The notes under the pieces are model-generated. The model had not been told where the DNA came from and ran no database searches. It worked only from the letters and a program-made list of their open reading frames with translations. A stretch of DNA of 64,000 bases from Candidatus Nitronauta litoralis (GTDB taxonomy: Bacteria > Nitrospinota > Nitrospinia > Nitrospinales > Nitrospinaceae), in the NCBI GenBank assembly GCA_015698285.1, contig CP048685.1, positions 2,356,001 to 2,420,000 on the forward strand, given 5' to 3'. Shown here one piece after another: positions 1 to 64,000 of the stretch; position 1 is the stretch's first letter; the number at the start of each line of letters is the position of its first letter. The position numbers were made by a program, and so were the translations under genes.

Positions 1-1234
1 TGGTTGCACTGTTTCCGTGAAAAGGGAACAGGGCAATACCAATGCTGCAAGTCAAGTGGATATCAAAAGAATGGATGCTGAACATTTTATCGATCAGCTT
101 CATGATCACTTCTGCAAAACGTATCGCACTTTCGGTGGTATCTACACATGGCATGAGAAGGGCAAATTCGTCACCGCGGAGTCGGTATATATTGGCAACA
201 GGACTGAACTCATCTTTAAGTCGTTTGGAGACTTCTTTCAGAAGAATGTCCCCCCCTTGATGGCCGAGTGAATCGTTTACTCTCTTGAACTCATCCATAT
301 CTATGTGAAACAGGCCCAGCCTGATTTTATCCAGGCCACTATTTTCCTCAAGATTTTGAATGTCTTCCAGCAGACTGTTTCGGTTTGGCAGTGAGGTGAG
401 GTGATCGAAATACGCGAGTTGCCGGATTTTTCTCTCCATTTTGACTCGCTCAGAAATATCATGAACAATAGCCACCAATTGGATTCTGGGTTCGGCTTCC
501 ATTAACTGAAAACGGATTTCGACCGGGTAGGTGGTGCCGTCTTTCCTGGTCTGTCTTCCTTCAAATGCTGCCTGGGTTTGCGATTCAGCCACCAGGGGGT
601 TTAGAAGTTTACGTATACTTTCTTCATTAGTTTCTGCCAGAATATCCAAAGGAGTTAACTGTTTGACTTCATCCAGTGTGTACCCCAGATTGTTCAGCGA
701 ACGCTTGTTCATCTGGGAAATTTTCAAGCTGGAATAGTCGAAAATATAGATCTCATTGGTGGTGTCATCCAGGATTCGATTGAGACTGGATGTTTTTTTC
801 TTTTGGACTTTTAGTTTTCTGTATCCCTGGTTGAGCTCCCCAAGGTCATCCCGGGTTCTGGAAACGAGGGTTTGCAGGAGGTTTTTCGAAAATTCCGGGT
901 TCGTTGCAATCAATAAATCGAGACTATCCTGCCCGATTTTAAGCAGTGTAGATTGGGTCAATGCTTTTGCTCCTGCTGCCCTTGGCTGATTGTCGATCAG
1001 GGCCATCTCCCCAAAATATTCTCCGGCCTTTCTGACGGCCAGTTCTTTTTCCTGCTTGAATATCAGAATTTCGCCTTCAAGAACAAAATAGAAAAAAGGA
1101 TCTGTTTCATTTTCCTGAAACAAAAATTCCCCTCCTTCGACCACTATGGTTTCTGAATTGGCGAGGATTTCTTCGGCTTGAGTACGGGGGATTTTCTGGA
1201 AAAACTCAAAACCCAATATTTGGTTTGCTTGCAT
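1..1234 (-). CDS. Cyclic-nucleotide-binding / PAS / GGDEF protein (3' end off window)
   Basis: I translated the reverse strand from the ATG at 1232-1234; the frame stays open to the window edge, so the C-terminus is missing. The first ~125 residues look like a cNMP-binding (CRP-type) domain, with the beta-roll segment GEYFGEMALIDNQPRAAG. A PAS domain follows (YSSLKISQMNKRSLNNLGY), then a GGDEF domain with FDHLTSLPNRN, the metal-site stretch HIDMDEFKRVNDSLGHQGGD and the signature RLRGDEFALL. The signature is RGDEF rather than GGDEF; variant first residues are known in active diguanylate cyclases, so activity is possible. An EAL domain could follow beyond the edge. It is divergent from the cyclase at 1403, and a cAMP-to-c-di-GMP link between the two is an inference. 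No strong ribosome-binding site is visible. Confidence 0.85.
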   Translation of the reverse strand, partial: MQANQILGFEFFQKIPRTQAEEILANSETIVVEGGEFLFQENETDPFFYFVLEGEILIFKQEKELAVRKAGEYFGEMALIDNQPRAAGAKALTQSTLLKIGQDSLDLLIATNPEFSKNLLQTLVSRTRDDLGELNQGYRKLKVQKKKTSSLNRILDDTTNEIYIFDYSSLKISQMNKRSLNNLGYTLDEVKQLTPLDILAETNEESIRKLLNPLVAESQTQAAFEGRQTRKDGTTYPVEIRFQLMEAEPRIQLVAIVHDISERVKMERKIRQLAYFDHLTSLPNRNSLLEDIQNLEENSGLDKIRLGLFHIDMDEFKRVNDSLGHQGGDILLKEVSKRLKDEFSPVANIYRLRGDEFALLMPCVDTTESAIRFAEVIMKLIDKMFSIHSFDIHLTCSIGIALFPFHGNSAT

Positions 1235-1251
1235 ACAGAAACTCAATACAG

Positions 1252-1279
1252 TTGGACTTTTTAGTGATGGGGTTATAAT
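1252..1279 (+). promoter_or_regulatory. Sigma70-type promoter for the CHASE2 cyclase
   Basis: TTGGAC (1252-1257) and a perfect TATAAT (1274-1279) are separated by 16 bp. The site lies in the divergent intergenic region and would give a leader of roughly 115 nt before the cyclase ATG at 1403. Confidence 0.55.
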
Positions 1280-1402
1280 AATACCACCCATCATAGTGTA
1301 AGCGGTACGAGGTTTTGTACAAGAAAATCCTTTTATCCAAGCGGTAGTTTCCCAACATAAATAGGATCAGCCAGTTTGAAACTTTGATTCGGCGATATTT
1401 TT

Positions 1403-3682
1403 ATGACCTTTAAAAAGAAAAATGAGTACTTTTTAGGGTTTGCGGCCACTATATTCACTCTCATCATCTATAGTTTGTCGCCTGGATTTATAAAAGATCT
1501 GGAATTGCTTTACCAGAACGCGCAGTTTCACTGGCGTGGACCCGATACCCCGGGAAAGGATATTGTCATCGCCTCGGTTGATGAAAAAAGCCTGGACAAA
1601 CTTGGTCGATGGCCCTGGTCCAGGGATGTTTTTGCCCGTATTGTCGATAATTTGACCGCTATGGGTGCCAGGGTAATTGCTTTTGATATGGTATTTTCGG
1701 GCGAAGATAATAGTGGAGGGCTTCCAGGGTTCCTCAAGCTAAAGGATAAACTGGGTCAAAAAGGGATTAAGGATTCTTCTGTTTTATCCATTTTGGATGA
1801 ATCCATAGAATCCGCAGATCGGGACAACCTATTTGCTACCGCCATTAAAAATTCGAGACGAGTTGTCCTTGGATATTTTTTTCATTTTGATCCCTCCACT
1901 TTAAGCCATCTTTCGCGTAAGGAACTGGACCAGAATTTTAAAAATATTAAATCCACCCGCTTCAGGGGATTTATTAAATCAGACCAATCCATCGATCCCT
2001 CCGACTTTAATATTTTGCAGGCGTATGCTGTGGAATCCAACCTGGATGAGTTATCAAAAAACACACGCCATGCAGGGTTTTTCAGTTTCGATGTTGAAAC
2101 AGATGGCACTCTGCGTCGTCAACCGTTACTTGTCCAATATCATGATGCAGATTCCGGTCGCGATTTTTTCTTCCCTTCGCTTGCTGTCAAATCCGTTGAG
2201 AAATTTTTTAAGGGAACCATGTTATTCAAGGTTGGGCCTGCTGGTGTTGAAAAGGTTTTGATTGATGCAAAAGAACCCATTGTGATTCCCACCAATTCCA
2301 AGGGGGAAATCATGATCAATTTTCTCGGGCCTCAAGGGAGTTTTCCTTACATTTCTTTGGCAGATATCTATGCCCCCAGGGAGGGGGGACTGGATTCTGG
2401 AATTTTCAAAGACAAAATCGTTTTGGTGGGTGCCACGGCGACTGCTTTAAAGGATATCCGGCTAACCCCCTTCGATCCTGTTTTTCCCGGAGTCGAAATT
2501 CATGGCACTATTATTGATAATATTCTGAATGGCAAATCCTTGTATCGCCCCGCCTGGCTGGATTTGGCAGAACCCGGGTTCCTGTTTGTTTGGGGAGTTT
2601 TTCTGACGATCCTGTTTTCTCTGGCAAAACCTGTTTGGGGGCTGGGGTTGTGGATGGCCTTGAATTTCGGATATTTTTGTATAGTTCAATGGTTTTTTGT
2701 CAGCGAGCGATTTTTTCTTTTCGGCACACTTCCCATGCTGCAAAGCCTGGTGATTTTGTCTTTAATGGTTGCCTACCAATATCTGGTGGAACAAAACCAG
2801 AAACGATTCATCCGGGGTGTATTCGACCAGTATGTTTCTCCAGAGGTCATCGATCGGCTTATTTCGAATCCGGACAATATGAAACTGGGAGGCGAAGAAA
2901 AAGAGCTCACTTCTTATTTTACAGATCTTGCAGGTTTCACATCCTTTTCAGAAAAAATGACGGCCGAAGCACAGGTCAAATTTTTAAATGAATACCTGGG
3001 CGAGATGTCCGATATTTTGCTGAAACATGAGGGGACACTGGACAAGTATGACGGTGATGCTATCAAGGCTTTCTTTGGAGCTCCCGTTTATTTCAGTAAT
3101 CATGCAGAAAAAGCCTGCATGGTGGCGATAGCTATGCAAAAACGTCTAGAAGAGCTCAATCATGAATGGAAAGAAAAAGAGCTTCCCGAACTAAAGATGC
3201 GTATAGGAATCAATACTGGAATGATTGTTGTTGGAAATCTGGGTTCCAAAACGCGAATGAGCTATGGAATGAATGGAGATGCGGTAAACCTGGCGGCACG
3301 ACTGGAAGGAGCAAACAAATTCTACGGTACCTGGACCATGATCGCGGAATCGACTTACCTGCAGGCAAAGGATGCGATTGAGGCTAGGGAAATGGATTAT
3401 ATCCAGGTTGTTGGTAGAAAGAAGCCAGTAAAAATATTTGAGTTGATCGGGGTAAAGGGATGCCTTGAGGAAGACAAAAAGGAAATGATCAAATTTTACG
3501 AAAAGGGTCTGGCTCTTTATAAAGAGGGGGAGTGGGAAAAAGCGATTATTTTATTTAAAAAGGCGCTGGAGATTGACCCGGATGATGGCCCATCTAAAAT
3601 CTTAATTGCCCGGTGCCACGAACTGGAACAATCACCCCCTGAGGAACAGTGGCAGGGGGTTTATACCCTTTCCTCAAAATAA
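1403..3682 (+). CDS. CHASE2-domain class III adenylate/guanylate cyclase with C-terminal TPR
   Basis: A 759-residue membrane protein expected to make cAMP (or cGMP) in response to an extracytoplasmic signal. An N-terminal helix (about 10-27) is followed by a CHASE2 sensor (about 30-340) with the family pattern SVDEKSLDKLGRWPWSRD. Three hydrophobic segments lie at about 390-460. The catalytic domain (about 490-670) has both metal aspartates (YFTDLAGFTSF and KYDGDAIKAFFGAP) and the purine/transition-state region GMNGDAVNLAARLEG. The last ~60 residues form a TPR-like pair (FYEKGLALYKEGEWEKAIILFKKALE, here interrupted for length by its two helices). This CHASE2-TM-cyclase-TPR order is a common bacterial architecture. 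No strong SD precedes the ATG. It is divergent from a cNMP-binding protein gene. Confidence 0.9.
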   Translation: MTFKKKNEYFLGFAATIFTLIIYSLSPGFIKDLELLYQNAQFHWRGPDTPGKDIVIASVDEKSLDKLGRWPWSRDVFARIVDNLTAMGARVIAFDMVFSGEDNSGGLPGFLKLKDKLGQKGIKDSSVLSILDESIESADRDNLFATAIKNSRRVVLGYFFHFDPSTLSHLSRKELDQNFKNIKSTRFRGFIKSDQSIDPSDFNILQAYAVESNLDELSKNTRHAGFFSFDVETDGTLRRQPLLVQYHDADSGRDFFFPSLAVKSVEKFFKGTMLFKVGPAGVEKVLIDAKEPIVIPTNSKGEIMINFLGPQGSFPYISLADIYAPREGGLDSGIFKDKIVLVGATATALKDIRLTPFDPVFPGVEIHGTIIDNILNGKSLYRPAWLDLAEPGFLFVWGVFLTILFSLAKPVWGLGLWMALNFGYFCIVQWFFVSERFFLFGTLPMLQSLVILSLMVAYQYLVEQNQKRFIRGVFDQYVSPEVIDRLISNPDNMKLGGEEKELTSYFTDLAGFTSFSEKMTAEAQVKFLNEYLGEMSDILLKHEGTLDKYDGDAIKAFFGAPVYFSNHAEKACMVAIAMQKRLEELNHEWKEKELPELKMRIGINTGMIVVGNLGSKTRMSYGMNGDAVNLAARLEGANKFYGTWTMIAESTYLQAKDAIEAREMDYIQVVGRKKPVKIFELIGVKGCLEEDKKEMIKFYEKGLALYKEGEWEKAIILFKKALEIDPDDGPSKILIARCHELEQSPPEEQWQGVYTLSSK

Positions 3683-3739
3683 TCATTGAAGTAGTGGTCG
3701 AACTGTCTCCCCGGGTTTGAAACTGTGGATAGGGGAGAA

Positions 3740-5116
3740 TCAAACAACGCCATATGCCAGCATGGCATCAGCGACTTTTTTGAACCCCGCAATGTTGGCT
3801 CCCTTCACATAATTCACGTAACCGTTTTCCATTCCATAATCAACGCATTGCTGATGGATTTTTTTCATGATTCCCTGAAGGTGATTGTCCAGTTCTTCAT
3901 GGGACCAGGACATACGGATGCTGTTTTGAGTCATCTCAAGTCCGGAAATAGCCACACCGCCTGCATTAGAAGCTTTGCCAGGGGCATACAGTTTTTTGGC
4001 ATTATTAAAAACTGTAATGGCCTCACCGGTCACCGGCATATTGGCTCCTTCTGCGATTCCATCGCATCCATTTTTTATTAAATCTTCCGCGTCTGACTTC
4101 TCGATTTCGTTTTGTGTCGCGCAGGGAAATGCGTAGTCGCAGGGGATTTTCCAGGGACGCTTTTCTTTATGAAATTTCAACTTAAACTCTTTGGCAAAAA
4201 TGGAAAGTGACTCGTGTCTTTTCGTTTTCGATTCGATGATGTAGTCAATCTTGTCCTGACTAAGTCCGTCCGGGTCATGCACAAATCCGGTTGAATCGGA
4301 CAAGGTAACGACCTTTGCTCCCAACTGGATAAGCTTAATGGCCGCATACTGGGCTACATTCCCTGAACCTGAGATCACACATACTTTGTCCTCCAGTGTT
4401 TTTCCCTCGTGTCTCAGCATTTCCTGCATGAAATAGATACAGCCAAACCCGGTGGCCTCCTTCCGTATCTGGCTTCCCCCAAACTCCAGGCCTTTCCCCG
4501 TCATTGATCCGGTAAATTCATTTTTGATCCGTTTGTATTGGCCGAATAAAAAACTGATTTCCCTGGAACCCACTCCGATATCTCCAGCGGGAACATCTAT
4601 GTTTTCCCCGATGTGTTTGGATAGCTCAGTCATAAAAGACTGGCAAAACCGCATCACTTCAGCATCCGATTTACCCTTGGGGTTGAAGTTGGACCCCCCT
4701 TTGCCAGCACCAATAGGCAGGGTGGTCAGGCTGTTTTTGAAAATCTGCTCAAACCCCAGAAACTTTAAGATGCTGAGGTTCACTGATGGGTGGAACCTTA
4801 ACCCTCCCTTGTAAGGGCCGATCGAATTATTAAATTGAACCCGGTATCCCCGACTGGTGCGGACATTCCCTTCGTCATCAACCCACGATACGCGGAAAAT
4901 GAGAATGCGGTCAGGCTCGGTAAGTCTTTCTAGTATTCTTGATTCAAAATAGATAGGGTGTTCTTTTATATAAGGGATCAGATAACCTGCGACTTCCTCG
5001 ACAGCCTGGTGAAACTCGGCTTCGCCAGGGTTTCGTCTCACCAGGCCGTGCATGAAATTTTCCAGCGACAAGTTTTCAATATTGGTTACCAATTTAGGGG
5101 AGGAAGAACTGTTCAT
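3740..5116 (-). CDS. gdhA: NADP-type glutamate dehydrogenase
   Basis: A hexameric-type glutamate dehydrogenase that reductively aminates 2-oxoglutarate to glutamate in the cytoplasm. Diagnostic stretches are NSIGPYKGGLRFHPSVN, the catalytic-lysine loop PIGAGKGGSNFNPKGKSD (Lys about 139) and the Rossmann segment VCVISGSGNVAQYAA. The 458 residues are normal for the family. A longer frame begins with TTG at 5131, but a GGAG motif lies across that TTG and is ideally placed for the ATG at 5116, so I start there. It is the last gene of a reverse-strand operon (phosphatase stop 33 bp upstream). Specificity for NADP is inferred from resemblance to GdhA. Confidence 0.93.
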   Translation of the reverse strand: MNSSSSPKLVTNIENLSLENFMHGLVRRNPGEAEFHQAVEEVAGYLIPYIKEHPIYFESRILERLTEPDRILIFRVSWVDDEGNVRTSRGYRVQFNNSIGPYKGGLRFHPSVNLSILKFLGFEQIFKNSLTTLPIGAGKGGSNFNPKGKSDAEVMRFCQSFMTELSKHIGENIDVPAGDIGVGSREISFLFGQYKRIKNEFTGSMTGKGLEFGGSQIRKEATGFGCIYFMQEMLRHEGKTLEDKVCVISGSGNVAQYAAIKLIQLGAKVVTLSDSTGFVHDPDGLSQDKIDYIIESKTKRHESLSIFAKEFKLKFHKEKRPWKIPCDYAFPCATQNEIEKSDAEDLIKNGCDGIAEGANMPVTGEAITVFNNAKKLYAPGKASNAGGVAISGLEMTQNSIRMSWSHEELDNHLQGIMKKIHQQCVDYGMENGYVNYVKGANIAGFKKVADAMLAYGVV

Positions 5117-5149
5117 TGCAATGCTCTCCAATTTGGACGGGGAAATTGT

Positions 5150-5902
5150 TCAGGACCCTTCATTGGCAAACTCTACTACCATAAAAGTTAAGTCATCCTG
5201 GACCGGCATTTCTCCCCGGTGAGTTTCAAGTGCCTGGACCATACTTTCTTTGAGTTCGCTTAATTCCAAATCAGGTCCATCGTTTAGCGTTTCAAGTAAC
5301 TGTATGCTTCCAAAACTTTCTTTTTCCTTATTCGAGGCTTCAAATAACCCGTCGGTATAAATAAAAAACCGGTCACCGGAACGGATTTCAAGTGATTCTT
5401 CATCAAAATGGGTTCCTGGCAGTGTGCCCAGGGGTATGTTCCCTTTGGTTTTTGGGTTGGTGAAGGAGATGGGTTTCCAGAAGGTTTCGTTACATTTTTT
5501 GTAAAGAAAAGGGAAATGACCTGCGTTGGAAAACGATAACTTTGAACTCATCGCGTTGACCGTGAATACCGAGGCGGTTGTGATGCCTTTGATCCCTTCT
5601 TCAAGAGCTGTCTGATTCATTTTGTTCAGTACCTTTTGTCCCTCGGCCTGGTTCATGTTGTCCGAAAGAGCTTCATACAGCCAGGAGCTGATTTCACTGA
5701 CACTGGAACCGTGACCTGCGACATCCGCAATGGCGATCCGGGTAATCAAATCTTTTCCACAAACGCTGAAGTAATAGATGTCCCCACCTGAATCATTATC
5801 ATGGGCTCTGGAATAAAGGCTGGCATTGACTCTTCTGGTCGTTACATCATTATTTGTAGAATTGATTCCTCCCCAGATTTCAGAACAATTGATTTCAATC
5901 AT
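5150..5902 (-). CDS. PP2C/SpoIIE-family serine/threonine phosphatase
   Basis: A soluble 250-residue phosphatase with all the PPM motifs: SGGDIYYF, IADVAGHGSSVSEI, SNAGHFPFL, IYTDGLFEA and QDDLTFMVV. These supply the acidic residues that bind the two Mn/Mg ions. There is no sensor, HAMP or receiver domain, so this is the minimal RsbU/SpoIIE-type catalytic unit. Such enzymes usually dephosphorylate STAS-domain anti-anti-sigma factors or other phosphoproteins, but no partner gene is next to it. It sits between an aldehyde dehydrogenase gene (35 bp) and gdhA (33 bp), which is an odd place for a partner-switching phosphatase. The substrate is unknown. Confidence 0.88.
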   Translation of the reverse strand: MIEINCSEIWGGINSTNNDVTTRRVNASLYSRAHDNDSGGDIYYFSVCGKDLITRIAIADVAGHGSSVSEISSWLYEALSDNMNQAEGQKVLNKMNQTALEEGIKGITTASVFTVNAMSSKLSFSNAGHFPFLYKKCNETFWKPISFTNPKTKGNIPLGTLPGTHFDEESLEIRSGDRFFIYTDGLFEASNKEKESFGSIQLLETLNDGPDLELSELKESMVQALETHRGEMPVQDDLTFMVVEFANEGS

Positions 5903-5937
5903 GTAGGAATTTCCTTTAAAACCTTCACACCGGGTTT

Positions 5938-7332
5938 TTATAAAGCCTGAGAACGTATGACCATCATTTTTTCTTCTGTTAATTCCTGCATTGCAGGGAG
6001 AATGCCTCCGACACCGAGACCTGAAACTTTGCGTCCTGCGAAAGGCATCCAGTCTACACGAAATGCCGAATGGTCGTTAACCATCACTGCGCTTGCGTTC
6101 AATCTCTTGACACAACCCAGGGCAACGTCCAGATTTTCAGTGAACACTGCTGCTTGAAAAGAAAACGGGATTTGATTCGCCCGGTCTATCGCTTCTGAAA
6201 GGTCTTTATAAGAATAAATATTGATAACCGGGCCAAATATTTCTTCTGTAGAAACTTTGGCCGTATCCGGTGGATTGAGGATTAACGTAGGAGCGTAGCC
6301 AGTGCTGTTTATAGAAGAACCTCCCGCTAAAATTTTCCCTCCAGCCGCTTTGGCCTCGTTGACCCATGATTCGACCCGTTCTACTTCCTGTTCCAGGATC
6401 AACGGGCCAACCTCTGTAGCTTCATGCGTTGGGTCTCCGACAACCAATTCATTTGCCAGTTTTGTTAACCGGTTAGAAACTTCATCCAGTAAACTTTCAT
6501 GAACAAATAACCGTTGCACCGAAACACAAACCTGACCGGCATGATAAAAACCCCCCTTTGCGATAAGGGGTAAAGCCTCGTCAATGTCTACACTCTTGTC
6601 AATGATCACGGGAGCTGCCCCACCATGCTCCAGGGCGCAGCGTGTACCGGGTGACAGCTTTGAACGTAAAGTCCAACCCACTTTTGCAGATCCCACAAAG
6701 GAAAAGAAATCCACCCGGGAATCCGTAACCAGTTTTTCGGATACCTCGTTTTCACACACTAGAACCTGGCACCAGTTTTTGGGCAACCCGGCCTTGTAAA
6801 GGCTGTTCACCAGATTCATGCAGGAAAGGGGGGTGGTCAGCGAAGGTTTTATGATCACCGGGCATCCCACCGCAATGGCGGGAATAGTCTGATGAACAAT
6901 CAGGTTGAAAGGATGGTTGAATGCACTCACGGCGGCCACCACTCCGATGGGTTCTCGGAAGGTATACGCCATCCTGTTTTCAGAGGATGGGGACAGGCGC
7001 ATGGGAACTTCACGACCTGTCAATTGACTGATGCCATTAATGGCGGCCCGGATCCCCTGGACCGCCCGGTCCAGCTCAACCCGGGAATCGATTAAAGGTT
7101 TGCCACCTTCCCGTGCCGCTTCCAGGGCAAATGCTTCCAAATTTTCTTCCACGATGAGAGCTGTTGCTTCCAGTATCTCGATTCTTTTTGCTGTGGCTAG
7201 GACGTTGTCGCTTTTGCTGGCCAGGCCATGGGCTATGGAAAGAGCGTTTTCAACATCATCGAAGCCCTGCAAAGGAAGTTCTCCAACCATCTTTCCATCA
7301 AAGGGCGAAGTAATTTGTAATGAGTCGGGCAT
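5938..7332 (-). CDS. NAD(P)-dependent aldehyde dehydrogenase
   Basis: A 464-residue member of the aldehyde dehydrogenase superfamily, oxidising an aldehyde to an acid in the cytoplasm. The nucleophile lies in HAGQVCVSVQR (Cys about 269) and the general base in ALEHGGAAPVI (Glu about 235). The NAD-binding turn is FSFVGSAKVGW and the conserved asparagine is in VSAFNHPFNL. The length is slightly below the usual ~480-500. Substrate specificity cannot be read from sequence; the protein resembles the lactaldehyde/glyceraldehyde-3-phosphate group. It lies 24 bp downstream of an acetolactate-synthase-like gene, which suggests its substrate may come from or feed that TPP enzyme. That link is inference. 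Confidence 0.9.
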   Translation of the reverse strand: MPDSLQITSPFDGKMVGELPLQGFDDVENALSIAHGLASKSDNVLATAKRIEILEATALIVEENLEAFALEAAREGGKPLIDSRVELDRAVQGIRAAINGISQLTGREVPMRLSPSSENRMAYTFREPIGVVAAVSAFNHPFNLIVHQTIPAIAVGCPVIIKPSLTTPLSCMNLVNSLYKAGLPKNWCQVLVCENEVSEKLVTDSRVDFFSFVGSAKVGWTLRSKLSPGTRCALEHGGAAPVIIDKSVDIDEALPLIAKGGFYHAGQVCVSVQRLFVHESLLDEVSNRLTKLANELVVGDPTHEATEVGPLILEQEVERVESWVNEAKAAGGKILAGGSSINSTGYAPTLILNPPDTAKVSTEEIFGPVINIYSYKDLSEAIDRANQIPFSFQAAVFTENLDVALGCVKRLNASAVMVNDHSAFRVDWMPFAGRKVSGLGVGGILPAMQELTEEKMMVIRSQAL

Positions 7333-7356
7333 TGTTAGAATCTCTTTCTCGTTATT

Positions 7357-8997
7357 TTATAAAACGCAGGTTCTCTTTTTGAGCTCTTCGATCAGGACTT
7401 TTTCATTTTCAGAATAATCCACCTTTACTTCGACTAAATGCACTCCTTTGGAGTCCAGACAGTTTGTTAATACCTCTGCCAGTTGGTCGGATTCTTTCAG
7501 ACGATGACCCTGCGCTCCATAAGACTCAGCGTATTTTACAAAGTCAGGATTGCCAAAATCCAATCCGAAATTCTGGAACCCCATTCCCGTTTGTTTCCAT
7601 TTGATCATGCCGTAAGCGTCATCGCGCAGGATGAGGATGACGAGATCCAGCCCGATTCTCACGGCTGTTTCCAACTCCTGCGAATTCATCATAAATCCTC
7701 CATCGCCACAAACCGCCATCACCTTTCTTTCCGGATAGACGATTTTTGCTGCCATGGCTGATGGGAATCCTGCTCCCATCGAGGCCAGCGCGTTATCCAG
7801 GAGGACGGTGTTTTGTCTGTAAGCCGGATAGTTGCGGGCAAACCAGATTTTATAAATCCCGTTATCGAGTGCGATGATGCCATCGTCCGGCATGGCCTTT
7901 CTTACCTGCGAAACCAGATACTGCGGGATTACAGGAAACCTCGCATCATCTGATTTTACCCCGGTAAACTCTTTGACATCACGCTTGACTCGTTTAAAAA
8001 ATTCGAAATCCCATCCGGGGCTGTTTTGGATCTGGGAGGTCAGGTTTTCAATGCTGCTGGCAATGTCGCCCACAATATTGAGTTGCGGAAAATACACTTC
8101 ATCAATCTGGGCGGTGAAATTATTGATGTGGATGACTTTTGCTCCATAGTTATCCATGAAAAAAGGCGGCTTCTCGATCACATCGTGTCCCACATTAATG
8201 ATCAGGTCCGCCCGATCAATGGCGCAATGCAGATAGTCGTCGCTGGAAAGGGCAGCGGTTCCGAGGAACAAGGGGTGGCGTTCGTCGATCACCCCCTTAC
8301 CCATCTGGGTGTTGAAGAAAAAGATTCCCGTTTTCCCGACGAAACCAGCCAAAGCTTTGCACACTCGGTTGCGGTTCCCCGCAGCGCCAATCAGCAGTAA
8401 CGGCATTTTGGCATTGGAGATCAGGTCAACCGCCTGGTTGATTGACGATTCGTTGGAAAGCGGTCTTTTGTTTTCCACAATTTGGAGAGGGGAGGCATCG
8501 CACTCTTCCGCAGCAATATCTTCAGGAAGTTCAATGTGGACAGCTCCCGGCCGTTCTTCCTCAGCTACCCGGACGGCCTCACGAACGATGGTGGGGATGC
8601 TATTCCCATGGACCACCTGTTTGGTGGACTTGGTCAGTGGCTTCATCATCTCCACAATGTCGACGATCTGGAAACGTCCCTGTTTGCTTTTCTTGATGGG
8701 TTTTTGACCGGTGATCATCAACATGGGCATCGCACCCAATTGGGCATAAGCACTGGACGTGACGAAATTGGTCGCGCCCGGACCCAGAGTCGACAGGCAC
8801 ACACCCACCTTACCCGTGAGCCTCCCATAAGTTGCCGCCATAAAACCCGCTGCCTGTTCATGACGCGTCAGGATCAATTTGATTTTTGAATCTCTAAGAG
8901 ATTCCAGAAAATCCAGGTTTTCTTCCCCCGGAATTCCAAATATATATTCAATCCCTTCATTCTCAAGAGACCGAACAAACAGGTCGGATGCCTTCAT
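7357..8997 (-). CDS. Acetolactate-synthase-like thiamine-diphosphate enzyme
   Basis: A 546-residue ThDP enzyme of the acetohydroxyacid synthase/pyruvate oxidase superfamily. The N-terminal PYR domain has the activating glutamate in LTRHEQAAGFMA (Glu47). The central domain is the non-catalytic Rossmann-like one. The C-terminal PP domain carries the GDG...N diphosphate motif in VCGDGGFMMNSQELETA. An AAAKRE RBS-like AAGGA lies 7 nt before the ATG. There is no regulatory (IlvN-like) subunit nearby, so a catabolic AlsS-like or another 2-oxoacid decarboxylating/ligating role is as plausible as branched-chain synthesis. It is the first gene of the four-gene reverse operon ending in gdhA. Confidence 0.88.
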   Translation of the reverse strand: MKASDLFVRSLENEGIEYIFGIPGEENLDFLESLRDSKIKLILTRHEQAAGFMAATYGRLTGKVGVCLSTLGPGATNFVTSSAYAQLGAMPMLMITGQKPIKKSKQGRFQIVDIVEMMKPLTKSTKQVVHGNSIPTIVREAVRVAEEERPGAVHIELPEDIAAEECDASPLQIVENKRPLSNESSINQAVDLISNAKMPLLLIGAAGNRNRVCKALAGFVGKTGIFFFNTQMGKGVIDERHPLFLGTAALSSDDYLHCAIDRADLIINVGHDVIEKPPFFMDNYGAKVIHINNFTAQIDEVYFPQLNIVGDIASSIENLTSQIQNSPGWDFEFFKRVKRDVKEFTGVKSDDARFPVIPQYLVSQVRKAMPDDGIIALDNGIYKIWFARNYPAYRQNTVLLDNALASMGAGFPSAMAAKIVYPERKVMAVCGDGGFMMNSQELETAVRIGLDLVILILRDDAYGMIKWKQTGMGFQNFGLDFGNPDFVKYAESYGAQGHRLKESDQLAEVLTNCLDSKGVHLVEVKVDYSENEKVLIEELKKRTCVL

Positions 8998-9304
8998 GAT
9001 GGTTCCTTTTTAAAATTTTTAATCAAGCAAAAGTATAATGTTAGTAACCTCTCACCTAAAAGCATTACATAAAAATCGGAGATAAGCGAGATTATGGGGT
9101 TTGCCAGGTTTTCCTGGAATCTAAACTTTTGAACCTCACCTGTTTTGAAGGGCCAGAAGACCAGATGGTTTAGTCGTTGAATCAATAAAATAGTGGCAAT
9201 GTTTTGTTAAAATAGGGTGGTTTAGAAGGCAGGCCGTTTTCCCAGCTCCAAAGGGAAATCAAAAGTTCACAAAAGGTTTTTGATCAATATCGGGGGGCAA
9301 ACTT
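8998..9304. other. Divergent intergenic region
   Basis: A 307-bp gap between the divergently transcribed TPP-enzyme operon and the IQM-like gene. On the reverse strand there is a TATACT (around 9033-9038) about 40 bp upstream of the TPP-enzyme gene, without a convincing -35 box. A 63-codon open frame crossing it has no protein-like character. I see no riboswitch or repeat. Confidence 0.4.
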
Positions 9305-10555
9305 ATGGGAAGGTTTGGGAAAAAGGATAAGGGAAAAGAGAAGGTAAGAGAAAAGGGGAAAGAGAAAGTTGCGGGTCCAAAAAAGGTCGAGATAATTTCT
9401 TCAAAGGAATTTAGGGAATCTGTGGTTAAGGTTGCAGCTAAAACTGAAAAAGAGCTTTGGGATCAAATGAAAAAACATGTGAATGAAATTTTAACCCTGA
9501 TAGATCGATACCATAATACGTCCAGATATTTAGTGAAGCCACGTCAGGAGAGTTTAAAAAATATTATTATAAAATGTGCGTGTTTAGGGGCCGCAGATGA
9601 TTTAAACAAGAAGGACATAAAAATTGTCAAAATATGCAAAATGCTTTATATGTCCTGCCTTTCCCGCCTCACGTATGAAAATTCGAAAGTTCATTTGTTG
9701 AGTGGAAAGCTCGCAACTCCCCCTGGGCAAAGAGGGTTGAGCCGAAAATACAGGGTTGAACAATTGAATAGACCAGGACAGCCAGCCATTCATACTGACA
9801 ACTTTCCCCGTCCCGGTGATCCCAGTGACCCTTTTAGCGATGGGCCAGAATTTGTTTTTACCGGAAACGAGGAAATGGATTTTTATGCCCTGAAAAAATG
9901 GATCAAATTAAACGAAACCAAAGCGAATTTGGTGTACCTGGATGAAGAGCAGCGGAAACCTTATAAGCTCTCTTTTCATGAAAAAGATATTTATCGAAAC
10001 GGGGGTCGTTTTACTACGCCAGACGCATCCAGTGGGCCGGAATACCTGAGGCAGAGTTTGATTGCGGCCTATGCGGTTTCTCCTCTTGGAATATTTTATT
10101 GTATGTGGCAGGCGGAAATTAAAAAGGGAATGCGTTTAAATCATTCATCCTTCATGTCTGGAAGGCCTGTGATGTGCGCTGGTGTCCTGGAAGTGAGAAA
10201 TGGCACGCTTCTGACCATCAGCAATAACAGTGGGCATTACAAGCCCAGTATTGAAGATTTGCAGGCGGCCTGCCAGGCCATTCTGATGTCCGGTTATATT
10301 GTGGATGATGAACATTGTATGGCCCTGGTTTATGACGGAAAGGGTAAACGCTTTCCGGGGTTTGAGGGAACCGAATTTTATAATGAGATACTGGGTGGTC
10401 CTGTTTTCCCCGTACCATTCAAGAAATTTGCAAAACATGGCATAGCGGCTGTCAAAAGTAGGTATGGTGCCAGACCTTCCGGCCGTGCCAGACGAGGAAA
10501 TTTCCTGGGGAGCGCCAGGGGCACCCGCGTCCACCGGTTAAAGGGCGGTAAATGA
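9305..10555 (+). CDS. Unknown protein with plant IQM-like C-terminal domain
   Basis: A 416-residue soluble protein without a signal peptide. The first ~27 residues are almost all Lys, Glu and Gly, and the last ~40 are Arg/Gly-rich and very basic. Residues about 260-340 contain KKGMRLNHSSFMSG, an AGVLEVRNG turn and SGHYKPS. This order, HSSF, then AG..., then SGHY.P, matches the C-terminal domain of plant IQM (IQ-motif) proteins and related fungal proteins as I remember them. No biochemical activity is established for that domain that I can cite. There is no IQ calmodulin-binding motif here. The basic ends suggest nucleic-acid or membrane-surface binding. It is a single-gene unit with its own terminator; the likeness is from memory and needs a profile search. 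Confidence 0.7.
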   Translation: MGRFGKKDKGKEKVREKGKEKVAGPKKVEIISSKEFRESVVKVAAKTEKELWDQMKKHVNEILTLIDRYHNTSRYLVKPRQESLKNIIIKCACLGAADDLNKKDIKIVKICKMLYMSCLSRLTYENSKVHLLSGKLATPPGQRGLSRKYRVEQLNRPGQPAIHTDNFPRPGDPSDPFSDGPEFVFTGNEEMDFYALKKWIKLNETKANLVYLDEEQRKPYKLSFHEKDIYRNGGRFTTPDASSGPEYLRQSLIAAYAVSPLGIFYCMWQAEIKKGMRLNHSSFMSGRPVMCAGVLEVRNGTLLTISNNSGHYKPSIEDLQAACQAILMSGYIVDDEHCMALVYDGKGKRFPGFEGTEFYNEILGGPVFPVPFKKFAKHGIAAVKSRYGARPSGRARRGNFLGSARGTRVHRLKGGK

Positions 10556-10612
10556 GGGAATTATTTTAAGGTGGAGGATTCAAATAATAAGTACAATTCC
10601 TTTGGTAGAAAA

Positions 10613-10637
10613 AAGAGGTGGCCTAGAGTCGCCTTTT
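10613..10637 (+). terminator. Rho-independent terminator after the IQM-like gene
   Basis: A 7-bp stem (AGGTGGC at 10616-10622 with GTCGCCT at 10628-10634, two G-U pairs) has a 5-nt loop and a run of five T. The flanking A tract makes it usable in both directions, which suits the convergent antiporter gene. Confidence 0.75.
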
Positions 10638-10661
10638 TACTTTCCCTTTAAAACATCGAGG

Positions 10662-11849
10662 TTAATTGTTTTTTTTGTTCAGCAACTCTCCCGAACGGGT
10701 TAAGGCAACTCTGGTCAAAATTGGGCCCGTCAATTCAAAAAAAACCGTTGTCCCAATAATCAGGGGAAAAATATATACCCCGTATTTGGGGAATTCCTGA
10801 TTTGCAACCAGAGCCATCCCGAGCGCGACACCCGCTTGTGGCATCAAAGCAAGTCCCATCCAGTTTTTTATTTCAGTGGGGGAATCACATAGCGTTCCAC
10901 CAATCCAGGCCCCTGATATCCGGCCCAACACCCGAAAAATAATATAAACAAGTCCTATTGTTCCAACCTGCCCCAGAGATTCCAGTTGCAAAGAAGCACC
11001 GGCAAGAAGGAAAAAAAGGATCAAAAACGGTGATTCGATTTCTTTGATGGCATGGAAAGGGTATTTATGGTGCTGAGCCATATTTGCAACTACCGCTCCC
11101 ATAACAATGGAGGCTAATAAAAAGGAAACCTCCATCCAAAGAGCAATTCCTGTGCAGAGAAATAAAAAACCCAGGGCTTCTATAAGCATGGGTTCCCCAA
11201 AACGTAGGCGGCCCGTTAAAAAGGCCATAGGGATTCCAAGCGCAATACCAAGTAACAAGGCTCCGCCCAGTTCCCAACTTCCAGAAAGGAGAATAGCTGC
11301 ACCTCCAGCATTTGTATGAAGAGAATGCGCCATAGCTAAAAGAAAACTAAATACAATTAATCCCCAGGCGTCATCAATGGCAACAATTTCAAGAAGTATG
11401 GTTGTAAACGGCCCCTGAGCACCTGTTTCCTGGACAACGTCCATAGTGGCAGCGGGGGCCGTGGCAGTCGCAATACCGGCAAGAATCAGGCTCATCTCAA
11501 CTGAAACCCCAATCAAAAACAATCCAGTAAAAACTAAAACAGAAGTGACTAAAACTTCTCCGATGGAGATGGCAAGGACCGTTTTCGCATTTTCTTTTAA
11601 AATAGAAAAAAGAAGTTTTTCTCCCAATAAAAAGCCAACCATGCCTAGCGCTATATCTGTAATAAAAGTAAACCATTCCTCATAAATCAGCCGCGGCAGA
11701 ACATCCAAAGCCGAGGGCCCTATCAGGATTCCTAATACCAGTAACAAAGTTACTCGTGGAAGCCGGGTTTTTCGGCCAATATACTCAACCGCTAATCCCA
11801 GGAGGAAAATTGCACCCAGGGTTATCAAAGTTTTGCTAATTGTTTCCAA
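10662..11849 (-). CDS. CPA2-type Na+/H+ (cation:proton) antiporter
   Basis: A 395-residue integral membrane protein with about 12 hydrophobic segments and no cytoplasmic TrkA-N or USP tail, so it is the transport domain alone. The paired acidic residues of electrogenic CPA2 exchangers are in VAIDDAWG (Asp159-Asp160), and the discontinuous helix motif is in ATATAPAATMDV (about 127-138). The start is TTG at 11849, supported by an upstream AAGGTG. It would exchange Na+ (or K+) for H+ across the inner membrane. The next gene on this strand (putative metal exporter) is 179 bp upstream, so they may or may not be co-transcribed. It is convergent with the IQM-like gene. Confidence 0.88.
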   Translation of the reverse strand: METISKTLITLGAIFLLGLAVEYIGRKTRLPRVTLLLVLGILIGPSALDVLPRLIYEEWFTFITDIALGMVGFLLGEKLLFSILKENAKTVLAISIGEVLVTSVLVFTGLFLIGVSVEMSLILAGIATATAPAATMDVVQETGAQGPFTTILLEIVAIDDAWGLIVFSFLLAMAHSLHTNAGGAAILLSGSWELGGALLLGIALGIPMAFLTGRLRFGEPMLIEALGFLFLCTGIALWMEVSFLLASIVMGAVVANMAQHHKYPFHAIKEIESPFLILFFLLAGASLQLESLGQVGTIGLVYIIFRVLGRISGAWIGGTLCDSPTEIKNWMGLALMPQAGVALGMALVANQEFPKYGVYIFPLIIGTTVFFELTGPILTRVALTRSGELLNKKNN

Positions 11850-12028
11850 AGAACCAGCACCTTAAAAATATAGTGAAAATGCACCACTTGAACTGGCGTT
11901 GCTAACCTCCAGATTTTTTAAAAACTAAATGTCTGGGTAATTGGCTTGCCTTTTAAAATCAGATCTCGGTTTCACGAGGTTTTATCTGATTACATTTATA
12001 GTTTTTAGAATAAATTCTTTCGCATTCA

Positions 12029-13051
12029 TCAAAACCCCAAAAACATGATCAAGGCTCCTACTAAAATCCCGATCAAAAAATTTATTGCCTTGATTACCAA
12101 AAAGATTTTTGGGGAATAGGCCAGCATAGGCAACATACCATGGCCATCCTGAACAATGGAACTGGCCAATAGGATGCTGAATGGGATCAGGTCCTGAGAA
12201 TACAAAGTGACAAATATATAATGAGGCCCCGATTCGGGAATGAGCCCGACCAAAGAAGCGGTTAACAAAACTGCCCATTGATTCTCCTGAAGAATGTCCT
12301 GCAATGGAAGGTTTTGCGTCAACCAGAACATCACGGATAAAGCCCCTAAAGTCCAAAAAAAGACTTTCGGAACGTGACGGCGGACGACATGCTGCCAAAG
12401 ATGCAAATCAAGAAAATGGTCTGGAACCACAATGACAATAAATAAGGCAAACAAGGAAAGAATAAGAATCGTTATTTTTATCCAGTTCCAGTCCACGGGC
12501 CCTACCTGATTGGAAACGATTCCGAAAAACATTAAAACCAAGACCGCCCCGAGAACACCTCTGTGAATTGAGCAATGTGTCCATTGGTAAAAAATAGTTT
12601 TTAGTGGTGGGAGGCAATAGCAGTGTTCACTGGGATGGGTTTGATACCCCTGACAAATGATTTTCGGGAAAATAACCTGATTCTTTAATGCCCAGTCAGT
12701 CAAGGCTCCCACTGCAATCCCTACCAAAAACAAAAGAAAGCTTATCGTTAACCCCACTTTGGGAATCATCGCCAACATTATGAAAGACTCATCACCGCTG
12801 GTCGCGATCATGGCCGCCACTACAGCCCCAAAGCTAATCATGCGATGAGAGAAAAGAGAAACAATGGCAAATGGCCCCAGGCAACCCGGTAAAGCCCCTA
12901 CAAACGAGGCAAAAATGTATTGCCCCCATCGATTTTGAATCAGGCGGGTTTGCCATTCACCTTCGGTCAGGACATTCACATACTCAATTACCAGCATCAT
13001 CACGAAAATAAAACCCGTGATCATAAGAGTGTGTTGGAAAACCTGAATCAT
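12029..13051 (-). CDS. Putative 10-TM heavy-metal exporter (ArsP_2 / putative manganese transporter family)
   Basis: A 340-residue polytopic membrane protein built as two related halves: FVGALPGCLGPFAIVSLFSH near the N-terminus and VGLIPESGPHYIFVTLYSQD near the C-terminus, each followed by a segment containing a charged S-(G/Q)DG/DE motif (ATSGDESF, SIVQDGHG). This inverted-repeat pattern is typical of the PF11449 family, annotated as putative 10-TM heavy-metal exporter or manganese transporter. The central loop carries several His and Cys (HPSEHCYCLPPL, HCSIHRG), consistent with metal handling. Substrate is not established. The start is the ATG at 13049-13051 with only a weak SD. Confidence 0.75.
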   Translation of the reverse strand: MIQVFQHTLMITGFIFVMMLVIEYVNVLTEGEWQTRLIQNRWGQYIFASFVGALPGCLGPFAIVSLFSHRMISFGAVVAAMIATSGDESFIMLAMIPKVGLTISFLLFLVGIAVGALTDWALKNQVIFPKIICQGYQTHPSEHCYCLPPLKTIFYQWTHCSIHRGVLGAVLVLMFFGIVSNQVGPVDWNWIKITILILSLFALFIVIVVPDHFLDLHLWQHVVRRHVPKVFFWTLGALSVMFWLTQNLPLQDILQENQWAVLLTASLVGLIPESGPHYIFVTLYSQDLIPFSILLASSIVQDGHGMLPMLAYSPKIFLVIKAINFLIGILVGALIMFLGF

Positions 13052-13374
13052 TTCTACTAGATCCTATAAATATTAATATATTTGAAATGACATATTACAA
13101 AACTACAAGGTAACCCTATAATTATTTCTGGTTTACCTCTTTTATTTTTCTGGGTCAGGCATATATTTTATTAATCAGGGAAAATTCCTTCCTTATCCCT
13201 AACTGATCAAAATCTATATCGATACAGTTACAATTCGGGAATAAAGTAACCGTTTGAATCCTCTTATATATTATTACCACTTGAATAACCGTGTCAGCGA
13301 AGTTTCAGGTGAACTACAGTTTAATGCGAGTAACTTCGCTCACAATATTATTTGGCCTGTTTAGGAGATTTGCC
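13052..13374. other. Divergent AT-rich intergenic region
   Basis: A 323-bp AT-rich stretch between the metal exporter and the first cytochrome gene. It contains an upstream in-frame extension of the cytochrome (from 13291) that I reject, because the best SD sits just before 13375. I see no clear promoter hexamers or operator. Confidence 0.4.
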
Positions 13375-13953
13375 ATGTACCGGTTGCCACGAAGTGTGAT
13401 TCTAGCAATCTTTGTCTGTTGTTCGATCACAGCCCCTTTCAACCTATTTGCAGCTTCCCATTCTTCCTCGAACCAATCTAATCAAGTTAAAGAATCTAAA
13501 GTGTCCGACGGTTCTTTTGGAGATATTCTGGCCTCAAACTTAGCAGCCGACGTCTCAACAGTCGAGATGAAGACGATAGATCAAAAGGGATTGTGCCCGC
13601 AAACACGCGGTACAATACAAGCTCCTGCACCTTTTGCAAAAATGAGCAATCCCATCCCACCAACCACCGAAAACATAAAAACCGGGAAACGATTGTTTCA
13701 TAAAGATGTGAAACCCTTTCCCTGCGAGATCTGTCATGGGTTTAAGGGTGATGGTTTTGGCGTAATTTTTCAGAGGATGAAACCTTATCCAAGAGACTTC
13801 ACTTGTTACCAAACCATGAATGATGTTCCTGATGGTCAGTTATTCTGGATAATCAAGAATGGTTCTCACGGTACTCGCATGAAAGCCTTTGAAAAACTGG
13901 AGGATCTGCAGGTTTGGCAAATAATCCATTATCTCAGGAAATTTGCCGATTAA
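13375..13953 (+). CDS. Secreted monohaem c-type cytochrome (paralog of the tetrahaem C-terminal domain)
   Basis: The start ATG at 13375 is preceded by TAGGAG at 13362-13367; the frame extends upstream, but the signal peptide (MYRLPRSVILAIFVCC..., cleavage near residue 26) begins here. The 192-residue product is periplasmic with one haem site, CEICH (117-121), and a probable axial Met169. Two non-haem cysteines, Cys74 in CPQTR and Cys144 in RDFTC, are also present in the fourth domain of both tetrahaem cytochromes at 20.2 and 22.5 kb. The end WQIIHYLRKF also matches those proteins. So this is the same domain as a stand-alone protein, presumably a small electron carrier. It opens the redox island. 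Confidence 0.88.
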   Translation: MYRLPRSVILAIFVCCSITAPFNLFAASHSSSNQSNQVKESKVSDGSFGDILASNLAADVSTVEMKTIDQKGLCPQTRGTIQAPAPFAKMSNPIPPTTENIKTGKRLFHKDVKPFPCEICHGFKGDGFGVIFQRMKPYPRDFTCYQTMNDVPDGQLFWIIKNGSHGTRMKAFEKLEDLQVWQIIHYLRKFAD

Positions 13954-14118
13954 ATTTCATTTGATCCAGTTTTTTTTATTGAAAGAAAACGAACAGAAAG
14001 CTTCCAATTTAATTGTGTTAGGGTTGTTAGAGAATAAATGGCAAGGTTCCTTTATTTGGTGGGGTAGTTTTTGATTTAAGATTGATTGCGAACCTCTTTA
14101 AAAATTAATTTCCAATCT

Positions 14119-14706
14119 ATGCCTAAATCTATAGTTCTCATACAGGGGCATCCCGATCCGGAGGGAAACAGATTTTGTCACGCCCTTGGTACTTCTTATC
14201 TAAATGGGGCCAGAGGAAACAAGCATGAAACTCAAGTCATTGACGTTGCCCAAATCGACTTTCCCATTATCAGGACTAAAGAAGATTTTGAAACAGGAAA
14301 TGTTCCCTCTGAAATCATTGAGTGTCAAAAAATAATTCAATGGGCTAACCACCTGGTCGTTATTTATCCTCTTTGGCTGGGGACCATGCCTGCCTTATTA
14401 AAGGCTTTTTTTGAGCAGGTATTTCGTTATGAATTTGCACTTTCATCCAAGGTAGGAAATGGCTTCCCCAAGGGTTTATTGCAAGGCAAGTCAGCTCGAA
14501 TCGCAATCACTATGGGAATGCCAGCATTTATTTATCGTTGGTTTTTTGGGGCCCACAGCCTAAAAAGTCTGGAGCGAAATGTTTTAAAATTGTCAGGCAT
14601 CAAACCCATTCGTGATTCCTTGATTGGCAATATTGATTCACCGGACAATCGAGATCGGGAAAAATGGCTGCACGAATTATATGATTTGGGTCGGGAAGGA
14701 AATTAG
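14119..14706 (+). CDS. Flavodoxin-fold NAD(P)H oxidoreductase (quinone-reductase-like)
   Basis: A cytoplasmic 195-residue FMN/FAD-dependent oxidoreductase of the NQO1/MdaB/KefF group. The first strand and phosphate loop read SIVLIQGHPDPEGNRFCHAL, followed by the hallmark VVIYPLWLGTMPALLKAFFEQVF. The fold's C-terminal TMGMPAF and LKLSGIKPIRDSLIG are present. A longer frame starts at TTG 14086, but the family begins right at the first beta-strand, so I use the ATG at 14119; neither has a strong SD. Likely reaction: two-electron reduction of quinones or other electrophiles with NAD(P)H. It is the only clearly cytoplasmic redox enzyme among secreted cytochromes. Confidence 0.82.
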   Translation: MPKSIVLIQGHPDPEGNRFCHALGTSYLNGARGNKHETQVIDVAQIDFPIIRTKEDFETGNVPSEIIECQKIIQWANHLVVIYPLWLGTMPALLKAFFEQVFRYEFALSSKVGNGFPKGLLQGKSARIAITMGMPAFIYRWFFGAHSLKSLERNVLKLSGIKPIRDSLIGNIDSPDNRDREKWLHELYDLGREGN

Positions 14707-14827
14707 ATCCGAATGAGACAAGGGGTTGTGGGAAAATTAATGGAAACTGTCCATATCTTTAGAAACCCGATTCAATTTACTGGGTTAACCGACAAGTTTG
14801 AAAGGAATATTAAAATGGTTCATATTT

Positions 14828-15331
14828 ATGCTTTATAAAAATATACCCGTCGCCACTTTACTAATTGTTTTCACATTGTCATTGATATTCGCTTCAGGAT
14901 GCGCTGACCATCCGCATCATAGAAGCCATAAGTCAATGTCCAGCCCACCTGTTCAGGCAGGAGGACAATCTGCAGGCGAGGGACGGATCTCGCTTGGATT
15001 GAGTTTAGATGCGCGCAAGGCTCATAATGCGATAATGCTTGATCACCTGGAAGCGATTCACGACATTGTGACCGCACTGTCCCAGGAGGAATTTACCCGG
15101 GCGCAACAAATCACAGAAAACAGGTTGGGGTTTGCAATGCATCGGGGAGCCATGCAACGACAGAATCCTGAGGACTTTCCTCCGGAGTATCACGACCTCG
15201 CAATGGCTCATCATCATGCGGCAGAGAGTCTGGCCAAAGTCATCCCATCAAAAAACCTAAAACAGATCCTTCCCTCATTAGAAAAAACAATAAAGGCCTG
15301 TGTGGATTGTCATCGAGTTTATAAGCATTGA
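14828..15331 (+). CDS. Cytochrome c'-like monohaem lipoprotein
   Basis: A 167-residue exported protein. The hydrophobic leader ends with a lipobox (IFASGC, Cys25), so it is probably a lipid-anchored periplasmic protein. The single haem motif CVDCH lies at the extreme C-terminus (158-162), after four amphipathic helical stretches. That layout is typical of four-helix-bundle class II cytochromes (c', c-556), with His162 as proximal ligand. His-rich patches (HPHHRSH after the lipid anchor and MAHHHAAE in helix 3) are unusual. Such cytochromes bind NO or shuttle electrons. The frame also allows TTG at 14798; an overlapping 7-codon leader at 14815 carries the better SD. Confidence 0.78.
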   Translation: MLYKNIPVATLLIVFTLSLIFASGCADHPHHRSHKSMSSPPVQAGGQSAGEGRISLGLSLDARKAHNAIMLDHLEAIHDIVTALSQEEFTRAQQITENRLGFAMHRGAMQRQNPEDFPPEYHDLAMAHHHAAESLAKVIPSKNLKQILPSLEKTIKACVDCHRVYKH

Positions 15332-15350
15332 ATAATGGATTTAAGTTAGT

Positions 15351-15545
15351 TCAGCAAATCGGAGAAACCTGGAAATCGTTTAGGAGACGATTCATATTTC
15401 TATCAGTGTTTACATTGGCGCACAGCTCCATATCGGAGAAAACATTAAATGAAAAATCCGAGGCCCAGGAATCCCCCCCCTGGTTAGTGAAGAAAAATGA
15501 ATAACCCATTAAAAAACACAATAAAGTGAACGTGGGGTTTTTCAT
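15351..15545 (-). CDS. Possible small secreted peptide
   Basis: A 64-codon frame starting MKNPTFTLLCFLMGYSFFF, which looks like a signal peptide, followed by a short acidic mature part with two cysteines. There is no convincing SD, no family I recognise, and it lies alone in a 700-bp gap. It could be chance. Confidence 0.25.
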   Translation of the reverse strand: MKNPTFTLLCFLMGYSFFFTNQGGDSWASDFSFNVFSDMELCANVNTDRNMNRLLNDFQVSPIC

Positions 15546-15827
15546 GTTTTTCGAGCTCTGATTTTTAAGTGGAATCTTTTCTCTGGTAATTCCTCTGCGA
15601 TAATTTTTGTATCAGCAAAGGCGCAATTCATCAAGCTGGCCACTTCAACGCCCTTCCACTCAAATCATATCCAAAAAAATAATTTTAAATGGATGCTTTT
15701 GAACGTTATTTCTTTTTTTCCCTTCCAAAATTTTTCACCATAATAACCTCTTGGCTGTAGTAAAAGTACCACAAGAAGTTCACAAATCCTGTACTTGGTA
15801 TTAGCGTGTTTTTTGGTCAATATAGAT

Positions 15828-15929
15828 ATGACAGATAAAGAATTTAAATTGACCTGTCAGTCTACGGGCGAATACAGATGCGATGAATTGTGTCTTTTGA
15901 GAGATTTTAGAAAAGCCTGTGGAGTATAA
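15828..15929 (+). CDS. Possible 33-residue cysteine-rich microprotein
   Basis: ATG at 15828 to TAA at 15929. The product is charged and has four cysteines spaced C-x7-C-x3-C-x8-C (segments LTCQSTGEYRCDELC and KACGV). No leader, no good SD. Reported because it is too short for normal gene calling; four Cys in 33 residues could bind a metal. Confidence 0.2.
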   Translation: MTDKEFKLTCQSTGEYRCDELCLLRDFRKACGV

Positions 15930-16034
15930 AAATTAGTCGAAATGGGCAAAGTACCCGTGGCGGATGTGAGGAAAACAACCTATCTTAATTAGATAGACAT
16001 TATTTAAATAAATTTTATCTTTTGGGAGGGGAAA

Positions 16035-16574
16035 ATGAGAAATCATTATTTTTACTGTCTGATTCTGTTGGCAATGGTGGGCTTGATTATTGTGCAGCCC
16101 GGAAACAGTCAAGCGGGTTCGGCACCGAAGGATGGGGCACTCAGTTTTCCGAAAAATTATGACAGCTTCCCCACTTTTCTTAAAGCAATTCAAAAACCCA
16201 AACATGTTCGTGAGTTGTTTGTGAACCCAACGGGATCGAAAACCCAAAAAGGAGAAAAATTCCCAAATGGTTCGATTCTGGTCATGGAGATTTATAACGC
16301 TAAAAAAGGAGCTGACGGTAGCGCCGCTAAACGGCCGGATGGAAGAAATGCTAAAGACAATCTGGCAAAAGTTTATGTCATGCAAAAAGGAGACGGTTGG
16401 GGCAAGAACGCTCCCAAGGGATTAGAGAACGGTGACTGGGTCTACACAGCATTTTCCCCTGAGGGAAATCCTATAAAGGCGGATTACACCAAATGTCGTG
16501 GTTGCCACCTGCCTTTGAATGAGCATGATTTCGTACATCGCTACAATGAGTATTTCGAAAAACGAAAACATTAA
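16035..16574 (+). CDS. Cytochrome P460 / c'-beta family protein
   Basis: A 179-residue secreted monohaem protein. A signal peptide (about 1-27) precedes a beta-rich domain with KFPNGSILVMEIYNAKK and GDWVYTAFSPEGN. The haem site CRGCH lies near the C-terminus (154-158), followed by HDFVHRYNEYF. This is the cytochrome P460 / cytochrome c'-beta layout. Members oxidise hydroxylamine or bind NO; P460s have a Lys-haem cross-link and c'-beta proteins do not. I cannot tell from sequence which Lys, if any, is the cross-linking residue. The start is firm: GGGAGGGG lies just upstream. A strong terminator follows, so it may be a single-gene unit. Confidence 0.85.
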   Translation: MRNHYFYCLILLAMVGLIIVQPGNSQAGSAPKDGALSFPKNYDSFPTFLKAIQKPKHVRELFVNPTGSKTQKGEKFPNGSILVMEIYNAKKGADGSAAKRPDGRNAKDNLAKVYVMQKGDGWGKNAPKGLENGDWVYTAFSPEGNPIKADYTKCRGCHLPLNEHDFVHRYNEYFEKRKH

Positions 16575-16596
16575 GGTGTTTTCCTTCAACTTGAAG

Positions 16597-16636
16597 GGAT
16601 GGCCGACCTGGTTTTTTTTAGTCGGCCATCCTTTTT
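16597..16636 (+). terminator. Strong rho-independent terminator after the P460 gene
   Basis: An 11-bp perfect stem, GGATGGCCGAC (16597-16607) with GTCGGCCATCC (16621-16631), a T-rich 13-nt loop and a run of five T. Confidence 0.92.
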
Positions 16637-16657
16637 GAATGATTCGTGAGGACTTTC

Positions 16658-17263
16658 ATGGATTTATTGAAGTTGTTTTGTAGATCTTGTTCGGTTTTGT
16701 GGTTTTTGACTATAGGCTTGTTACAATTTCAACCGTGCCTTTCCTGGGCTGATTCTTTTCCCGAAGAGCAGAGGGTTGATGCGGAATTATTGGCAGATGC
16801 GGTTCGGGTGGCTGAGGAAATTGATGCCCTTCGCTCTACCCTGGCTGCAAGCCTGGACCCAGAAGAAATGGAAGTCAACAAGGAGACGTTTGCCCTGGTT
16901 TGTAAACCGGTTGGAATGCGTGCAAAAAGAATCGCTAATCAAAAAGATTGGGAATTTCTTCAGCTTGCGATAAAATACCGTAATCCAAAGAATAAGGCCG
17001 ACCCGCAAGCCGTAAAGGCAACAAATTTATTTAAAAGATATCCTGAATTGCGGGGGTTCTGGGCAAATGACACAAGGCCGGGAAAAATGGCATTTCGGTA
17101 TTTTCGAAGAATAACCATTGAGCCAGCTTGTCTGGCTTGTCATGGGGAAAAAGAAAAGCGGCCCGAATTTATCAAGAAAAAATATCTTGAGGACCGGGCG
17201 TTTGGGTTTTCACCCGACGACTTGAGAGGGGTCTATTCGATTTCATTTAAAGTGAAGAAATAA
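16658..17263 (+). CDS. Tll0287-like (DUF3365) monohaem protein
   Basis: A 201-residue exported protein. The ATG at 16658 has GAGGA 5 nt upstream, so I prefer it over a GTG at 16646. A signal peptide ends near residue 31 (LSWADS). The PAS/GAF-like DUF3365 core carries one haem motif, CLACH (158-162), followed by PEFIKKKY and PDDLRGVYSIS, which match the Tll0287 haem-sensor family. These domains usually act as haem-based sensors or redox proteins; here there is no output domain, so a free periplasmic haem protein is likely. It directly precedes the persulfide dioxygenase gene (75 bp). Confidence 0.85.
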   Translation: MDLLKLFCRSCSVLWFLTIGLLQFQPCLSWADSFPEEQRVDAELLADAVRVAEEIDALRSTLAASLDPEEMEVNKETFALVCKPVGMRAKRIANQKDWEFLQLAIKYRNPKNKADPQAVKATNLFKRYPELRGFWANDTRPGKMAFRYFRRITIEPACLACHGEKEKRPEFIKKKYLEDRAFGFSPDDLRGVYSISFKVKK

Positions 17264-17338
17264 ATTTCCATACAAGAAATACGATTTCCACATTAAGGAG
17301 TTTCTAATCGGTTCTTAAAAAATGGAGGGGGAAAGGAA

Positions 17339-18748
17339 ATGATATTCAAACAATATTATCTGGGGTGCCTGGCCCATGCCTCCTATCTGATTGGAGATTT
17401 AAAAACTAAAACGGCGATTATCGTCGATCCTCAACGTGATATCGAAATCTATCTAGAAGATGCCCGAAAGAACCATCTCGATATCAAGCATGTCTTTTTA
17501 ACCCACTTTCACGCCGATTTTGTTGCAGGGCATTTGGAACTTCGTGACCAAACCCAAGCCAGCATCCATCTTGGGTCCAAGGCGGATGCCGAGTTTCCTT
17601 TTGTTTCTCATAAAAACGGAGACCAGCTTGAAATTGGAGACCTCCGACTGGAAATATTGGAAACCCCCGGTCACACCCCCGAAGGCATTTCCATCCTTGT
17701 ATTTGATTTATCAAACGACCCACACAATCCCAAAATGGTACTCACGGGGGATACCCTGTTCATTGGGGATGTCGGACGTCCCGATCTCATGGCATCGGTT
17801 GGTGTTACAGCGCAGGAACTGGCCGAAATGCTTTATGACTCCCTAAGAGAAAAGCTGATGCCCCTTCCTGACAACACCCTGGTTTACCCAGCTCATGGGG
17901 CCGGGTCCTTATGTGGAAAAAACTTGAGCGACGATACCGTGTCAACCATTGGAGATCAGAAGACAATGAATTATGCCCTGCAGCCCATGTCGCGGGAAGA
18001 GTTTGTTGCCCTTGTCACAGAGAATCAACCGCAGGCTCCAAAGTATTTTTCTTTTGATGCTCAATTAAATAAAAAAGAACGTCAAACTCTGGATCAATCC
18101 CTTCAATCGGGATTGAAACCCCTGGACCTGAAAGAGGTTCTTAAATATCAAACCGAGGGTTATCAGGTCCTGGATACCCGCCCTGAACAGGATTTCAATG
18201 CCTCCCATTTGAAGGGGGCAATCGGGATTGGTCTGGGAGGCAAGTTCGCCACATGGGGTGGAGTCGTGTTAAAGCCGGATACCCCCATTATTATTATTGC
18301 GGAGCCGGGAGCTGAATATGAATCTGAAATGCGCCTGGGCCGAATAGGGTTCGATAATGTTTACGGTTACCTTGAAAGAGGAATGAAAACCCTGGAGGAA
18401 CGTACCGATTTGACCGAGTCGGTTCCATGTTGGACACCTCAGGAATTTGTTGTCAAAGCGGAAGGCTCAAAGGATCCCCTCTTTATACTGGATGTACGAG
18501 CACCGGGTGAATTTTCCAACAGCCACCTGAAGGGTGCCGTCAATATCCCTCTGAATAATTTAACCGATAGATTAAACGAAATTCCGAAAGAAATGACCGT
18601 TCTCGTGCATTGTGCAGGGGGATACCGTTCCACAATCGCATGCGGTCTTTTGCAAAAAGGCGGCTTTTCAAAATTAGCCAACTTGTTAGGCGGGTTGGCC
18701 GCAATTGAAAAAATTGTCCCTGATCAAATGATAATCTCCAAGAAATAA
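17339..18748 (+). CDS. Persulfide dioxygenase-rhodanese fusion (ETHE1/CstB-like)
   Basis: A 469-residue cytoplasmic fusion. The N-terminal metallo-beta-lactamase domain has THFHADFVAGH (55-65), the ETHE1-type non-haem iron site, with TGDTLFIGDVGRPD and VYPAHGAGS supplying the other ligands. Two rhodanese domains follow. The first lacks the catalytic cysteine (its loop reads IIAEPGAEYESE). The second has it in LVHCAGGYRST (Cys about 425). Family knowledge: the MBL part oxidises glutathione- or CoA-type persulfide with O2 to sulfite, and the rhodanese transfers sulfane sulfur. With the TsdA-like protein at 24 kb this indicates sulfane-sulfur/thiosulfate handling. Confidence 0.9.
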   Translation: MIFKQYYLGCLAHASYLIGDLKTKTAIIVDPQRDIEIYLEDARKNHLDIKHVFLTHFHADFVAGHLELRDQTQASIHLGSKADAEFPFVSHKNGDQLEIGDLRLEILETPGHTPEGISILVFDLSNDPHNPKMVLTGDTLFIGDVGRPDLMASVGVTAQELAEMLYDSLREKLMPLPDNTLVYPAHGAGSLCGKNLSDDTVSTIGDQKTMNYALQPMSREEFVALVTENQPQAPKYFSFDAQLNKKERQTLDQSLQSGLKPLDLKEVLKYQTEGYQVLDTRPEQDFNASHLKGAIGIGLGGKFATWGGVVLKPDTPIIIIAEPGAEYESEMRLGRIGFDNVYGYLERGMKTLEERTDLTESVPCWTPQEFVVKAEGSKDPLFILDVRAPGEFSNSHLKGAVNIPLNNLTDRLNEIPKEMTVLVHCAGGYRSTIACGLLQKGGFSKLANLLGGLAAIEKIVPDQMIISKK

Positions 18749-18808
18749 AAACAGATAAAACTTATCGAATTGATTGATAAGTTCCTTCAATAACTCAGGA
18801 GAGCGCAA

Positions 18809-19837
18809 ATGATAAATATTGCCAGGCTAATCCTCATTAATTTATTTTTGGTCTTTATTCCGATCAGTGCTGATGCCGGCGATTTTGAAGAACTGAAAGA
18901 ATTTTATGAACCGTTACCGGAAATGAAGCACCCTGCAGATAATCCCTGGTCAAAGGAAAAAGAAGACCTGGGAAGAATGCTCTATTTTGATCCAAGACTA
19001 TCCCAAAGCAACTGGATCAGCTGCATGACCTGTCATCACCCGGGTTTAGGCTGGGGAGACGGGCTTCCCCGCCCGAATGGTCACGGCCAAAAAGAGCTGG
19101 ACCGGCATTCTCCTACCATCATCAATAGTGGTTATTTTGAAGCCCAGTTCTGGGACGGTCGCGCCAAATCCCTTGAAGAGCAGGCTTTGGGGCCAATCAG
19201 CTCGCAAGTTGAAATGAGACAGGACCTGGGAGAACTGGTTAAAGAGCTGAATGCTATTCCAGGGTATGTTCGCTTGTTTAAAAAAGTGTTCCCAAAAGAA
19301 GGAATAAACAAAATAACCATAGCCAAAGCCATTGGAACCTTTGAACGGTCGGTCGTTTCAAAGAATGCTCCCTACGATAAATACTTTGCTGGTGATAAAT
19401 CGGCTATGTCATCCTCTGCTCTCAATGGCATGAGGCTGTTTTTTGGAAAGGCCAAATGCTCTATTTGCCATAATGGACCCGCATTTACAGACAGCCAATT
19501 CCACAATATCGGGGTCAAACAGCATGGCCCCTTAAAGGAGGATCTGGGACGGTACAATGTTACCAAGGACGACTTTGACAAGGGTGCCTTCAAGACTCCC
19601 GGGCTGAGGCATATTACCCGGAGTGGTCCCTATATGCACGACGGCAGTGAATCCACATTGGAGGAAGTTGTGGAGTTTTATGACCGGGGCGGAGACGTGG
19701 CAGAAAACCGCAGCCCTTTCATTACCCCGCTGGGGTTGACGGGCTCAGAGAAGAAAGACCTCGTGGAATTCATGAAGGCGCTGGAGGGGGAGCCCATCAT
19801 TATTCCCCTGCCGGAACTTCCTCCGTCTCACGAGTAA
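18809..19837 (+). CDS. Di-haem cytochrome c peroxidase (CcpA/MauG family)
   Basis: A 342-residue periplasmic di-haem protein with a signal peptide (about 1-23). Haem sites are CMTCH (72-76, followed by HPGLGWGD) and CSICH (217-221, followed by NGPAFTDSQFHNIG). The loop GPYMHDGS carries the usual Met of the electron-transfer haem. It normally reduces H2O2 to water with electrons from small c-type cytochromes, several of which are encoded around it. A good SD (CAGGAGAG) precedes the ATG. MauG-like modification activity is an alternative, but no amine dehydrogenase gene is seen. Confidence 0.9.
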   Translation: MINIARLILINLFLVFIPISADAGDFEELKEFYEPLPEMKHPADNPWSKEKEDLGRMLYFDPRLSQSNWISCMTCHHPGLGWGDGLPRPNGHGQKELDRHSPTIINSGYFEAQFWDGRAKSLEEQALGPISSQVEMRQDLGELVKELNAIPGYVRLFKKVFPKEGINKITIAKAIGTFERSVVSKNAPYDKYFAGDKSAMSSSALNGMRLFFGKAKCSICHNGPAFTDSQFHNIGVKQHGPLKEDLGRYNVTKDDFDKGAFKTPGLRHITRSGPYMHDGSESTLEEVVEFYDRGGDVAENRSPFITPLGLTGSEKKDLVEFMKALEGEPIIIPLPELPPSHE

Positions 19838-19957
19838 TGCTTGGATTCTCAAAGCTACCGCAAACTGGAATCCTTCAATTTGCCACAAGGAGGTTGCAAT
19901 GCTCTGTTTAATAACGACCCATACGATAGGGATAAACCTTCCCGAAAGGTCACTCCA

Positions 19958-20125
19958 ATGAACACGATGCCCTTTTATTTTCTTTTTACATCTATGATTC
20001 TAAATTTGGTTGTCGTGGGTTACCAGATAAACAAAAAACACTCGGCATTGGTGGTTTCCTTTTCAGGAACATCCATTGTGCTGCAGGGGATGGCTTTACG
20101 TTATTTCGCCATTTCATATACTTGA
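19958..20125 (+). CDS. Small predicted membrane protein
   Basis: A 55-residue protein, MNTMPFYFLFTSMILNL... with two hydrophobic segments separated by YQINKKHS. The frame stays open upstream to a TTG at 19841, but the ATG at 19958 begins directly at the hydrophobic part and has an AAGG about 8 nt before it. No family is recognised. It lies between the peroxidase and the first tetrahaem gene on the same strand and could be an anchor or small subunit of the complex. Confidence 0.5.
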   Translation: MNTMPFYFLFTSMILNLVVVGYQINKKHSALVVSFSGTSIVLQGMALRYFAISYT

Positions 20126-20195
20126 GAAAGGTTTGAATCACTTCTCATGAAATTTATTAACAAAAAATAAAATTTTTTCTAACGAGAGAAAACTC

Positions 20196-21602
20196 ATGCA
20201 CTCCTATCCAATAAAATTTCGAAATATCATAGTTCTTGTTTCCATTTTGGCTTTTTCTTTGCCTGGCTTCGTTTGGGCAAACGATGAGGAAAAAGTAAAA
20301 TTGTTTATTGAAGAACAATGTACTTCTTGTCATCGAATTACTGGAGAAGCCAAATCCCGGTTTGAATTGATTGCCCCGGATCTAATGTGGGCCGGGTCTA
20401 AATTTAAACGCCCCTGGCTTGTTGATCGCCTCACAGGAAATGAAGACATTATTTACCAGAAGAATTATAGATGGGATCAATCTCTTAATCCTGAAAAGCA
20501 TCCGACAATATCCAAAAAGGATGCTGAAAAGGTGGCTGATTATATAAAGAAACATCTTATTGATTCCCGGGTTAAAAAAGATTCCATAGACCTGTCTCAC
20601 TTCACGGAATTACAGGCTTCTTTCGGTCGGGAATTATTTATTGAGCATTCTTGCACAGGGTGTCATCAAATTATGCAGGATGGAGAAAAATCAGGCGGCC
20701 CTCAGAGCACCTCAATGTTCAATTCCGGAAAACGTTTGACTAAGGACTGGATCCTTCGTTTCAATATGATGCCCCCTGACTTTGTCCCTCATAGCGGCGA
20801 ATTCGTAGCGGATGTCAGTGAATTGGGATTGCATTACGTTACAGGATTCCTGGCCACTGAAGGGGATGAAGCCTTCAAATTTTATGAACCCTGGAAAAGT
20901 GAATTTTTCAAAAATGCAAATTCAAAACGGGGAAAAACTATTTACAGGGAATACTGCATGCAGTGTCATGGTGCCACCGGAGGTGGGGATGGTCCAGCAG
21001 CATCGGGTCTGGAACCAAAACCGGCTGTCCATTCCAAAATGGCGCTAGACCAGTTTCCAATGGATTATCTTTATAATGTTGTTTACTACGGCGGTAAAGC
21101 GGTAGGCAAATCTCCCTATATGCCTTACTGGGGACTAACCCTGGGTGATCAAGGGGTTGCAGATGTCATCACTTATATGAGAGAGACTTTTAAGGGCGGG
21201 GAGGAAATGGCGGCCGCACCTGGGAAAAAGGGTCGAGGAGACTGCCCGCAAAAGCGAAATACTAAAGCTGTTTCGTTTAAATATAAAAACAAGAAAAATC
21301 CTCTAAAACCCACTCCGGCCAATCTTAAGGCAGGAGAAGAATTGTTTCAGAAAAAGGCCAAGCCCATGGCCTGTCAGCTTTGCCATGGGAAACATGGTGA
21401 CGGTAAAGGCCCAGGAGGCGCAGGTATCAATCCGTCACCACGGAACTTTACCTGCGGAGAAACCATGAAGGACATATCCGACGGGCAACTTTTTGGAATC
21501 ACCCGGGAAGGCTCACCGGGAACAGCCATGCCCGCATTCAAAAATCTTAAAGATAAGGAAGTATGGCAATTGATTCTCTATATCAGGCAATTTTCCAATT
21601 AA
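20196..21602 (+). CDS. Secreted tetrahaem c-type cytochrome, paralog A
   Basis: A 468-residue periplasmic protein with a signal peptide (about 1-29) and four cytochrome-c domains: CTSCH (42-46), CTGCH (153-157), CMQCH (254-258) and CQLCH (393-397). Family-specific stretches are APDLMWAGSK (60-69), PPDFVPHSGEF (193-203) and YYGGKAVGKS (298-306). Two cysteines outside the haem motifs, Cys350 in DCPQKR and Cys420 in RNFTC, are shared with paralog B and the monohaem cytochrome at 13.4 kb. The probable axial Met of the last haem is Met445. I do not recognise a named family for the whole protein. It may be an electron-transfer or catalytic subunit; the fourth domain looks like the exchangeable module. 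Confidence 0.88.
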   Translation: MHSYPIKFRNIIVLVSILAFSLPGFVWANDEEKVKLFIEEQCTSCHRITGEAKSRFELIAPDLMWAGSKFKRPWLVDRLTGNEDIIYQKNYRWDQSLNPEKHPTISKKDAEKVADYIKKHLIDSRVKKDSIDLSHFTELQASFGRELFIEHSCTGCHQIMQDGEKSGGPQSTSMFNSGKRLTKDWILRFNMMPPDFVPHSGEFVADVSELGLHYVTGFLATEGDEAFKFYEPWKSEFFKNANSKRGKTIYREYCMQCHGATGGGDGPAASGLEPKPAVHSKMALDQFPMDYLYNVVYYGGKAVGKSPYMPYWGLTLGDQGVADVITYMRETFKGGEEMAAAPGKKGRGDCPQKRNTKAVSFKYKNKKNPLKPTPANLKAGEELFQKKAKPMACQLCHGKHGDGKGPGGAGINPSPRNFTCGETMKDISDGQLFGITREGSPGTAMPAFKNLKDKEVWQLILYIRQFSN

Positions 21603-21708
21603 GAGTGACGTTTATAATAACTTTAATGGGCCTATTCAGGAATAAACCAAAGGCAAGGCTTTCCTGATGGAACTATAAAGAAAAAGCTCTTTCTTTAGGA
21701 GGACAATA

Positions 21709-22488
21709 GTGAAAACCTGGAGATTTATTCTATCCTTAAGCCTTGTGACAGCATTTTACGGAATTATGGGAACCGCCTGGGCAGAGCCCACAAACATCAC
21801 GGTCCGGGTGATCAGCAAAGACGCAAAATTCATTGGTACCAGCATGGGGGGAGCGCTGATTACTCTTCGTGACGCTCAAACGGGAGAGGTCCTGGCGAAG
21901 GGAACCACTCTGGGAACCACTGGAAACGTCAATCTAATCATGAAAAAGGATCGAAAGAGAGGTGTCCCCGTTTCATCAGAAGGTTCGGCGAAATTCTCAA
22001 CCACGCTTGACTTAATGGAACCCCGTTTGATTGAGGTCACAGCCATTGGTCCCCAGGCACAAAGGCAATCGGCCAACCGGGTTTCTGCCACACAATGGGT
22101 CGTACCCGGGAAACACATTACAGATGGTGATGGTTGGCTTCTCGAAATGCCGGGCTTTGCGGTTGATGTTCTAGCTCCCCCTGTTTCCTTAAAGTTGAAG
22201 GGCGCACCGAAGACTGTGGAGGTGAAAGCGAGTGTCAGGATGATGTGCGGTTGCCCCATTAAGCCGGATGGACTATGGGACGCCAATCATTATGAAGTCA
22301 CTGCCATGATTAAGAAGGATGGAAAGCTTCTCAATAAAAGGCTTCTATCCTTTGCAGGGAAAACCAGTCTGTTTGCGGGAACGATACAGTTGGAGAAGCC
22401 GGGGACATATGAAATTATGGTCTATGCATATGACCCACGAAATGGAAACACCGGACTGGACTCAACAACATTGATGGTCGTGAAGTAG
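21709..22488 (+). CDS. Secreted protein of unknown function between the tetrahaem paralogs
   Basis: A 259-residue product starting at GTG 21709, well supported by AGGAGGA just upstream. A signal peptide (ends near WAEP, residue 26) is followed by two beta-rich halves. The first resembles a carboxypeptidase-regulatory-like repeat (GGALITLRDAQTGEVLAKG). The second includes MMCGCPIKPDGLWDANHYEV, a CGC motif with a nearby His, and ends with an Ig-like strand pattern. CGC and the His could bind copper or iron-sulfur, or form a disulfide; that is conjecture. Its place, 25 bp before paralog B, implies it is part of the same periplasmic system. No family recognised. Confidence 0.75.
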   Translation: MKTWRFILSLSLVTAFYGIMGTAWAEPTNITVRVISKDAKFIGTSMGGALITLRDAQTGEVLAKGTTLGTTGNVNLIMKKDRKRGVPVSSEGSAKFSTTLDLMEPRLIEVTAIGPQAQRQSANRVSATQWVVPGKHITDGDGWLLEMPGFAVDVLAPPVSLKLKGAPKTVEVKASVRMMCGCPIKPDGLWDANHYEVTAMIKKDGKLLNKRLLSFAGKTSLFAGTIQLEKPGTYEIMVYAYDPRNGNTGLDSTTLMVVK

Positions 22489-22513
22489 ATATTTTTAATC
22501 CTTTTTCCTGTAA

Positions 22514-23929
22514 ATGAAAATGAAAAAATTCCTTTTCTTTTCCCTGTTGTCCGCCGCTTTGGTATTTATCCTGTTAACATCCACAATCCCGGCGATAGCA
22601 GACGATTTGGGGAAACGGCTAGTTCAGAAAAAATGCGCCGCCTGCCACAAATTTGAGGGAAAGGCTGAATCCCGGTTCAAACTCAAAGCCCCGGATTTGA
22701 TGTGGGGTGGGAGCAAGTTACAACGCAAATGGTTGATTCGTTACCTTACAGGAAAGGAAGGTCGGGTATATAAGCAGGGGTACCGGTGGGATAATTCCCG
22801 CAAACCTGCTAAACACATGGTGGTAAAGCAGAAGGAAGCCGAAGCCATTGCAGATTACTTTAAAAAGGCTTTGAAAGATCCGCGGGTGAAAGCCAATGTC
22901 CTGGACTTATCCCGGTTTTCAGAAATGGAAGCCGCGCTCGGTGAAAAAATCTTCAAGGAGCATTCCTGTATCGCCTGCCATCAGATAGAAGAGGATGGCA
23001 AGGCCTTGGGAGGATCGCAGAGTACCTCTTTTCTGGACGCGGGCAAACGTCTCAATGTAGATTGGGTTTATCGTTTTAATATGAAACCTCCGGATTTTGT
23101 CCCGCACAGCGGTGAATTCGAAGCAGATGTCAGTGAGTTGGGGCTCCGTTATGTGACCGGGTTTATCATGACTCTGGGTGTAAAGGATTTTAAGTTTTAC
23201 GAGCCGTGGAATGATAAGTACTTTAAGAAAGCCAGCACAAAACGCGGGGCGCAGTTTTATAAGGAATATTGTGCTCAATGCCATGGCTTTTCCGGCAAAG
23301 GCGATGGTCCGGCAGCTTTGGACCTTAAACCCAAACCTGCTATCCATGCCCAAATGGCTATAGATAAAGAGCCCATCGACTACCTGTTCAATGTCATATA
23401 TTACGGCGGGAAAAATGTAGGCAAGTCAGCCTTGATGCCTTATTGGGGGATTACACTGGGCCATCAGGGGGTTGCAGATGTCATTGCTTATATGAGGGAG
23501 ACGTTTAAGGGGCAAAAAGCGACTGCATTGGCTAAATCACCTAATGATGACCCAAGTGTATTAGGAGCTTGTCCCCAGGTTCGCAAAACCCACCAGGCAC
23601 CCAGCGATATTCTTGGATTGAAAAACCCGCTTGAGCCCACGGAAAAAAACCTGAAGAAAGGAAAAATACTTTACCTCAGAAAAGCCAGGCCGCTGGCCTG
23701 CAAACATTGCCATGGGTTGGAAGGGGACGGGAAAGGATATAAGGCTGTCAATATGATCCCGCCTCCCAGGAACTTTACCTGCGCAAAAACCATGAAGGAA
23801 ATCACCGACGGACAAATGTTCTGGATTATCAAAAATGGATCCAAAAATACGGAAATGCAGGCCTATGATAAATTAAAAGACACTCAGGTCTGGCAATTGG
23901 TGCTCTATCTCAGAAAATTTTCGAAGTAA
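22514..23929 (+). CDS. Secreted tetrahaem c-type cytochrome, paralog B
   Basis: A 471-residue protein collinear with paralog A, with the same four domains: CAACH (41-45), CIACH (152-156), CAQCH (253-257) and CKHCH (396-400). Shared landmarks are APDLMWGGSK, PPDFVPHSGEF, YYGGKNVGKS, the non-haem Cys353 (CPQVR) and Cys423 (RNFTC), Met448, and the end WQLVLYLRKF. Spacing between haems is nearly identical to A, so the pair arose by duplication of a whole gene. Its C-terminal domain is closer to the stand-alone monohaem cytochrome (DGQMFWIIKNGS, cf. DGQLFWIIKNGS) than A's is. The start is the ATG at 22514. Confidence 0.88.
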   Translation: MKMKKFLFFSLLSAALVFILLTSTIPAIADDLGKRLVQKKCAACHKFEGKAESRFKLKAPDLMWGGSKLQRKWLIRYLTGKEGRVYKQGYRWDNSRKPAKHMVVKQKEAEAIADYFKKALKDPRVKANVLDLSRFSEMEAALGEKIFKEHSCIACHQIEEDGKALGGSQSTSFLDAGKRLNVDWVYRFNMKPPDFVPHSGEFEADVSELGLRYVTGFIMTLGVKDFKFYEPWNDKYFKKASTKRGAQFYKEYCAQCHGFSGKGDGPAALDLKPKPAIHAQMAIDKEPIDYLFNVIYYGGKNVGKSALMPYWGITLGHQGVADVIAYMRETFKGQKATALAKSPNDDPSVLGACPQVRKTHQAPSDILGLKNPLEPTEKNLKKGKILYLRKARPLACKHCHGLEGDGKGYKAVNMIPPPRNFTCAKTMKEITDGQMFWIIKNGSKNTEMQAYDKLKDTQVWQLVLYLRKFSK

Positions 23930-23992
23930 GGGTTTCTCCAGGTATTTGACTTTTATTTTTTTGGGCCGGAGAAAAACGGAAGATTCGAATTT

Positions 23993-24904
23993 ATGAAACA
24001 AGATAATGAAATCCACGGAATCCAAAAAAGCTTCGCCCAAACTATTTGGGAAAAATTGAGGTCTATGCGCTTCATTTTATTGATTCTGTTTTGGATGATC
24101 GGATGGACAACCTTTTCGCTTGAATTGCCTGTCGCTGTAGCGGACCACTCTTCTCCTCCGAAAGTTCCATTTCGCGTTCACGACTTTGACATACCCGAAA
24201 ACCCGCTGGGGGAGTCCATTCAGTTTGGTGAAAACCTCGTGATGGAAACGCCCACGTTTGCCAAACCTTATGTAGGCAATGGATTGAAATGCCGAAACTG
24301 CCACTTGGAAGGGGGTATAGTGCCCAATGCCATGCCTTATATCGGCCTTTCGGGTTTATTTCCAACATACAGACCACGTGCCGCACAAGTGATCACACTT
24401 CAGGAGCGAATCAACGGGTGTTTCATGCGATCCCTGAATGGCAAACCGCTCCCTCTGGATAGTCCAGAAATGACAGGAATCGTTGCCTACATAACCTGGT
24501 TGTCACAGGAAATACCAGTTGGAGCTGAAGTGGAAGGTCGGGGAACAAAAAAACTGGCCTCTCCTAAGCACAAACCTGACCCAGAGCGAGGTCGCAAACT
24601 ATTTTCCGAAAAATGTTCTTATTGTCATGGGGCAGAGGGCGAGGGCAGTAAAAACCCGGATGGGTCCTATTTGTTCCCACCCCTTTGGGGAGATGATTCG
24701 TTTAATATTGCCGCCGGCATGGCCAGGCTCAATACCGCGACCGCATTCATCAAACACAACATGCCTTTTGGTCAGGGAGGAAGCCTCACCGATCAGGAAG
24801 CTTATGATATCGCTTCATTTTTTACCACCCAACCGCGCCCCGACTTCCCCGAAAAGTCTCAAGACTGGCCAAAGGGCGGTAAGCCCGCAGATGCTCGCTA
24901 TTGA
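23993..24904 (+). CDS. TsdA-like di-haem thiosulfate dehydrogenase
   Basis: A 303-residue exported di-haem cytochrome. Domain 1 has CRNCH (100-104) followed by HLEGG, FPTYRPRAAQV and the family signature ERINGCFMRSLNGK. Its Cys143, 39 residues after the haem His, sits where TsdA has the cysteine axial ligand. Domain 2 has CSYCH (208-212) and KHNMPFGQGG, a likely axial Met. TsdA oxidises two thiosulfates to tetrathionate, or works in reverse. The ATG at 23993 gives a long n-region; an ATG at 24065 with GAGG close by starts directly at the signal peptide and may be the true start. It is the last gene of the island. Confidence 0.85.
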   Translation: MKQDNEIHGIQKSFAQTIWEKLRSMRFILLILFWMIGWTTFSLELPVAVADHSSPPKVPFRVHDFDIPENPLGESIQFGENLVMETPTFAKPYVGNGLKCRNCHLEGGIVPNAMPYIGLSGLFPTYRPRAAQVITLQERINGCFMRSLNGKPLPLDSPEMTGIVAYITWLSQEIPVGAEVEGRGTKKLASPKHKPDPERGRKLFSEKCSYCHGAEGEGSKNPDGSYLFPPLWGDDSFNIAAGMARLNTATAFIKHNMPFGQGGSLTDQEAYDIASFFTTQPRPDFPEKSQDWPKGGKPADARY

Positions 24905-25098
24905 TGACCTCGTAAAGGGAGCCATCCTGATCAATATTCCTGGCAGTGACCGAATTACCAGCTACTCGCTGGCAGACAAACTTTAGTATGCAGTTATCCC
25001 TCTAGTAGTAAAGCAAAGGGGGCACCCACCCATTAGCAGGCTCCGTGTCAAAGGACGAGCGTGTCCCTTAGCTTTCAGCAGACCATTCTACTGCAAGA

Positions 25099-25186
25099 TA
25101 TTTTCTTTTAAACAGGGCAGAGTTGTTTGTTACGCTTTCTGGTTTTCGTTTTCTTTGATGTCGTTCCTTGACGGATACGCATCAGT
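25099..25186 (+). repeat. Imperfect repeat, copy 1 (inside the IS relic)
   Basis: About 88 bp alignable with 30023-30108. The best block is TTTTCTTTTAAACAGGGC followed by (A/G)GAGTTG; both copies also have TGTTACGC and end in ACGCATCAGT. Similarity by eye is about three quarters, in the same orientation. It lies in the non-coding part of the IS110 relic, so the second copy may be a fragment of another such element. Confidence 0.6.
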
Positions 25187-25354
25187 CACCCATCTGGTTC
25201 AAGGCTCAAGGCAAAGAGCCTTCTACAACTCTTTGCCCCCTGGCTTGTTCGCCCCAGAAAACCTTTGGTTCCCTGCCATGCTCAGATCTTGAGCGTTACA
25301 CTCTTTCGACAATTCTGTGGCTTGCCATTAAATGGCATCCAGACCCTTGTTGAT

Positions 25355-25927
25355 TCATGACACGGGCGTAACCATGTTACTGGCAACAGCCAGCTCAAGA
25401 GACTCATCGTCAAACTTTTCACTCAATATCTCCGGAGTCAAACGCTAGAACTCTTTTAACTGGATCCCGTCCCCCGTGTTCCGTGTGAACAGGTTCTGGA
25501 TAGACAATACATTCGCTGTCTTCTGCCGCACCAGTTGACTCCGTTTCCTGAGAAGGTCTCGAACCGAACGTTGTTCTTTTGGACAAATGTAACCCTCCTG
25601 CAACAATCCTAACCGAAATACGTGAGCCAGAAAACGGGCGTCCGATTTATCATCCGTGTGTTTCAATCCCTCGTGCTGCTTGATCGCAGAAGGATTGGCC
25701 AGATGCATCTTGAATCCTGCATCCATCAAACAATCGACCAGCCAATACCAGTTGTAGGTCGACTCAACCACAATACCCTTTAACTGGTTTCGAAACGGAA
25801 GAAGAACCGGGAGGATCTCCTGTAAATCATTGCAATGCTTCATTTTGTAAACCACCTCATCGTCTTCATTAATGATAACGATCACACTGTTGTTTGAATG
25901 AAGGTCAATTCCGCAATATAATTCCAT
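25355..25927 (-). pseudogene. Truncated IS110-family (DEDD) transposase with an in-frame stop
   Basis: From the ATG at 25927 the product starts MELYCGIDLHSNNSVIVI and contains the RuvC-like DEDD residues: Asp in GIDLH, Glu in VVESTYNWYW, and Asp in KHTDDKSDARFLAH. After 160 residues a TAG (25445-25447) interrupts it. The same frame then continues with RLTPEILSEKFDDESLELAV to a second stop at 25355-25357. The C-terminal domain with the catalytic serine (about 150 more residues) is missing. Normal family length is about 340. The gene is therefore inactive through both a nonsense mutation and a 3' deletion. Confidence 0.85.
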
Positions 25928-26010
25928 AAAGGCCTCCTCTTTGATCGGGTAGTTTGCATTCTTAAGACAAATACAAATTACTCGTTCTCTGAGGAGCCTG
26001 CTAGATGATT

Positions 26011-26030
26011 ATCAAGTCTTTAATTGACTA
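26011..26030 (+). repeat. Degenerate copy of the RHS-breakpoint hairpin
   Basis: ATCAAGTCTTTAATTGACTA closely resembles the core of the hairpin at 29191-29210, with a weakened stem (TCAA/TTGA). It lies just outside the inverted repeat of the IS110 relic and faces the copy at 26199-26227. Confidence 0.5.
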
Positions 26031-26198
26031 TATTTGTGAAAGCTCACATTATATTTAGAGCGGGGTCCATGCAAGTCTCGTCCTATTAGGTCGGAAATTG
26101 CTGAAGACTGGTAAAGGATTTAAATCTTTCATATGGTATTTAATGGAAGCTTACCACTATCAAGTGATAGGGATTGAGACAAATTCAAATTTTAATAA

Positions 26199-26227
26199 GT
26201 AGTCAAATAAAGATTTGACCCCTTTAT
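26199..26227 (-). repeat. Hairpin element, copy at the 5' break of the RHS C-terminal fragment
   Basis: A 7-bp perfect stem, GTCAAAT (26202-26208) and ATTTGAC (26213-26219), with loop AAAG. Read on the reverse strand, it matches 29183-29211 at 27 of 29 positions. The two differences form one base pair of the stem (A-T here, G-C there), so pairing is conserved. RHS coding similarity begins right where it ends. Confidence 0.8.
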
Positions 26228-27439
26228 AATTCCAACCGACGTAGTGTGGACGGAGGTCTGACCAAAAATGCAACTTACGACTTGCAAGATCGTCTGGAAA
26301 CATTCAAAGATTCAAGTGGAACCGATTGGACCTTCAAATACACCGCTAATGGTGAATTGCTGGAGAAGTTTGAAACTAATACACCTGCCAATAATGTTAT
26401 TTATTCATACGATGCTTTAGGAAACTTAACTCATGTGGATTTTCCTGGAACTGCCAATGATATCGAATACATCATTGATGGATTAAATCGAAGAGTGGGA
26501 AAGAAAGTAGATGGATCATTGATTAAGCAGTGGCTATACAAAGACCAGTTAAATATTATTGCTGAACTTGATGGGGCTGGCGCAATAACAAAGCGTTTCG
26601 TATACGCAAGCAAAGTCAATGTACCTGATTACTATATCGACTATACTGGCCCCGCTCCTGTTACGTATCGTATCATTTCAGACCATTTGGGAAGTCCGCG
26701 AACTATAATAAACTCCACCAGTGGAGTATCGGCACTAGATTTAGAGTACGATGCGTGGGGTAAGGAACTGTTCACTCCAGTGAATCGAGATTTGGTACCT
26801 TTTGGATACGCAGGAGGAATTTATGACCCAGACACTAAACTTGTAAGGTTCGGGGCAAGAGATTATGACCCAGAGGTTGGTCGATGGACCAGTAAAGACC
26901 CGATTCGTTTTGATGGTGATGGGGAAAACTTGTACGGGTATGTCTTGAACGATCCCATTAACTTTACCGACCCTTTTGGATTAGTTGTATTGGAGGATGA
27001 AGTTTCTATCAATTGTGAATTGCGAGAATCTGAGAGGTTTATTCCAACCGAATGTATTTGTAAGGCTTCTGGAATTACCCCGAATACTTCAAAATCGAAA
27101 TCCCCAAGAATAACGGCTAGCGCAAGTGCTACTATTGCAAATGCATCTGGGTCGATAGATCAAAATCTTGATCGCAGTGGGTCCATGGCGGCAGCACCTG
27201 ACCTAGCCATAAATGCAAATATTGCTATTGACCCGCCCCTTAAATTTGAATATAAAGGAACATTTGAGTGCGGAACTCCTCTAATAGGTTTTGGCACCTT
27301 CCCTGTTGATAAGGGGTTGGGTTTTCAAGGATTTTATTTGTCCTTAGGGGCATCAGCCCGAACAAAGTTTATTAATAGATTTGACAAAAAGAAAAGGGAT
27401 ATTATCCCCTTTTGCAATAGAACGACTCCATTAGATTAA
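26219..27439 (+). pseudogene. RHS-family C-terminal core plus variable tip (5'-truncated)
   Basis: The frame opens just after a TGA (26216-26218) inside the hairpin; RHS similarity starts at once (YNSNRRSVDGG), and there is no normal start. It then has YD-repeat material and the RHS-associated core end (KLVRFGARDYDPEVGRWTSK and YGYVLNDPINFTDPFGL). The ~150 residues after DPFGL are a variable tip: CECIC-type cysteines (TECICKAS), Ser/Ala-rich stretch, and FECGTPLIGFGTF. I recognise no toxin fold in it. The N-terminal shell of the RHS protein is missing, so this is an orphan tip module unless expressed by read-through. The GTG at 26246 is only the first formal start codon. Confidence 0.8.
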
Positions 27440-27452
27440 GGTAGACTAGGGA

Positions 27453-27671
27453 ATGGAGTGTATAACCAATACAGATGTGTTTGTTGTTCTTCTTTTTGCA
27501 TGTTACGGCTTTTTTTTGCTGTGCTTTACGAAGCAAATATCTGCCCATTTCGTTGATCAATTAGGAAAAAAAAATTCAAAAATATATTTCAAATTCTTGG
27601 GTATTTTTTGTTTAGTAGCAGCAATACTTGGGTTTTGCAAAATTGTATTATGGGATTGTAGGATTATTTAA
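27453..27671 (+). CDS. Small two-TM protein, candidate immunity or tip-associated protein
   Basis: A 72-residue protein starting 13 bp after the RHS tip stop. Two hydrophobic segments (about 8-27 and 44-68) are separated by a basic loop (GKKNSKIYFK). AT-rich, unlike the flanking chromosome. The gene directly after an RHS tip usually encodes immunity to it, and membrane immunity proteins exist, so this is a candidate by position only. No family recognised and the SD is weak. Confidence 0.5.
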   Translation: MECITNTDVFVVLLFACYGFFLLCFTKQISAHFVDQLGKKNSKIYFKFLGIFCLVAAILGFCKIVLWDCRII

Positions 27672-27686
27672 AGGAAAGGATCAAAT

Positions 27687-28421
27687 TTGAAAAGAGAGCT
27701 GTTTTCCAGGAGTTTGAATCTACAAAGAAATGGTCCTTTTTGGGCATCCTTTTTTATTTTGTATTTTGTGGCCTGGAGTAACCCATGCCAAGCGGTAGAT
27801 GGTGATATTTTCAGGCTGAGTTATCCTGATTTTGCCGTTACCAAACCACATGACTGGCGTTTCCATAGTCCTGAAGAAAGTCTATTGGATGTCGGGACGG
27901 TCTATAAGAATAAAACCTTGAATGAGATTCATCTAAAACGACTTGAAGATAAAGTTGAAAAAATAAAGAATAACAGCACAATATGGATTCCAAAGATTGG
28001 AAAATTTCAAGAATCCTATAGTGGTGTGAATTCTACGTTTAATGTAAATTTTAATGAAAAGGGTGCATTGAAAAGCCCCGTAAAAATATTGCAGAGTTAT
28101 TTATTGTTGCACCGCGAGGAATTGATCGATTTTGAATTTCATGGAAATAATTTAATTGAATTTGAGATTTTTGGCCAACCTGCCATATTCGGTAAATTTT
28201 CAAATATTTATCAATTAAATTCGGGAGAACGCTTTAAGGAAACTCATACGTACTGGATTATTAATTATGATGAACAGCACTATTTTACATTTTTAACAAC
28301 GTGTCCGGCTGAAAGTTGTTCTCAATACACCGAGCAGTTCTCAGATATTCTTGCCTCGATTTCTATTAGAGGGGTGAAAATTAATCAGGAAAAATTGGAA
28401 AAACTAAAGAAACTCTGGTGA
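27687..28421 (+). CDS. Exported protein of unknown function in the RHS locus
   Basis: A 244-residue AT-rich gene. The TTG start at 27687 is supported by AGGAAAGGA about 8 nt upstream. An N-terminal hydrophobic segment (about 17-36) ends at NPCQAVDG, so it is a signal peptide or possibly a lipid-anchored leader. The mature protein has a pattern of alternating strands with YPDFAVTKPHDWRFHSP near its start and TFLTTCPAESCSQYTEQF near its end. That layout recalls PsbP/DUF1795-like domains, but I cannot confirm it. RHS coding similarity resumes within about ten bases of its stop, so it forms part of an inserted tip cassette. Candidate immunity or cargo gene. Confidence 0.65.
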   Translation: MKRELFSRSLNLQRNGPFWASFFILYFVAWSNPCQAVDGDIFRLSYPDFAVTKPHDWRFHSPEESLLDVGTVYKNKTLNEIHLKRLEDKVEKIKNNSTIWIPKIGKFQESYSGVNSTFNVNFNEKGALKSPVKILQSYLLLHREELIDFEFHGNNLIEFEIFGQPAIFGKFSNIYQLNSGERFKETHTYWIINYDEQHYFTFLTTCPAESCSQYTEQFSDILASISIRGVKINQEKLEKLKKLW

Positions 28422-28425
28422 AGAA

Positions 28426-29271
28426 AAGTTAGAGGTTCTAACCCGACCGGGTCGTCCGGATCACAATTTCCAATTTGAATCCAGAGATCTTGAGGATTTG
28501 TACAGCCCTCCGGATCTTGATGAAAATGACCCTAATCAGTATGTGACATCTTTCCAATACAACGCCGACAAGGAACCAACCTTGATCACCCGTCCGGATG
28601 GAAAAACAATAGGGTTTGATTATGACTCTGGAGGCCGTTTAGAGTTTCTCACCATTCCGTTTGGAGCAGGCTCCGGAGATTACGAATATAGGTATTATCC
28701 AACATCTGGAAACCTTGAGAAGATAATCGCCCCTGATGGCGGAACCTTGACCTTTACATACGACGGGAAGCTACCCCTCACCACAACCTGGGCAGGGGAT
28801 GTAGCCGGAAGCATTTCACAGGTCCTGGACGACAACTTACGTGTAACCTCCAGAAGTGTTAACGGAGGCAACACGATCGCATTCGGCTACGATGATGACG
28901 ATGTGATTGATATGGCCGGTTCTGAGACGTTGAATTACTATCCCTCTAGCGGTTTACTGAAAGACACCACCTTGGACAATGTCATAGACGATCGCACCTA
29001 CAACGGTTTCGGGGAACTGGATACATACACCGCATCAACCGATATTTCAAATGTAGTGACAGAGGTTTTTAAAGAAGAATTTATCTTGCGAGATAAACTC
29101 GGTCGAATAAAACAAAAAAAGGAAACGGTTAACGGTGCCTCGCATACCTATGACTACACGTACGACCTGGCCGGTCATTTGAATAAAGGGGTCAAGTCTT
29201 TACTTGACTACAAGTTGAAAAAACACACTCCTCCAGAAAACTATTCTCCACTATTCCTTTTCTATCATTAA
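28426..29271 (+). pseudogene. RHS-family internal fragment (3'-truncated at a hairpin)
   Basis: RHS similarity starts upstream of any start codon, at about 28430 (KLEVLTRPGRPDHNFQFESR), directly after the previous gene's stop. It continues through YD repeats (FQYNADKEPTLITRPDGKT and YDYTYDLAGHL) to 29182. There it runs into the hairpin, and the remaining ~29 codons to 29271 are non-RHS read-through. The end of this piece (DLAGHL) and the beginning of the piece at 26219 (NSNRRSVDGG) look like neighbouring parts of one RHS protein, yet on the chromosome they are in the opposite order. No initiation signal; not expected to be expressed alone. Confidence 0.8.
29183..29211 (+). repeat. Hairpin element, copy at the 3' break of the RHS internal fragment
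   Basis: A GGGG head (29188-29191, shared with the stem's first G) precedes a perfect 7-bp stem, GTCAAGT (29191-29197) and ACTTGAC (29202-29208), with loop CTTT. It is the inverted-orientation partner of 26199-26227. The layout of a G-rich tetranucleotide plus hairpin resembles REP/IS200-type transposase recognition sites, but no such transposase is in the window. Confidence 0.8.
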
Positions 29272-29879
29272 AAGTAAGTCATCGGCACTTTAAATTTCAA
29301 AGCTACTCTCATAAGGGATTGGTTCACGTGAAAATCATGTTCGGCTGATAACCGTTCAAATGTCTTCCAATGCATTCCCTTCGGCTTTAACCCATTTCCA
29401 TTCAGAAAACCCGGTTCCCATCCCAGCCGATCCCGTATCTTATCCGCCCTCCTTGAGGTTCGATCCATTTCATTTTCCAATTGGCTTTGATAAGGGAGCT
29501 GGTGGCATTGCCTGCAGGCAAATAATCCCATACTGTACAATTTAGCTACCCGTCTTCCACACCCCTTGGTCGGGCAGAGAAACCAAGGGCGCTTTCCTCC
29601 ATAGTTGCACTTGGTCCAATCCAGATAAACCGGATAATGTTTTTCCTGCCAGTCCTCACCTGATCGCCTATGTTTATAATTCAAAATCACATGATCGTTT
29701 TCGACGTTCACCTGAATGTTTGATGTCACTTCTCCATTACGCAACCAATTCCAACCAAAATAACCTGGCGGTTTGAGCAACCCTTCCCGTTGCCAACGTC
29801 TGACATCAATTGCTATGCAATCGGATGTGGTGGTTTTGCTTAAAGAGAATCCGTACCTGCTACTTCCATAACCTCCCAT
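29268..29879 (-). CDS. Zinc-ribbon protein of unknown function, mobile-region associated
   Basis: A 203-residue soluble protein beginning MGGYGSSRYGFSLSKTTT. A central zinc ribbon is evident: FLCPTKGCGRRV and LFACRQCHQLPYQSQ (C-x4-C ... C-x2-C). Before it comes a beta-rich segment (VNVENDHVILNYKHRRSG), after it a charged helical region. I recall similar proteins as unannotated hypotheticals scattered near mobile DNA in proteobacteria, but I know of no assigned function. The gene ends 57 bp from the hairpin at 29183-29211. It may be the accessory gene of the element that broke the RHS gene. The stop codon overlaps the read-through tail of the RHS fragment. Confidence 0.7.
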   Translation of the reverse strand: MGGYGSSRYGFSLSKTTTSDCIAIDVRRWQREGLLKPPGYFGWNWLRNGEVTSNIQVNVENDHVILNYKHRRSGEDWQEKHYPVYLDWTKCNYGGKRPWFLCPTKGCGRRVAKLYSMGLFACRQCHQLPYQSQLENEMDRTSRRADKIRDRLGWEPGFLNGNGLKPKGMHWKTFERLSAEHDFHVNQSLMRVALKFKVPMTYF

Positions 29880-30182
29880 TGAAACACCTTCAGATTTTTA
29901 CCGAAATCATTAGGGAAATCGATCCAAATAAGTGGAAAGGGCATTTATGGCTAATAATGTATTATTTTTTCAAGTTTTTCATTTTTCGGCACAATAGGAT
30001 TGAAAAATTTTATGCTGGAACTTATTTTCTTTTAAACAGGGCGGAGTTGATGTTACGCATCCTGTTTTCTTTTAGGTTGATGTAGTTCTTTTAAGGACAC
30101 GCATCAGTGATTTTATCGTACTCGCGTCTGTATCCTCCTGTTGTATTAAGATACCCGGGATGTTTATATTGTTCGAATCGCC
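29880..30182. other. Intergenic region before the tRNA pair
   Basis: About 300 bp without a credible gene. It holds copy 2 of the imperfect repeat (30023-30108); the rest is AT-rich. Confidence 0.4.
30023..30108 (+). repeat. Imperfect repeat, copy 2
   Basis: Matches 25099-25186 in the same orientation, with the block TTTTCTTTTAAACAGGGC and the common end ACGCATCAGT. No transposase or inverted repeat accompanies it, so it looks like a solo remnant. Confidence 0.6.
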
Positions 30183-30211
30183 TTGACAGGTTCATGGGAG
30201 CGATTTATACT
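30183..30211 (+). promoter_or_regulatory. Sigma70 promoter of the tRNA operon
   Basis: A perfect -35 TTGACA (30183-30188), a 17-bp spacer and -10 TATACT (30206-30211). It ends 35 bp before the tRNA-Val. Confidence 0.88.
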
Positions 30212-30246
30212 CCTTTGCTTTTCGTGGTATATTGCTTGTCTATGTC

Positions 30247-30319
30247 GGGTTGATAGCTCAGCTGGGAGAGCACCGGCCTTACAAGCCGGGGGTCACAGGT
30301 TCGAGCCCTGTTCAGCCCA
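30247..30319 (+). tRNA. tRNA-Val (anticodon TAC)
   Basis: Full cloverleaf: acceptor GGGTTGA pairs with TCAGCCC (one G-U), D arm AGCTCAGCTGGGAGAGC, anticodon stem CCGGC/GCCGG around loop CTTACAA, and T arm CAGG/CCTG with TTCGAGC. Discriminator A; CCA is not encoded. Confidence 0.97.
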
Positions 30320-30394
30320 CTTGTTGTTTCATTTTTGATAGACTGATATCACCATTTGCCGGGTGTTTTCTCCAAACGGAAATACCCGCAAACC

Positions 30395-30468
30395 GGGGTC
30401 GTAGTTCAGTTGGTTAGAACGCTGGCCTGTCACGCCAGAGGTCGCGAGTTCGAGTCTCGTCGGCCCCG
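30395..30468 (+). tRNA. tRNA-Asp (anticodon GTC)
   Basis: Acceptor GGGGTCG pairs with CGGCCCC, anticodon stem CTGGC/GCCAG encloses CTGTCAC, T loop TTCGAGT. Discriminator G, as expected for tRNA-Asp; CCA is not encoded. Probably co-transcribed with tRNA-Val 75 bp upstream. Confidence 0.97.
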
Positions 30469-30485
30469 CTTTTTTTCTTCAATTC

Positions 30486-30506
30486 ACCGCCTGACAAGCG
30501 GTTTTT
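30486..30506 (+). terminator. Terminator of the tRNA operon
   Basis: Stem ACCGC (30486-30490) and GCGGT (30498-30502) with a 7-nt loop, then a run of T. Short but well placed between the tRNAs and slyD. Confidence 0.65.
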
Positions 30507-30566
30507 CCCCTCCAATTGCGCCGCAACCCGGGATTATCGGATGCCCGCCTTTGGCCTGAGGTCCCC

Positions 30567-31049
30567 ATGATTGCAGACGGTAAGGTGGTCACCCTTCATT
30601 ACACCCTCAAAGATGAGGGGGGCGAAGTGATCGACCAAAGCTCAAAAGAACACCCATTTGCCTATATCCACGGTGCAGGACAAATTGTACCCGGTCTTGA
30701 AAAAGAGCTGGTTGGTGCAGGGACGGGTGATAAAAAAGAGGTCAAAGTGACCCCCGATGAGGGCTACGGTGAGGTCAATCCTGAACTTGAATTCAAGGTC
30801 GAGCGCTCAAATTTTCCGGCAGATAAGGAATTGGAAGAGGGGATGCAGTTCTCAGCCGAGATGAAAGATGGTCGCCAGGTTCCTTTTATTATCACCAAGC
30901 TGGATGGGGACGATGTGCATATTAACGGCAACCATCCGCTGGCTGGCAAGACTCTCCATTTCTCAGTTGAAGTGGGTAATATTCGCGACGCGACTGATGA
31001 GGAGAAAAGCCACGGCCATGTCCACGGTGAGGGCGGTGTTCAGCACTAG
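30567..31049 (+). CDS. slyD: SlyD-type FKBP peptidyl-prolyl isomerase
   Basis: A 160-residue cytoplasmic FKBP with the IF (chaperone) insert. The FKBP strands read TLHYTLKDEGGEVIDQS and PFAYIHGAGQIVPGLEKEL. The insert lies at about 70-125 (VTPDEGYGEVNPEL to VHINGNHPLAGK). The C-terminus is a short histidine-rich tail (HGHVHGEGGVQH), weaker than the long metal-binding tail of E. coli SlyD. The frame is open to 30516, but GAGG about 7 nt before the ATG at 30567 and the family N-terminus fix the start. It catalyses proline isomerisation and may help nickel handling. Confidence 0.93.
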   Translation: MIADGKVVTLHYTLKDEGGEVIDQSSKEHPFAYIHGAGQIVPGLEKELVGAGTGDKKEVKVTPDEGYGEVNPELEFKVERSNFPADKELEEGMQFSAEMKDGRQVPFIITKLDGDDVHINGNHPLAGKTLHFSVEVGNIRDATDEEKSHGHVHGEGGVQH

Positions 31050-31117
31050 CCTTTTGGGCTTACAGAGGAATCTTATTTAAAGGTTCAGGTTCATCACGAA
31101 GAAATATTCAGGCTACC

Positions 31118-31156
31118 AAGGCTATCTGGCAATCTACTTGCCGGGTGGCCTTTTTT
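31118..31156 (+). terminator. Strong terminator after slyD
   Basis: A continuous 15-bp stem (31118-31132 with 31138-31152, three G-U pairs), a 5-nt loop and a run of six T. Confidence 0.9.
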
Positions 31157-31269
31157 ATTTTGTCTTCAATATAGTGATCCCTTAAATTATCAATTCCACA
31201 CCCTCCCTTTAAAAGAGAGATCTTTGCATAACCCAAAATTCCGGGTTTTCTTGATTTGGAAGCGGTTTT

Positions 31270-31428
31270 TATAAAAAACCTTCATAGCGAGCGACCAGAG
31301 GGAGAACGGCCACGGTATTTTTCCAACGCACTAGTGCCCAGGAGGGGTAGATCCAGAGGTTTTTTCCAGTTTCCTCCGGGCGTTGCCCGGCTGGATTGCT
31401 TCGTCATACTGCTACTCGCAATGACGAA
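31270..31428. repeat. Probable dispersed intergenic repeat
   Basis: Contains GCGAGCGACCAGAGGGAG, a perfect CCGGGC-GTT-GCCCGG hairpin (31376-31390) and then GATTGCTTCGTC and CTCGCAATGACG. These phrases recur as interspersed palindromic repeats in many bacterial genomes. Only one copy is in the window, so the repeat status rests on memory of the motif. An 80-codon open frame through it is not protein-like. Confidence 0.45.
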
Positions 31429-31596
31429 CATTTTATTTGAAAATTTTCCACTTATGCAAGGGTCTCCCAGTAAAAATATTTTTTGCCAGTTTCCTTGAAA
31501 AGAACCTCTATTTCGAACGACACTGCACAGGCTTCATTCTAGAAGTCGATTCCGGATATTGAAAATATATTTAAAAACAATAAGTTATGCAATATT

Positions 31597-31610
31597 TTGA
31601 ACAAATTCAA
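31597..31610. promoter_or_regulatory. Secondary TetR half-palindrome
   Basis: TTGAA-CAAA-TTCAA, with TTTTGAA to the left, shares the core of the main operator at 31638-31673 (TTTTGAA-N4-TTCAA). It probably is a second, weaker site. Confidence 0.45.
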
Positions 31611-31637
31611 TTCATGGCATTGACAAACCTTGGGGTG

Positions 31638-31673
31638 GAATCTATATTTTGAATATGTTCAAAATATAGATTC
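31638..31673. promoter_or_regulatory. Perfect palindromic operator upstream of tetR-type gene
   Basis: GAATCTATATTTTGAA and its exact complement (31658-31673) are separated by TATG: 16-bp perfect arms. There is no T run, so it is not a terminator. It lies 28 bp before the TetR start and is expected to mediate autoregulation. Confidence 0.75.
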
Positions 31674-31701
31674 GTGAAAAAACTACATAGAAAGAATCCT
31701 G

Positions 31702-32430
31702 ATGATCGTCCCAATTGCAATGAAAACACCGAAAGCGCAAAAAAGCAGAGAGCAGATCCTTCAGGCGGCTTTCACTCTGTTTCGGCAAAAGGGCTATGAG
31801 GAAACCTCTATGCGGGAAATAGCCAGGGAAGCTGGAATGGCAGTCGGGGCGGCTTATTACTATTTCCGGACCAAGGACGAAATGATCCTGGAAATTTACA
31901 GCCGCACCCAGCGGGAAGCGGAAATCAAGAACCGGGAAATGTGCTCCGAAACTCGCAGCTTCCGCAGGCGGTTTTCGGGCCTTTTGTTCTACCGGCTCGG
32001 GTTGATTGAAGAGCACCGCAAATTATTTGTAGTCCTGACCCAAAAAGGAATCAATCCCTCCAATTCCCTTTCTCCCTTTTCAGCGGAGACCGCGAGTTTG
32101 CGAAAAGCGGCGGTCCGATTGATGGAGGACACCATTGAAGGCAGCGATTTGAAAATATCTTCAACCCTGCGTCCGATCCTTCCGCAGCTACTCTGGTTTT
32201 TTCAGATGGCAGTGATTCTTTTCTGGGCTCTGGACACCTCCAGGGAGCAGACCCGGACTCGAAGGCTGGTGGAAGTGGCTTTAAATTTGATGGTCCCTCT
32301 TTTTGGTATGTCACTTCTACCATTGGCGGGAATTTTTAACCGATCGGTGGTGGAGATTCACGGACTACTCAACACCCTGATTCAGGAAGAAAATGTGGCC
32401 CCTTCTCCCAAAAAAGCACAGGGGGAATGA
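31702..32430 (+). CDS. TetR-family transcriptional regulator
   Basis: A 242-residue regulator. The N-terminal helix-turn-helix is classical: SREQILQAAFTLFRQKGYEE, then TSMREIAREAGMAVGAAYYYFRTKDEM, split here for length. The rest is the all-helical ligand-binding and dimerisation domain, ending in a Pro/Lys-rich tail. ATG at 31702 and ATG at 31720 are both possible; neither has a strong SD. The perfect palindrome just upstream suggests autorepression. Nothing in the sequence identifies the ligand. The nearest downstream gene (TIGR01777 epimerase, 116 bp) could be a target, because it lacks an obvious separate terminator in between. Confidence 0.9.
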   Translation: MIVPIAMKTPKAQKSREQILQAAFTLFRQKGYEETSMREIAREAGMAVGAAYYYFRTKDEMILEIYSRTQREAEIKNREMCSETRSFRRRFSGLLFYRLGLIEEHRKLFVVLTQKGINPSNSLSPFSAETASLRKAAVRLMEDTIEGSDLKISSTLRPILPQLLWFFQMAVILFWALDTSREQTRTRRLVEVALNLMVPLFGMSLLPLAGIFNRSVVEIHGLLNTLIQEENVAPSPKKAQGE

Positions 32431-32546
32431 TTCAGCCAGATGTGGATATGGCAATAGGGGTTTTGGAAAAATAAAAACGGCTCTTAACTTATAAGTTGCG
32501 TTGAAAGGCTTCGAATAAAACTGCAAAGCGCAGTTGGAGGCAAATC

Positions 32547-33494
32547 ATGAAAGATAAAGAACGTATCATCATTGCAGGAGGGAGCGGGTTTCTCGGTTCA
32601 GCCCTCGCTGGAAAACTGGTTGAAGAAAACTATGACGTCGTGGTTCTCACCCGGTCACCTCAAAACAGCGATCCGGATATACGGCAAGTGTTATGGGATG
32701 GCAGGACTCTGGGTGACTGGCAATTTTATCTGGAAGGCGCCTACGGTCTGATCAATTTCACCGGGCGTTCCATCAACTGTGTGCCCGATAAAAATAATCG
32801 GGAAGAACTTTTAAACTCCCGCGTGGATTCAGTCAATGTCCTTGCAGAAGCAGTCCGGTTATGCGTAAGCCCGCCCATCGTCTGGGTACAATCCAGCGCC
32901 ATTGGTGCCTATGGTGATTGCGGTGACACCCCGATTGATGAATCGGCTCCCCTTGCTGACAATTATCTGGGGCAGCTTTCAAGAACCTGGGAATCGGCTT
33001 TTGAACAAGCCGAATTACCGCGGACGCGCAAAGTGACTTTGCGGATCGGATTCGTATTGGGACCGGATGGTGGCGGCCTCAAAACACTTGCCGGTTTAAC
33101 GCGCTGGTTTCTTGGGGGTGCGGCGGGGTCGGGGGAGCAATACATCAGTTGGATTCATATTGAAGATTTAAACGAAATGATGTTGTGGGCTCTCAGGCGC
33201 AAAATGGTATCAGGTGTCTTAAATGCAACCGGTCCCACACCCGCGACCAACGCGGAGTTTATGCAAAAACTCAGGACAACACTGGGGCGGCCCTGGTGTC
33301 CACCGGCACCAGCATTTGTTGTGCGTTTATTCGCGAGGTGGATATTGAAGTCGAATGCCGATCTGGCGCTGGATGGCAGACGTTGCCGCCCGACAAAATT
33401 TCGAAAGCTGGGGTTCCGTTTTCGTTTCACCAGTCTGGATTATGCGTTGCAAAAAATATTAAAACCGGACGATGTTCACCTTGGGCCAGCATGA
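32547..33494 (+). CDS. TIGR01777-family NAD-dependent epimerase/dehydratase-like protein (YfcH/SDR39U1)
   Basis: A 315-residue atypical extended SDR. The Rossmann glycine motif IIAGGSGFLGSALAGKL is at the N-terminus. LINFTGRSINCVP and SSAIGAYGDCGDTPIDESA match the TIGR01777 pattern. The C-terminal stretch GVLNATGPTPATNAEFMQ followed by a DUF1731-like LRPTKFRKLGFRFRF-type end (here RRCRPTKFRKLGF) completes the family. The canonical YxxxK pair is altered as is normal for this family. The precise reaction is unknown; some members bind NADP(H). The start has a GGAGG SD 6 nt upstream. Confidence 0.88.
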   Translation: MKDKERIIIAGGSGFLGSALAGKLVEENYDVVVLTRSPQNSDPDIRQVLWDGRTLGDWQFYLEGAYGLINFTGRSINCVPDKNNREELLNSRVDSVNVLAEAVRLCVSPPIVWVQSSAIGAYGDCGDTPIDESAPLADNYLGQLSRTWESAFEQAELPRTRKVTLRIGFVLGPDGGGLKTLAGLTRWFLGGAAGSGEQYISWIHIEDLNEMMLWALRRKMVSGVLNATGPTPATNAEFMQKLRTTLGRPWCPPAPAFVVRLFARWILKSNADLALDGRRCRPTKFRKLGFRFRFTSLDYALQKILKPDDVHLGPA

Positions 33495-33520
33495 TTGTGT
33501 AAACTTCCTGTCTGGAAACA

Positions 33521-33555
33521 AGGTTTTATTATTCCAAACCTGTTTATTCTTTTTG
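33521..33555 (+). terminator. Weak possible terminator
   Basis: AGGTTT (33521-33526) and AAACCT (33536-33541), 9-nt loop, followed by TGTTTATTCTTTTTG. The stem is short. Confidence 0.35.
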
Positions 33556-33645
33556 AGTGCTGGCGAAGAATCTCGCCTTTGAATTAAATATTTCCCTATA
33601 TAATAAAGGTCCGTTTGTTTTAATAGATTATAAAAAGTTTATCTA

Positions 33646-34263
33646 ATGGGATTTTACTCCGACGTTATTCTGCCTTTCGGCATCGACTTTTGCATGCGAG
33701 GCGAGGAGTTTTCCGAGTATCGCAAAAAGTATCTGGCCGATGTCAAAGGCGACACCCTGGAGGTGGGGTTCGGCTCCGGTCTCAACCTGCCGCACTATCC
33801 GGACACGATCACCAGACTGTGGGCACTCGATCCTGCAAAGATGGGTCGAAAACTGGCAAAGAAAAGACTGGAAGCCATAAGTTTCCCCATCGAATTTATA
33901 GATCTCGAAGATGAACGCATTCCGCTGGAGGATGCGTCTGTTGATACGGTTGTCACCACCTGGACCCTTTGCACCATTCCACCCGTAGCCGATGCCCTGC
34001 AGGAATTCAAACGTGTGCTGAAACCCGGAGGCCGTTATGTTTTTCTGGAACATGGATTGTCACCGGACGACAATATTGCACGTTGGCAGAACCGGTTGAA
34101 CCCGATTCAAAAAGCTTTTGCCGGCGGGTGTCACCTCAACCGCAGGATCGACGACCTCATTGCAGCTTCGGGACTCAAGATAGAAAAACTGGAAAACTTC
34201 TACTTTCCCTGTCCCAAAATTGCCGGGTATATGTATGCGGGATATGCAGTGAAGGAAGGTTAA
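33646..34263 (+). CDS. Class I SAM-dependent methyltransferase
   Basis: A 205-residue methyltransferase. Motif I is LEVGFGSGLNLPHYP, motif II DTVVTTWTLCTI and the post-motif stretch RVLKPGGRYVFLEHG. It resembles the UbiE/METTL7-like group (which methylate thiols, lipids or small molecules) more than RNA enzymes. The C-terminus is LNRRIDDLIAASGLKIEKLE and YMYAGYAVKEG. No partner is encoded nearby, so the substrate is unknown. It is convergent with the SprA-family gene, whose stop lies 6 bp away. Confidence 0.85.
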   Translation: MGFYSDVILPFGIDFCMRGEEFSEYRKKYLADVKGDTLEVGFGSGLNLPHYPDTITRLWALDPAKMGRKLAKKRLEAISFPIEFIDLEDERIPLEDASVDTVVTTWTLCTIPPVADALQEFKRVLKPGGRYVFLEHGLSPDDNIARWQNRLNPIQKAFAGGCHLNRRIDDLIAASGLKIEKLENFYFPCPKIAGYMYAGYAVKEG

Positions 34264-34269
34264 AACCAA

Positions 34270-35073
34270 TCAAGTAAACAAATTTAACAACTGGCCGGAT
34301 TCAGGGGCGGGACCGCCGCTCAAGAGTGTTCTGCGCGGGTTATCAGGAGTAGGGCCAGAGTTTTCGGAACTGATTGGGCCAGTTGGCGCAACGCCACTGG
34401 TTTCCTGACCGGTTGCTTCTGCACCGTTGGTATTTCTACCTGAGGTTTCGGAAACGGTTCCCTCTTCATCTGTCTTTTCTGTTTTTTCCTGATTTTCTTC
34501 CCGTCGTTCTTCCTGGATCTGCTGGCGAGCCCTCGTTTCCAGCTGCGTTGCCTTGGCCGCTACCTGCCGGTCCTGTGCCGAAGGCTCGGCCGGAGCTAAT
34601 GCCGCCCGCTTGATGGTTTGGGCTTTCCTTATGGTAGCTTCCGGATTGTCCGGTACCGGAGCCGTGTCGATTTTCACCTCGCCTCCAGTGGCATAGCGCT
34701 TGCCATCGGGGCCAGTCGTGTATTCATAAGTGGGCCCACCCACAGCATAGGGCCCGGCGGCGGCTTTATGGGCCTGTTCGTGAGCGCGGACTTCCCGGTC
34801 GGTGGTCTGCAATTGCTGGATTATCCGGGCCTCTTCCTCAGTAACAGGCTGACCATCAGCCCCTCTTGGCCTGGTCGCTGCTGCACTCCCTTCCTCAGAG
34901 CTTTCTTCTTCTTTTTCAAGGGCTTCCTGGGATTCTGCGCTGAGGGTCACCTGGTCTTCCCCGGCAGCCCTGGCAAACGCTTCCTTCTTTTCGGTCTCTT
35001 CACACTCTACACAGGGTTTGTTGATGGTAATCCGCGCAATAGGGACCGGATTGATTTGTAACTCAGTTCGCAT
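34270..35073 (-). CDS. SprA-related putative metalloprotease (CJM1_0395 family)
   Basis: A 267-residue highly charged protein without a signal peptide. The conserved core runs from about residue 80 to 175 and contains a zincin-type motif, VRAHEQAHKAAAG (His98-Glu99-x-x-His102), followed by YAVGGPTYEYTTGPDGKRYA and GGEVKID. That order is diagnostic of the SprA-related family. The N-terminal CVEC (21-24) may bind metal. The last ~90 residues are Glu/Thr/Gly-rich and low complexity. Proteolytic activity is inferred from HExxH only. Confidence 0.82.
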   Translation of the reverse strand: MRTELQINPVPIARITINKPCVECEETEKKEAFARAAGEDQVTLSAESQEALEKEEESSEEGSAAATRPRGADGQPVTEEEARIIQQLQTTDREVRAHEQAHKAAAGPYAVGGPTYEYTTGPDGKRYATGGEVKIDTAPVPDNPEATIRKAQTIKRAALAPAEPSAQDRQVAAKATQLETRARQQIQEERREENQEKTEKTDEEGTVSETSGRNTNGAEATGQETSGVAPTGPISSENSGPTPDNPRRTLLSGGPAPESGQLLNLFT

Positions 35074-35231
35074 AGCCTGAAAGTCTAATTTGAATAAAAT
35101 GGAGCCCTATCAGACCTTTTCGGCAGTAACTGTAGAAACTTTAGTGGGCAGCCTCAAATTATGAATAGAAAACTTTATTTCCCCTACATTGTTATAATGT
35201 CGCGAGGCGTTGATTTGACCCTAAACCGGAT

Positions 35232-35249
35232 CCTCACAGAAACCTCATC
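35232..35249 (+). promoter_or_regulatory. Candidate PhoB box upstream of phoB
   Basis: CCTCACA-GAAA-CCTCATC: two 7-bp units repeating with an 11-bp period, as in known Pho boxes, though the unit differs from the enteric CTGTCAT. It lies 77 bp before phoB and 34 bp after a TATAAT (35193-35198). A similar 11-bp repeat precedes pstS. Confidence 0.4.
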
Positions 35250-35325
35250 CTATTCAAACGAGTTACGCGGAAAAATAGAATGATGAAACGGAATTTTCTA
35301 ATAATTCAAACGCGAAGAGGATGAT

Positions 35326-36012
35326 ATGCCCGGTGAAAAAGTACTGGTCGTAGAAGACGAAGAAGACATTCAGGAACTGATCCGCTACAATCTGGCCCGC
35401 GAAGCGTATAGCGTCACTTGTGTGACCTGTGGCGAGGAAGGGTTGAAGTCTGCGCAGAGCACATCTCCAGACCTGATCGTTCTGGATTTAATGCTTCCGG
35501 GGGTGGATGGGCTTGAAGTTTGTAAAACCCTTAAATCTGATAAGAACACAGCGTCAATCCCGGTGGTGATGGTGACGGCCAAAGGGGAGGAGAGCGATGT
35601 GGTAACGGGACTCGAACTGGGTGCTGATGACTATGTTACCAAGCCGTTCAGTCCCAAGGTTTTGTTGTCTCGCATCAAAGCGGTTCTGCGTCGTAAAACG
35701 GAAGGCCCCATCGATACAAATGGGGTTATCAATATCAAAAACCTGACGATCCATCCCGGTCGTCATGAAGTCCTGGTGGAGAATGAAACGGTAGATCTTA
35801 CGTTCACCGAGTTTAAGATTTTACAAACCCTGGCCTCACGCCCCGGCTGGGTGTTCACCCGTTCCCAGATCGTGGATGCCGTCCGCGGTGAAAACTATGC
35901 TGTGACGGACCGGTCTGTGGATTTTCAAGTGGTCGGCCTGCGTCGCAAACTCGGGCCTTGTGCGGAATTTATTCAGACCGTTCGGGGTGTCGGTTACAGG
36001 TTTCAGGAGTGA
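35326..36012 (+). CDS. phoB: Phosphate regulon response regulator PhoB
   Basis: A 228-residue OmpR/PhoB-class regulator. The receiver domain has the acidic pair in VVEDEEDIQEL, the phospho-acceptor in LIVLDLMLPGVDGLEV, and Lys in YVTKPFSPKVL. The winged-helix DNA-binding domain carries LTFTEFKILQTLASRPGWVF and VDFQVVGLRRKLG, ending VRGVGYRFQE. It is followed after 1 bp by phoR and then by the pst operon, so assignment as PhoB rather than another OmpR relative is well supported by context. It should activate pstSCAB-phoU under phosphate limitation. Confidence 0.92.
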   Translation: MPGEKVLVVEDEEDIQELIRYNLAREAYSVTCVTCGEEGLKSAQSTSPDLIVLDLMLPGVDGLEVCKTLKSDKNTASIPVVMVTAKGEESDVVTGLELGADDYVTKPFSPKVLLSRIKAVLRRKTEGPIDTNGVINIKNLTIHPGRHEVLVENETVDLTFTEFKILQTLASRPGWVFTRSQIVDAVRGENYAVTDRSVDFQVVGLRRKLGPCAEFIQTVRGVGYRFQE

Positions 36013-36013
36013 T

Positions 36014-37792
36014 ATGATTTCAAAATCCCTGGTGCGCCGACAATTCATACCGGTTGCTCTGGTTTTGCTCCTGGCATTGGGAATTGTCGGTTGGTTTTCA
36101 CTGGGGTCCCTTCGCGAATTTATTTTTAAGCAAGCCCAGGATGACCTTCAGGTCCGCGCCGAATTGCTCAGACCTCAGATGGCATCTTTATTGAAAACTT
36201 CTTCCCCCAAAGAACTGCAAAAGGCTTGTCTGGGTTTTGGAAGCAGTGCCCGTGCGCGTGTAACTCTGGTCGGGTACGACGGTTCCGTTTTGTGCGATTC
36301 GGAAGAAGACCCTTCGAGACTTGCCCACCACGGCAGTTGGTCTGAAATCCTTCAGGCCGTAAAGGGTAAGCCGGGTTATGAAGTTCGTGTGGACCCTTAT
36401 AATAATGAGCGCACACTTTTTGTGGCAGTTCCCATTATGGAAGGGGGAAAGGTAGCGGCGGTTATTCGCACTTCCTTGCCGCTCAGCTTTTTAGGAAAGA
36501 CGGTCGATAATCTGGCTTGGCCGCTTTCCTTTGCCGTGTTGTTGTTTGCGCTGTTTGCCGGGTTCATGTTGTTCTATTTTTCAAAAGGGGTGGTCCGCCA
36601 CGTGGGTCAGGTGAAATCCGGTGCCGAACGGTTTGCTGAAGGGGATTTCAGTTTTCGCCTGCCCCTTACAGAAATTCGTGAATTTGACGGGTTGTCACAG
36701 GCGTTAAACAATATGGCGGCCCAATTGGATGACCGGATCCGGACCATCACTGAACAGCGCAATGAACAGGAGGCGATCCTCACCAGTATGGTGGAAGGCG
36801 TATTTGCTATCGACCCGGATGAAATCGTTATCCACCTCAACCAGGCAGCCGGCCGGTTGTTCGGAATCAATCCACAACAGGCACAGGGCAAGCCCTTACA
36901 GGCGGTGGTTCGTAATACCCAGTTGCTGGATTTTGTAAAAAAAGCGCTTAGCAGCGGAGACCTGTTGGAGCGGGATATCGAGCTGATCTGGGAAGGGCAG
37001 GTTCGTTTTCTCCAGACCCGGGGGACGATCCTCAGAAATACCAGAAATGAAAGTATCGGCGCAGTGTTTGTTTTGTACGACATCACACGGCTTCGAAAAC
37101 TGGAGACGATGCGCCGTGATTTTGTAGCCAACGTATCCCATGAGCTGAAAACTCCCATTACATCTATAAAAGGATTTGTCGAAACCCTGCTGGATGGTGC
37201 ACTGGAATCTCCAGAAGACACAAGGAGGTTCCTGGGTATCGTGTCCAAACAGGCGGAGCGGTTGAACGCCATTATTGAAGACCTGCTCAGCCTGTCTCGG
37301 ATTGAACAGGATTCCGAAACTCGCGAAATCGTGAAGCAGGACTGCCAACTCCGTGAAGTTCTGGAAAACGCGATTGGAGACTGTTCCCCCAAAGCCAATG
37401 CGAAGGATATATTTTTAAACCTGGAATGTGATACCAAACTTCGCGCGAAGGTCAATCCTCCTTTACTGGAAGAAGCCGTTGTCAATCTGGTAGACAATGC
37501 CATTAAATATAGCGATTCTCAAAAACGGGTGGAGATCGCGGCCATTCGAGACAACGGTGAAGTCGTGATCCAGGTGAAAGATCAGGGGCGTGGTATCGAC
37601 ACCCAGCATCTGCCTCGATTATTCGAGCGATTTTACCGGGTCGACAAGGCGAGGAGTCGGCAAATGGGGGGCACCGGTCTGGGGCTGGCCATCGTCAAAC
37701 ACATCACCCAGGCTCACGGTGGATCGGTCGATGTCGAAAGTAACCCCGGGTCCGGAAGTATTTTCTCGATCCACCTCCCTGATAAAAATTAA
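36014..37792 (+). CDS. phoR: Phosphate regulon sensor histidine kinase PhoR
   Basis: A 592-residue inner-membrane kinase. The start ATG at 36014 lies just after the phoB stop, with CAGGAG inside the phoB end; a longer frame into phoB (35960) is not credible. Two TM helices (about 12-33 and 168-192) enclose a periplasmic domain. Then come HAMP (about 192-245), PAS (about 255-355, SMVEGVFAIDPDEIVIHLNQ), HisKA with the phospho-His in FVANVSHELKTPITSIKGF, and HATPase_c (NLVDNAIKYS, GRGIDTQHLPRLFERFY, GTGLGLAIVKHI). The periplasmic loop of ~130 residues is larger than in E. coli PhoR, which has almost none. Confidence 0.92.
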   Translation: MISKSLVRRQFIPVALVLLLALGIVGWFSLGSLREFIFKQAQDDLQVRAELLRPQMASLLKTSSPKELQKACLGFGSSARARVTLVGYDGSVLCDSEEDPSRLAHHGSWSEILQAVKGKPGYEVRVDPYNNERTLFVAVPIMEGGKVAAVIRTSLPLSFLGKTVDNLAWPLSFAVLLFALFAGFMLFYFSKGVVRHVGQVKSGAERFAEGDFSFRLPLTEIREFDGLSQALNNMAAQLDDRIRTITEQRNEQEAILTSMVEGVFAIDPDEIVIHLNQAAGRLFGINPQQAQGKPLQAVVRNTQLLDFVKKALSSGDLLERDIELIWEGQVRFLQTRGTILRNTRNESIGAVFVLYDITRLRKLETMRRDFVANVSHELKTPITSIKGFVETLLDGALESPEDTRRFLGIVSKQAERLNAIIEDLLSLSRIEQDSETREIVKQDCQLREVLENAIGDCSPKANAKDIFLNLECDTKLRAKVNPPLLEEAVVNLVDNAIKYSDSQKRVEIAAIRDNGEVVIQVKDQGRGIDTQHLPRLFERFYRVDKARSRQMGGTGLGLAIVKHITQAHGGSVDVESNPGSGSIFSIHLPDKN

Positions 37793-38379
37793 AGATTAAT
37801 TGTCTGCGAATAACAGCTCAAGCACCCTCCCTCATTGCAAATATAACTCTCATCAAGCCCTCATATTGGAAAGCTAATCTCGATTCTGGAAGATGAATCT
37901 GGTTCGGGCGAGCCAGGAAGTATTAGGTCCGAAAACCAGCGGCAAATGAAGGGCGTTTTGCTAACCCAATATAAACAAAGAGTTATGATTGGGTTGGCTG
38001 GAGTCTGGGGTGGGTTGAAGTGAGGAAGATCTGATTGTTAGCTGTCCTCATAAAACTCTAACAAAAGGAGGGCAGACTAACAGTGAGGATTCCAGTAACC
38101 CTCTCATCTTTTGCTGAGAAATTTCGGCTTCTGGTGATAGCAAGCACCTAAGTGCGACCAGAAAATTTGATGGAAAACCTTCCATTCAGCTCCCAGAGTT
38201 TACGGAGACCTTCCGCAACCCGATTGATCTTCCTGGGGCGGTTGTTGAAACATTAGAAAAGCCGCCCTGTTAAAAGCGTTCCTGGTAAAAAAATCATTGG
38301 ACCGTAAACCAGAATAAAAGAATACATAACACCGTTTCGTTTTTTGAGGCGGAAGGCAAAAATGAAAAAGGAGCAAAAA
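37793..38379. other. phoR-pstS intergenic region
   Basis: A 587-bp gap, the expected location of the pst operon promoter. It contains a candidate Pho box (37847-37864) and a further single CTCTCAT at about 38101. A short stretch at 38185-38256 reads as protein-like on the reverse strand but has no start. No terminator after phoR is visible. Confidence 0.5.
37847..37864 (+). promoter_or_regulatory. Candidate PhoB box upstream of pstS
   Basis: CTCTCAT-CAAG-CCCTCAT: two heptamers with the 11-bp period typical of Pho boxes. It lies about 515 bp before the pstS start, so the transcript would have a long leader unless another promoter is used. Compare 35232-35249. Confidence 0.4.
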
Positions 38380-39369
38380 ATGAAAAGCAAGATGTTAATC
38401 GGTACCCTTTCCATTGTGATGACCTGTGCAATGGTGGCCTCTGTTATGGCGGCCCCGGCAGGTGTTGATCCAACTGTTCCCGATTACAAGAAGACCAGCG
38501 GTGTCAGCGGTAACTTGAACAGCATTGGTTCCGATACATTGAATAACCTGATGACGTTCTGGGCGGAAAAATTTCGTGAAACCTATCCTAATATCAATGT
38601 TCAGATTGAAGGTAAGGGTTCCTCCACAGCGCCTCCTGCCCTGATCGAAGCGACCTCCCAACTCGGGCCCATGTCTCGCCAGATGAAATCCAAGGAACTG
38701 GATGCGTTTGAAGCCAAGTTCGGTTACAAGCCAACGCCCATCCGGGTGGCGATTGATGCTCTCGCAGTCTTTGTTCATAAAGACAATCCGATCAAGGGAA
38801 TGAGTCTTGCCCAGGTTGATGCGGCTTTCTCCAAAACCCAGAAGCGCGGTAAGCCCAATGCCAAAACCTGGGGCGATCTTGGTCTCTCAGGGGACTGGGC
38901 CAAGCGCCCGATCAGCCTGTTCGGTCGTAACTCCGCTTCCGGAACCTATGGGTACTTTAAAAAAGTGGCCATGAAAAAAGGCGACTACAAAAATGAAGTC
39001 AAGGAACAGCCAGGGTCTGCATCTGTTGTTCTGGGGGTCAGCGTTGACCGTTATGGAATGGGTTACAGTGGAATTGGCTACCGCACCGCTGGTGTCCGGG
39101 CGCTTCCATTGTCTGAGTCGGGTAACGACTTTGTGGGTCCAACGGTAGAAAACGCAATTGCTGGTGACTACCCTCTGGCACGTTTCCTTTATGTCTACGT
39201 CAACAAGGCACCAGGTAAACCTCTTGATCCGCTGACGCTTGAGTTTCTCAAGTTTGTTCTCTCTAAAGGTGGGCAGGAAATCGTGGTCAAAGGGGGATAC
39301 TTCCCAATGCCAGGTGTTGTGGTAAAAGAAGAGCTTTCCAAATTGCAGGACGGAGCCCTGACCAACTAA
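38380..39369 (+). CDS. pstS: Periplasmic phosphate-binding protein PstS
   Basis: A 329-residue PstS-family protein. AAGGAG is ideally placed before the ATG at 38380; ATG at 38362 and TTG at 38344 are alternatives. The signal peptide ends at VMAAPAG. The mature part starts [18 protein letters not shown], and contains the phosphate-loop stretches [23 protein letters not shown] and [13 protein letters not shown]. It delivers phosphate to PstCA. It is the first gene of the pst operon, separated from pstC by 96 bp that contain a stable hairpin, which may let pstS be expressed above the membrane subunits. Confidence 0.92.
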
Positions 39370-39409
39370 TGTCAGTATTTCGTTCTTCAGCACTAATTGA
39401 AAAAACGGT

Positions 39410-39434
39410 GGCCTGCCTCGATTCGGGGCGGGCC
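39410..39434 (+). promoter_or_regulatory. Stable intercistronic hairpin between pstS and pstC
   Basis: GGCCTGCCTCG (39410-39420) pairs fully with CGGGGCGGGCC (39424-39434), two G-U pairs, 3-nt loop. No T run follows, so it is more likely an RNA-stabilising or partial attenuation hairpin than a terminator. Confidence 0.6.
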
Positions 39435-39465
39435 CTCTGTGTTGTCTCCTGTCCGGTGAACTACG

Positions 39466-41733
39466 ATGAGTGATCTGGTGACCCAGCAAGGAGAGGTCCC
39501 TGAAAAAGTGTCCTCCATGGCAACCGAAAAAGGCCTTCAATCCCGGTTAGCGAAAGATCGCATGGCCACTCGTGTGGTGGTAATAAGCGGATTTGCGGTG
39601 ATCTTTTTTATTCTCGCCATTTTCTTTGTCATCGCTGCAGAAGTTTTTCCATTGTTTCAATCTCCGGAAATTACCCTTGAAGAGGTGATCGAGACGAAAA
39701 GTGAGGGAACTGTTTTTGCTCTGGGAACTGAGGAGCATAAAACAGTGGCCTATACCATCACCAGCCAGGGTATCTATTTTCAGTCTTTAAAAGGTGGACA
39801 AAGCTGGCCACCGGTTAAGTTGCCGGATCTTGAAGGTGCAACGATCACCTCAGCCTCCTCTCCCCAGAAACATACGGTCATCCTCGGTCTTTCAGACGGG
39901 AGGGCTTTGGGAGTAAAAATAAATTTTGATATCACCTTCAATGAGAATAATGAACGGAGCGTAAATCCGGCTGCTGAGATTCTGGACTTTATCCCAATGA
40001 ACGATACCGGCAAGCCTGTTGAATTGATCCAGCACTATGTAGGTGAGTCCGGTTATCTGGTCACCAGCGTCACCGGTGAGAATGAGGTGATTGCGGTTAA
40101 GGTGAAGCGCAAAAAAAATATGATGGGTGTTGTCCGTACTAAAACCAAATCCTACAATTTTGTTCTGCCCAACAAAGGGGAGATCACGGCCCTTGCCGTC
40201 GATCAGGAGCTGGGGGCTGTGTATGCCGGAACAGGGACAGGGCAGGTCATCAGGTTGGCTCTTCCTGTTGATGAGGGGGAATCCACAGCTGAAATAATCG
40301 GGGCGACACCAGATAAAGCGACCAAAATCACTCTGTTAAAATTCCTGAATGGAGGGATGACCCTTGTTGTGGGTGATGATGAGGGTCGTGTCATGTCGAC
40401 TCAAATCGTGAAGGGAGAAGCCGGGCGTAATCATCTGAGCTACGTGCACCTGTTTGATCAGCATCAAGGCCCAGTTTTGAAAATGGGGTATTCACAACGG
40501 GACAAGGGGTTTGTCACTGCCGGTGCAGATGGCGTGGTGATGTATCACTACGGAACATCCGGACAAACCGAGTACAGTATCAATACTGGATGGACCCGGA
40601 AAATCGCAGGTCTGGTGTTGGCTCCCAAGGGTAACGGGGTAATGGTTCTTGATGAAAAGGGAAGTCTTGGAAACTGGAAAGTTCAGAATCCGCATCCTGG
40701 AATAACCTTAAAATCCCTGTTTGGCAAGGTTCGTTATGAAGGTTATGAGAAAGAAGAATACTCCTGGCAGTCCACTGGCGGTACCGATGAGTTTGAGCCC
40801 AAGTTCAGCCTGACCCCCTTGATATTTGGAACGCTCAAAGGGACGTTGTACGCGATGCTGTTTGCGGCACCGTTGGCATTATTTGCTGCATTTTATTCTT
40901 CACAGTTCATGCATTCATCCCTCATGCACCTTGTGAAGCCAACAGTTGAGTTCATGGCGGCCCTGCCAAGCGTTGTATTGGGTTTTTTCGCGGCCTTATG
41001 GCTTGCGCCGCGGGTTGAAGAATTATTACCATCTCTATTGATGATGCCTGTGGTGATAGGTCTCCTTGTCTTCGTTGTCCAATACATTGCTGAGCACACG
41101 AACCTCCGTTATTACTTTAAGGAAAAGCCCGCCGCCGAGTTTTACTTTCTCCTTGTTCTGGTTCTTCTGGGTACCGGCCTCGCATTTGGGTCTGGCATCT
41201 GGTTCGAATCCATTTTCCTGAAAGGGGACTTTCGGGTCTGGTTGCTCGACGTTGCAGGTCTTGGTTACGACCAGAGAAATTCGCTGGTCGTGGGCATGGC
41301 CATGGGGTTTGCTGTAATTCCGATTATTTTCACTATTGCCGAGGATTCTCTGTCCAGTGTGCCGAAGCTGTTATCTGCGGGATCACTTGCGCTGGGGGCT
41401 ACCCGCTGGCAAACAGCCGTCCGTGTTGTTCTGCCCACGGCGAGTCCTGGAATATTTTCTGCCTTGATGATCGGGTTTGGGCGCGCCGTTGGCGAAACCA
41501 TGATTGTTCTAATGGCAACCGGAAATACACCTGTGATGGACTGGAGTGCTTTTTCAGGTTTTCGGGCGTTGTCCGCCAATATAGCGGTGGAACTTCCAGA
41601 GGCTCCTGAGGGCGGCACCTTATTCCGCATTTTATTTTTAGCGGCTCTGCTACTGTTTATGTTTACTTTTGTGGTCAATACCATTGCCGAATGGGTAAGG
41701 TTAAAACTTAGGGAAAGGTACCGGGTGCTATAA
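39466..41733 (+). CDS. pstC: Phosphate ABC transporter permease PstC with large periplasmic domain
   Basis: A 755-residue permease. One TM helix (about 35-58) is followed by a periplasmic region of ~390 residues with repeated strand patterns like a beta-propeller (VYAGTGTGQVIRLALP, VVGDDEGRVMST, VTAGADGVVMYHYG). Then comes the BPD_transp_1 domain (about 455-755) with five to six helices and the EAA-like loop SLALGATRWQTAVRVVLPTA. Enteric PstC has ~320 residues; long forms with this extra domain occur in pseudomonads and others. With PstA it forms the inner-membrane channel for phosphate. The role of the propeller-like part is unknown. Confidence 0.9.
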   Translation: MSDLVTQQGEVPEKVSSMATEKGLQSRLAKDRMATRVVVISGFAVIFFILAIFFVIAAEVFPLFQSPEITLEEVIETKSEGTVFALGTEEHKTVAYTITSQGIYFQSLKGGQSWPPVKLPDLEGATITSASSPQKHTVILGLSDGRALGVKINFDITFNENNERSVNPAAEILDFIPMNDTGKPVELIQHYVGESGYLVTSVTGENEVIAVKVKRKKNMMGVVRTKTKSYNFVLPNKGEITALAVDQELGAVYAGTGTGQVIRLALPVDEGESTAEIIGATPDKATKITLLKFLNGGMTLVVGDDEGRVMSTQIVKGEAGRNHLSYVHLFDQHQGPVLKMGYSQRDKGFVTAGADGVVMYHYGTSGQTEYSINTGWTRKIAGLVLAPKGNGVMVLDEKGSLGNWKVQNPHPGITLKSLFGKVRYEGYEKEEYSWQSTGGTDEFEPKFSLTPLIFGTLKGTLYAMLFAAPLALFAAFYSSQFMHSSLMHLVKPTVEFMAALPSVVLGFFAALWLAPRVEELLPSLLMMPVVIGLLVFVVQYIAEHTNLRYYFKEKPAAEFYFLLVLVLLGTGLAFGSGIWFESIFLKGDFRVWLLDVAGLGYDQRNSLVVGMAMGFAVIPIIFTIAEDSLSSVPKLLSAGSLALGATRWQTAVRVVLPTASPGIFSALMIGFGRAVGETMIVLMATGNTPVMDWSAFSGFRALSANIAVELPEAPEGGTLFRILFLAALLLFMFTFVVNTIAEWVRLKLRERYRVL

Positions 41734-41756
41734 GCATTGCGGAGGTTTGAGACTGA

Positions 41757-43385
41757 ATGAATAAAATCCAAAAAATCTGGGCTCGCGGGGATTCCTTTAT
41801 CTGGTTAACAGGTGCAACCCTGGCCGCTTGCATGATCCTGATCTCAGGGTTATTGCTGGCGATTCTGATCAATGGGGTGGTCTATTTCTGGCCTTCTGAG
41901 GTTCACCGGTTCGAATTAAAAAATGGTTCGAATTTGATCGGGGAGATTACAGACCGGGAGGATATCACCCGGATTGAGGATGGGAAGACAACCATACTGG
42001 GTAAGCGGATCCAGGTTAAACGCGGTAATCGTGACCTGTATGGCGATGATTTTATCTGGGTTGACGAAGCAGATATTGTTTCGAGAGGGACCCCTCATTC
42101 CATTTCTGTTTTTGAACGTCGCGAGTGGGGGCATTTTTATGGAGTGATTCAGGAGTTTCGGGAGTCAGGGAAAACGGTTGCAACGGGCCAGGACAGGGCT
42201 TATGAGGCTTTCCTTGATAAAGTTCCGAAGGTAGAGGACATACTGGATGAAATCAAGGAGATCGAAAAATATCGCATTGGAAAAATCAACCATGATATTT
42301 CTGATCACCGATTGAACATTAAACAACTTGAACTCGATGGGGTTAAGTCTGGACCGGATGTTCTTGCTGAAGAGAATGAAATAAAAAAACTGCAGGAAAA
42401 GTATGAAGCTCATGTAAAGACACTTGCAGAGCTGAGAAAACAACTGACCTCAAGCCTGATTGTTCTTACCGGTGATGGCCAGGAAAAAGAGATTCCTTTA
42501 AAACAAATCGTGCGAGCTTATCAGCCCAATAATTTCGGTTTCTTTGATCGTGTTGGTTTTTTCGTCAGTGGCATGTGGGAGTTTGTCTCAGGAGACCCGC
42601 GGGAATCCAATACGGAAGGTGGTGTTTTCCCCGCGATTTTTGGAACGGTGATGATGGTCATGATCATGAGCATCGTGGCGACTCCCCTGGGTGTGCTGGC
42701 TGCGTTTTATCTTCGGGAATATGCCAAGCAGGGTAAGGTTGTGAGTATGGTTCGGATTGCCGTCAACAATCTTGCCGGGGTGCCGTCCATCGTTTTTGGA
42801 GTTTTCGGTGTTGGTTTCTTCATCTATTTTGTAGGGGGAACTATCGACAGGTTGTTTTTTGAGGAAGCACTTCCTACTCCAACCTTCGGTACCGGAGGAA
42901 TTCTCTGGGCTTCGCTGACCCTGGCGCTGTTGACAGTGCCGGTAGTGATTGTGGCTACGGAAGAAGGACTGGCGGCAGTTCCGCGGGGAATTCGCGAGGC
43001 GGCTCTCGCATTGGGTTCGACCCAGTTTGAAACAATTTTCCGGGTTGTTCTTCCGGCGGTGATGCCATCAATTTTAACCGGACTGATTCTCGCTATGGCC
43101 CGTGCTGCCGGAGAAGTTGCTCCCCTGATGATTACCGGGGTTGTCAAATTGGCACCGGCACTAGCGGTTGACTCTTTTTCTCCATTTCTCCATCTTGACC
43201 GGAAGTTCATGCATTTAGGTTTTCACATTTATGATGTCGGGTTTCAATCACCAAACGTCGATGCGGCCCGTCCCATGGTATACACAACTACATTTTTACT
43301 CTTGCTCATTGTATTACTCTTGAATAGCCTGGCGATTTCACTCCGTAATCGACTCAGGAAAAAATTGACCATCTCGGGCTTGTAA
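41757..43385 (+). CDS. pstA: Phosphate ABC transporter permease PstA (extended form)
   Basis: A 542-residue permease. TM1 (about 18-42) leads to an extra domain of ~220 residues, predicted periplasmic, including a coiled-coil-like stretch (about 150-225, [16 protein letters not shown] and [15 protein letters not shown]). The permease domain (about 285-540) has the EAA-type loop [19 protein letters not shown] and [11 protein letters not shown]. The standard length is ~290. The insertion lies at the same place as in PstC (between the first helix and the permease core), so the two extra domains probably meet in the periplasm. GGAGG precedes the start; 23 bp after pstC. Confidence 0.9.
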
Positions 43386-43395
43386 AGGCGAAATT

Positions 43396-44271
43396 ATGGA
43401 ACCGGCAAAAGCTATGAAAGGCGAAATTCGATCCTTCCTTTCCAAAAAAGGGAAAAATGACGGTAAACTACCGGACATGAGCCAAACAGATCATTTGGGC
43501 GAGAAATCGGAATCGAGTCGTGTCATGGTCAATATCGACCACGTAGATTTTTATTACGGCGAGAAACAGGCGTTGATGGATGTCTGCATGCAGATTCCTG
43601 AAGGTATGATTACCGCTTATATCGGGCCTTCGGGTTGCGGGAAATCAACCCTGCTGCGCTGTCTGAACCGAATGAACGATCTGGTTGATGGCGCCCGGCT
43701 TGAAGGCAAAGTGGAAATTGCTGGAGAGGACATCTACAATTCAAAACTGGAAGTCAGCGACCTGAGAAAACGGGTGGGAATGGTATTTCAGAAATCGAAT
43801 CCTTTCCCAAAAAGTATTTATGAGAATATCGCTTACGGACCTCGTATTCATGGTGTCAAAAGAAAAGACGAGTTGGATGCGATAGTCGAAAAAAGTTTGA
43901 AGTCTGCGGCGTTGTGGGATGAAGTGAAGGATCGCCTGCCGGAAAGTGCATTGGGTATGTCTGGCGGCCAGCAGCAACGGCTTTGTATTGCTCGTGCAAT
44001 AGCGGTTGAGCCGGAAGTGTTGCTGATGGATGAGCCCTGTTCAGCACTCGATCCTATTGCGACTGCAAAAATTGAAGATTTGATGGTAGGCTTGAAAGAA
44101 CATTATACGATTGTCCTGGTGACCCATAACATGCAGCAGGCCGCAAGGGTTTCAGACCACACGGGCTTTCTGTTGATGGGCCGCCTGGTTGAGTTCGATC
44201 ACACGCAATCCCTGTTCACCAATCCTGGACAGCAGGAAACGGAAGACTATATCACCGGCCGGTTTGGCTGA
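43396..44271 (+). CDS. pstB: Phosphate ABC transporter ATPase PstB
   Basis: A 291-residue ABC ATPase. Walker A is [20 protein letters not shown], the Q-loop is [19 protein letters not shown], the signature is [18 protein letters not shown] and Walker B is [13 protein letters not shown]. The match to PstB (CLNRMNDL and FPKSIYEN) is specific. The ~45 residues before [12 protein letters not shown] are extra compared with E. coli PstB; the start may lie later, for example at 43477. It powers import by the PstCA channel. It is 10 bp after pstA. Confidence 0.93.
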
Positions 44272-44288
44272 ACCTGGAGCATAAAACC

Positions 44289-45002
44289 ATGCCTCGTCAT
44301 ACCATACATATTGAAAATGCAATTCTGCAGCTCAAGAAGATGACGCATTCTCTCGGTGCCCATGTCGAGGAAAATGTGGGCCGCGCCGTTCGCTCGATCA
44401 TCAATCGGGATGCAAAACTCGCAACCGAGGTTATGCATTCTGATTCCCGAATTGATGAAATGGAAGTAGAGCTGGAAGAGGAATGCCTGAAGGTGCTGGC
44501 GCTTTATCAACCGGTGGCAAACGATCTGAGACTGGTGGTCGCCTACCTTAAAATTAATAATGACCTCGAGCGGATTGGTGACCTCGCCGTCAATATTGCA
44601 GAGCGCTCTGTTTTTCTGGCAGATCAGGTTAAACTCGCCATTCCCGATGAGTTTCCATTGATGGCGGAAAAAACACAATGGATGCTGCAACACGCGCTCG
44701 ATTCCCTGGTGGACCTCGATTCTGTGATGGCTCGCCGGGTGTGTGCCGTTGACGATGAAGTCGATGATCTCAATCGAAAAATGTTTTATACGTTTGAAAG
44801 CCAGTTGGGGACAGGGCCGGAAAAATTGCGTCCCTTACTCGAGTTACTCTCCGCTTCACGCTATCTGGAACGCGTGGCAGATCATGCGACTAATATTTGT
44901 GAAGATGTGATTTATCTGATTGGTGGGGAGATTGTTCGCCACCGAAAGGAAGCACTCATTATCCCAATGGATCAGGTAAAGAAAAGCGGCAGCAAAAGCT
45001 AA
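44289..45002 (+). CDS. phoU: Phosphate signalling regulator PhoU
   Basis: A 237-residue all-helical protein with two PhoU repeats. The repeat signatures are YQPVANDLRLVVAYLKIN with DLERIGDLAVNIAERS, and LLELLSASRYLERVADHATNICED. Metal-binding acidic residues (E/DxxxD) are present in both. It links PstB activity to PhoR inhibition when phosphate is plentiful. It starts 17 bp after pstB and ends the operon. A short self-complementary GATCAATTGATC follows the stop, too compact to be called a terminator. Confidence 0.93.
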   Translation: MPRHTIHIENAILQLKKMTHSLGAHVEENVGRAVRSIINRDAKLATEVMHSDSRIDEMEVELEEECLKVLALYQPVANDLRLVVAYLKINNDLERIGDLAVNIAERSVFLADQVKLAIPDEFPLMAEKTQWMLQHALDSLVDLDSVMARRVCAVDDEVDDLNRKMFYTFESQLGTGPEKLRPLLELLSASRYLERVADHATNICEDVIYLIGGEIVRHRKEALIIPMDQVKKSGSKS

Positions 45003-45038
45003 AGAAAATTTTTGGATCAATTGATCTTTTCGAACGAC

Positions 45039-45674
45039 TTACTTTTTTTGAGATTTCCCCCGCACTGGCCGCACGCCCCCATTGTTGCACAGTTTAAACT
45101 GGCGGATAAAAGTAATCCCGGTAACAAAATAGAAAGTTTTTGCACAACAGTCGGTGAGCTTTGTGAACTCCGCGTCTGAAGTCCAGTACCAATAGGCTGC
45201 CCCTTTTGCAAACTGAGGATCGGTCCGCATCGTGTATTCAGTACTGCCGTCGTGCCCCATGACAACTTCGCGTGTGTCATCATAAATTCCGACCAGCTCC
45301 ATCAGTGAAGGCATTCGCCAATCGGAGTGTCCCGCAAATTTATTTTGATTGAGAGTCGATACGTAATCATTAGATTGATGCCAGTTCAGGCATTTCCCAA
45401 GGTCGGCATAACTGTCCTTTTGAGTCCACACCAAACCATTCCCGTCGGTCAGAGTGCCATCACCGTTGTCAATCAGGTGTATCTTGGGTTCAGGAGGAGG
45501 TGGGGGGATATATTTCGGCGCGACATAAGGCTTGTCCCGGGGCAAATAGCCACTATTGACTGCCCAGGCGGAAGTAACCGTGAAAACCTGGACAACCAAA
45601 GAAAGAGCCACTGCAAATTTTATTGAACGGAGAGAATTTTCAGTGCCCAATCGATGAAAATAATTCATAATCAT
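45039..45674 (-). CDS. Secreted DUF1566 (Lcl-type) protein
   Basis: A 211-residue exported protein. AGGA placed 5 nt before the ATG at 45674 favours this start over an upstream TTG at 45713. A signal peptide ends near SAWAVNS, followed by a proline-rich linker (PKYIPPPPPEP). The DUF1566 domain is clear: DNGDGTLTDGNGLVWTQ, SDWRMPSLMELVGIYD, WYWTSDAE and GGVRPVRG at the end. The domain is C-type-lectin-like and is found in many surface or periplasmic proteins; its role is not known. Convergent with phoU. Confidence 0.85.
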   Translation of the reverse strand: MIMNYFHRLGTENSLRSIKFAVALSLVVQVFTVTSAWAVNSGYLPRDKPYVAPKYIPPPPPEPKIHLIDNGDGTLTDGNGLVWTQKDSYADLGKCLNWHQSNDYVSTLNQNKFAGHSDWRMPSLMELVGIYDDTREVVMGHDGSTEYTMRTDPQFAKGAAYWYWTSDAEFTKLTDCCAKTFYFVTGITFIRQFKLCNNGGVRPVRGKSQKK

Positions 45675-45821
45675 TGAGTTCCTGACGGGTGTATTGCAAT
45701 CACCGGGTAACAAAGTTTAAATGCCTTCTTTTAAATACCACGAATTAGTGTATTCGACAAATAGTGTTCCTGGGTTTTTTCCGGCAAAAAGGGAAAGATT
45801 GTAAAGGATAAGCTATAAACC

Positions 45822-46148
45822 ATGCCTCAATACAGAATCGGAAAACCCGAAGCACCTGGCCCCGGTGAGTGCAAGACCCTTGAAATCGATGGGCATGACA
45901 TCGCGCTTTACAATGTTAATGGGGTGTTTTACGCAACAGATGATTTTTGTAAGCACCGGGGTGGACATTTAGGGGAGGGACATTTGTCTGGTACAACCGT
46001 CACCTGCCCCTTGCACTTCTGGCGTTACGATATCACCAATGGAAGTTGTGCCTCTCACCCCAATGGTGACATTCGGGCATACCCTATTGAGATGAAAGGT
46101 GAGGAACTGATTCTGACAGCCGACCCACCCTTTGAGCGGTTGTTTTAG
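45822..46148 (+). CDS. Rieske [2Fe-2S] ferredoxin
   Basis: A 108-residue soluble Rieske protein. The cluster ligands are in CKHRGGHLGEG (Cys-x-His) and CPLHFWRYDITNG (Cys-x2-His). No TM helix, so it is a ferredoxin like the NirD or BphF type and not a bc1 subunit. It would carry electrons to an oxygenase or reductase, but no partner oxygenase is encoded next to it. Single gene, flanked by reverse-strand genes. The SD is weak. Confidence 0.9.
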   Translation: MPQYRIGKPEAPGPGECKTLEIDGHDIALYNVNGVFYATDDFCKHRGGHLGEGHLSGTTVTCPLHFWRYDITNGSCASHPNGDIRAYPIEMKGEELILTADPPFERLF

Positions 46149-46156
46149 GAACTGAA

Positions 46157-46291
46157 TCAGTGAACGTTGATTTTTAATATAGTGAACAAGGAACCGGGAC
46201 CGCCACGCAGGGTGACGGCCCCGGCAAACCCTTTACTCGTCAGCGCCTCCATTGCTTTGTGGAAAAGGCCAATACCTTCTGATGGGAAGAT
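46157..46291 (-). other. Probable out-of-frame continuation of the YcnI-like gene
   Basis: Read in the neighbouring frame, this gives MLIFPSEGIGLFHKAM... and then KGFAGAVTLRGGPGSLFTIL, ending INVH and TGA at 46157-46159. It has normal codon use and a beta-strand pattern, unlike a random shadow frame. A one-base change near 46290 would join it to the upstream gene (SPSDEDID then MLIFPSEG). Confidence 0.45.
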
Positions 46292-47057
46292 AAGCATCGA
46301 TGTCTTCGTCTGAAGGTGAAACCTCAATTCCAAACCCTTCTCCGCATTCCGGAGCCAGAGGATTATTTTCCTGGTCGCGCACAACAATCAAATGTGGCCA
46401 GAAATTTGGAGGACTTTGGGATACTACCGCCGGGTCATTGAACAGCTCAGTTAAATGCCCAATCCAGATGTCGGCACGATTCTCAGCAGTGCGGGATCGG
46501 GTGCAATAGTTGGCAATCGCGATATTCACTTTTAAACTGGTTGCGCAGGACCCTTCCTTGAATTTTGGGAAGTTCGAGTTCCACGGCACAAGACCAACGT
46601 GATGGGCATCCAACTTTCCGTTGGTGTAATGGATGGCGCGTACATTTTCGCCGAAGGGACCATTTGCCTCAACTTCCGCAATATGGCGAAAAATATTTTT
46701 ATCCTGAACGGCACCAATATCACTGACCGGGCTTCCTTCAATGTGGTCGACCAGATCAACAGATTCATTGTTGTCGGTTGCAACTGCCGTGGTGTTGCCA
46801 TTTGGGAAAACAAGACTCATCGCTCTGATATCAGTTCCGTTACAACCATGAGGAATGCGGACATGGTTGATAACGCTACTGGTTCCTTCCAATTCTTCGC
46901 GAACCGCATATTTGCTCGGTGTATTTTTCTTTAAAATTGTTGTATGTGGGTTGGCAAAAGCTAAATTTACTGCGCCAGATCCGAGGACCATCGCTCCTGT
47001 AACGAGAAGCGATACCCAGCCGAATTTAAAATCATTTTTGGCAGAATAATTTTTCAT
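46233..47057 (-). CDS. Secreted YcnI-like protein, probably frameshifted near its C-terminus
   Basis: AAGGA precedes the ATG at 47057 by 7 nt (a frame from 47084 is less likely). The ~274-residue product has a signal peptide ending at NLAFANP, so the mature N-terminus would begin near a His (NPHTTIL). VINHVRIPHGCNGTDIRAMS resembles the copper-binding YcnI/DUF1775 motif (RxPHGCxG). The rest contains HAEVEANGPFGENVRAIHY-like stretches (true text HIAEVEANGPFGENVRAIHY) and SPPNFWPHLIVVRD. The frame stops at 46233 after an uncharacteristic hydrophilic tail, while another frame (46157-46291) reads as a good continuation. Copper handling is an inference. Confidence 0.7.
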   Translation of the reverse strand: MKNYSAKNDFKFGWVSLLVTGAMVLGSGAVNLAFANPHTTILKKNTPSKYAVREELEGTSSVINHVRIPHGCNGTDIRAMSLVFPNGNTTAVATDNNESVDLVDHIEGSPVSDIGAVQDKNIFRHIAEVEANGPFGENVRAIHYTNGKLDAHHVGLVPWNSNFPKFKEGSCATSLKVNIAIANYCTRSRTAENRADIWIGHLTELFNDPAVVSQSPPNFWPHLIVVRDQENNPLAPECGEGFGIEVSPSDEDIDAYLPIRRYWPFPQSNGGADE

Positions 47058-47096
47058 GATTGATTCCTTATTGGTTGAACACAAATGGTTTCATTT

Positions 47097-47213
47097 TTAG
47101 AAACCGATGTCGCCTGAAATACCAACACCCCCAAAACGGTTTCCAGTAATTGGAATGGTCACCTCATCCCCGGTTGGTTGCCGGATTAATCTACTGATGA
47201 TTGAGGTGCCCAT
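47097..47213 (-). pseudogene. Possible remnant of an outer-membrane beta-barrel C-terminus
   Basis: A 38-codon frame with alternating hydrophobic residues, ending GNRFGGVGISGDIGF and a stop. A terminal Phe after an alternating strand is the classical outer-membrane protein sorting signal. There is no SD, and the upstream sequence has protein-like stretches in other frames, as expected for a decayed gene. It is 40 bp upstream of the YcnI-like gene on the same strand. Confidence 0.3.
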
Positions 47214-47418
47214 GAAAATAAATTTGGCCCTGTCCGGTTGGCAAACCGAAAACAACACACACAGCTATTTTTATAACCGTGAAAATTGGGACAGGTGGCC
47301 ATTAGTCTGGAAAAAACCGGTATCCCAAACTCCATGTGTGGCGGTGGAAGTTACATAGGAATTACCGGGAGAAATTAAATTTCCCCGACAAAAAACCTCA
47401 ATTTAGATCCAGTTTTTT

Positions 47419-47838
47419 CTAGATTTGGAAGGAGATTGTATCTGGAGGGCGTTCCGCCGGAGGGGAGAAAAGGGAATCCCAGCGGAAAGTGGGGAGTGAA
47501 ATCAACTGGCTTTTGAAAGCCGCTATATGTGGCTGTATTTTTGAATATTGAGCCCAGCGGGAATTGTTCTTTTCCGGGAGAGGGTCATGTGAGTCGCCTC
47601 CGCATTCTATCGAAATTTTAATTCCAGAAACGTTAACCTTGTGTATCAAGTGCGGACAAAGCCCTCCGGCATGCTGATGTTTTAAGGGACAGTTGTGCTT
47701 CAGATGATCCGCTTCAACTTGAAACGGGTTGTGAACATGCCGGTGGTGCTGGGCGGCCAGGCTGTTACCTGCAAACTGGATCAACAAAAGGGCGTTGATA
47801 AAAATAGTAAAAAATATTGTTCTCTGAAAACGATTCAT
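47419..47838 (-). CDS. Small secreted His/Cys-rich protein
   Basis: A 139-residue protein with a signal peptide (ends LAAQ, residue 29). Right after it comes a metal-ligand-rich stretch: HHRHVHNPFQ, KHNCPLKHQHAGGLCPHL and IECGGDSHDP. The C-terminus, FSPPAERPPDTIS, resembles short copper-linked periplasmic proteins (DUF2946-like) that end with a Pro-rich tail. With the YcnI-like neighbour this suggests copper or other heavy-metal handling, but no oxidase or P-type ATPase is encoded nearby. No named family is certain. Confidence 0.65.
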   Translation of the reverse strand: MNRFQRTIFFTIFINALLLIQFAGNSLAAQHHRHVHNPFQVEADHLKHNCPLKHQHAGGLCPHLIHKVNVSGIKISIECGGDSHDPLPEKNNSRWAQYSKIQPHIAAFKSQLISLPTFRWDSLFSPPAERPPDTISFQI

Positions 47839-48120
47839 TCGCGGAGAAAATCCATTTTAACCAAAAGAATGAAAAAGACGATTAGATATCAGAAGAACGA
47901 AAGTTATCACAAATTAATTGAGCCGGCAAATTTTTCAAGAAATGCTAATGAATAATGAAAGTTGCGAACACTATGCTAATAAAAAAAGAGTATTAGCTGG
48001 ATATAATGTTGGCAGGCTCTAGCTTTGTAGTGCCAGTGGGGATATTGGGATTGGATATTTCCTACGCCTTACCTGGCTGGGAGAAGAAAAGCTTTCATAA
48101 TGAAAAACGGGACTTAGTTC

Positions 48121-50697
48121 TCAGCTATCCAGTTTGCGGAAAGTGAGGCTGGGTTTGTTGCGGAGCACATCAAGGCTGGACAGCACTCCGGTGATGGTGG
48201 TTAGAATAATAGAAATAATAAGTGCCAGGCTGATGGGGCCTGGTCGAAAATGCCAGGGAGATTTCACAGCGTATTCCATCACGGCCCATGACAATCCAAC
48301 CGAAAGGATGACGCCTACTACGGCAGCGACTATTCCCAGGGTCGCGTATTCATAAGCGAGAATTCTTGCCACTATATTTTGTTTGGCGCCAAGGGTTTTT
48401 AGGATGGCGGCTTCTTTTAAACGTCGAAACTTTGTGGAAGCTATGGCGCCAGACAAAATGATCAGGCCTGACAGGATTGCAAAAGTCGACATGAAGTCAA
48501 CCAGGGTGAGCAGTTTGCCAACAACTGTTTCGACGGTTTCAATAATGTCACGGGTGCCTAGAGCGGTTATATTGGGCAAGGCTTTTACCACCGCTGTTTG
48601 CACTTCAAGTTCTTTCGCCTTATCAACCGTGACTGACGCAACGAATGTCAGTGGCGCGCCTTCCAGTGCCCCGGGTGAAAATATCATGTAAAAATTGGTG
48701 CGCATGTTGCGCCAGTTGACTTTCCTGATGCTGGTAACCGGAGCCTCGATAGGTATCCCCTGAATTTCCATAATCAGCGTGGAACCGATTTCGGCACCCA
48801 ACCGACGGGCGGCGTCTTCTTCCAGGGAAACCTGGGGTATCGAGGCTTCCTCGGGTTTCCACCATTTACCATCGACTACCTCATTGCCCGGTGGTGGAAC
48901 CCCTTTGGAATAGGTCAACACGAATTCACGGTTAATGAACCATTCTTCACGTGCACGGTCCGTGTATTCCCATTCTGCAATTTTCTTGTCATCAATCTGT
49001 GATATGCGAGCCCGCACCAGCGGGGTGATATCCACCTTCGCCTCGGGTGCAGTCGAAGCCATTACGGTTTTAAATGTCTCCTCCTGATCTTTCTGGATAT
49101 CGATAAAAAAGTAGTTAGGCGGTGCCCCCTTGGTGTTTTCTTTTAGCATGGAAACAAGATCCATCTGCACAAGGCGGATAGTCAATACCAGCATGATTCC
49201 CATGCCCAGAGCGGTGATGATGGACCGCGCCTGATTGTTGGGGCGGAATAAATTAGCCAGGCCATATCGCCTTGTCATCAAAGGCGAAGGCGGCAGGCGT
49301 TTGATGAGTTTTAATACAAGGGTGGAAATTGTGAACAGAAGCAATGCAGCGACACAGAGTGCAACAAGAAACACCAGGCCTCGTTTCACAGATTCCGCCT
49401 GCCAGAAAATACTGCCTGCCAGCCCTGCGGCAAAAATAATGCTGACCACCCACCGTTGCCGACGTGACCCTTTCCCAAGCTCTTCTTCTTCCGCGATATG
49501 CCGAAACAGACGCAAAGGTTTGGTGCGCACGGCCCGAACGAGAGGCCATAATGCAAACAACAGCGTTGTTCCCATACCAAGTAGAAGTGCCTGCGCTGCC
49601 GGACGCCAATCGAATTCAGGTGTCAGGGTTATTCGCAGTAAACCTTCTATTTTAGGAGGTAGCAGATATTGAAGACCATAACCTGCGGCGATCCCCAGCA
49701 GGCTTCCTGCAAGTCCAAGAAACAAGGCCTGGAACAGGTAAATCCTGAAAATCGTTTTGGGCCGTGCTCCAATGCAGGTCAGAATGGCGATAGTGTCCAG
49801 CTTTTGTGACATAAAAGTGCGAACGATCATGGCAACCCCAATTCCCCCCATTAAAAGTGCTATGACACCGAGGGTGCCGAGATAATTGCTGATGCGCTTT
49901 ATGGATTGAGTGAGCGACGATTGCATGTCCTCAAAGGTCCGCAACGTTGCTGCCTTGTCCGTCAGTCCGCCTTGCAGGGTGAAGAGGGCGCGGTCAAGAT
50001 TCTCTCCCTGGGGCAATCCGATCAGTGTACGGTGTTTCACCCGGCTGCCGGGAGCAATCAGTTGGGCTTCCTTCAATGTTTCAAGCGATACCATGACACG
50101 CGGCCCGATACTGAAGGCACGTGATATTCGATCCGGTTCTGCTTCCAGTATTCCAGATACCCGGGCACGAATTTTACCCAAGCCAAAGGTATCCCCTATC
50201 TTCAACCCGGTTTTTATGAGGAAATTAGTCTCTACCAGGGCGCCGTTGTCTTTAAAATGTTCGGGCAGACCGAGCGTTGGTTGAGTTTTGATTTCACCAT
50301 ACAGGGGGTAGAGCGGGGGAACGGATGGAACGGCTTTCAGCTCAACCAGTAGAGATGATCCTTTTCCTTCCCTGACCTGGCCTGAAAGCTGCACCATTGC
50401 GTGCAGTTCTTTTACAAAAACAAAACGGGTTTCAGGGGGTAGCGCTTGTTGCTGGTAGGCGAGGTCCTCTTTTTTCTGAGCCCAGGAACTTTTAATTTCG
50501 ATGTCGGCGGCCAACAAGCCTTTCGATTCCCGTTTGATCGATGTCTCCAGCAGAGCCGAAAAACTTTTGATCATCATCACCGCACCGACGCCGATGGCGA
50601 GGCACAGAACGAAAAACAGGAACCGTTTGCCTGCACCCCGACTTTCCGAATTTACCAGCCTAATTTGTTGGCCAAGTGAAAGTTGGCTTGTGGTCAT
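48121..50697 (-). CDS. FtsX-like ABC exporter permease (YbbP type)
   Basis: An 858-residue permease with two FtsX domains. TM1 (about 24-45) is followed by a MacB-like periplasmic domain (about 45-255) and three helices (about 275-400), then two more helices (about 418-460), a second periplasmic region and the C-terminal FtsX core (LSGLIILSGAIASTKFRRLK and EAAILKTLGAKQNIV). Size and order match YbbP. It overlaps the ATPase gene by 4 bp (ATGA). YbbAP-type transporters are mechanotransmission machines thought to work on lipids or hydrophobic compounds; in E. coli they lie next to tesA, as here. Confidence 0.9.
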   Translation of the reverse strand: MTTSQLSLGQQIRLVNSESRGAGKRFLFFVLCLAIGVGAVMMIKSFSALLETSIKRESKGLLAADIEIKSSWAQKKEDLAYQQQALPPETRFVFVKELHAMVQLSGQVREGKGSSLLVELKAVPSVPPLYPLYGEIKTQPTLGLPEHFKDNGALVETNFLIKTGLKIGDTFGLGKIRARVSGILEAEPDRISRAFSIGPRVMVSLETLKEAQLIAPGSRVKHRTLIGLPQGENLDRALFTLQGGLTDKAATLRTFEDMQSSLTQSIKRISNYLGTLGVIALLMGGIGVAMIVRTFMSQKLDTIAILTCIGARPKTIFRIYLFQALFLGLAGSLLGIAAGYGLQYLLPPKIEGLLRITLTPEFDWRPAAQALLLGMGTTLLFALWPLVRAVRTKPLRLFRHIAEEEELGKGSRRQRWVVSIIFAAGLAGSIFWQAESVKRGLVFLVALCVAALLLFTISTLVLKLIKRLPPSPLMTRRYGLANLFRPNNQARSIITALGMGIMLVLTIRLVQMDLVSMLKENTKGAPPNYFFIDIQKDQEETFKTVMASTAPEAKVDITPLVRARISQIDDKKIAEWEYTDRAREEWFINREFVLTYSKGVPPPGNEVVDGKWWKPEEASIPQVSLEEDAARRLGAEIGSTLIMEIQGIPIEAPVTSIRKVNWRNMRTNFYMIFSPGALEGAPLTFVASVTVDKAKELEVQTAVVKALPNITALGTRDIIETVETVVGKLLTLVDFMSTFAILSGLIILSGAIASTKFRRLKEAAILKTLGAKQNIVARILAYEYATLGIVAAVVGVILSVGLSWAVMEYAVKSPWHFRPGPISLALIISIILTTITGVLSSLDVLRNKPSLTFRKLDS

Positions 50698-51377
50698 GGA
50701 CTGGGCCGTGAAGGCTGGTCGGCGATGATTTTTCCATCGGCCATCGTGAGGATCCGTTGCGAGCGCTGGGCTACCGGGGGTTCATGGGTTACCAGAAGGA
50801 TGGTTGCCTGCTTGACCCGGTGCAGTTCACCGATTAAATCCAGGATACGGTCGGAGTTGGTTGAATCAAGATTCCCGGTGGGTTCGTCAGCAAGAACATA
50901 TTCAGGTTCGTTGACGAATGCCCGTGCCAGGGACAGGCGTTGTTGCTCGCCGCCTGAAAGCTGGGACGGGTAATGATGCAACCGCTCCCCCAGTCCCACA
51001 ATCCCGAGGAGGTCGTTGGATTTTTTGTGCGCCCCTTCTGTGTGGTTGAGTTCTGCCGATAAAATGACATTTTCAAGTGCGGTGAGTGTCGGGATCAAAT
51101 GGAAATTCTGGAAAACAAAACCAAAGCGTTTTCCCCGCAGTTCCGCGAGTGCATCTTCATCAAGTTTCGTGATATCCTGACCGTCAATAACAATTCGTCC
51201 ACTGGTGGGTGCGTCGAGTCCGGCAATAAGACTGAGCAGTGTGGTTTTGCCGCTTCCCGAGGCTCCGGTTATGGCAACAAATTCACCCCGCGGGACGGTG
51301 AGGTTGATTCCATTGAGGATATCGACCCGGTGCCCGCCACCATGCAGGGATTTATTGAGTTGTTCGATTTCAATCAT
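50694..51377 (-). CDS. ABC transporter ATPase (YbbA/LolD-MacB type)
   Basis: A 227-residue ATPase of the lipoprotein/macrolide exporter class. Walker [22 protein letters not shown]-loop [20 protein letters not shown], signature [17 protein letters not shown], Walker [14 protein letters not shown] and H-loop LVTHEP are all intact. [14 protein letters not shown] is typical for partners of FtsX-like permeases. The stop overlaps the permease start, implying translational coupling. It is divergent from tesA with a gap of about 95 bp. Confidence 0.93.
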
Positions 51378-51471
51378 TTTCTTCTTTCCGGCTTAACTTA
51401 CTGTGCAAAGCTTCCTGGGATTTCCCCATGCAGATCGTAAAAAGGTATCCCTTTATTGTTACAAAGTCTGG

Positions 51472-52098
51472 ATGCCGACTCCAGCGGTTTTTTTATTTGC
51501 CTGGTTGTTTTTTTTCGTTGCCCCGGCAATGGGGGCACCGGTGATTCTTGCTTTTGGTGACAGCCTCACTGCCGGGTTTGGTGTGAACCAGCAGGAGAGC
51601 TATCCGGCGCGGTTACAGTCCTTGCTAAAGGAGGAAGGATACTCGTACAAGGTGGTCAATGCCGGTGTCAGTGGAGACACAACTGCAGGTGGGCTTCGCC
51701 GCATTGACTGGCTTCTGAAGCACAAACCTTCCATTGTTATTCTGGAACTTGGTGCGAACGATGGACTACGTGGTTTGCCACTTGAGGAGATGGAGAGCAA
51801 TCTGGAAACCATTATCCTGACGTGTCAAAAACAGGGGGCCAGGGTTTTGCTGGCGGGTATGAAAATTCCACCAAACTATGGTGAAGATTACACGAAAGGG
51901 TTTGAAACAGTATTTTCAAAGCTTGCGGAAAAACACGGAACCGGGTTTATACCCTTTTTTCTGGAAAACGTGGCTGCGGTGCAAGAGTTGACCCGGCCAG
52001 ACGGAATCCACCCCGTGGGCGAGGGATATGCGGTTGTGGTCCAGACTGTTTGGGAATATTTGAAGCCGATGTTAGAGCGACAGGAAGCTTCCCGTTAG
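51472..52098 (+). CDS. tesA: Periplasmic GDSL esterase / lysophospholipase TesA
   Basis: A SGNH hydrolase of 208 residues. The frame extends to GTG 51403, but the ATG at 51472 begins directly at a signal peptide (MPTPAVFLFAWLFFFVAP). Catalytic blocks: I, LAFGDSLTAGFGV (Ser); II, the Gly in GVSGDTTAGGLRR; III, LGANDGLRGLP (Asn); V, RPDGIHPVGEGY (Asp and His). E. coli TesA is a thioesterase/lysophospholipase/arylesterase in the periplasm. It is divergent from the YbbA/YbbP-like genes, the same association as in enterobacteria. The 3' end overlaps the convergent TrpD-like gene by 4 bp. Confidence 0.92.
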   Translation: MPTPAVFLFAWLFFFVAPAMGAPVILAFGDSLTAGFGVNQQESYPARLQSLLKEEGYSYKVVNAGVSGDTTAGGLRRIDWLLKHKPSIVILELGANDGLRGLPLEEMESNLETIILTCQKQGARVLLAGMKIPPNYGEDYTKGFETVFSKLAEKHGTGFIPFFLENVAAVQELTRPDGIHPVGEGYAVVVQTVWEYLKPMLERQEASR

Positions 52099-53189
52099 GT
52101 ATTTTTTCTCAATTCATCAAGATAAGACATAAATGTGTCATAAACCTTTCCAGTTTGCAAAAGAGCCCGCGCTTCATTTAAGGCATGTAATGGTTCTTTT
52201 ACCTGATCCAGCAACCAGAGTAATGTGGCTGCCTGGCAGGCGATTAATTCGAGAGCTGGATGCGATTCACCTTTCAGTGCCCGTTCACCGGCCTCTGCGA
52301 TGGTCCCCCGTTCTGCTGAAGTTTCTTTCATTGCAGAATGTGCCTCGAGTATACGTTCGCCAGCAATTTTTCCAAACAATTTGACACAGTCAAATACTTT
52401 TTCTTCCTGTGGTCTGTTTTTTATATACAGGAAGACTTTTGCCTTTTTGTGCACACCGTATAGAGTGCTTCCTTCTATTCCGTTTCCTATGATGACACGG
52501 TCAAAGTTACTGGCTTCGGCGACGGAGAGCATGGAGACCTCGTAACCAGGGTGAAAATAATTTGTTGCCAGATAATTTTTTGATGCAGCAAGAGGCATCA
52601 GCATTTTTTCGAGAGTTGCCAGCATAGGGCGCTTGACGATTTCGCGACGGAGCTCGCGTAAGGCTTCAAGCTCTGGATGGGATTCTCCTGTGCCAAGATA
52701 ACCAAAACGGTACTTAACCAGAGCCTGGATCCGGTTGGCATAATCGGCATTCTTAATGCCGTAATGGTTTTGTAGAATGTCTTCAAATGTAAAACCAAAT
52801 TTGGGAGGGTGGGGAAGGGCGGAATGGCCGTAAGCTGGGAACCCCATCTGGCCTAAAAGCGGTATCACATAGAAACCAAAGTAGGGCTGTCGCTCGAAAC
52901 CGTCGAAGGCATCAGCAACCTGGCATAATGTTTCGAGTGGAACCGTGCGTTTTTCGGTTGTTTTGTCGAGTGCCTGCCAGAAGCCGAGATTTTCATCTAT
53001 GGTTTCGAGTTTCATACGTGTGGTGATCAAAAACAGCGCAGCGCGTATCGGGGAAACAGCCCCTTCCAATATCAGAGTCAGCCCGTCTTCAGCTTCTTCA
53101 CACGTCAGGTCTTTGCTCATTTTAGGGCCGGTCGCAACCTTGCTCAAATAGCCTTCCATTCTTTTTTCAGGATTTTGTTCCTCTACCAT
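52095..53189 (-). CDS. TrpD-like (YbiB/TrpD2-type) phosphoribosyltransferase-fold protein
   Basis: A 364-residue member of the anthranilate phosphoribosyltransferase / nucleoside phosphorylase class III fold. The helical N-terminal domain contains LTCEEAEDGLTLILEGAVSP and the central region has GFPAYGHSALPHPPKFG, where genuine TrpD has the GTGGD phosphate loop. That loop is altered here and in TrpD2/YbiB proteins, which bind nucleic acid and lack the enzyme activity. VIIGNGIEGSTLYG and a C-terminal GESHPALELIACQAA complete it. No trp genes are nearby, so tryptophan synthesis is unlikely. Confidence 0.75.
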   Translation of the reverse strand: MVEEQNPEKRMEGYLSKVATGPKMSKDLTCEEAEDGLTLILEGAVSPIRAALFLITTRMKLETIDENLGFWQALDKTTEKRTVPLETLCQVADAFDGFERQPYFGFYVIPLLGQMGFPAYGHSALPHPPKFGFTFEDILQNHYGIKNADYANRIQALVKYRFGYLGTGESHPELEALRELRREIVKRPMLATLEKMLMPLAASKNYLATNYFHPGYEVSMLSVAEASNFDRVIIGNGIEGSTLYGVHKKAKVFLYIKNRPQEEKVFDCVKLFGKIAGERILEAHSAMKETSAERGTIAEAGERALKGESHPALELIACQAATLLWLLDQVKEPLHALNEARALLQTGKVYDTFMSYLDELRKNT

Positions 53190-53256
53190 GGCAGCTTCTA
53201 TGGTCCCTCGTTCAAATTTACAGTAAGATGGTACTTTCTAATCAAACCCTAGGCGC

Positions 53257-54975
53257 ATGCAAACCTCTGAAAGTATAACAGCCCAGTCACCAAATACAGA
53301 TACCCTTCGCCCCATGAGTGTGTTGCTGGTGTATCCCAGCACCTCGGATGTGGCCGTAGCCAATCTTGGGTTTCAAAGGGTGCACGATTTATTGAATCGA
53401 ATTTCAGGCATATCCTGTGATCGATACAGTCTGCCAACCGGCTGGACCCCTGAGTCCTCGCCACTGACTGCCGCGCAGATGCGCTCTATGGATACCAACC
53501 GTCCGGTTCATGATTTCGACATGATCGCGTTTTCTATTTCGTTTGAACCGGACTATTTGAATGCGGTTACCCTGCTCCATTATTTCGATATCCCATTGGA
53601 GCGAAAATCCAGAGGAAAAGACTTTCCATTGGTGGTGGCGGGAGGATCTGCGTTGTTCATCAACCCGGAGCCCATAGCAGATATTGTTGATATTTGTTTC
53701 ATCGGTGAAGCCGAAGGAATGATAGAGCAATTCTTTAAAAAATTGACTGAAACAGAGTGGGAGGATCCACGCAATCTTTATAAAACTGTTTGCAATATAC
53801 CCGGAATTTATGTCCCGGAGTTTTATGAACCGGTTTATGAAGACGACCGTCAGGTTGGTTTAAAGGCAAGTGATGGAATCCCCGAAAAGGTTGTACGTCA
53901 TTGGGTAGAAGAGGGGTCTCCTGAGTTATGCACCCATTCCGTAACTCATGGAGAAGAGTCTACTTTCAAAGATATGGCCTTAATGGAGGTGACGCGAGGT
54001 TGTATCTGGGCCTGCCGGTTTTGCACGGCTGGTTTTATTTATCGGCCTCCACGAGAGCCAGACATTGAAGCGACCTACAACTCGTTGGCAAAAGTTTTGA
54101 CAGAACAAGATAAAGAAGCGTCGACCATAGGTCTGGTTGGCCCCTCGGTTACTGATCATCCGGATCTGGTCCGGTTGGTAAAAAGGCTGGTCGAAGAAGG
54201 TAAAACCTTGTCCTTTTCTTCTCTTCGCATGGAGACTTTAACCGGCGAGCTTGTAGATCTTATTTTGCAAAGCGGACAAAAGACTCTAACGGTTGCAGTC
54301 GATGCCCCTTCCGAGCGAATGCGAAATGCGATCAATAAAGCCGCAAGTGATGATTACATTGTTGAGAAGTGTCGGTTTTTGACGGAAAAGGGTGTACTGC
54401 ACCTGAAAATCTATTCGATTATTGGCCTACCCTGGGAAGAGGACGAAGACATTGACCGTTTCATCGAACTGGTGCAGCGGGTGCAAAAGGAGTACGTTGA
54501 TGCGAGTCGTCCGCATGGGCGCATCGGCCAACTGACCATTGCGGTCAGTCCACTGGTGCCCAAGCCGGGAACTCCTTTTCAATACCACCCCATGGAATCG
54601 ACAGTCCTTCTAAAAAAGAAATTCCTGAAGCTGAGGCAAGCACTGGGTCGGTTGCCAAATGTTCAGCTCAGTTTTGGGTCCCCACGGGAAGGTTATTTAC
54701 AAACTTATCTTACCCGTGCTGACCGTCGGGCTTTGTCCTTTTTTAAAACTTATCTTTCAAATGGCCTGGATGCACCGCGCGCATTGAAGGAGGCAACCCC
54801 TTCTGCTGATGAAACCGTCTATCGACAATATGGTCCGGATGATTTTCTCCCCTGGGATTTAATTGATCACGGTTACCGTGATAACTTTTTATGGTGGGAT
54901 TACCAGCGTGCTTTCAAAGAGAAGCACACCCCGGTTTGTGATACGGCAACCTGCAAGATTTGCGGAATATGTTAA
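53257..54975 (+). CDS. Radical SAM protein with cobalamin-type N-terminal domain
   Basis: A 572-residue protein. Residues about 20-190 look like a B12-binding-type Rossmann domain (VLLVYPSTSDVAVANLGFQR, FPLVVAGGSALFINPEP, DICFIGEAEGMI). The radical SAM core starts with TRGCIWACRFCTAGFIYRPP, giving the 4Fe-4S triad Cys249-x3-Cys253-x2-Cys256. A C-terminal region follows, and the last 12 residues hold four cysteines (CDTATCKICGIC), possibly an additional cluster. It resembles the uncharacterised family in which radical SAM proteins are paired or fused with TIGR03936-type domains. I cannot name a substrate. Confidence 0.85.
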   Translation: MQTSESITAQSPNTDTLRPMSVLLVYPSTSDVAVANLGFQRVHDLLNRISGISCDRYSLPTGWTPESSPLTAAQMRSMDTNRPVHDFDMIAFSISFEPDYLNAVTLLHYFDIPLERKSRGKDFPLVVAGGSALFINPEPIADIVDICFIGEAEGMIEQFFKKLTETEWEDPRNLYKTVCNIPGIYVPEFYEPVYEDDRQVGLKASDGIPEKVVRHWVEEGSPELCTHSVTHGEESTFKDMALMEVTRGCIWACRFCTAGFIYRPPREPDIEATYNSLAKVLTEQDKEASTIGLVGPSVTDHPDLVRLVKRLVEEGKTLSFSSLRMETLTGELVDLILQSGQKTLTVAVDAPSERMRNAINKAASDDYIVEKCRFLTEKGVLHLKIYSIIGLPWEEDEDIDRFIELVQRVQKEYVDASRPHGRIGQLTIAVSPLVPKPGTPFQYHPMESTVLLKKKFLKLRQALGRLPNVQLSFGSPREGYLQTYLTRADRRALSFFKTYLSNGLDAPRALKEATPSADETVYRQYGPDDFLPWDLIDHGYRDNFLWWDYQRAFKEKHTPVCDTATCKICGIC

Positions 54976-55058
54976 TCTTTCTGAAAAAACCTTTTTGATA
55001 GTCGATATTTTGGCTTAAACCACGTTTCAATCGTGCTTAAAAAATCTAATCGGGCTAC

Positions 55059-55838
55059 ATGTACAAACTGCCAAAAGAGAGTCAATTTATTGATCTAAGC
55101 GATTACGCCCGGCCCTGGGCGACCCGATTGGTGCAGTTTCTTCTCCCCTACACATTTATTACGGCAATTACCGTAACCTGGCTGTTCACGATCGTTGGTT
55201 TTGTTTCTGCAATTTTGATTTGGCAAGGCAAGTGGTTGTTCCTTGCAGCCTTGCTGTTGCCGGTCAAAAGTCTGCTTGATGCTGCCGATGGATCACTGGC
55301 ACGGGCACGAAAACAGCCTTCACAGGTTGGGAGGTTTCTCGATTCTTTTTGTGATTTTTTTGTCAACCTTGCTCTGTTTCTGGCCATCGCCCATCAAACA
55401 GAACAACCTGGTGGGTATGCCCTTCTGGCTTTGATAGCAGCCACCTTCCAGGGGTCCGTTTACAATTATTATTATGTGATCAAACGCCATGATTCCGGAG
55501 GTGACCTGACCAGTGTGGTGAATCAACGGAAAATGCCCGAACCTTTTCCAGGCGATAGCCTGTGCATTTTAAAATTTCTACATTCATCCTATCTGTTCTT
55601 GTACTGGTGGCAGGATCGGTTGGCTTATTGGTTGGATCCAGATGCCATTCATTATGGTGAAAAGCTCACTGGTGGGTTTCTTACAGCGGTCAGCGCACTT
55701 GGTCTCGGGTTTCAGCTATTGATGATTTGTTTTTTGATGTTGAGTCATTCTATGGAACAGGTGTTTTTTTATTTCACAGTTGTTGCCATGGTATATGCGT
55801 TGATGCTAGTAGGTTACCGGAGAATCGCCCTGAGTTAG
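55059..55838 (+). CDS. CDP-alcohol phosphatidyltransferase family protein
   Basis: A 259-residue membrane enzyme with about six to seven helices. The family motif DxxDGxxAR(x8)GxxxDxxxD is complete: [20 protein letters not shown] followed by LDSFCD. Such enzymes transfer a phosphoalcohol from CDP-alcohol to another alcohol to make phospholipids or related polar lipids. The active-site aspartates are intact. Which alcohol it uses cannot be seen. It overlaps the convergent histidine kinase gene by 4 bp. Confidence 0.88.
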
Positions 55839-57364
55839 ACCGGTAGTTCCTTTGATTTTGGTAAAATAATTGTAAAGGTTGATCCCTCCTCAACCTTGCT
55901 TTTTAAAAATATACATCCACCCATGAGCTGGATTAAATGTCTGGTGATAGCCAACCCAATACCTGTTCCATCTGTTTTTGCGCCTGAGGTTTTCAGTCGA
56001 ACAAAAGGTTCAAATATTTTTGATCGTTGGTTTTGAGGAATCCCCTGTCCGGTGTCTGAGACTTCTATGGCAACTGTATCATTTTTGGAAGAATACGCTT
56101 TTAAATTCACCTTACCGGAAAAATTATTATATTTGATCGCATTGGAAATCAGGTTGATCAGTACCTGTTTTAACTTCATCAAATCTGCCCAGACAAAAAT
56201 CGAAGGATCGTTTAGTTTAAACTCAAGAGAAATATTTTTTTGTGTGGCTATGGGTTTTAACATGGAGGATATTTCCGTAAATACTGTTTCTAACCTGACG
56301 GATTCCGGGGAGACTTTAACCTTTCCTGACTCTATTTCGGAAAGATTTAGAATATTGTTAATCAATTCCAAGAGGTGTTCCCCCGCTTTCATAATATGGT
56401 TTGTTTGTTGTTCTAAAACTTGATCATCCGAGATTTTTTCTTCCATCTTCAGTAGTTGCGTAAACCCCAAAATGGCGTTTAGAGGAGTCCGTAGTTCGTG
56501 GCTCATGCTTGAGAGAAATTCAGATTTAGCCTGATTTGCTTTTTCTGCTTTTTCTCGGGCCACCTGTAATGATTGGGTTCGTATTTTTACCTCCTGCTCC
56601 AGGTTTTCATGGTAGGCCGTAAACGCATCCTGTGTTTTTTTTCGTTCAATTGCCAAAGCTGCCCACTGGCCAGCTGTTTGCAGAAGGCTCAATTCCGAGT
56701 TTTCCGGTTTGCGGGGTTCCTGACAATAAATTGCAAATGTCCCCAGTAAGTTTCCTTCCGCATTTAAAATGGGTGTTGACCAGCAAGAGCGAAACCCTGA
56801 TTGCAGTGCTTCCTCCTGAAATTTCCCACCCCAAAGCGAGCTTTCCTTAATATTGTCAACAATAATGGTTTCTTTACGGAAAGCCGCAGTTCCACAGGAC
56901 CCATTTCGAGGAGAGATTTTCAATCCATCGACCATGGTCATAAAATCTTTCGGTATGTTTGGCGCAGCTCCGTGGGTGAGCCGGTTGCAGGTCGGATCCA
57001 CTAATAAAATTGAACAATAGATACCCTGTATTTGTTGCTCAATTAAACCTGCCAAAGTTTCCAGAATAGATTTCACTGGTAACTTCTGATTCAACATTTC
57101 AAGAACCAGGTTTTGACCACGTAAACGAATTTGTTCCTGCTTATCAGTTGATATCCTGGTTTGGGAATCTGAATTTCCGAAATTATTTCTACTCAATAGG
57201 CATCTGGAACCAAACCAGCCAATACATATACCCATTCCCAGAAGGGAAAGAGCTTTTACGTTCGCATTTTTCAGAGAAACAGCAACCAGAAAAAACAATA
57301 GTGAACCGCAAACCAAGCACCACATATCCTGGTTCAGGAATTTTTTATTTGCAGCAAACTGCAT
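55835..57364 (-). CDS. GAF-domain hybrid-less sensor histidine kinase
   Basis: A 509-residue kinase. Two short TM segments (about 15-55) leave little extracellular part, so sensing is probably cytoplasmic. A GAF domain (about 90-240) contains [18 protein letters not shown] and [20 protein letters not shown], typical for light or redox-type GAF sensors, but lacking the chromophore cysteine pattern of phytochromes as far as I can see. HisKA has [19 protein letters not shown], and HATPase_c has [29 protein letters not shown] and [16 protein letters not shown]. There is no receiver domain and no neighbouring response regulator. Confidence 0.88.
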
Positions 57365-57501
57365 GGAAGTGTTGAGAGAAAATAAGGTTAGTAATATTAT
57401 TTGCTGTTTGGCAGAAATAGGGTGTCTTCAGGTTAATTTGGTTGAAAAAAAACGCAACCGAAAATATTACGATTTAAAAGGGAAGACAGAAAATTCAGAT
57501 T

Positions 57502-59082
57502 TTATAAATAAACTCGGTAGTCAATATCAGGGAACAGGTTATCCAAGGTCTCAATTTTTTGAAGCTCATCTTCTTCGAAGTCATTATTGACAATTCCATG
57601 GTAGAGGTTGAGGAAACGGTCGAGGTGGGTTTTGGTTCGCTTTTCGGCATACTCTACCATGGTGTCTGCCTTGATAATAAACGCCCAGTCGCTGGATTGC
57701 GCCAGCAACAATTCGCGGGCAGCCTGGTTCAAGGCTCGCAAGGTGACTCCTTCAGCAACGGGAAAGCTTTTGGCCAACTTGTGCATCATTTCCGCAGCGG
57801 CGAGAAGATGAGGGTAAATCCAGTGTGTTTTATCATTCAGCCAGTACTCATTGTGCCCCTTGTATCCCCAACTGGAAGCGGAGGGGATGGTTTGCTGGCA
57901 GTTGGGAAACCGCTCTAGATATTCCGGTGGTGTGGTTAGTTCAAAAACATTCTGGTCGTAGGCTGATTTTCGAATTACAAAGTCAAGCCATTTTGGGCCT
58001 TCGTCCCACCAATGGCCGAACAGTTCCGCATCATACATGGAGAGAACCAACGGTTCCCTGCCCATAGAGCCGTGAAGGTGTTCGATCTGTTTTTCACGGT
58101 TAAACATAAAATTTCCAGCATGTTCTGCCGCTTTCTCCATAGCCCATTCGGGTTTGTAAGGCTCCTTATGATCGCCTTCCCCTGTGATGCGGAAATACTT
58201 AAAGCCAGTCATTTTCCGATCACCTGTGGATGCGATGTGTGGTTTCACGTAGTCGTAATCAAGGTCGAACCCAACATCGCGATAAAAATCGCGATAATCG
58301 ACATCGCCGGGATATCCTTCGTTTGCGCTCCAAACCTGTTTGGACGTTTCGGGGTCGCGCGCGAAGACGGCAACATTGTTAGGGCAAACTACCGGTGCAT
58401 AGTGGCCGAATTTGGGTCGCGGAGTGGCGTTGAGCACTCCGTGTGAGTCGAGAAAGAAAAAACTGATACCAGCATCTTTAAGAAAGTTTTCGATGCCCGG
58501 GGTGTATCCACATTCAGGGAGCCATATGCCCCGCGGTCGTCTTCCCAGCAAACGTTCGTGGGTGCGTGCTGCAACTTCAATTTGTGCCCGAATGGCATTG
58601 GGTTGTGTTTCCATCAGAGGAAGAAATCCGTGCGTTGCACCGCAGGTGACAATCTCAAGGTGCCCGGCTTCCATCACTTTGCGAAAGGCACTAATCAGGT
58701 TGCGCTGATAACGATCACAAAAAGTTGTATGAGCTTCTCGAAAGCGTTTCTGGTAATACAGGGCAAGGGGGTGAAATTGATCATCCCCTTGAGTTCGGTT
58801 CACTTCTTTTTCAGCCAGCTCAAGTGAACTTTCCAGATGCCGGATGTAACGCTCCTGTAATAGAGGGTCCTCCATCATGGAAAGGAGGGTTGGAGTGAGA
58901 GACATGGTGAGGCGGAACGGCACCTGATCACGCATTAACCCTTCAAACATATGGATTAAAGGAATGTAGGTTTCGGTGATGGCCTGGTAAAACCAGTCTT
59001 CTTCCAGAAACTCTTCGTGTTCCGGGTGGCGGACAAAAGGGAGGTGCGCATGAAGAACGAAAGCAAGAAATCCTTGTGGCAT
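57502..59082 (-). CDS. GH57 1,4-alpha-glucan branching enzyme (DUF1957)
   Basis: A 526-residue GH57 enzyme. The N-terminal barrel starts with FLAFVLHAHLPFVRHPE. The nucleophile Glu is in RGIWLPECGYTPGIE and the acid Asp in LSMYDAELFGHWWDEGP. The C-terminal DUF1957 helical domain includes TLRALNQAARELLLAQSSDW. Family knowledge: GH57 branching enzymes make alpha-1,6 branches in glycogen. It is 4 bp downstream of a DUF4912 gene, a frequent partner. Its presence indicates glycogen storage although no glycogen synthase is in the window. Confidence 0.9.
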   Translation of the reverse strand: MPQGFLAFVLHAHLPFVRHPEHEEFLEEDWFYQAITETYIPLIHMFEGLMRDQVPFRLTMSLTPTLLSMMEDPLLQERYIRHLESSLELAEKEVNRTQGDDQFHPLALYYQKRFREAHTTFCDRYQRNLISAFRKVMEAGHLEIVTCGATHGFLPLMETQPNAIRAQIEVAARTHERLLGRRPRGIWLPECGYTPGIENFLKDAGISFFFLDSHGVLNATPRPKFGHYAPVVCPNNVAVFARDPETSKQVWSANEGYPGDVDYRDFYRDVGFDLDYDYVKPHIASTGDRKMTGFKYFRITGEGDHKEPYKPEWAMEKAAEHAGNFMFNREKQIEHLHGSMGREPLVLSMYDAELFGHWWDEGPKWLDFVIRKSAYDQNVFELTTPPEYLERFPNCQQTIPSASSWGYKGHNEYWLNDKTHWIYPHLLAAAEMMHKLAKSFPVAEGVTLRALNQAARELLLAQSSDWAFIIKADTMVEYAEKRTKTHLDRFLNLYHGIVNNDFEEDELQKIETLDNLFPDIDYRVYL

Positions 59083-59086
59083 AGTA

Positions 59087-59944
59087 CTATTTTTTTTCGA
59101 AAGGATTGGGGCGACTGACAGGTCGGCTTGCCTGCCATTGTTCGATCAGTTCCGGGTTCATGGTTTTGATCGACATCTGCTGAAGTGCCATCGGCAGACC
59201 GGCATAATGGGTTTCATGGTCGGCCTGGGTGATTGGCCATTGCTCATCCACAAAAGGAGATGGCCGATCTGGCGGTAGTGTGGCGATGTTGGAACAAGTT
59301 AAACCTACGAAACGACCGCTTTCATCGCACAATCCGATTTCACCCTGGAATGAAGTTCCGGGAGGCGACAGATGCAAATACCATCCAGGAGCAGAAGGAT
59401 CAATTGCTGTATCCCAGGTTGCGTCAGGTGAGGCGTTGTCTTTATTTGGAGAGTGCATTCTAAGAACCCAATGGACCTGATCCCAGGATTTTCCCAATTT
59501 TGCTAATAGTTCATGTGCGTTATCAGGGGGGATCTCCCAGAATGCGAAAACCCAGTAAGGGTCACGGATTAGAAAAACCAGCCTGGGGGAACCATAGGCT
59601 GCCGGTAATATAATCGGACGCTCCTGGAATGTTTGATCCTGGGTTGTTTGACCGGAAACAATGAATTTGGCTTCTTCGGCCCAGTCTCCCTCATCCTCTA
59701 GTTGCACCAAGGGGGTGCCGGTATCTTCATTTTCTGTTTTCAGGGCCGATGCAGAATCAGATTCCAAATTCTTTGAATCAGTAGCGATTGGGTCAGATTT
59801 GAGAACAGGCGGGGGTTCCAATTTTTCTGTCTCAAAAGTTCTACTTTCCGAAGGAATGTCGTTTTTAGGACTACTTTTCGAATTGGCTTCGGGTTCTTTT
59901 TTGCTCATAGTTTTGGAAAACAGGTTGACCGGGTTCGCAGACAA
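59087..59944 (-). CDS. DUF4912 protein
   Basis: A 285-residue protein. The first ~105 residues are charged and low complexity (SKSSPKNDIPSESRTFETEK-like), probably disordered. The DUF4912 domain (about 115-245) has RLVFLIRDPYWVFAFWEIPP, WVLRMHSPNK, GWYLHLSPPGTSFQGEIGLC and SNIATLPPDRPS. The fold is expected to be a beta-sandwich. It is often next to GH57/DUF1957 branching enzymes, as here (4-bp gap), so it may target the enzyme to glycogen. Function unproven. Confidence 0.85.
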   Translation of the reverse strand: MSANPVNLFSKTMSKKEPEANSKSSPKNDIPSESRTFETEKLEPPPVLKSDPIATDSKNLESDSASALKTENEDTGTPLVQLEDEGDWAEEAKFIVSGQTTQDQTFQERPIILPAAYGSPRLVFLIRDPYWVFAFWEIPPDNAHELLAKLGKSWDQVHWVLRMHSPNKDNASPDATWDTAIDPSAPGWYLHLSPPGTSFQGEIGLCDESGRFVGLTCSNIATLPPDRPSPFVDEQWPITQADHETHYAGLPMALQQMSIKTMNPELIEQWQASRPVSRPNPFEKK

Positions 59945-60408
59945 AAAGCCAGGTTTTACCAGAAAATCAGTTATTGCAGTGCTCGATATGGGAGCTATGT
60001 AAGAGTATAAAACAAGAAGGAGGGTAAAGGTCGATTTTTAGATTTATTTTTTAAAACAGATTGAATCAATCAGAGAAAATCTTTTTATTTTTAAAGTTTT
60101 GGGTACAGAAATTTTCGTTTTTGATGGATGTTTGGAAATAGTAGTTTTGGTGGAATATGTTTCTATGTCTCAGAACGAAAAAATTCGTCTGGGAAACCGG
60201 ATCTCTTGAGTGCGAAAACTAAATTCGCAAGACACGATGTAGTACATCCCATGACAGCGCATAAAAGTCCATCCTCTAGACCTGCTGCCTGATCTATGGT
60301 AGCGTATCGTATTTAATTGCAGATATTACGGCAAATCATTGTTATATTGGGATGAATTTTAAAAAGACCTAACAGAACAAGAGTTCGCGGAGAAGGTTTT
60401 TAACCTCC
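59945..60408. other. Divergent intergenic region
   Basis: A 464-bp AT-rich gap between the DUF4912 operon and the MBL-fold gene. I see no gene. A hairpin covering the ribosome-binding site of the downstream gene is listed separately; the rest shows no repeat or clear promoter. Confidence 0.45.
60389..60408 (+). promoter_or_regulatory. Hairpin sequestering the ribosome-binding site
   Basis: GGA (60389-60391) and GGTT (60395-60398) pair with TCC (60406-60408) and AACC (60402-60405), loop TTT, 3-nt bulge. The SD GGAG is in the stem directly before the ATG at 60409, so translation may depend on opening it (temperature or binding partner). Confidence 0.4.
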
Positions 60409-61302
60409 ATGTATAAAATAAATCCAATTTGCGAAGACGGGAATCCTCTTTCACTTTCCACTGAAGGACAACTCCGGATTGTATTCATTGGAGTGGGGTC
60501 CGCCTTCTGCAAACGAAAACGACAATCGAATATCCTGATTATTCAAGGTGATCACCATGTACTGGTTGATTGCGGTACTCAGGGACCACTTGCGCTGAAT
60601 GACATAGGATTGAGTGTGTTGGATGTCCGTTGTTATTTGCCAACCCACAGTCATGCGGACCACGTTGGCGGTTTCGAAGAGATCATGTTGATGAACCGTT
60701 ATTCGCCGGACAGTAATGGACGGGAGCTGCCACAATTGATCATCCTTCGTGACTATCAGGATTTGTTGTGGAGCAAAAGCTTATCGGGTGGCGCAGAATT
60801 TTGTGAAGCCAATCAGGGCCGGACTTTACAGATCACGGATTTTTTCGATGTTTTACGACCCAAAACCCAGCAGATTCATGGGCGAAAAGTATGGGTTTAT
60901 CAGCATGGTCCTATGGAAATTATGATCATGCGTACACGGCATTTCCCCGATACGGCCGTGAGTGTTGATGAATCCCAATGGTGTTCCGGAGTGTTCATTA
61001 ACCGGCGTGTCTGGATTTCCGGAGATACCATGTTTGACCAGGAATACCCTCAGCGATTTGCTGAGGATGCCGAAGTCATGTTTCACGACTGCCAGTTGTT
61101 TAATGGAGGGGTCCATGCCTCCTATGAGGAGTTGATGACTCTTCCCGCGGATATTCGAAAAAAGATGTTTCTTTATCATTTTGGGGACAACTGGGATCAA
61201 ATCAATACCTGGGTAAAACCAGACAATTCCTTTTCTGGTGACCCGCAGAAAGATGGTTTTCTCGGTTGGGCTCAGCAGCAAATAGCATATGATTTTCAAT
61301 AA
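60409..61302 (+). CDS. Metallo-beta-lactamase-fold hydrolase (RNase Z-like)
   Basis: A 297-residue cytoplasmic MBL-fold enzyme. The two-metal site motif THSHADHVGG (His80, His82, Asp84, His85) is complete. Other ligands are in RTRHFPDT (His), RRVWISGDTMFDQEY (Asp) and the C-terminal KKMFLYHFGDNW (His). Strand 1 (RIVFIGVGSAFCKRKRQSN) resembles the RNase Z/phosphodiesterase group (GxGSa...). True RNase Z is less likely without the exosite. Substrate unknown. No SD other than the hairpin-buried GGAG. Confidence 0.82.
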   Translation: MYKINPICEDGNPLSLSTEGQLRIVFIGVGSAFCKRKRQSNILIIQGDHHVLVDCGTQGPLALNDIGLSVLDVRCYLPTHSHADHVGGFEEIMLMNRYSPDSNGRELPQLIILRDYQDLLWSKSLSGGAEFCEANQGRTLQITDFFDVLRPKTQQIHGRKVWVYQHGPMEIMIMRTRHFPDTAVSVDESQWCSGVFINRRVWISGDTMFDQEYPQRFAEDAEVMFHDCQLFNGGVHASYEELMTLPADIRKKMFLYHFGDNWDQINTWVKPDNSFSGDPQKDGFLGWAQQQIAYDFQ

Positions 61303-61446
61303 TATCCTGTTTTAAAAGGTAGCAGATAAGTTCCCTGGCACCAACGTATAAGGCCATCCTGTAAATATAGTTCCCAAAGTTCTGGATTTCCCTTAGCCTG
61401 TGTTTGTCGATTAATCTCGAAAACCTATATTTTTTTGAGGCGATAA

Positions 61447-61938
61447 ATGCAACAGTCCACCCGAATCATTCTCCTGCTGGTTCTCCCACTAACTATTTAC
61501 GGCACGTTTTTCTTTTTAAAAGATTGTTGCGAACCAGAGGGTGACCCGGAATTACGTAAAGGAATCCAGTTAGTTCGTTACATGTCAGCCCCATGGCAGC
61601 TCAGAAGATCATCGTTTCTTGTGTTTTACCCGGACGGCAAACCTAGTGATTTCGTAAACTGGATGTTTTCTCCCTTTGGTACTGCAGAATGGCCGCCTAC
61701 AGAGGGCATGGTGGAAATGGATGAAATGGTGGGGATGCAGGCACGGTCCATTGGAGCGCCAATACTTCCCAACTCTGTGAGAATGTCCTCTTTCCAACTT
61801 GTTTCGGAACCTGGCAAGCAGGTGGTGGTAAAAGCAGACGACACCAGGGGTATGATTCTGGTGGAAGGATTCCTCGACCCAGAGGGCCCCCCGGAAATAA
61901 CCGACGGTTGGCCTCTAAAACTACCCGATAAAAAATGA
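61447..61938 (+). CDS. Membrane-anchored protein of unknown function
   Basis: A 163-residue protein. A single N-terminal TM segment (about 6-24) is followed by KDCCEPEGDPELRKG, so vicinal cysteines sit just outside the membrane. The rest is probably periplasmic, with SSFLVFYPDGKPSDFVNWMF and SFQLVSEPGKQVVVKADDTR. No family recognised. CC next to the membrane could be lipidated or form a disulfide. Stand-alone gene. Confidence 0.65.
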   Translation: MQQSTRIILLLVLPLTIYGTFFFLKDCCEPEGDPELRKGIQLVRYMSAPWQLRRSSFLVFYPDGKPSDFVNWMFSPFGTAEWPPTEGMVEMDEMVGMQARSIGAPILPNSVRMSSFQLVSEPGKQVVVKADDTRGMILVEGFLDPEGPPEITDGWPLKLPDKK

Positions 61939-62047
61939 GCTCTTTCCTCAAGACCATTGGCGTCCCCAAATTTTTACCTTGATTTTTTTGTTCAATTCGA
62001 CAAAATAGGCTTTGAAACCAATACGTTAGGTGCTTGAGGAGGCATGA

Positions 62048-62374
62048 ATGAGTTATCGCATTGGGCTGAACCGTTTTACGGGTGAGGATCTCGAAAGCGC
62101 TGCTGACCAGTTGGCAAAGATATTTCGGATGGATAAGGAAGAAGCTTCCCGTATCGTTGTGGGGCTTTCGGATGGGAACGCCTGGCAATTTCCCCAGGGA
62201 GTTTCTGGTAAACAATCCCAAATGGCCCAAAACTTTTTAACGGGACTTGGCTTTGAGGTTGACCTGCATCTTATTGAACAAGAATTAGATTCGGACGATG
62301 AAGAGCCGGAAGAGGAATCGGACAAAAAAGGACTCCTTGGCAAAATCTGGTTTGAACTCAATAAAAAGCGCTGA
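62048..62374 (+). CDS. Unknown protein sharing the N-terminal module of the DUF898 protein
   Basis: A 108-residue soluble protein; GAGGAGG gives a strong SD and ATG at 62048 a clear start. Residues 1-75 (MSYRIGLNRFTGEDLESAAD, AKIFRMDKEEASRIVVGLSD and AQNFLTGLGFEVDL) align without gaps at the N-terminus with the beginning of the next protein. The pattern (two helices, then NAWQFPQGVSGKQSQMAQN and a strand) looks like a small regulatory or interaction domain of the type 'proline/ribosomal L7-like' fold. The tail is acidic (DSDDEEPEEESDKK). No family name known to me. Confidence 0.75.
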   Translation: MSYRIGLNRFTGEDLESAADQLAKIFRMDKEEASRIVVGLSDGNAWQFPQGVSGKQSQMAQNFLTGLGFEVDLHLIEQELDSDDEEPEEESDKKGLLGKIWFELNKKR

Positions 62375-62447
62375 ACAATATTATCAGGCCCACCCCCCTG
62401 AGCTCCGGGCTGATTGATTTCTCCCACCCTGACAGGAGAAGGTTCCC

Positions 62448-63716
62448 ATCAGCGTTTATCTTCTTCTAAATCACTGGAATGGAAAAAATGTCGACGCTGC
62501 CTGCGATCGGCTGGCGAGAGTGTTTCGTCTGACACCTGATGAAGCCCGGCAAGTTCTTCGCCAGGTGGAAAACGGCCAGCAGTGGAAGTTTGGACATCCT
62601 GTTTCAAAAAAGCAGGCGGACACGGCTGTTTCCTATCTAAATTCGCTGGGTTTTCAGGTCAGGCGTGTCTCTGACGGTTCCCCTGTTAAACTGGCGGCAC
62701 CTCAAAAACATTTTCCTGCCAGTGACGAAGAGTTGGAGGTAGAGGAAGAGGTCGAGGCAGAAGAAAGAAGGGTGTCCCGATTAACTGATACGTTGGAGTT
62801 TTTCTTTAAGGGAGACGCCCTTGACTTGATGGTACTTTATCTGAAGTTGTGGGTGTTCTCGTTGCTCACTCTAGGCCTCTATTCTTTCTGGGGGCGTACA
62901 GAATTGCGCCGCTATCTGTTAAGTCACTTGAGTTTGGGAGGGGAACCCTTCCATTACCGCGGAACACCGAAAGGTTTGGCAGCGACGAATGTAAAAGCCT
63001 TGCTTGTAATTATCCTGGCGTTCTTTTTTCTGGTCTGGTTACACCGAACCGATCCATTGTCATCTCCAGTGTTTGAAAAGCTGTTTTTTGGAGCGGGACT
63101 GTTTGGTCTGTTTTATCTTTTCTGGCGTGGAATAGGTTACCGTTTGTCGCAAACAGAGTGGCAAAATTTAAAATTTGATTTTAAAGGCACTTTTGGCCAC
63201 TGGTTTGGTCTGCAAATTAAAGGTTGGCTGTTGTTTGTATTGAGCCTGGGGTTGACGGGGCCGGTGTTCTGGAGCCAGGCTTGGAAGTATAAAATGGAGC
63301 AAACCACATTTGGTGGAAGGGCCTTCCGCTATACTGGTAACTGGCGAAATCTTGCGCGTCCATGGTATATCGGATGGGGGGTGACAGCAGTCACTCTCGG
63401 ATGGGGAGCTCCTGTTTGGTTCTGGTCGGTTTGTGAAATAAAAAAAGTTCTTTGGAACCGTACCCATTTCGACCCCGGCAGGTTCGAATTCAGCGCAGAC
63501 GGAAAATCAAGCGTAAGGCTTCAAATTGAAAATTGGATGATCCTGATTTTGTCACTTGGGCTTGGGTACCCCTCTGTGAAAAAACGCAACCTGGATTTTA
63601 CAACCCGGCATCTGGCACTTGTGGATATCAAAAAATGGAATCACCTGCTGGAAGAGATCAGGAAAGACGTAACCAGAAAAAGCCGGCAAACGTTCCAGAA
63701 TTTTAAAACTCCTTAA
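62448..63716 (+). CDS. DUF898 membrane protein with N-terminal module; apparent AUC start
   Basis: Homology to the preceding protein begins exactly at ATC 62448 (ISVYLLLNHWNGKNVDAACD against MSYRIGLNRFTGEDLESAAD). AGGAG lies at 62434-62438, 9 nt upstream. The only standard start in this frame is GTG at 62520, which would delete 24 conserved residues; a TGA lies at 62430. Thus either AUC is used or an ATG was mutated. After the module (about 1-75) and an acidic linker comes the DUF898/YjgN domain: several TM helices, LGLYSFWGRTELRRYLLSHL, EPFHYRGTPKGLA and TFGGRAFRYTGNWRNL. Function of DUF898 is unknown. Confidence 0.75.
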   Translation: MSVYLLLNHWNGKNVDAACDRLARVFRLTPDEARQVLRQVENGQQWKFGHPVSKKQADTAVSYLNSLGFQVRRVSDGSPVKLAAPQKHFPASDEELEVEEEVEAEERRVSRLTDTLEFFFKGDALDLMVLYLKLWVFSLLTLGLYSFWGRTELRRYLLSHLSLGGEPFHYRGTPKGLAATNVKALLVIILAFFFLVWLHRTDPLSSPVFEKLFFGAGLFGLFYLFWRGIGYRLSQTEWQNLKFDFKGTFGHWFGLQIKGWLLFVLSLGLTGPVFWSQAWKYKMEQTTFGGRAFRYTGNWRNLARPWYIGWGVTAVTLGWGAPVWFWSVCEIKKVLWNRTHFDPGRFEFSADGKSSVRLQIENWMILILSLGLGYPSVKKRNLDFTTRHLALVDIKKWNHLLEEIRKDVTRKSRQTFQNFKTP

Positions 63717-63794
63717 TAAAAACCCATTGGCCAAAAGTATTAGTAGTATGTAAGGATAAGTTTCAACTTTTAAATTTGAGGTTAAGAAGAGTTT

Positions 63795-64000
63795 ATGATC
63801 GTTGTTACCGGAGGAGCGGGGTTCATTGGAAGTGCAATTGCGGCCGCTTTAAATAGTCGCGGTTATTCGGATTTATGGATCGTCGACGTAGATGATCACC
63901 TTGAAAAAAAGCGTAATCTTTCGGCACTCACCTACGAACGCTATCTCAGTCGTGAAACATTTCTGGATGAAGTTTTAAAAGGAAGTTTGCCGAGCACAGA
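63795..64000 (+). CDS. hldD: ADP-L-glycero-D-manno-heptose 6-epimerase (5' part)
   Basis: From the ATG at 63795 the protein reads MIVVTGGAGFIGSAIAAALN (Rossmann motif GGAGFIG), then WIVDVDDHLEKKRNL and YLSRETFLDEVLKG. This matches the start of HldD/RfaD, which epimerises ADP-heptose for the LPS inner core. The specific features are VDVDDHLE...KRNL and the ETFLDE helix. It runs off the window at 68 codons. Its presence supports a Gram-negative cell envelope. Other NAD-dependent sugar epimerases remain possible with so short a piece. Confidence 0.75.
   Translation, partial: MIVVTGGAGFIGSAIAAALNSRGYSDLWIVDVDDHLEKKRNLSALTYERYLSRETFLDEVLKGSLPST

Follow-up and report, generated by a model that had tools for sequence, protein, structure and literature searches.

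The window, a 64,000-nt stretch of the Candidatus Nitronauta litoralis genome (contig CP048685.1, positions 2,356,001 to 2,420,000), carries two pieces of RHS genes that flank two small ORFs and that each end at a hairpin (Table 1). The left piece, here called B, together with what follows it, has the make-up of an orphan module, namely an RHS fragment without a 5′ end, a tip after the DPxGL motif and then a small ORF. No family match was found for the tip of piece B or for the adjoining ORF(s), and their toxin and immunity roles are those of candidates. The right piece, called A, is the 5′ part of a further orphan module, and beyond its hairpin lies a zinc-ribbon-like ORF. This ORF has four further partial copies in the genome, three of which are cut at the head of a similar hairpin. 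Since homologues of it occur in three relatives with no hairpin nearby, it can be ruled out as a dedicated or fixed cargo of the hairpin element. A dispersed repeat also found in the window is twice joined elsewhere to a copy of the zinc-ribbon ORF, at its stop codon (genome positions 1552606 and 2898963).

Table 1. Features around the two RHS pieces, in window coordinates.
Feature	Position	Strand	Description
Dispersed repeat, first window copy	25008..25205	+	~165-200 nt; 10 genome copies
Truncated IS110-family transposase	25445..25927	-	only the DEDD domain kept; lies left of the 216-bp TIR element
Degenerate TIR without G-rich head	26011..26035	+	model positions 8-32; covariance match 25.2 bits, E 0.029; 95% identity over 19 nt to the right TIR
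Tail-side body of left element	26128..26226	-	78% over 101 nt to the TIR copy at genome 1618151-1618251; stops exactly at the head
TIR hairpin (36-nt model), right end of left element	26191..26226	-	head TAAAGGGG points right, into RHS piece B; covariance-model match 58.5 bits; exact pattern match; fold z -5.9
RHS piece B	26228..27439	+	starts NSNRRSVDGG; 5′-truncated core (TEN_YD-shell / Rhs_assc_core) and C-terminal tip after DPFGL
72-aa ORF, candidate immunity gene	27453..27671	+	directly 3′ of the tip; role inferred from position
244-aa ORF, candidate second immunity gene	27687..28421	+	no family match; stop 4 nt before RHS piece A
RHS piece A	28426..29182	+	YD-repeat core, ends DLAGHL; 5′ part of the next orphan module, 3′-truncated at the TIR head
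TIR hairpin (36-nt model), left end of right element	29184..29219	+	head points left, into RHS piece A; covariance-model match 56.3 bits; exact pattern match; fold z -3.1
Zinc-ribbon-like ORF	29268..29879	-	203 aa, MGGYGSSR...; no family match; behind the right TIR
Dispersed repeat, second window copy	30010..30108	+	

The earlier note on this DNA had described the hairpins as 29-nt elements at 26199-26227 (-) and 29183-29211 (+). We found them at these positions, in inverted orientation and identical at 27 of 29 positions, and the two mismatches indeed form a single compensatory stem pair, A-T against G-C. Comparable hairpin matches occurred in none of 100 shuffled windows, and folding as single-stranded DNA gave -6.9 kcal/mol for the left hairpin and -5.9 kcal/mol for the right, well below shuffled sequence in both cases. 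Across 20 distinct copies, 95% of the stem cells are paired and both-sided changes are seen in two of the seven stem pairs; since shuffles equal the covariation score in 19 of 500 cases, covariation of the hairpin is weakly supported. The degenerate TIR to the left indicates that the left hairpin is one end of an element with two inverted ends, and the two ends together delimit a REPIN/MITE-like element of ~216 bp. The body behind the right TIR, which carries the zinc-ribbon ORF, is a different one, so that there is no obvious case for taking the two window elements as ends of a single one.

Far from being unique, the hairpin recurs throughout the 3.92-Mb single-contig genome, with 25 copies found by pattern search and 27 by a covariance model built from the pattern copies, the degenerate window TIR being one of these, while a reversed control pattern had no match genome-wide. 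The foot next to the hairpin reads GGGG in most copies and GGAG or GGTG in some. Only one clear element with two TIRs was found besides the degenerate one in the window, and the homology on the tail side varies in length from 37 to 450 nt, the head end being exact. In a search of named organisms, the exact hairpin had a single match outside the genome's own kin, in a MAG. The genome contains one Y1 (HUH) transposase gene (~2899773-2900756), which encodes 327 aa with a Y1_Tnp domain (PF01797, 56.2 bits, cut-off 23) and a C-terminal DnaA-like HTH domain, Bac_DnaA_C (PF08299, 38.5 bits, above the cut-off of 31.5); its match to the NCBIfam model REP_Tyr_transpos (NF047646) is just at the cut-off (80.1 bits, cut-off 80). 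This gene is bracketed by inverted TIRs at 2899718 (+) and 2900764 (-), with their heads pointing outward. The multiple copies and this bracketing bear out the proposal that mobile elements of the IS200/REP kind end in these hairpins, and, judged from sequence, the Y1 transposase probably moves or joins the TIR ends. IS200/IS605 elements are known to show a replication-strand bias; no such bias was seen for the TIRs within the 1.43-3.45 Mb half of the genome (11 versus 13). This half, in which the + strand is the leading one by GC skew, holds 25 of the 27 copies.

The exact border of the element can be read from its junctions. Both TAAAGGGG and the stem-loop are common to the aligned copies, whose tail side is conserved within families; the sequence beyond TAAAGGGG is random except for a purine in ~21 of 24 copies, and different repeat families all terminate exactly at the head. 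For four junctions, those of an IS copy, two zinc-ribbon copies and an aspartoacylase-like gene, the genome also holds intact homologues for comparison. The IS copy (junction GGTGTCCT/TAAAGGGG, intact homologue GGTGTCCTGCCG) and one of the zinc-ribbon copies (CCGCCTG/TAAAGGGG, intact homologue CCGCCTGGTTGC) fix the border at TAAAGGGG to the base; the second zinc-ribbon copy and the aspartoacylase-like gene agree with it, one or a few bases being ambiguous. The hairpin head TAAAGGGG is thus the exact element border.

About 12 heads adjoin coding remnants, and in most of these cases a gene without its 5′ part reads outward from the head. The adjoining sequence is a 5′-truncated RHS core in window piece B and at loci L013 and L017, and an RHS tip homologous to a full-length RHS protein at L001. 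Elsewhere the head abuts toxin tips, namely the last part of a papain-fold domain at L015 and a PIN domain at L016, and at L023 it borders a methyltransferase-like domain. Transposase genes follow the head at L008 (only the end, of an IS256 type) and at L010 (IS481-like). The zinc-ribbon ORF does so three times, and an aspartoacylase-like gene, named from a reading of its translation, at L012. Window piece A provides the clearest cut on the 3′ side. In both A and B, what is left of the coding sequence runs directly up to the head, and the breaks in the RHS genes do fall at the hairpins as originally proposed. In the cases checked, within the stretches read, no missing gene half was found beyond the element. 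Because coding DNA fills most of a genome, heads inside reading frames are unsurprising, and that they are concentrated in dispensable genes is the outcome expected from selection. In the relatives, no association of TIRs with RHS genes was seen, most heads there lying in non-coding DNA.

Several other arrangements were observed in the genome and its relatives. Terminal fragments (85-143 nt) of a 1232-bp IS481-like element occupy, in the manner of TIR heads, the 5′ ends of orphan RHS pieces at L039 (genome 2217506 and 2219307), L041 (3427977) and L047 (3061420). Nested partial heads are stacked beside complete TIRs at the L007, L009, L011, L015 and G026 loci, for example as several TAAAGGAGTC in a row, and look as if new ends had repeatedly joined existing heads. 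A repeated unit consisting of an island end, the 3′ half of a tRNA-Arg and a TIR occurs at L038, L041 and L042 (1067569-1067806, 1533575-1533878, 1534693-1535136, 3422572-3422747, 3425723-3426178, 3426830-3427283 and 3429475-3429990); four of these copies also hold the dispersed repeat of Table 1, and within the units truncated toxin tips and candidate immunity genes come after several of the heads. A TIR lies ~90 nt downstream of the intact tRNA-Arg (1059120-1059194). Finally, the second copy of a 690-nt tandem duplication in L047 (3059433-3060924) starts exactly at a TIR head.

The earlier note had taken A and B for consecutive parts of one RHS protein, with the later part lying first on the chromosome. 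Comparison with homologues showed that the two pieces map to adjacent regions rather than to the same one: A lies directly upstream of B, in one frame and without overlap, in at least nine uninterrupted homologues, among them L041 and L047 of this genome and eight or more loci of relatives. The pieces are consecutive but for a short gap, with about 27-66 nt (9-22 aa) separating them in most contiguous homologues and ~100 nt in L047. These homologues are distant, with the B core at most ~63% identical and A less, so that none of them shows the particular RHS gene of the window intact; a search of named genomes by peptide patterns confirmed no relative of piece A. In the relative G047, an intact array runs A-B-tip-immunity-A-B-tip-immunity-A-B-tip-immunity, and each next RHS fragment begins a few nucleotides past the immunity stop, as piece A does 4 nt past the stop at 28421. 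No TIR hairpin was found in the G047 array, indicating that the order comes from the array and not from the hairpin, and that A opens the next orphan module while B is what remains of the one before. The apparent swap in gene order is itself ordinary and needs no circle.

We consider it probable that the TIRs of REP-like elements of the IS200/IS605 superfamily, of TIRYT type and served by the Y1 transposase, cut a tandem array of RHS orphans on both sides, with A and B belonging to neighbouring modules. The window would then hold the 3′ remains of module n (B, its tip and the immunity ORF(s)) followed by the 5′ part of module n+1 (A), each module having been struck by a different TIR-ended element. 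At the left cut this would be a short two-ended element that also meets the truncated IS110 copy, and at the right cut an element with the zinc-ribbon ORF behind its TIR. The parts of the array outside the two cuts would have been lost, possibly by insertion plus decay or by deletion adjacent to the TIR. No empty site was found, synteny left of 30176 being lost in both congeneric genomes. GC3 falls from 50% over the final 300 nt of A to 33% over the initial 300 nt of B, a difference that, given large within-gene variation, weakly suggests two different RHS copies. Of the two origins offered in the earlier note, a recombination between two tandem RHS copies stands in its tandem copies, which come close to the present reading, hairpin-free tandem orphan arrays in the relative giving the series B-tip-immunity-A. 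The other, insertion of one element into one RHS gene followed by circularisation, is not supported, since the same order occurs in the relative with neither hairpin nor circle and the element bodies differ.

A broader form of this insertion origin, in which a two-ended TIR element entered a single RHS gene with the loss of ~30-60 nt of target and a circular permutation or tandem duplication then left B-tip-immunity-A between the heads, does explain why A and B adjoin in RHS coordinates, only 9-22 aa apart, and the orientation of the heads (A-TIR>...<TIR-B) is the one that a two-ended insertion predicts. For a module of ~2 kb, we estimate a chance of ~7% that two cuts fall this close together in RHS coordinates by coincidence; the near-identical positions mildly favour a single origin over two cuts in a tandem array, and duplication of a module that had already been interrupted might have given both cuts a common origin. 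Nonetheless, the different elements behind the two TIRs, the change in GC3 across the joint, the same order in TIR-free intact arrays of the relative and the distance of all contiguous homologues, none of which is the window gene in intact form, make an origin from a single gene improbable. The reading of the hairpins as transcription terminators, or as chance palindromes kept for expression, with no tie to a transposase, can appeal to their folding (z of about -3 to -6), but it is hardly credible for a family of 27 similar copies with a G-rich head that brackets the only Y1 transposase, breaks unrelated genes precisely at the head and has no T-run past the stem.

Within the preferred reading of a tandem array cut by TIRs, and overlapping with it in confidence, lies the more specific and rather unlikely case of one-ended events, in which the transposase would nick a head and join it to a new site preceded by a purine, with deletion or displacement of the intervening DNA. 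Solo TIRs with variable tails would then actively sculpt the toxin arrays. The scarcity of two-TIR elements, the variable tails behind an exact head, the purine preference, the outward reading of most truncated genes and the absence of several missing gene halves past the TIR, within the stretches read, are all consistent with such events. However, in dispensable DNA, ordinary insertion with later decay and recombination can give the same picture, the TIRs of relatives are not on RHS genes, and the TIRs lack a replication-strand bias. Further still, a TIRYT transposase acting at single hairpin ends might cut and re-sort RHS modules and so yield hairpin-capped orphan toxin/immunity cassettes genome-wide, a proposal that we regard as quite doubtful.

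To our knowledge, the mobility of RAYT/TIRYT elements has rarely been demonstrated, and a REP-like family whose border can be read from gene breaks is therefore useful. The series of junctions in RHS genes, toxin tips, IS transposases and the zinc-ribbon gene offers material for a target rule, a purine before TAAAGGGG. For the RHS field, it adds a further route to orphan modules without their ends. In the literature searched, no text joined RAYT/TIRYT elements with rhs.

TIRtrons, or TIRYTs, have been described as RAYT-like genes between inverted repeats with the motif GGGGWSAS, some of them forming repeated families (PMC3733652), and most TIRYTs have been placed in subclass 2.1 of TnpAREP, with DnaA-like or other HTH C-terminal domains and no REP-like sequences reported near the genes (PMC6006769). 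The element described here resembles them in its Y1/HUH transposase with a C-terminal Bac_DnaA_C HTH, its flanking inverted repeats and its extra solo and paired TIRs, and its motif GGGGTCAA (GGGGTCA ends) fits seven of the eight positions of GGGGWSAS, the last being A and not S. It differs in that its TIR is a clean hairpin with a 7-bp stem and a G-rich foot. Likened through these published descriptions, the Y1 element is, by its sequence features, probably of the TIRYT/TIRtron kind, sharing all of them except one motif base. With REPs and REPINs and their RAYTs, it shares a short hairpin, a 5′ G-rich guide-like foot, a single transposase gene and copies that are solitary or in inverted pairs (PMC3116915, PMC2817692). 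A canonical GTAG REP/REPIN is nevertheless ruled out by a foot that in most copies is GGGG instead of GTAG or GGAG, by a family of only 27 copies and by the ~12 heads that adjoin coding remnants instead of standing between intact genes.

Orphan modules that lack start codons have been described, as have similar silent cassettes at rhs loci and the disruption of orphan modules by IS elements in the related CDI systems (PMC3150448). The arrays described here are like the rhs-CT/rhsI orphans in being tandem toxin-gene fragments with no 5′ part and with a candidate immunity gene after each (PMC3150448), but unlike them they keep a long core (A and B), and TIR heads or IS ends form their limits. 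The parts are all of known kinds, a TIRYT-type element and an ordinary tandem array of toxin modules.
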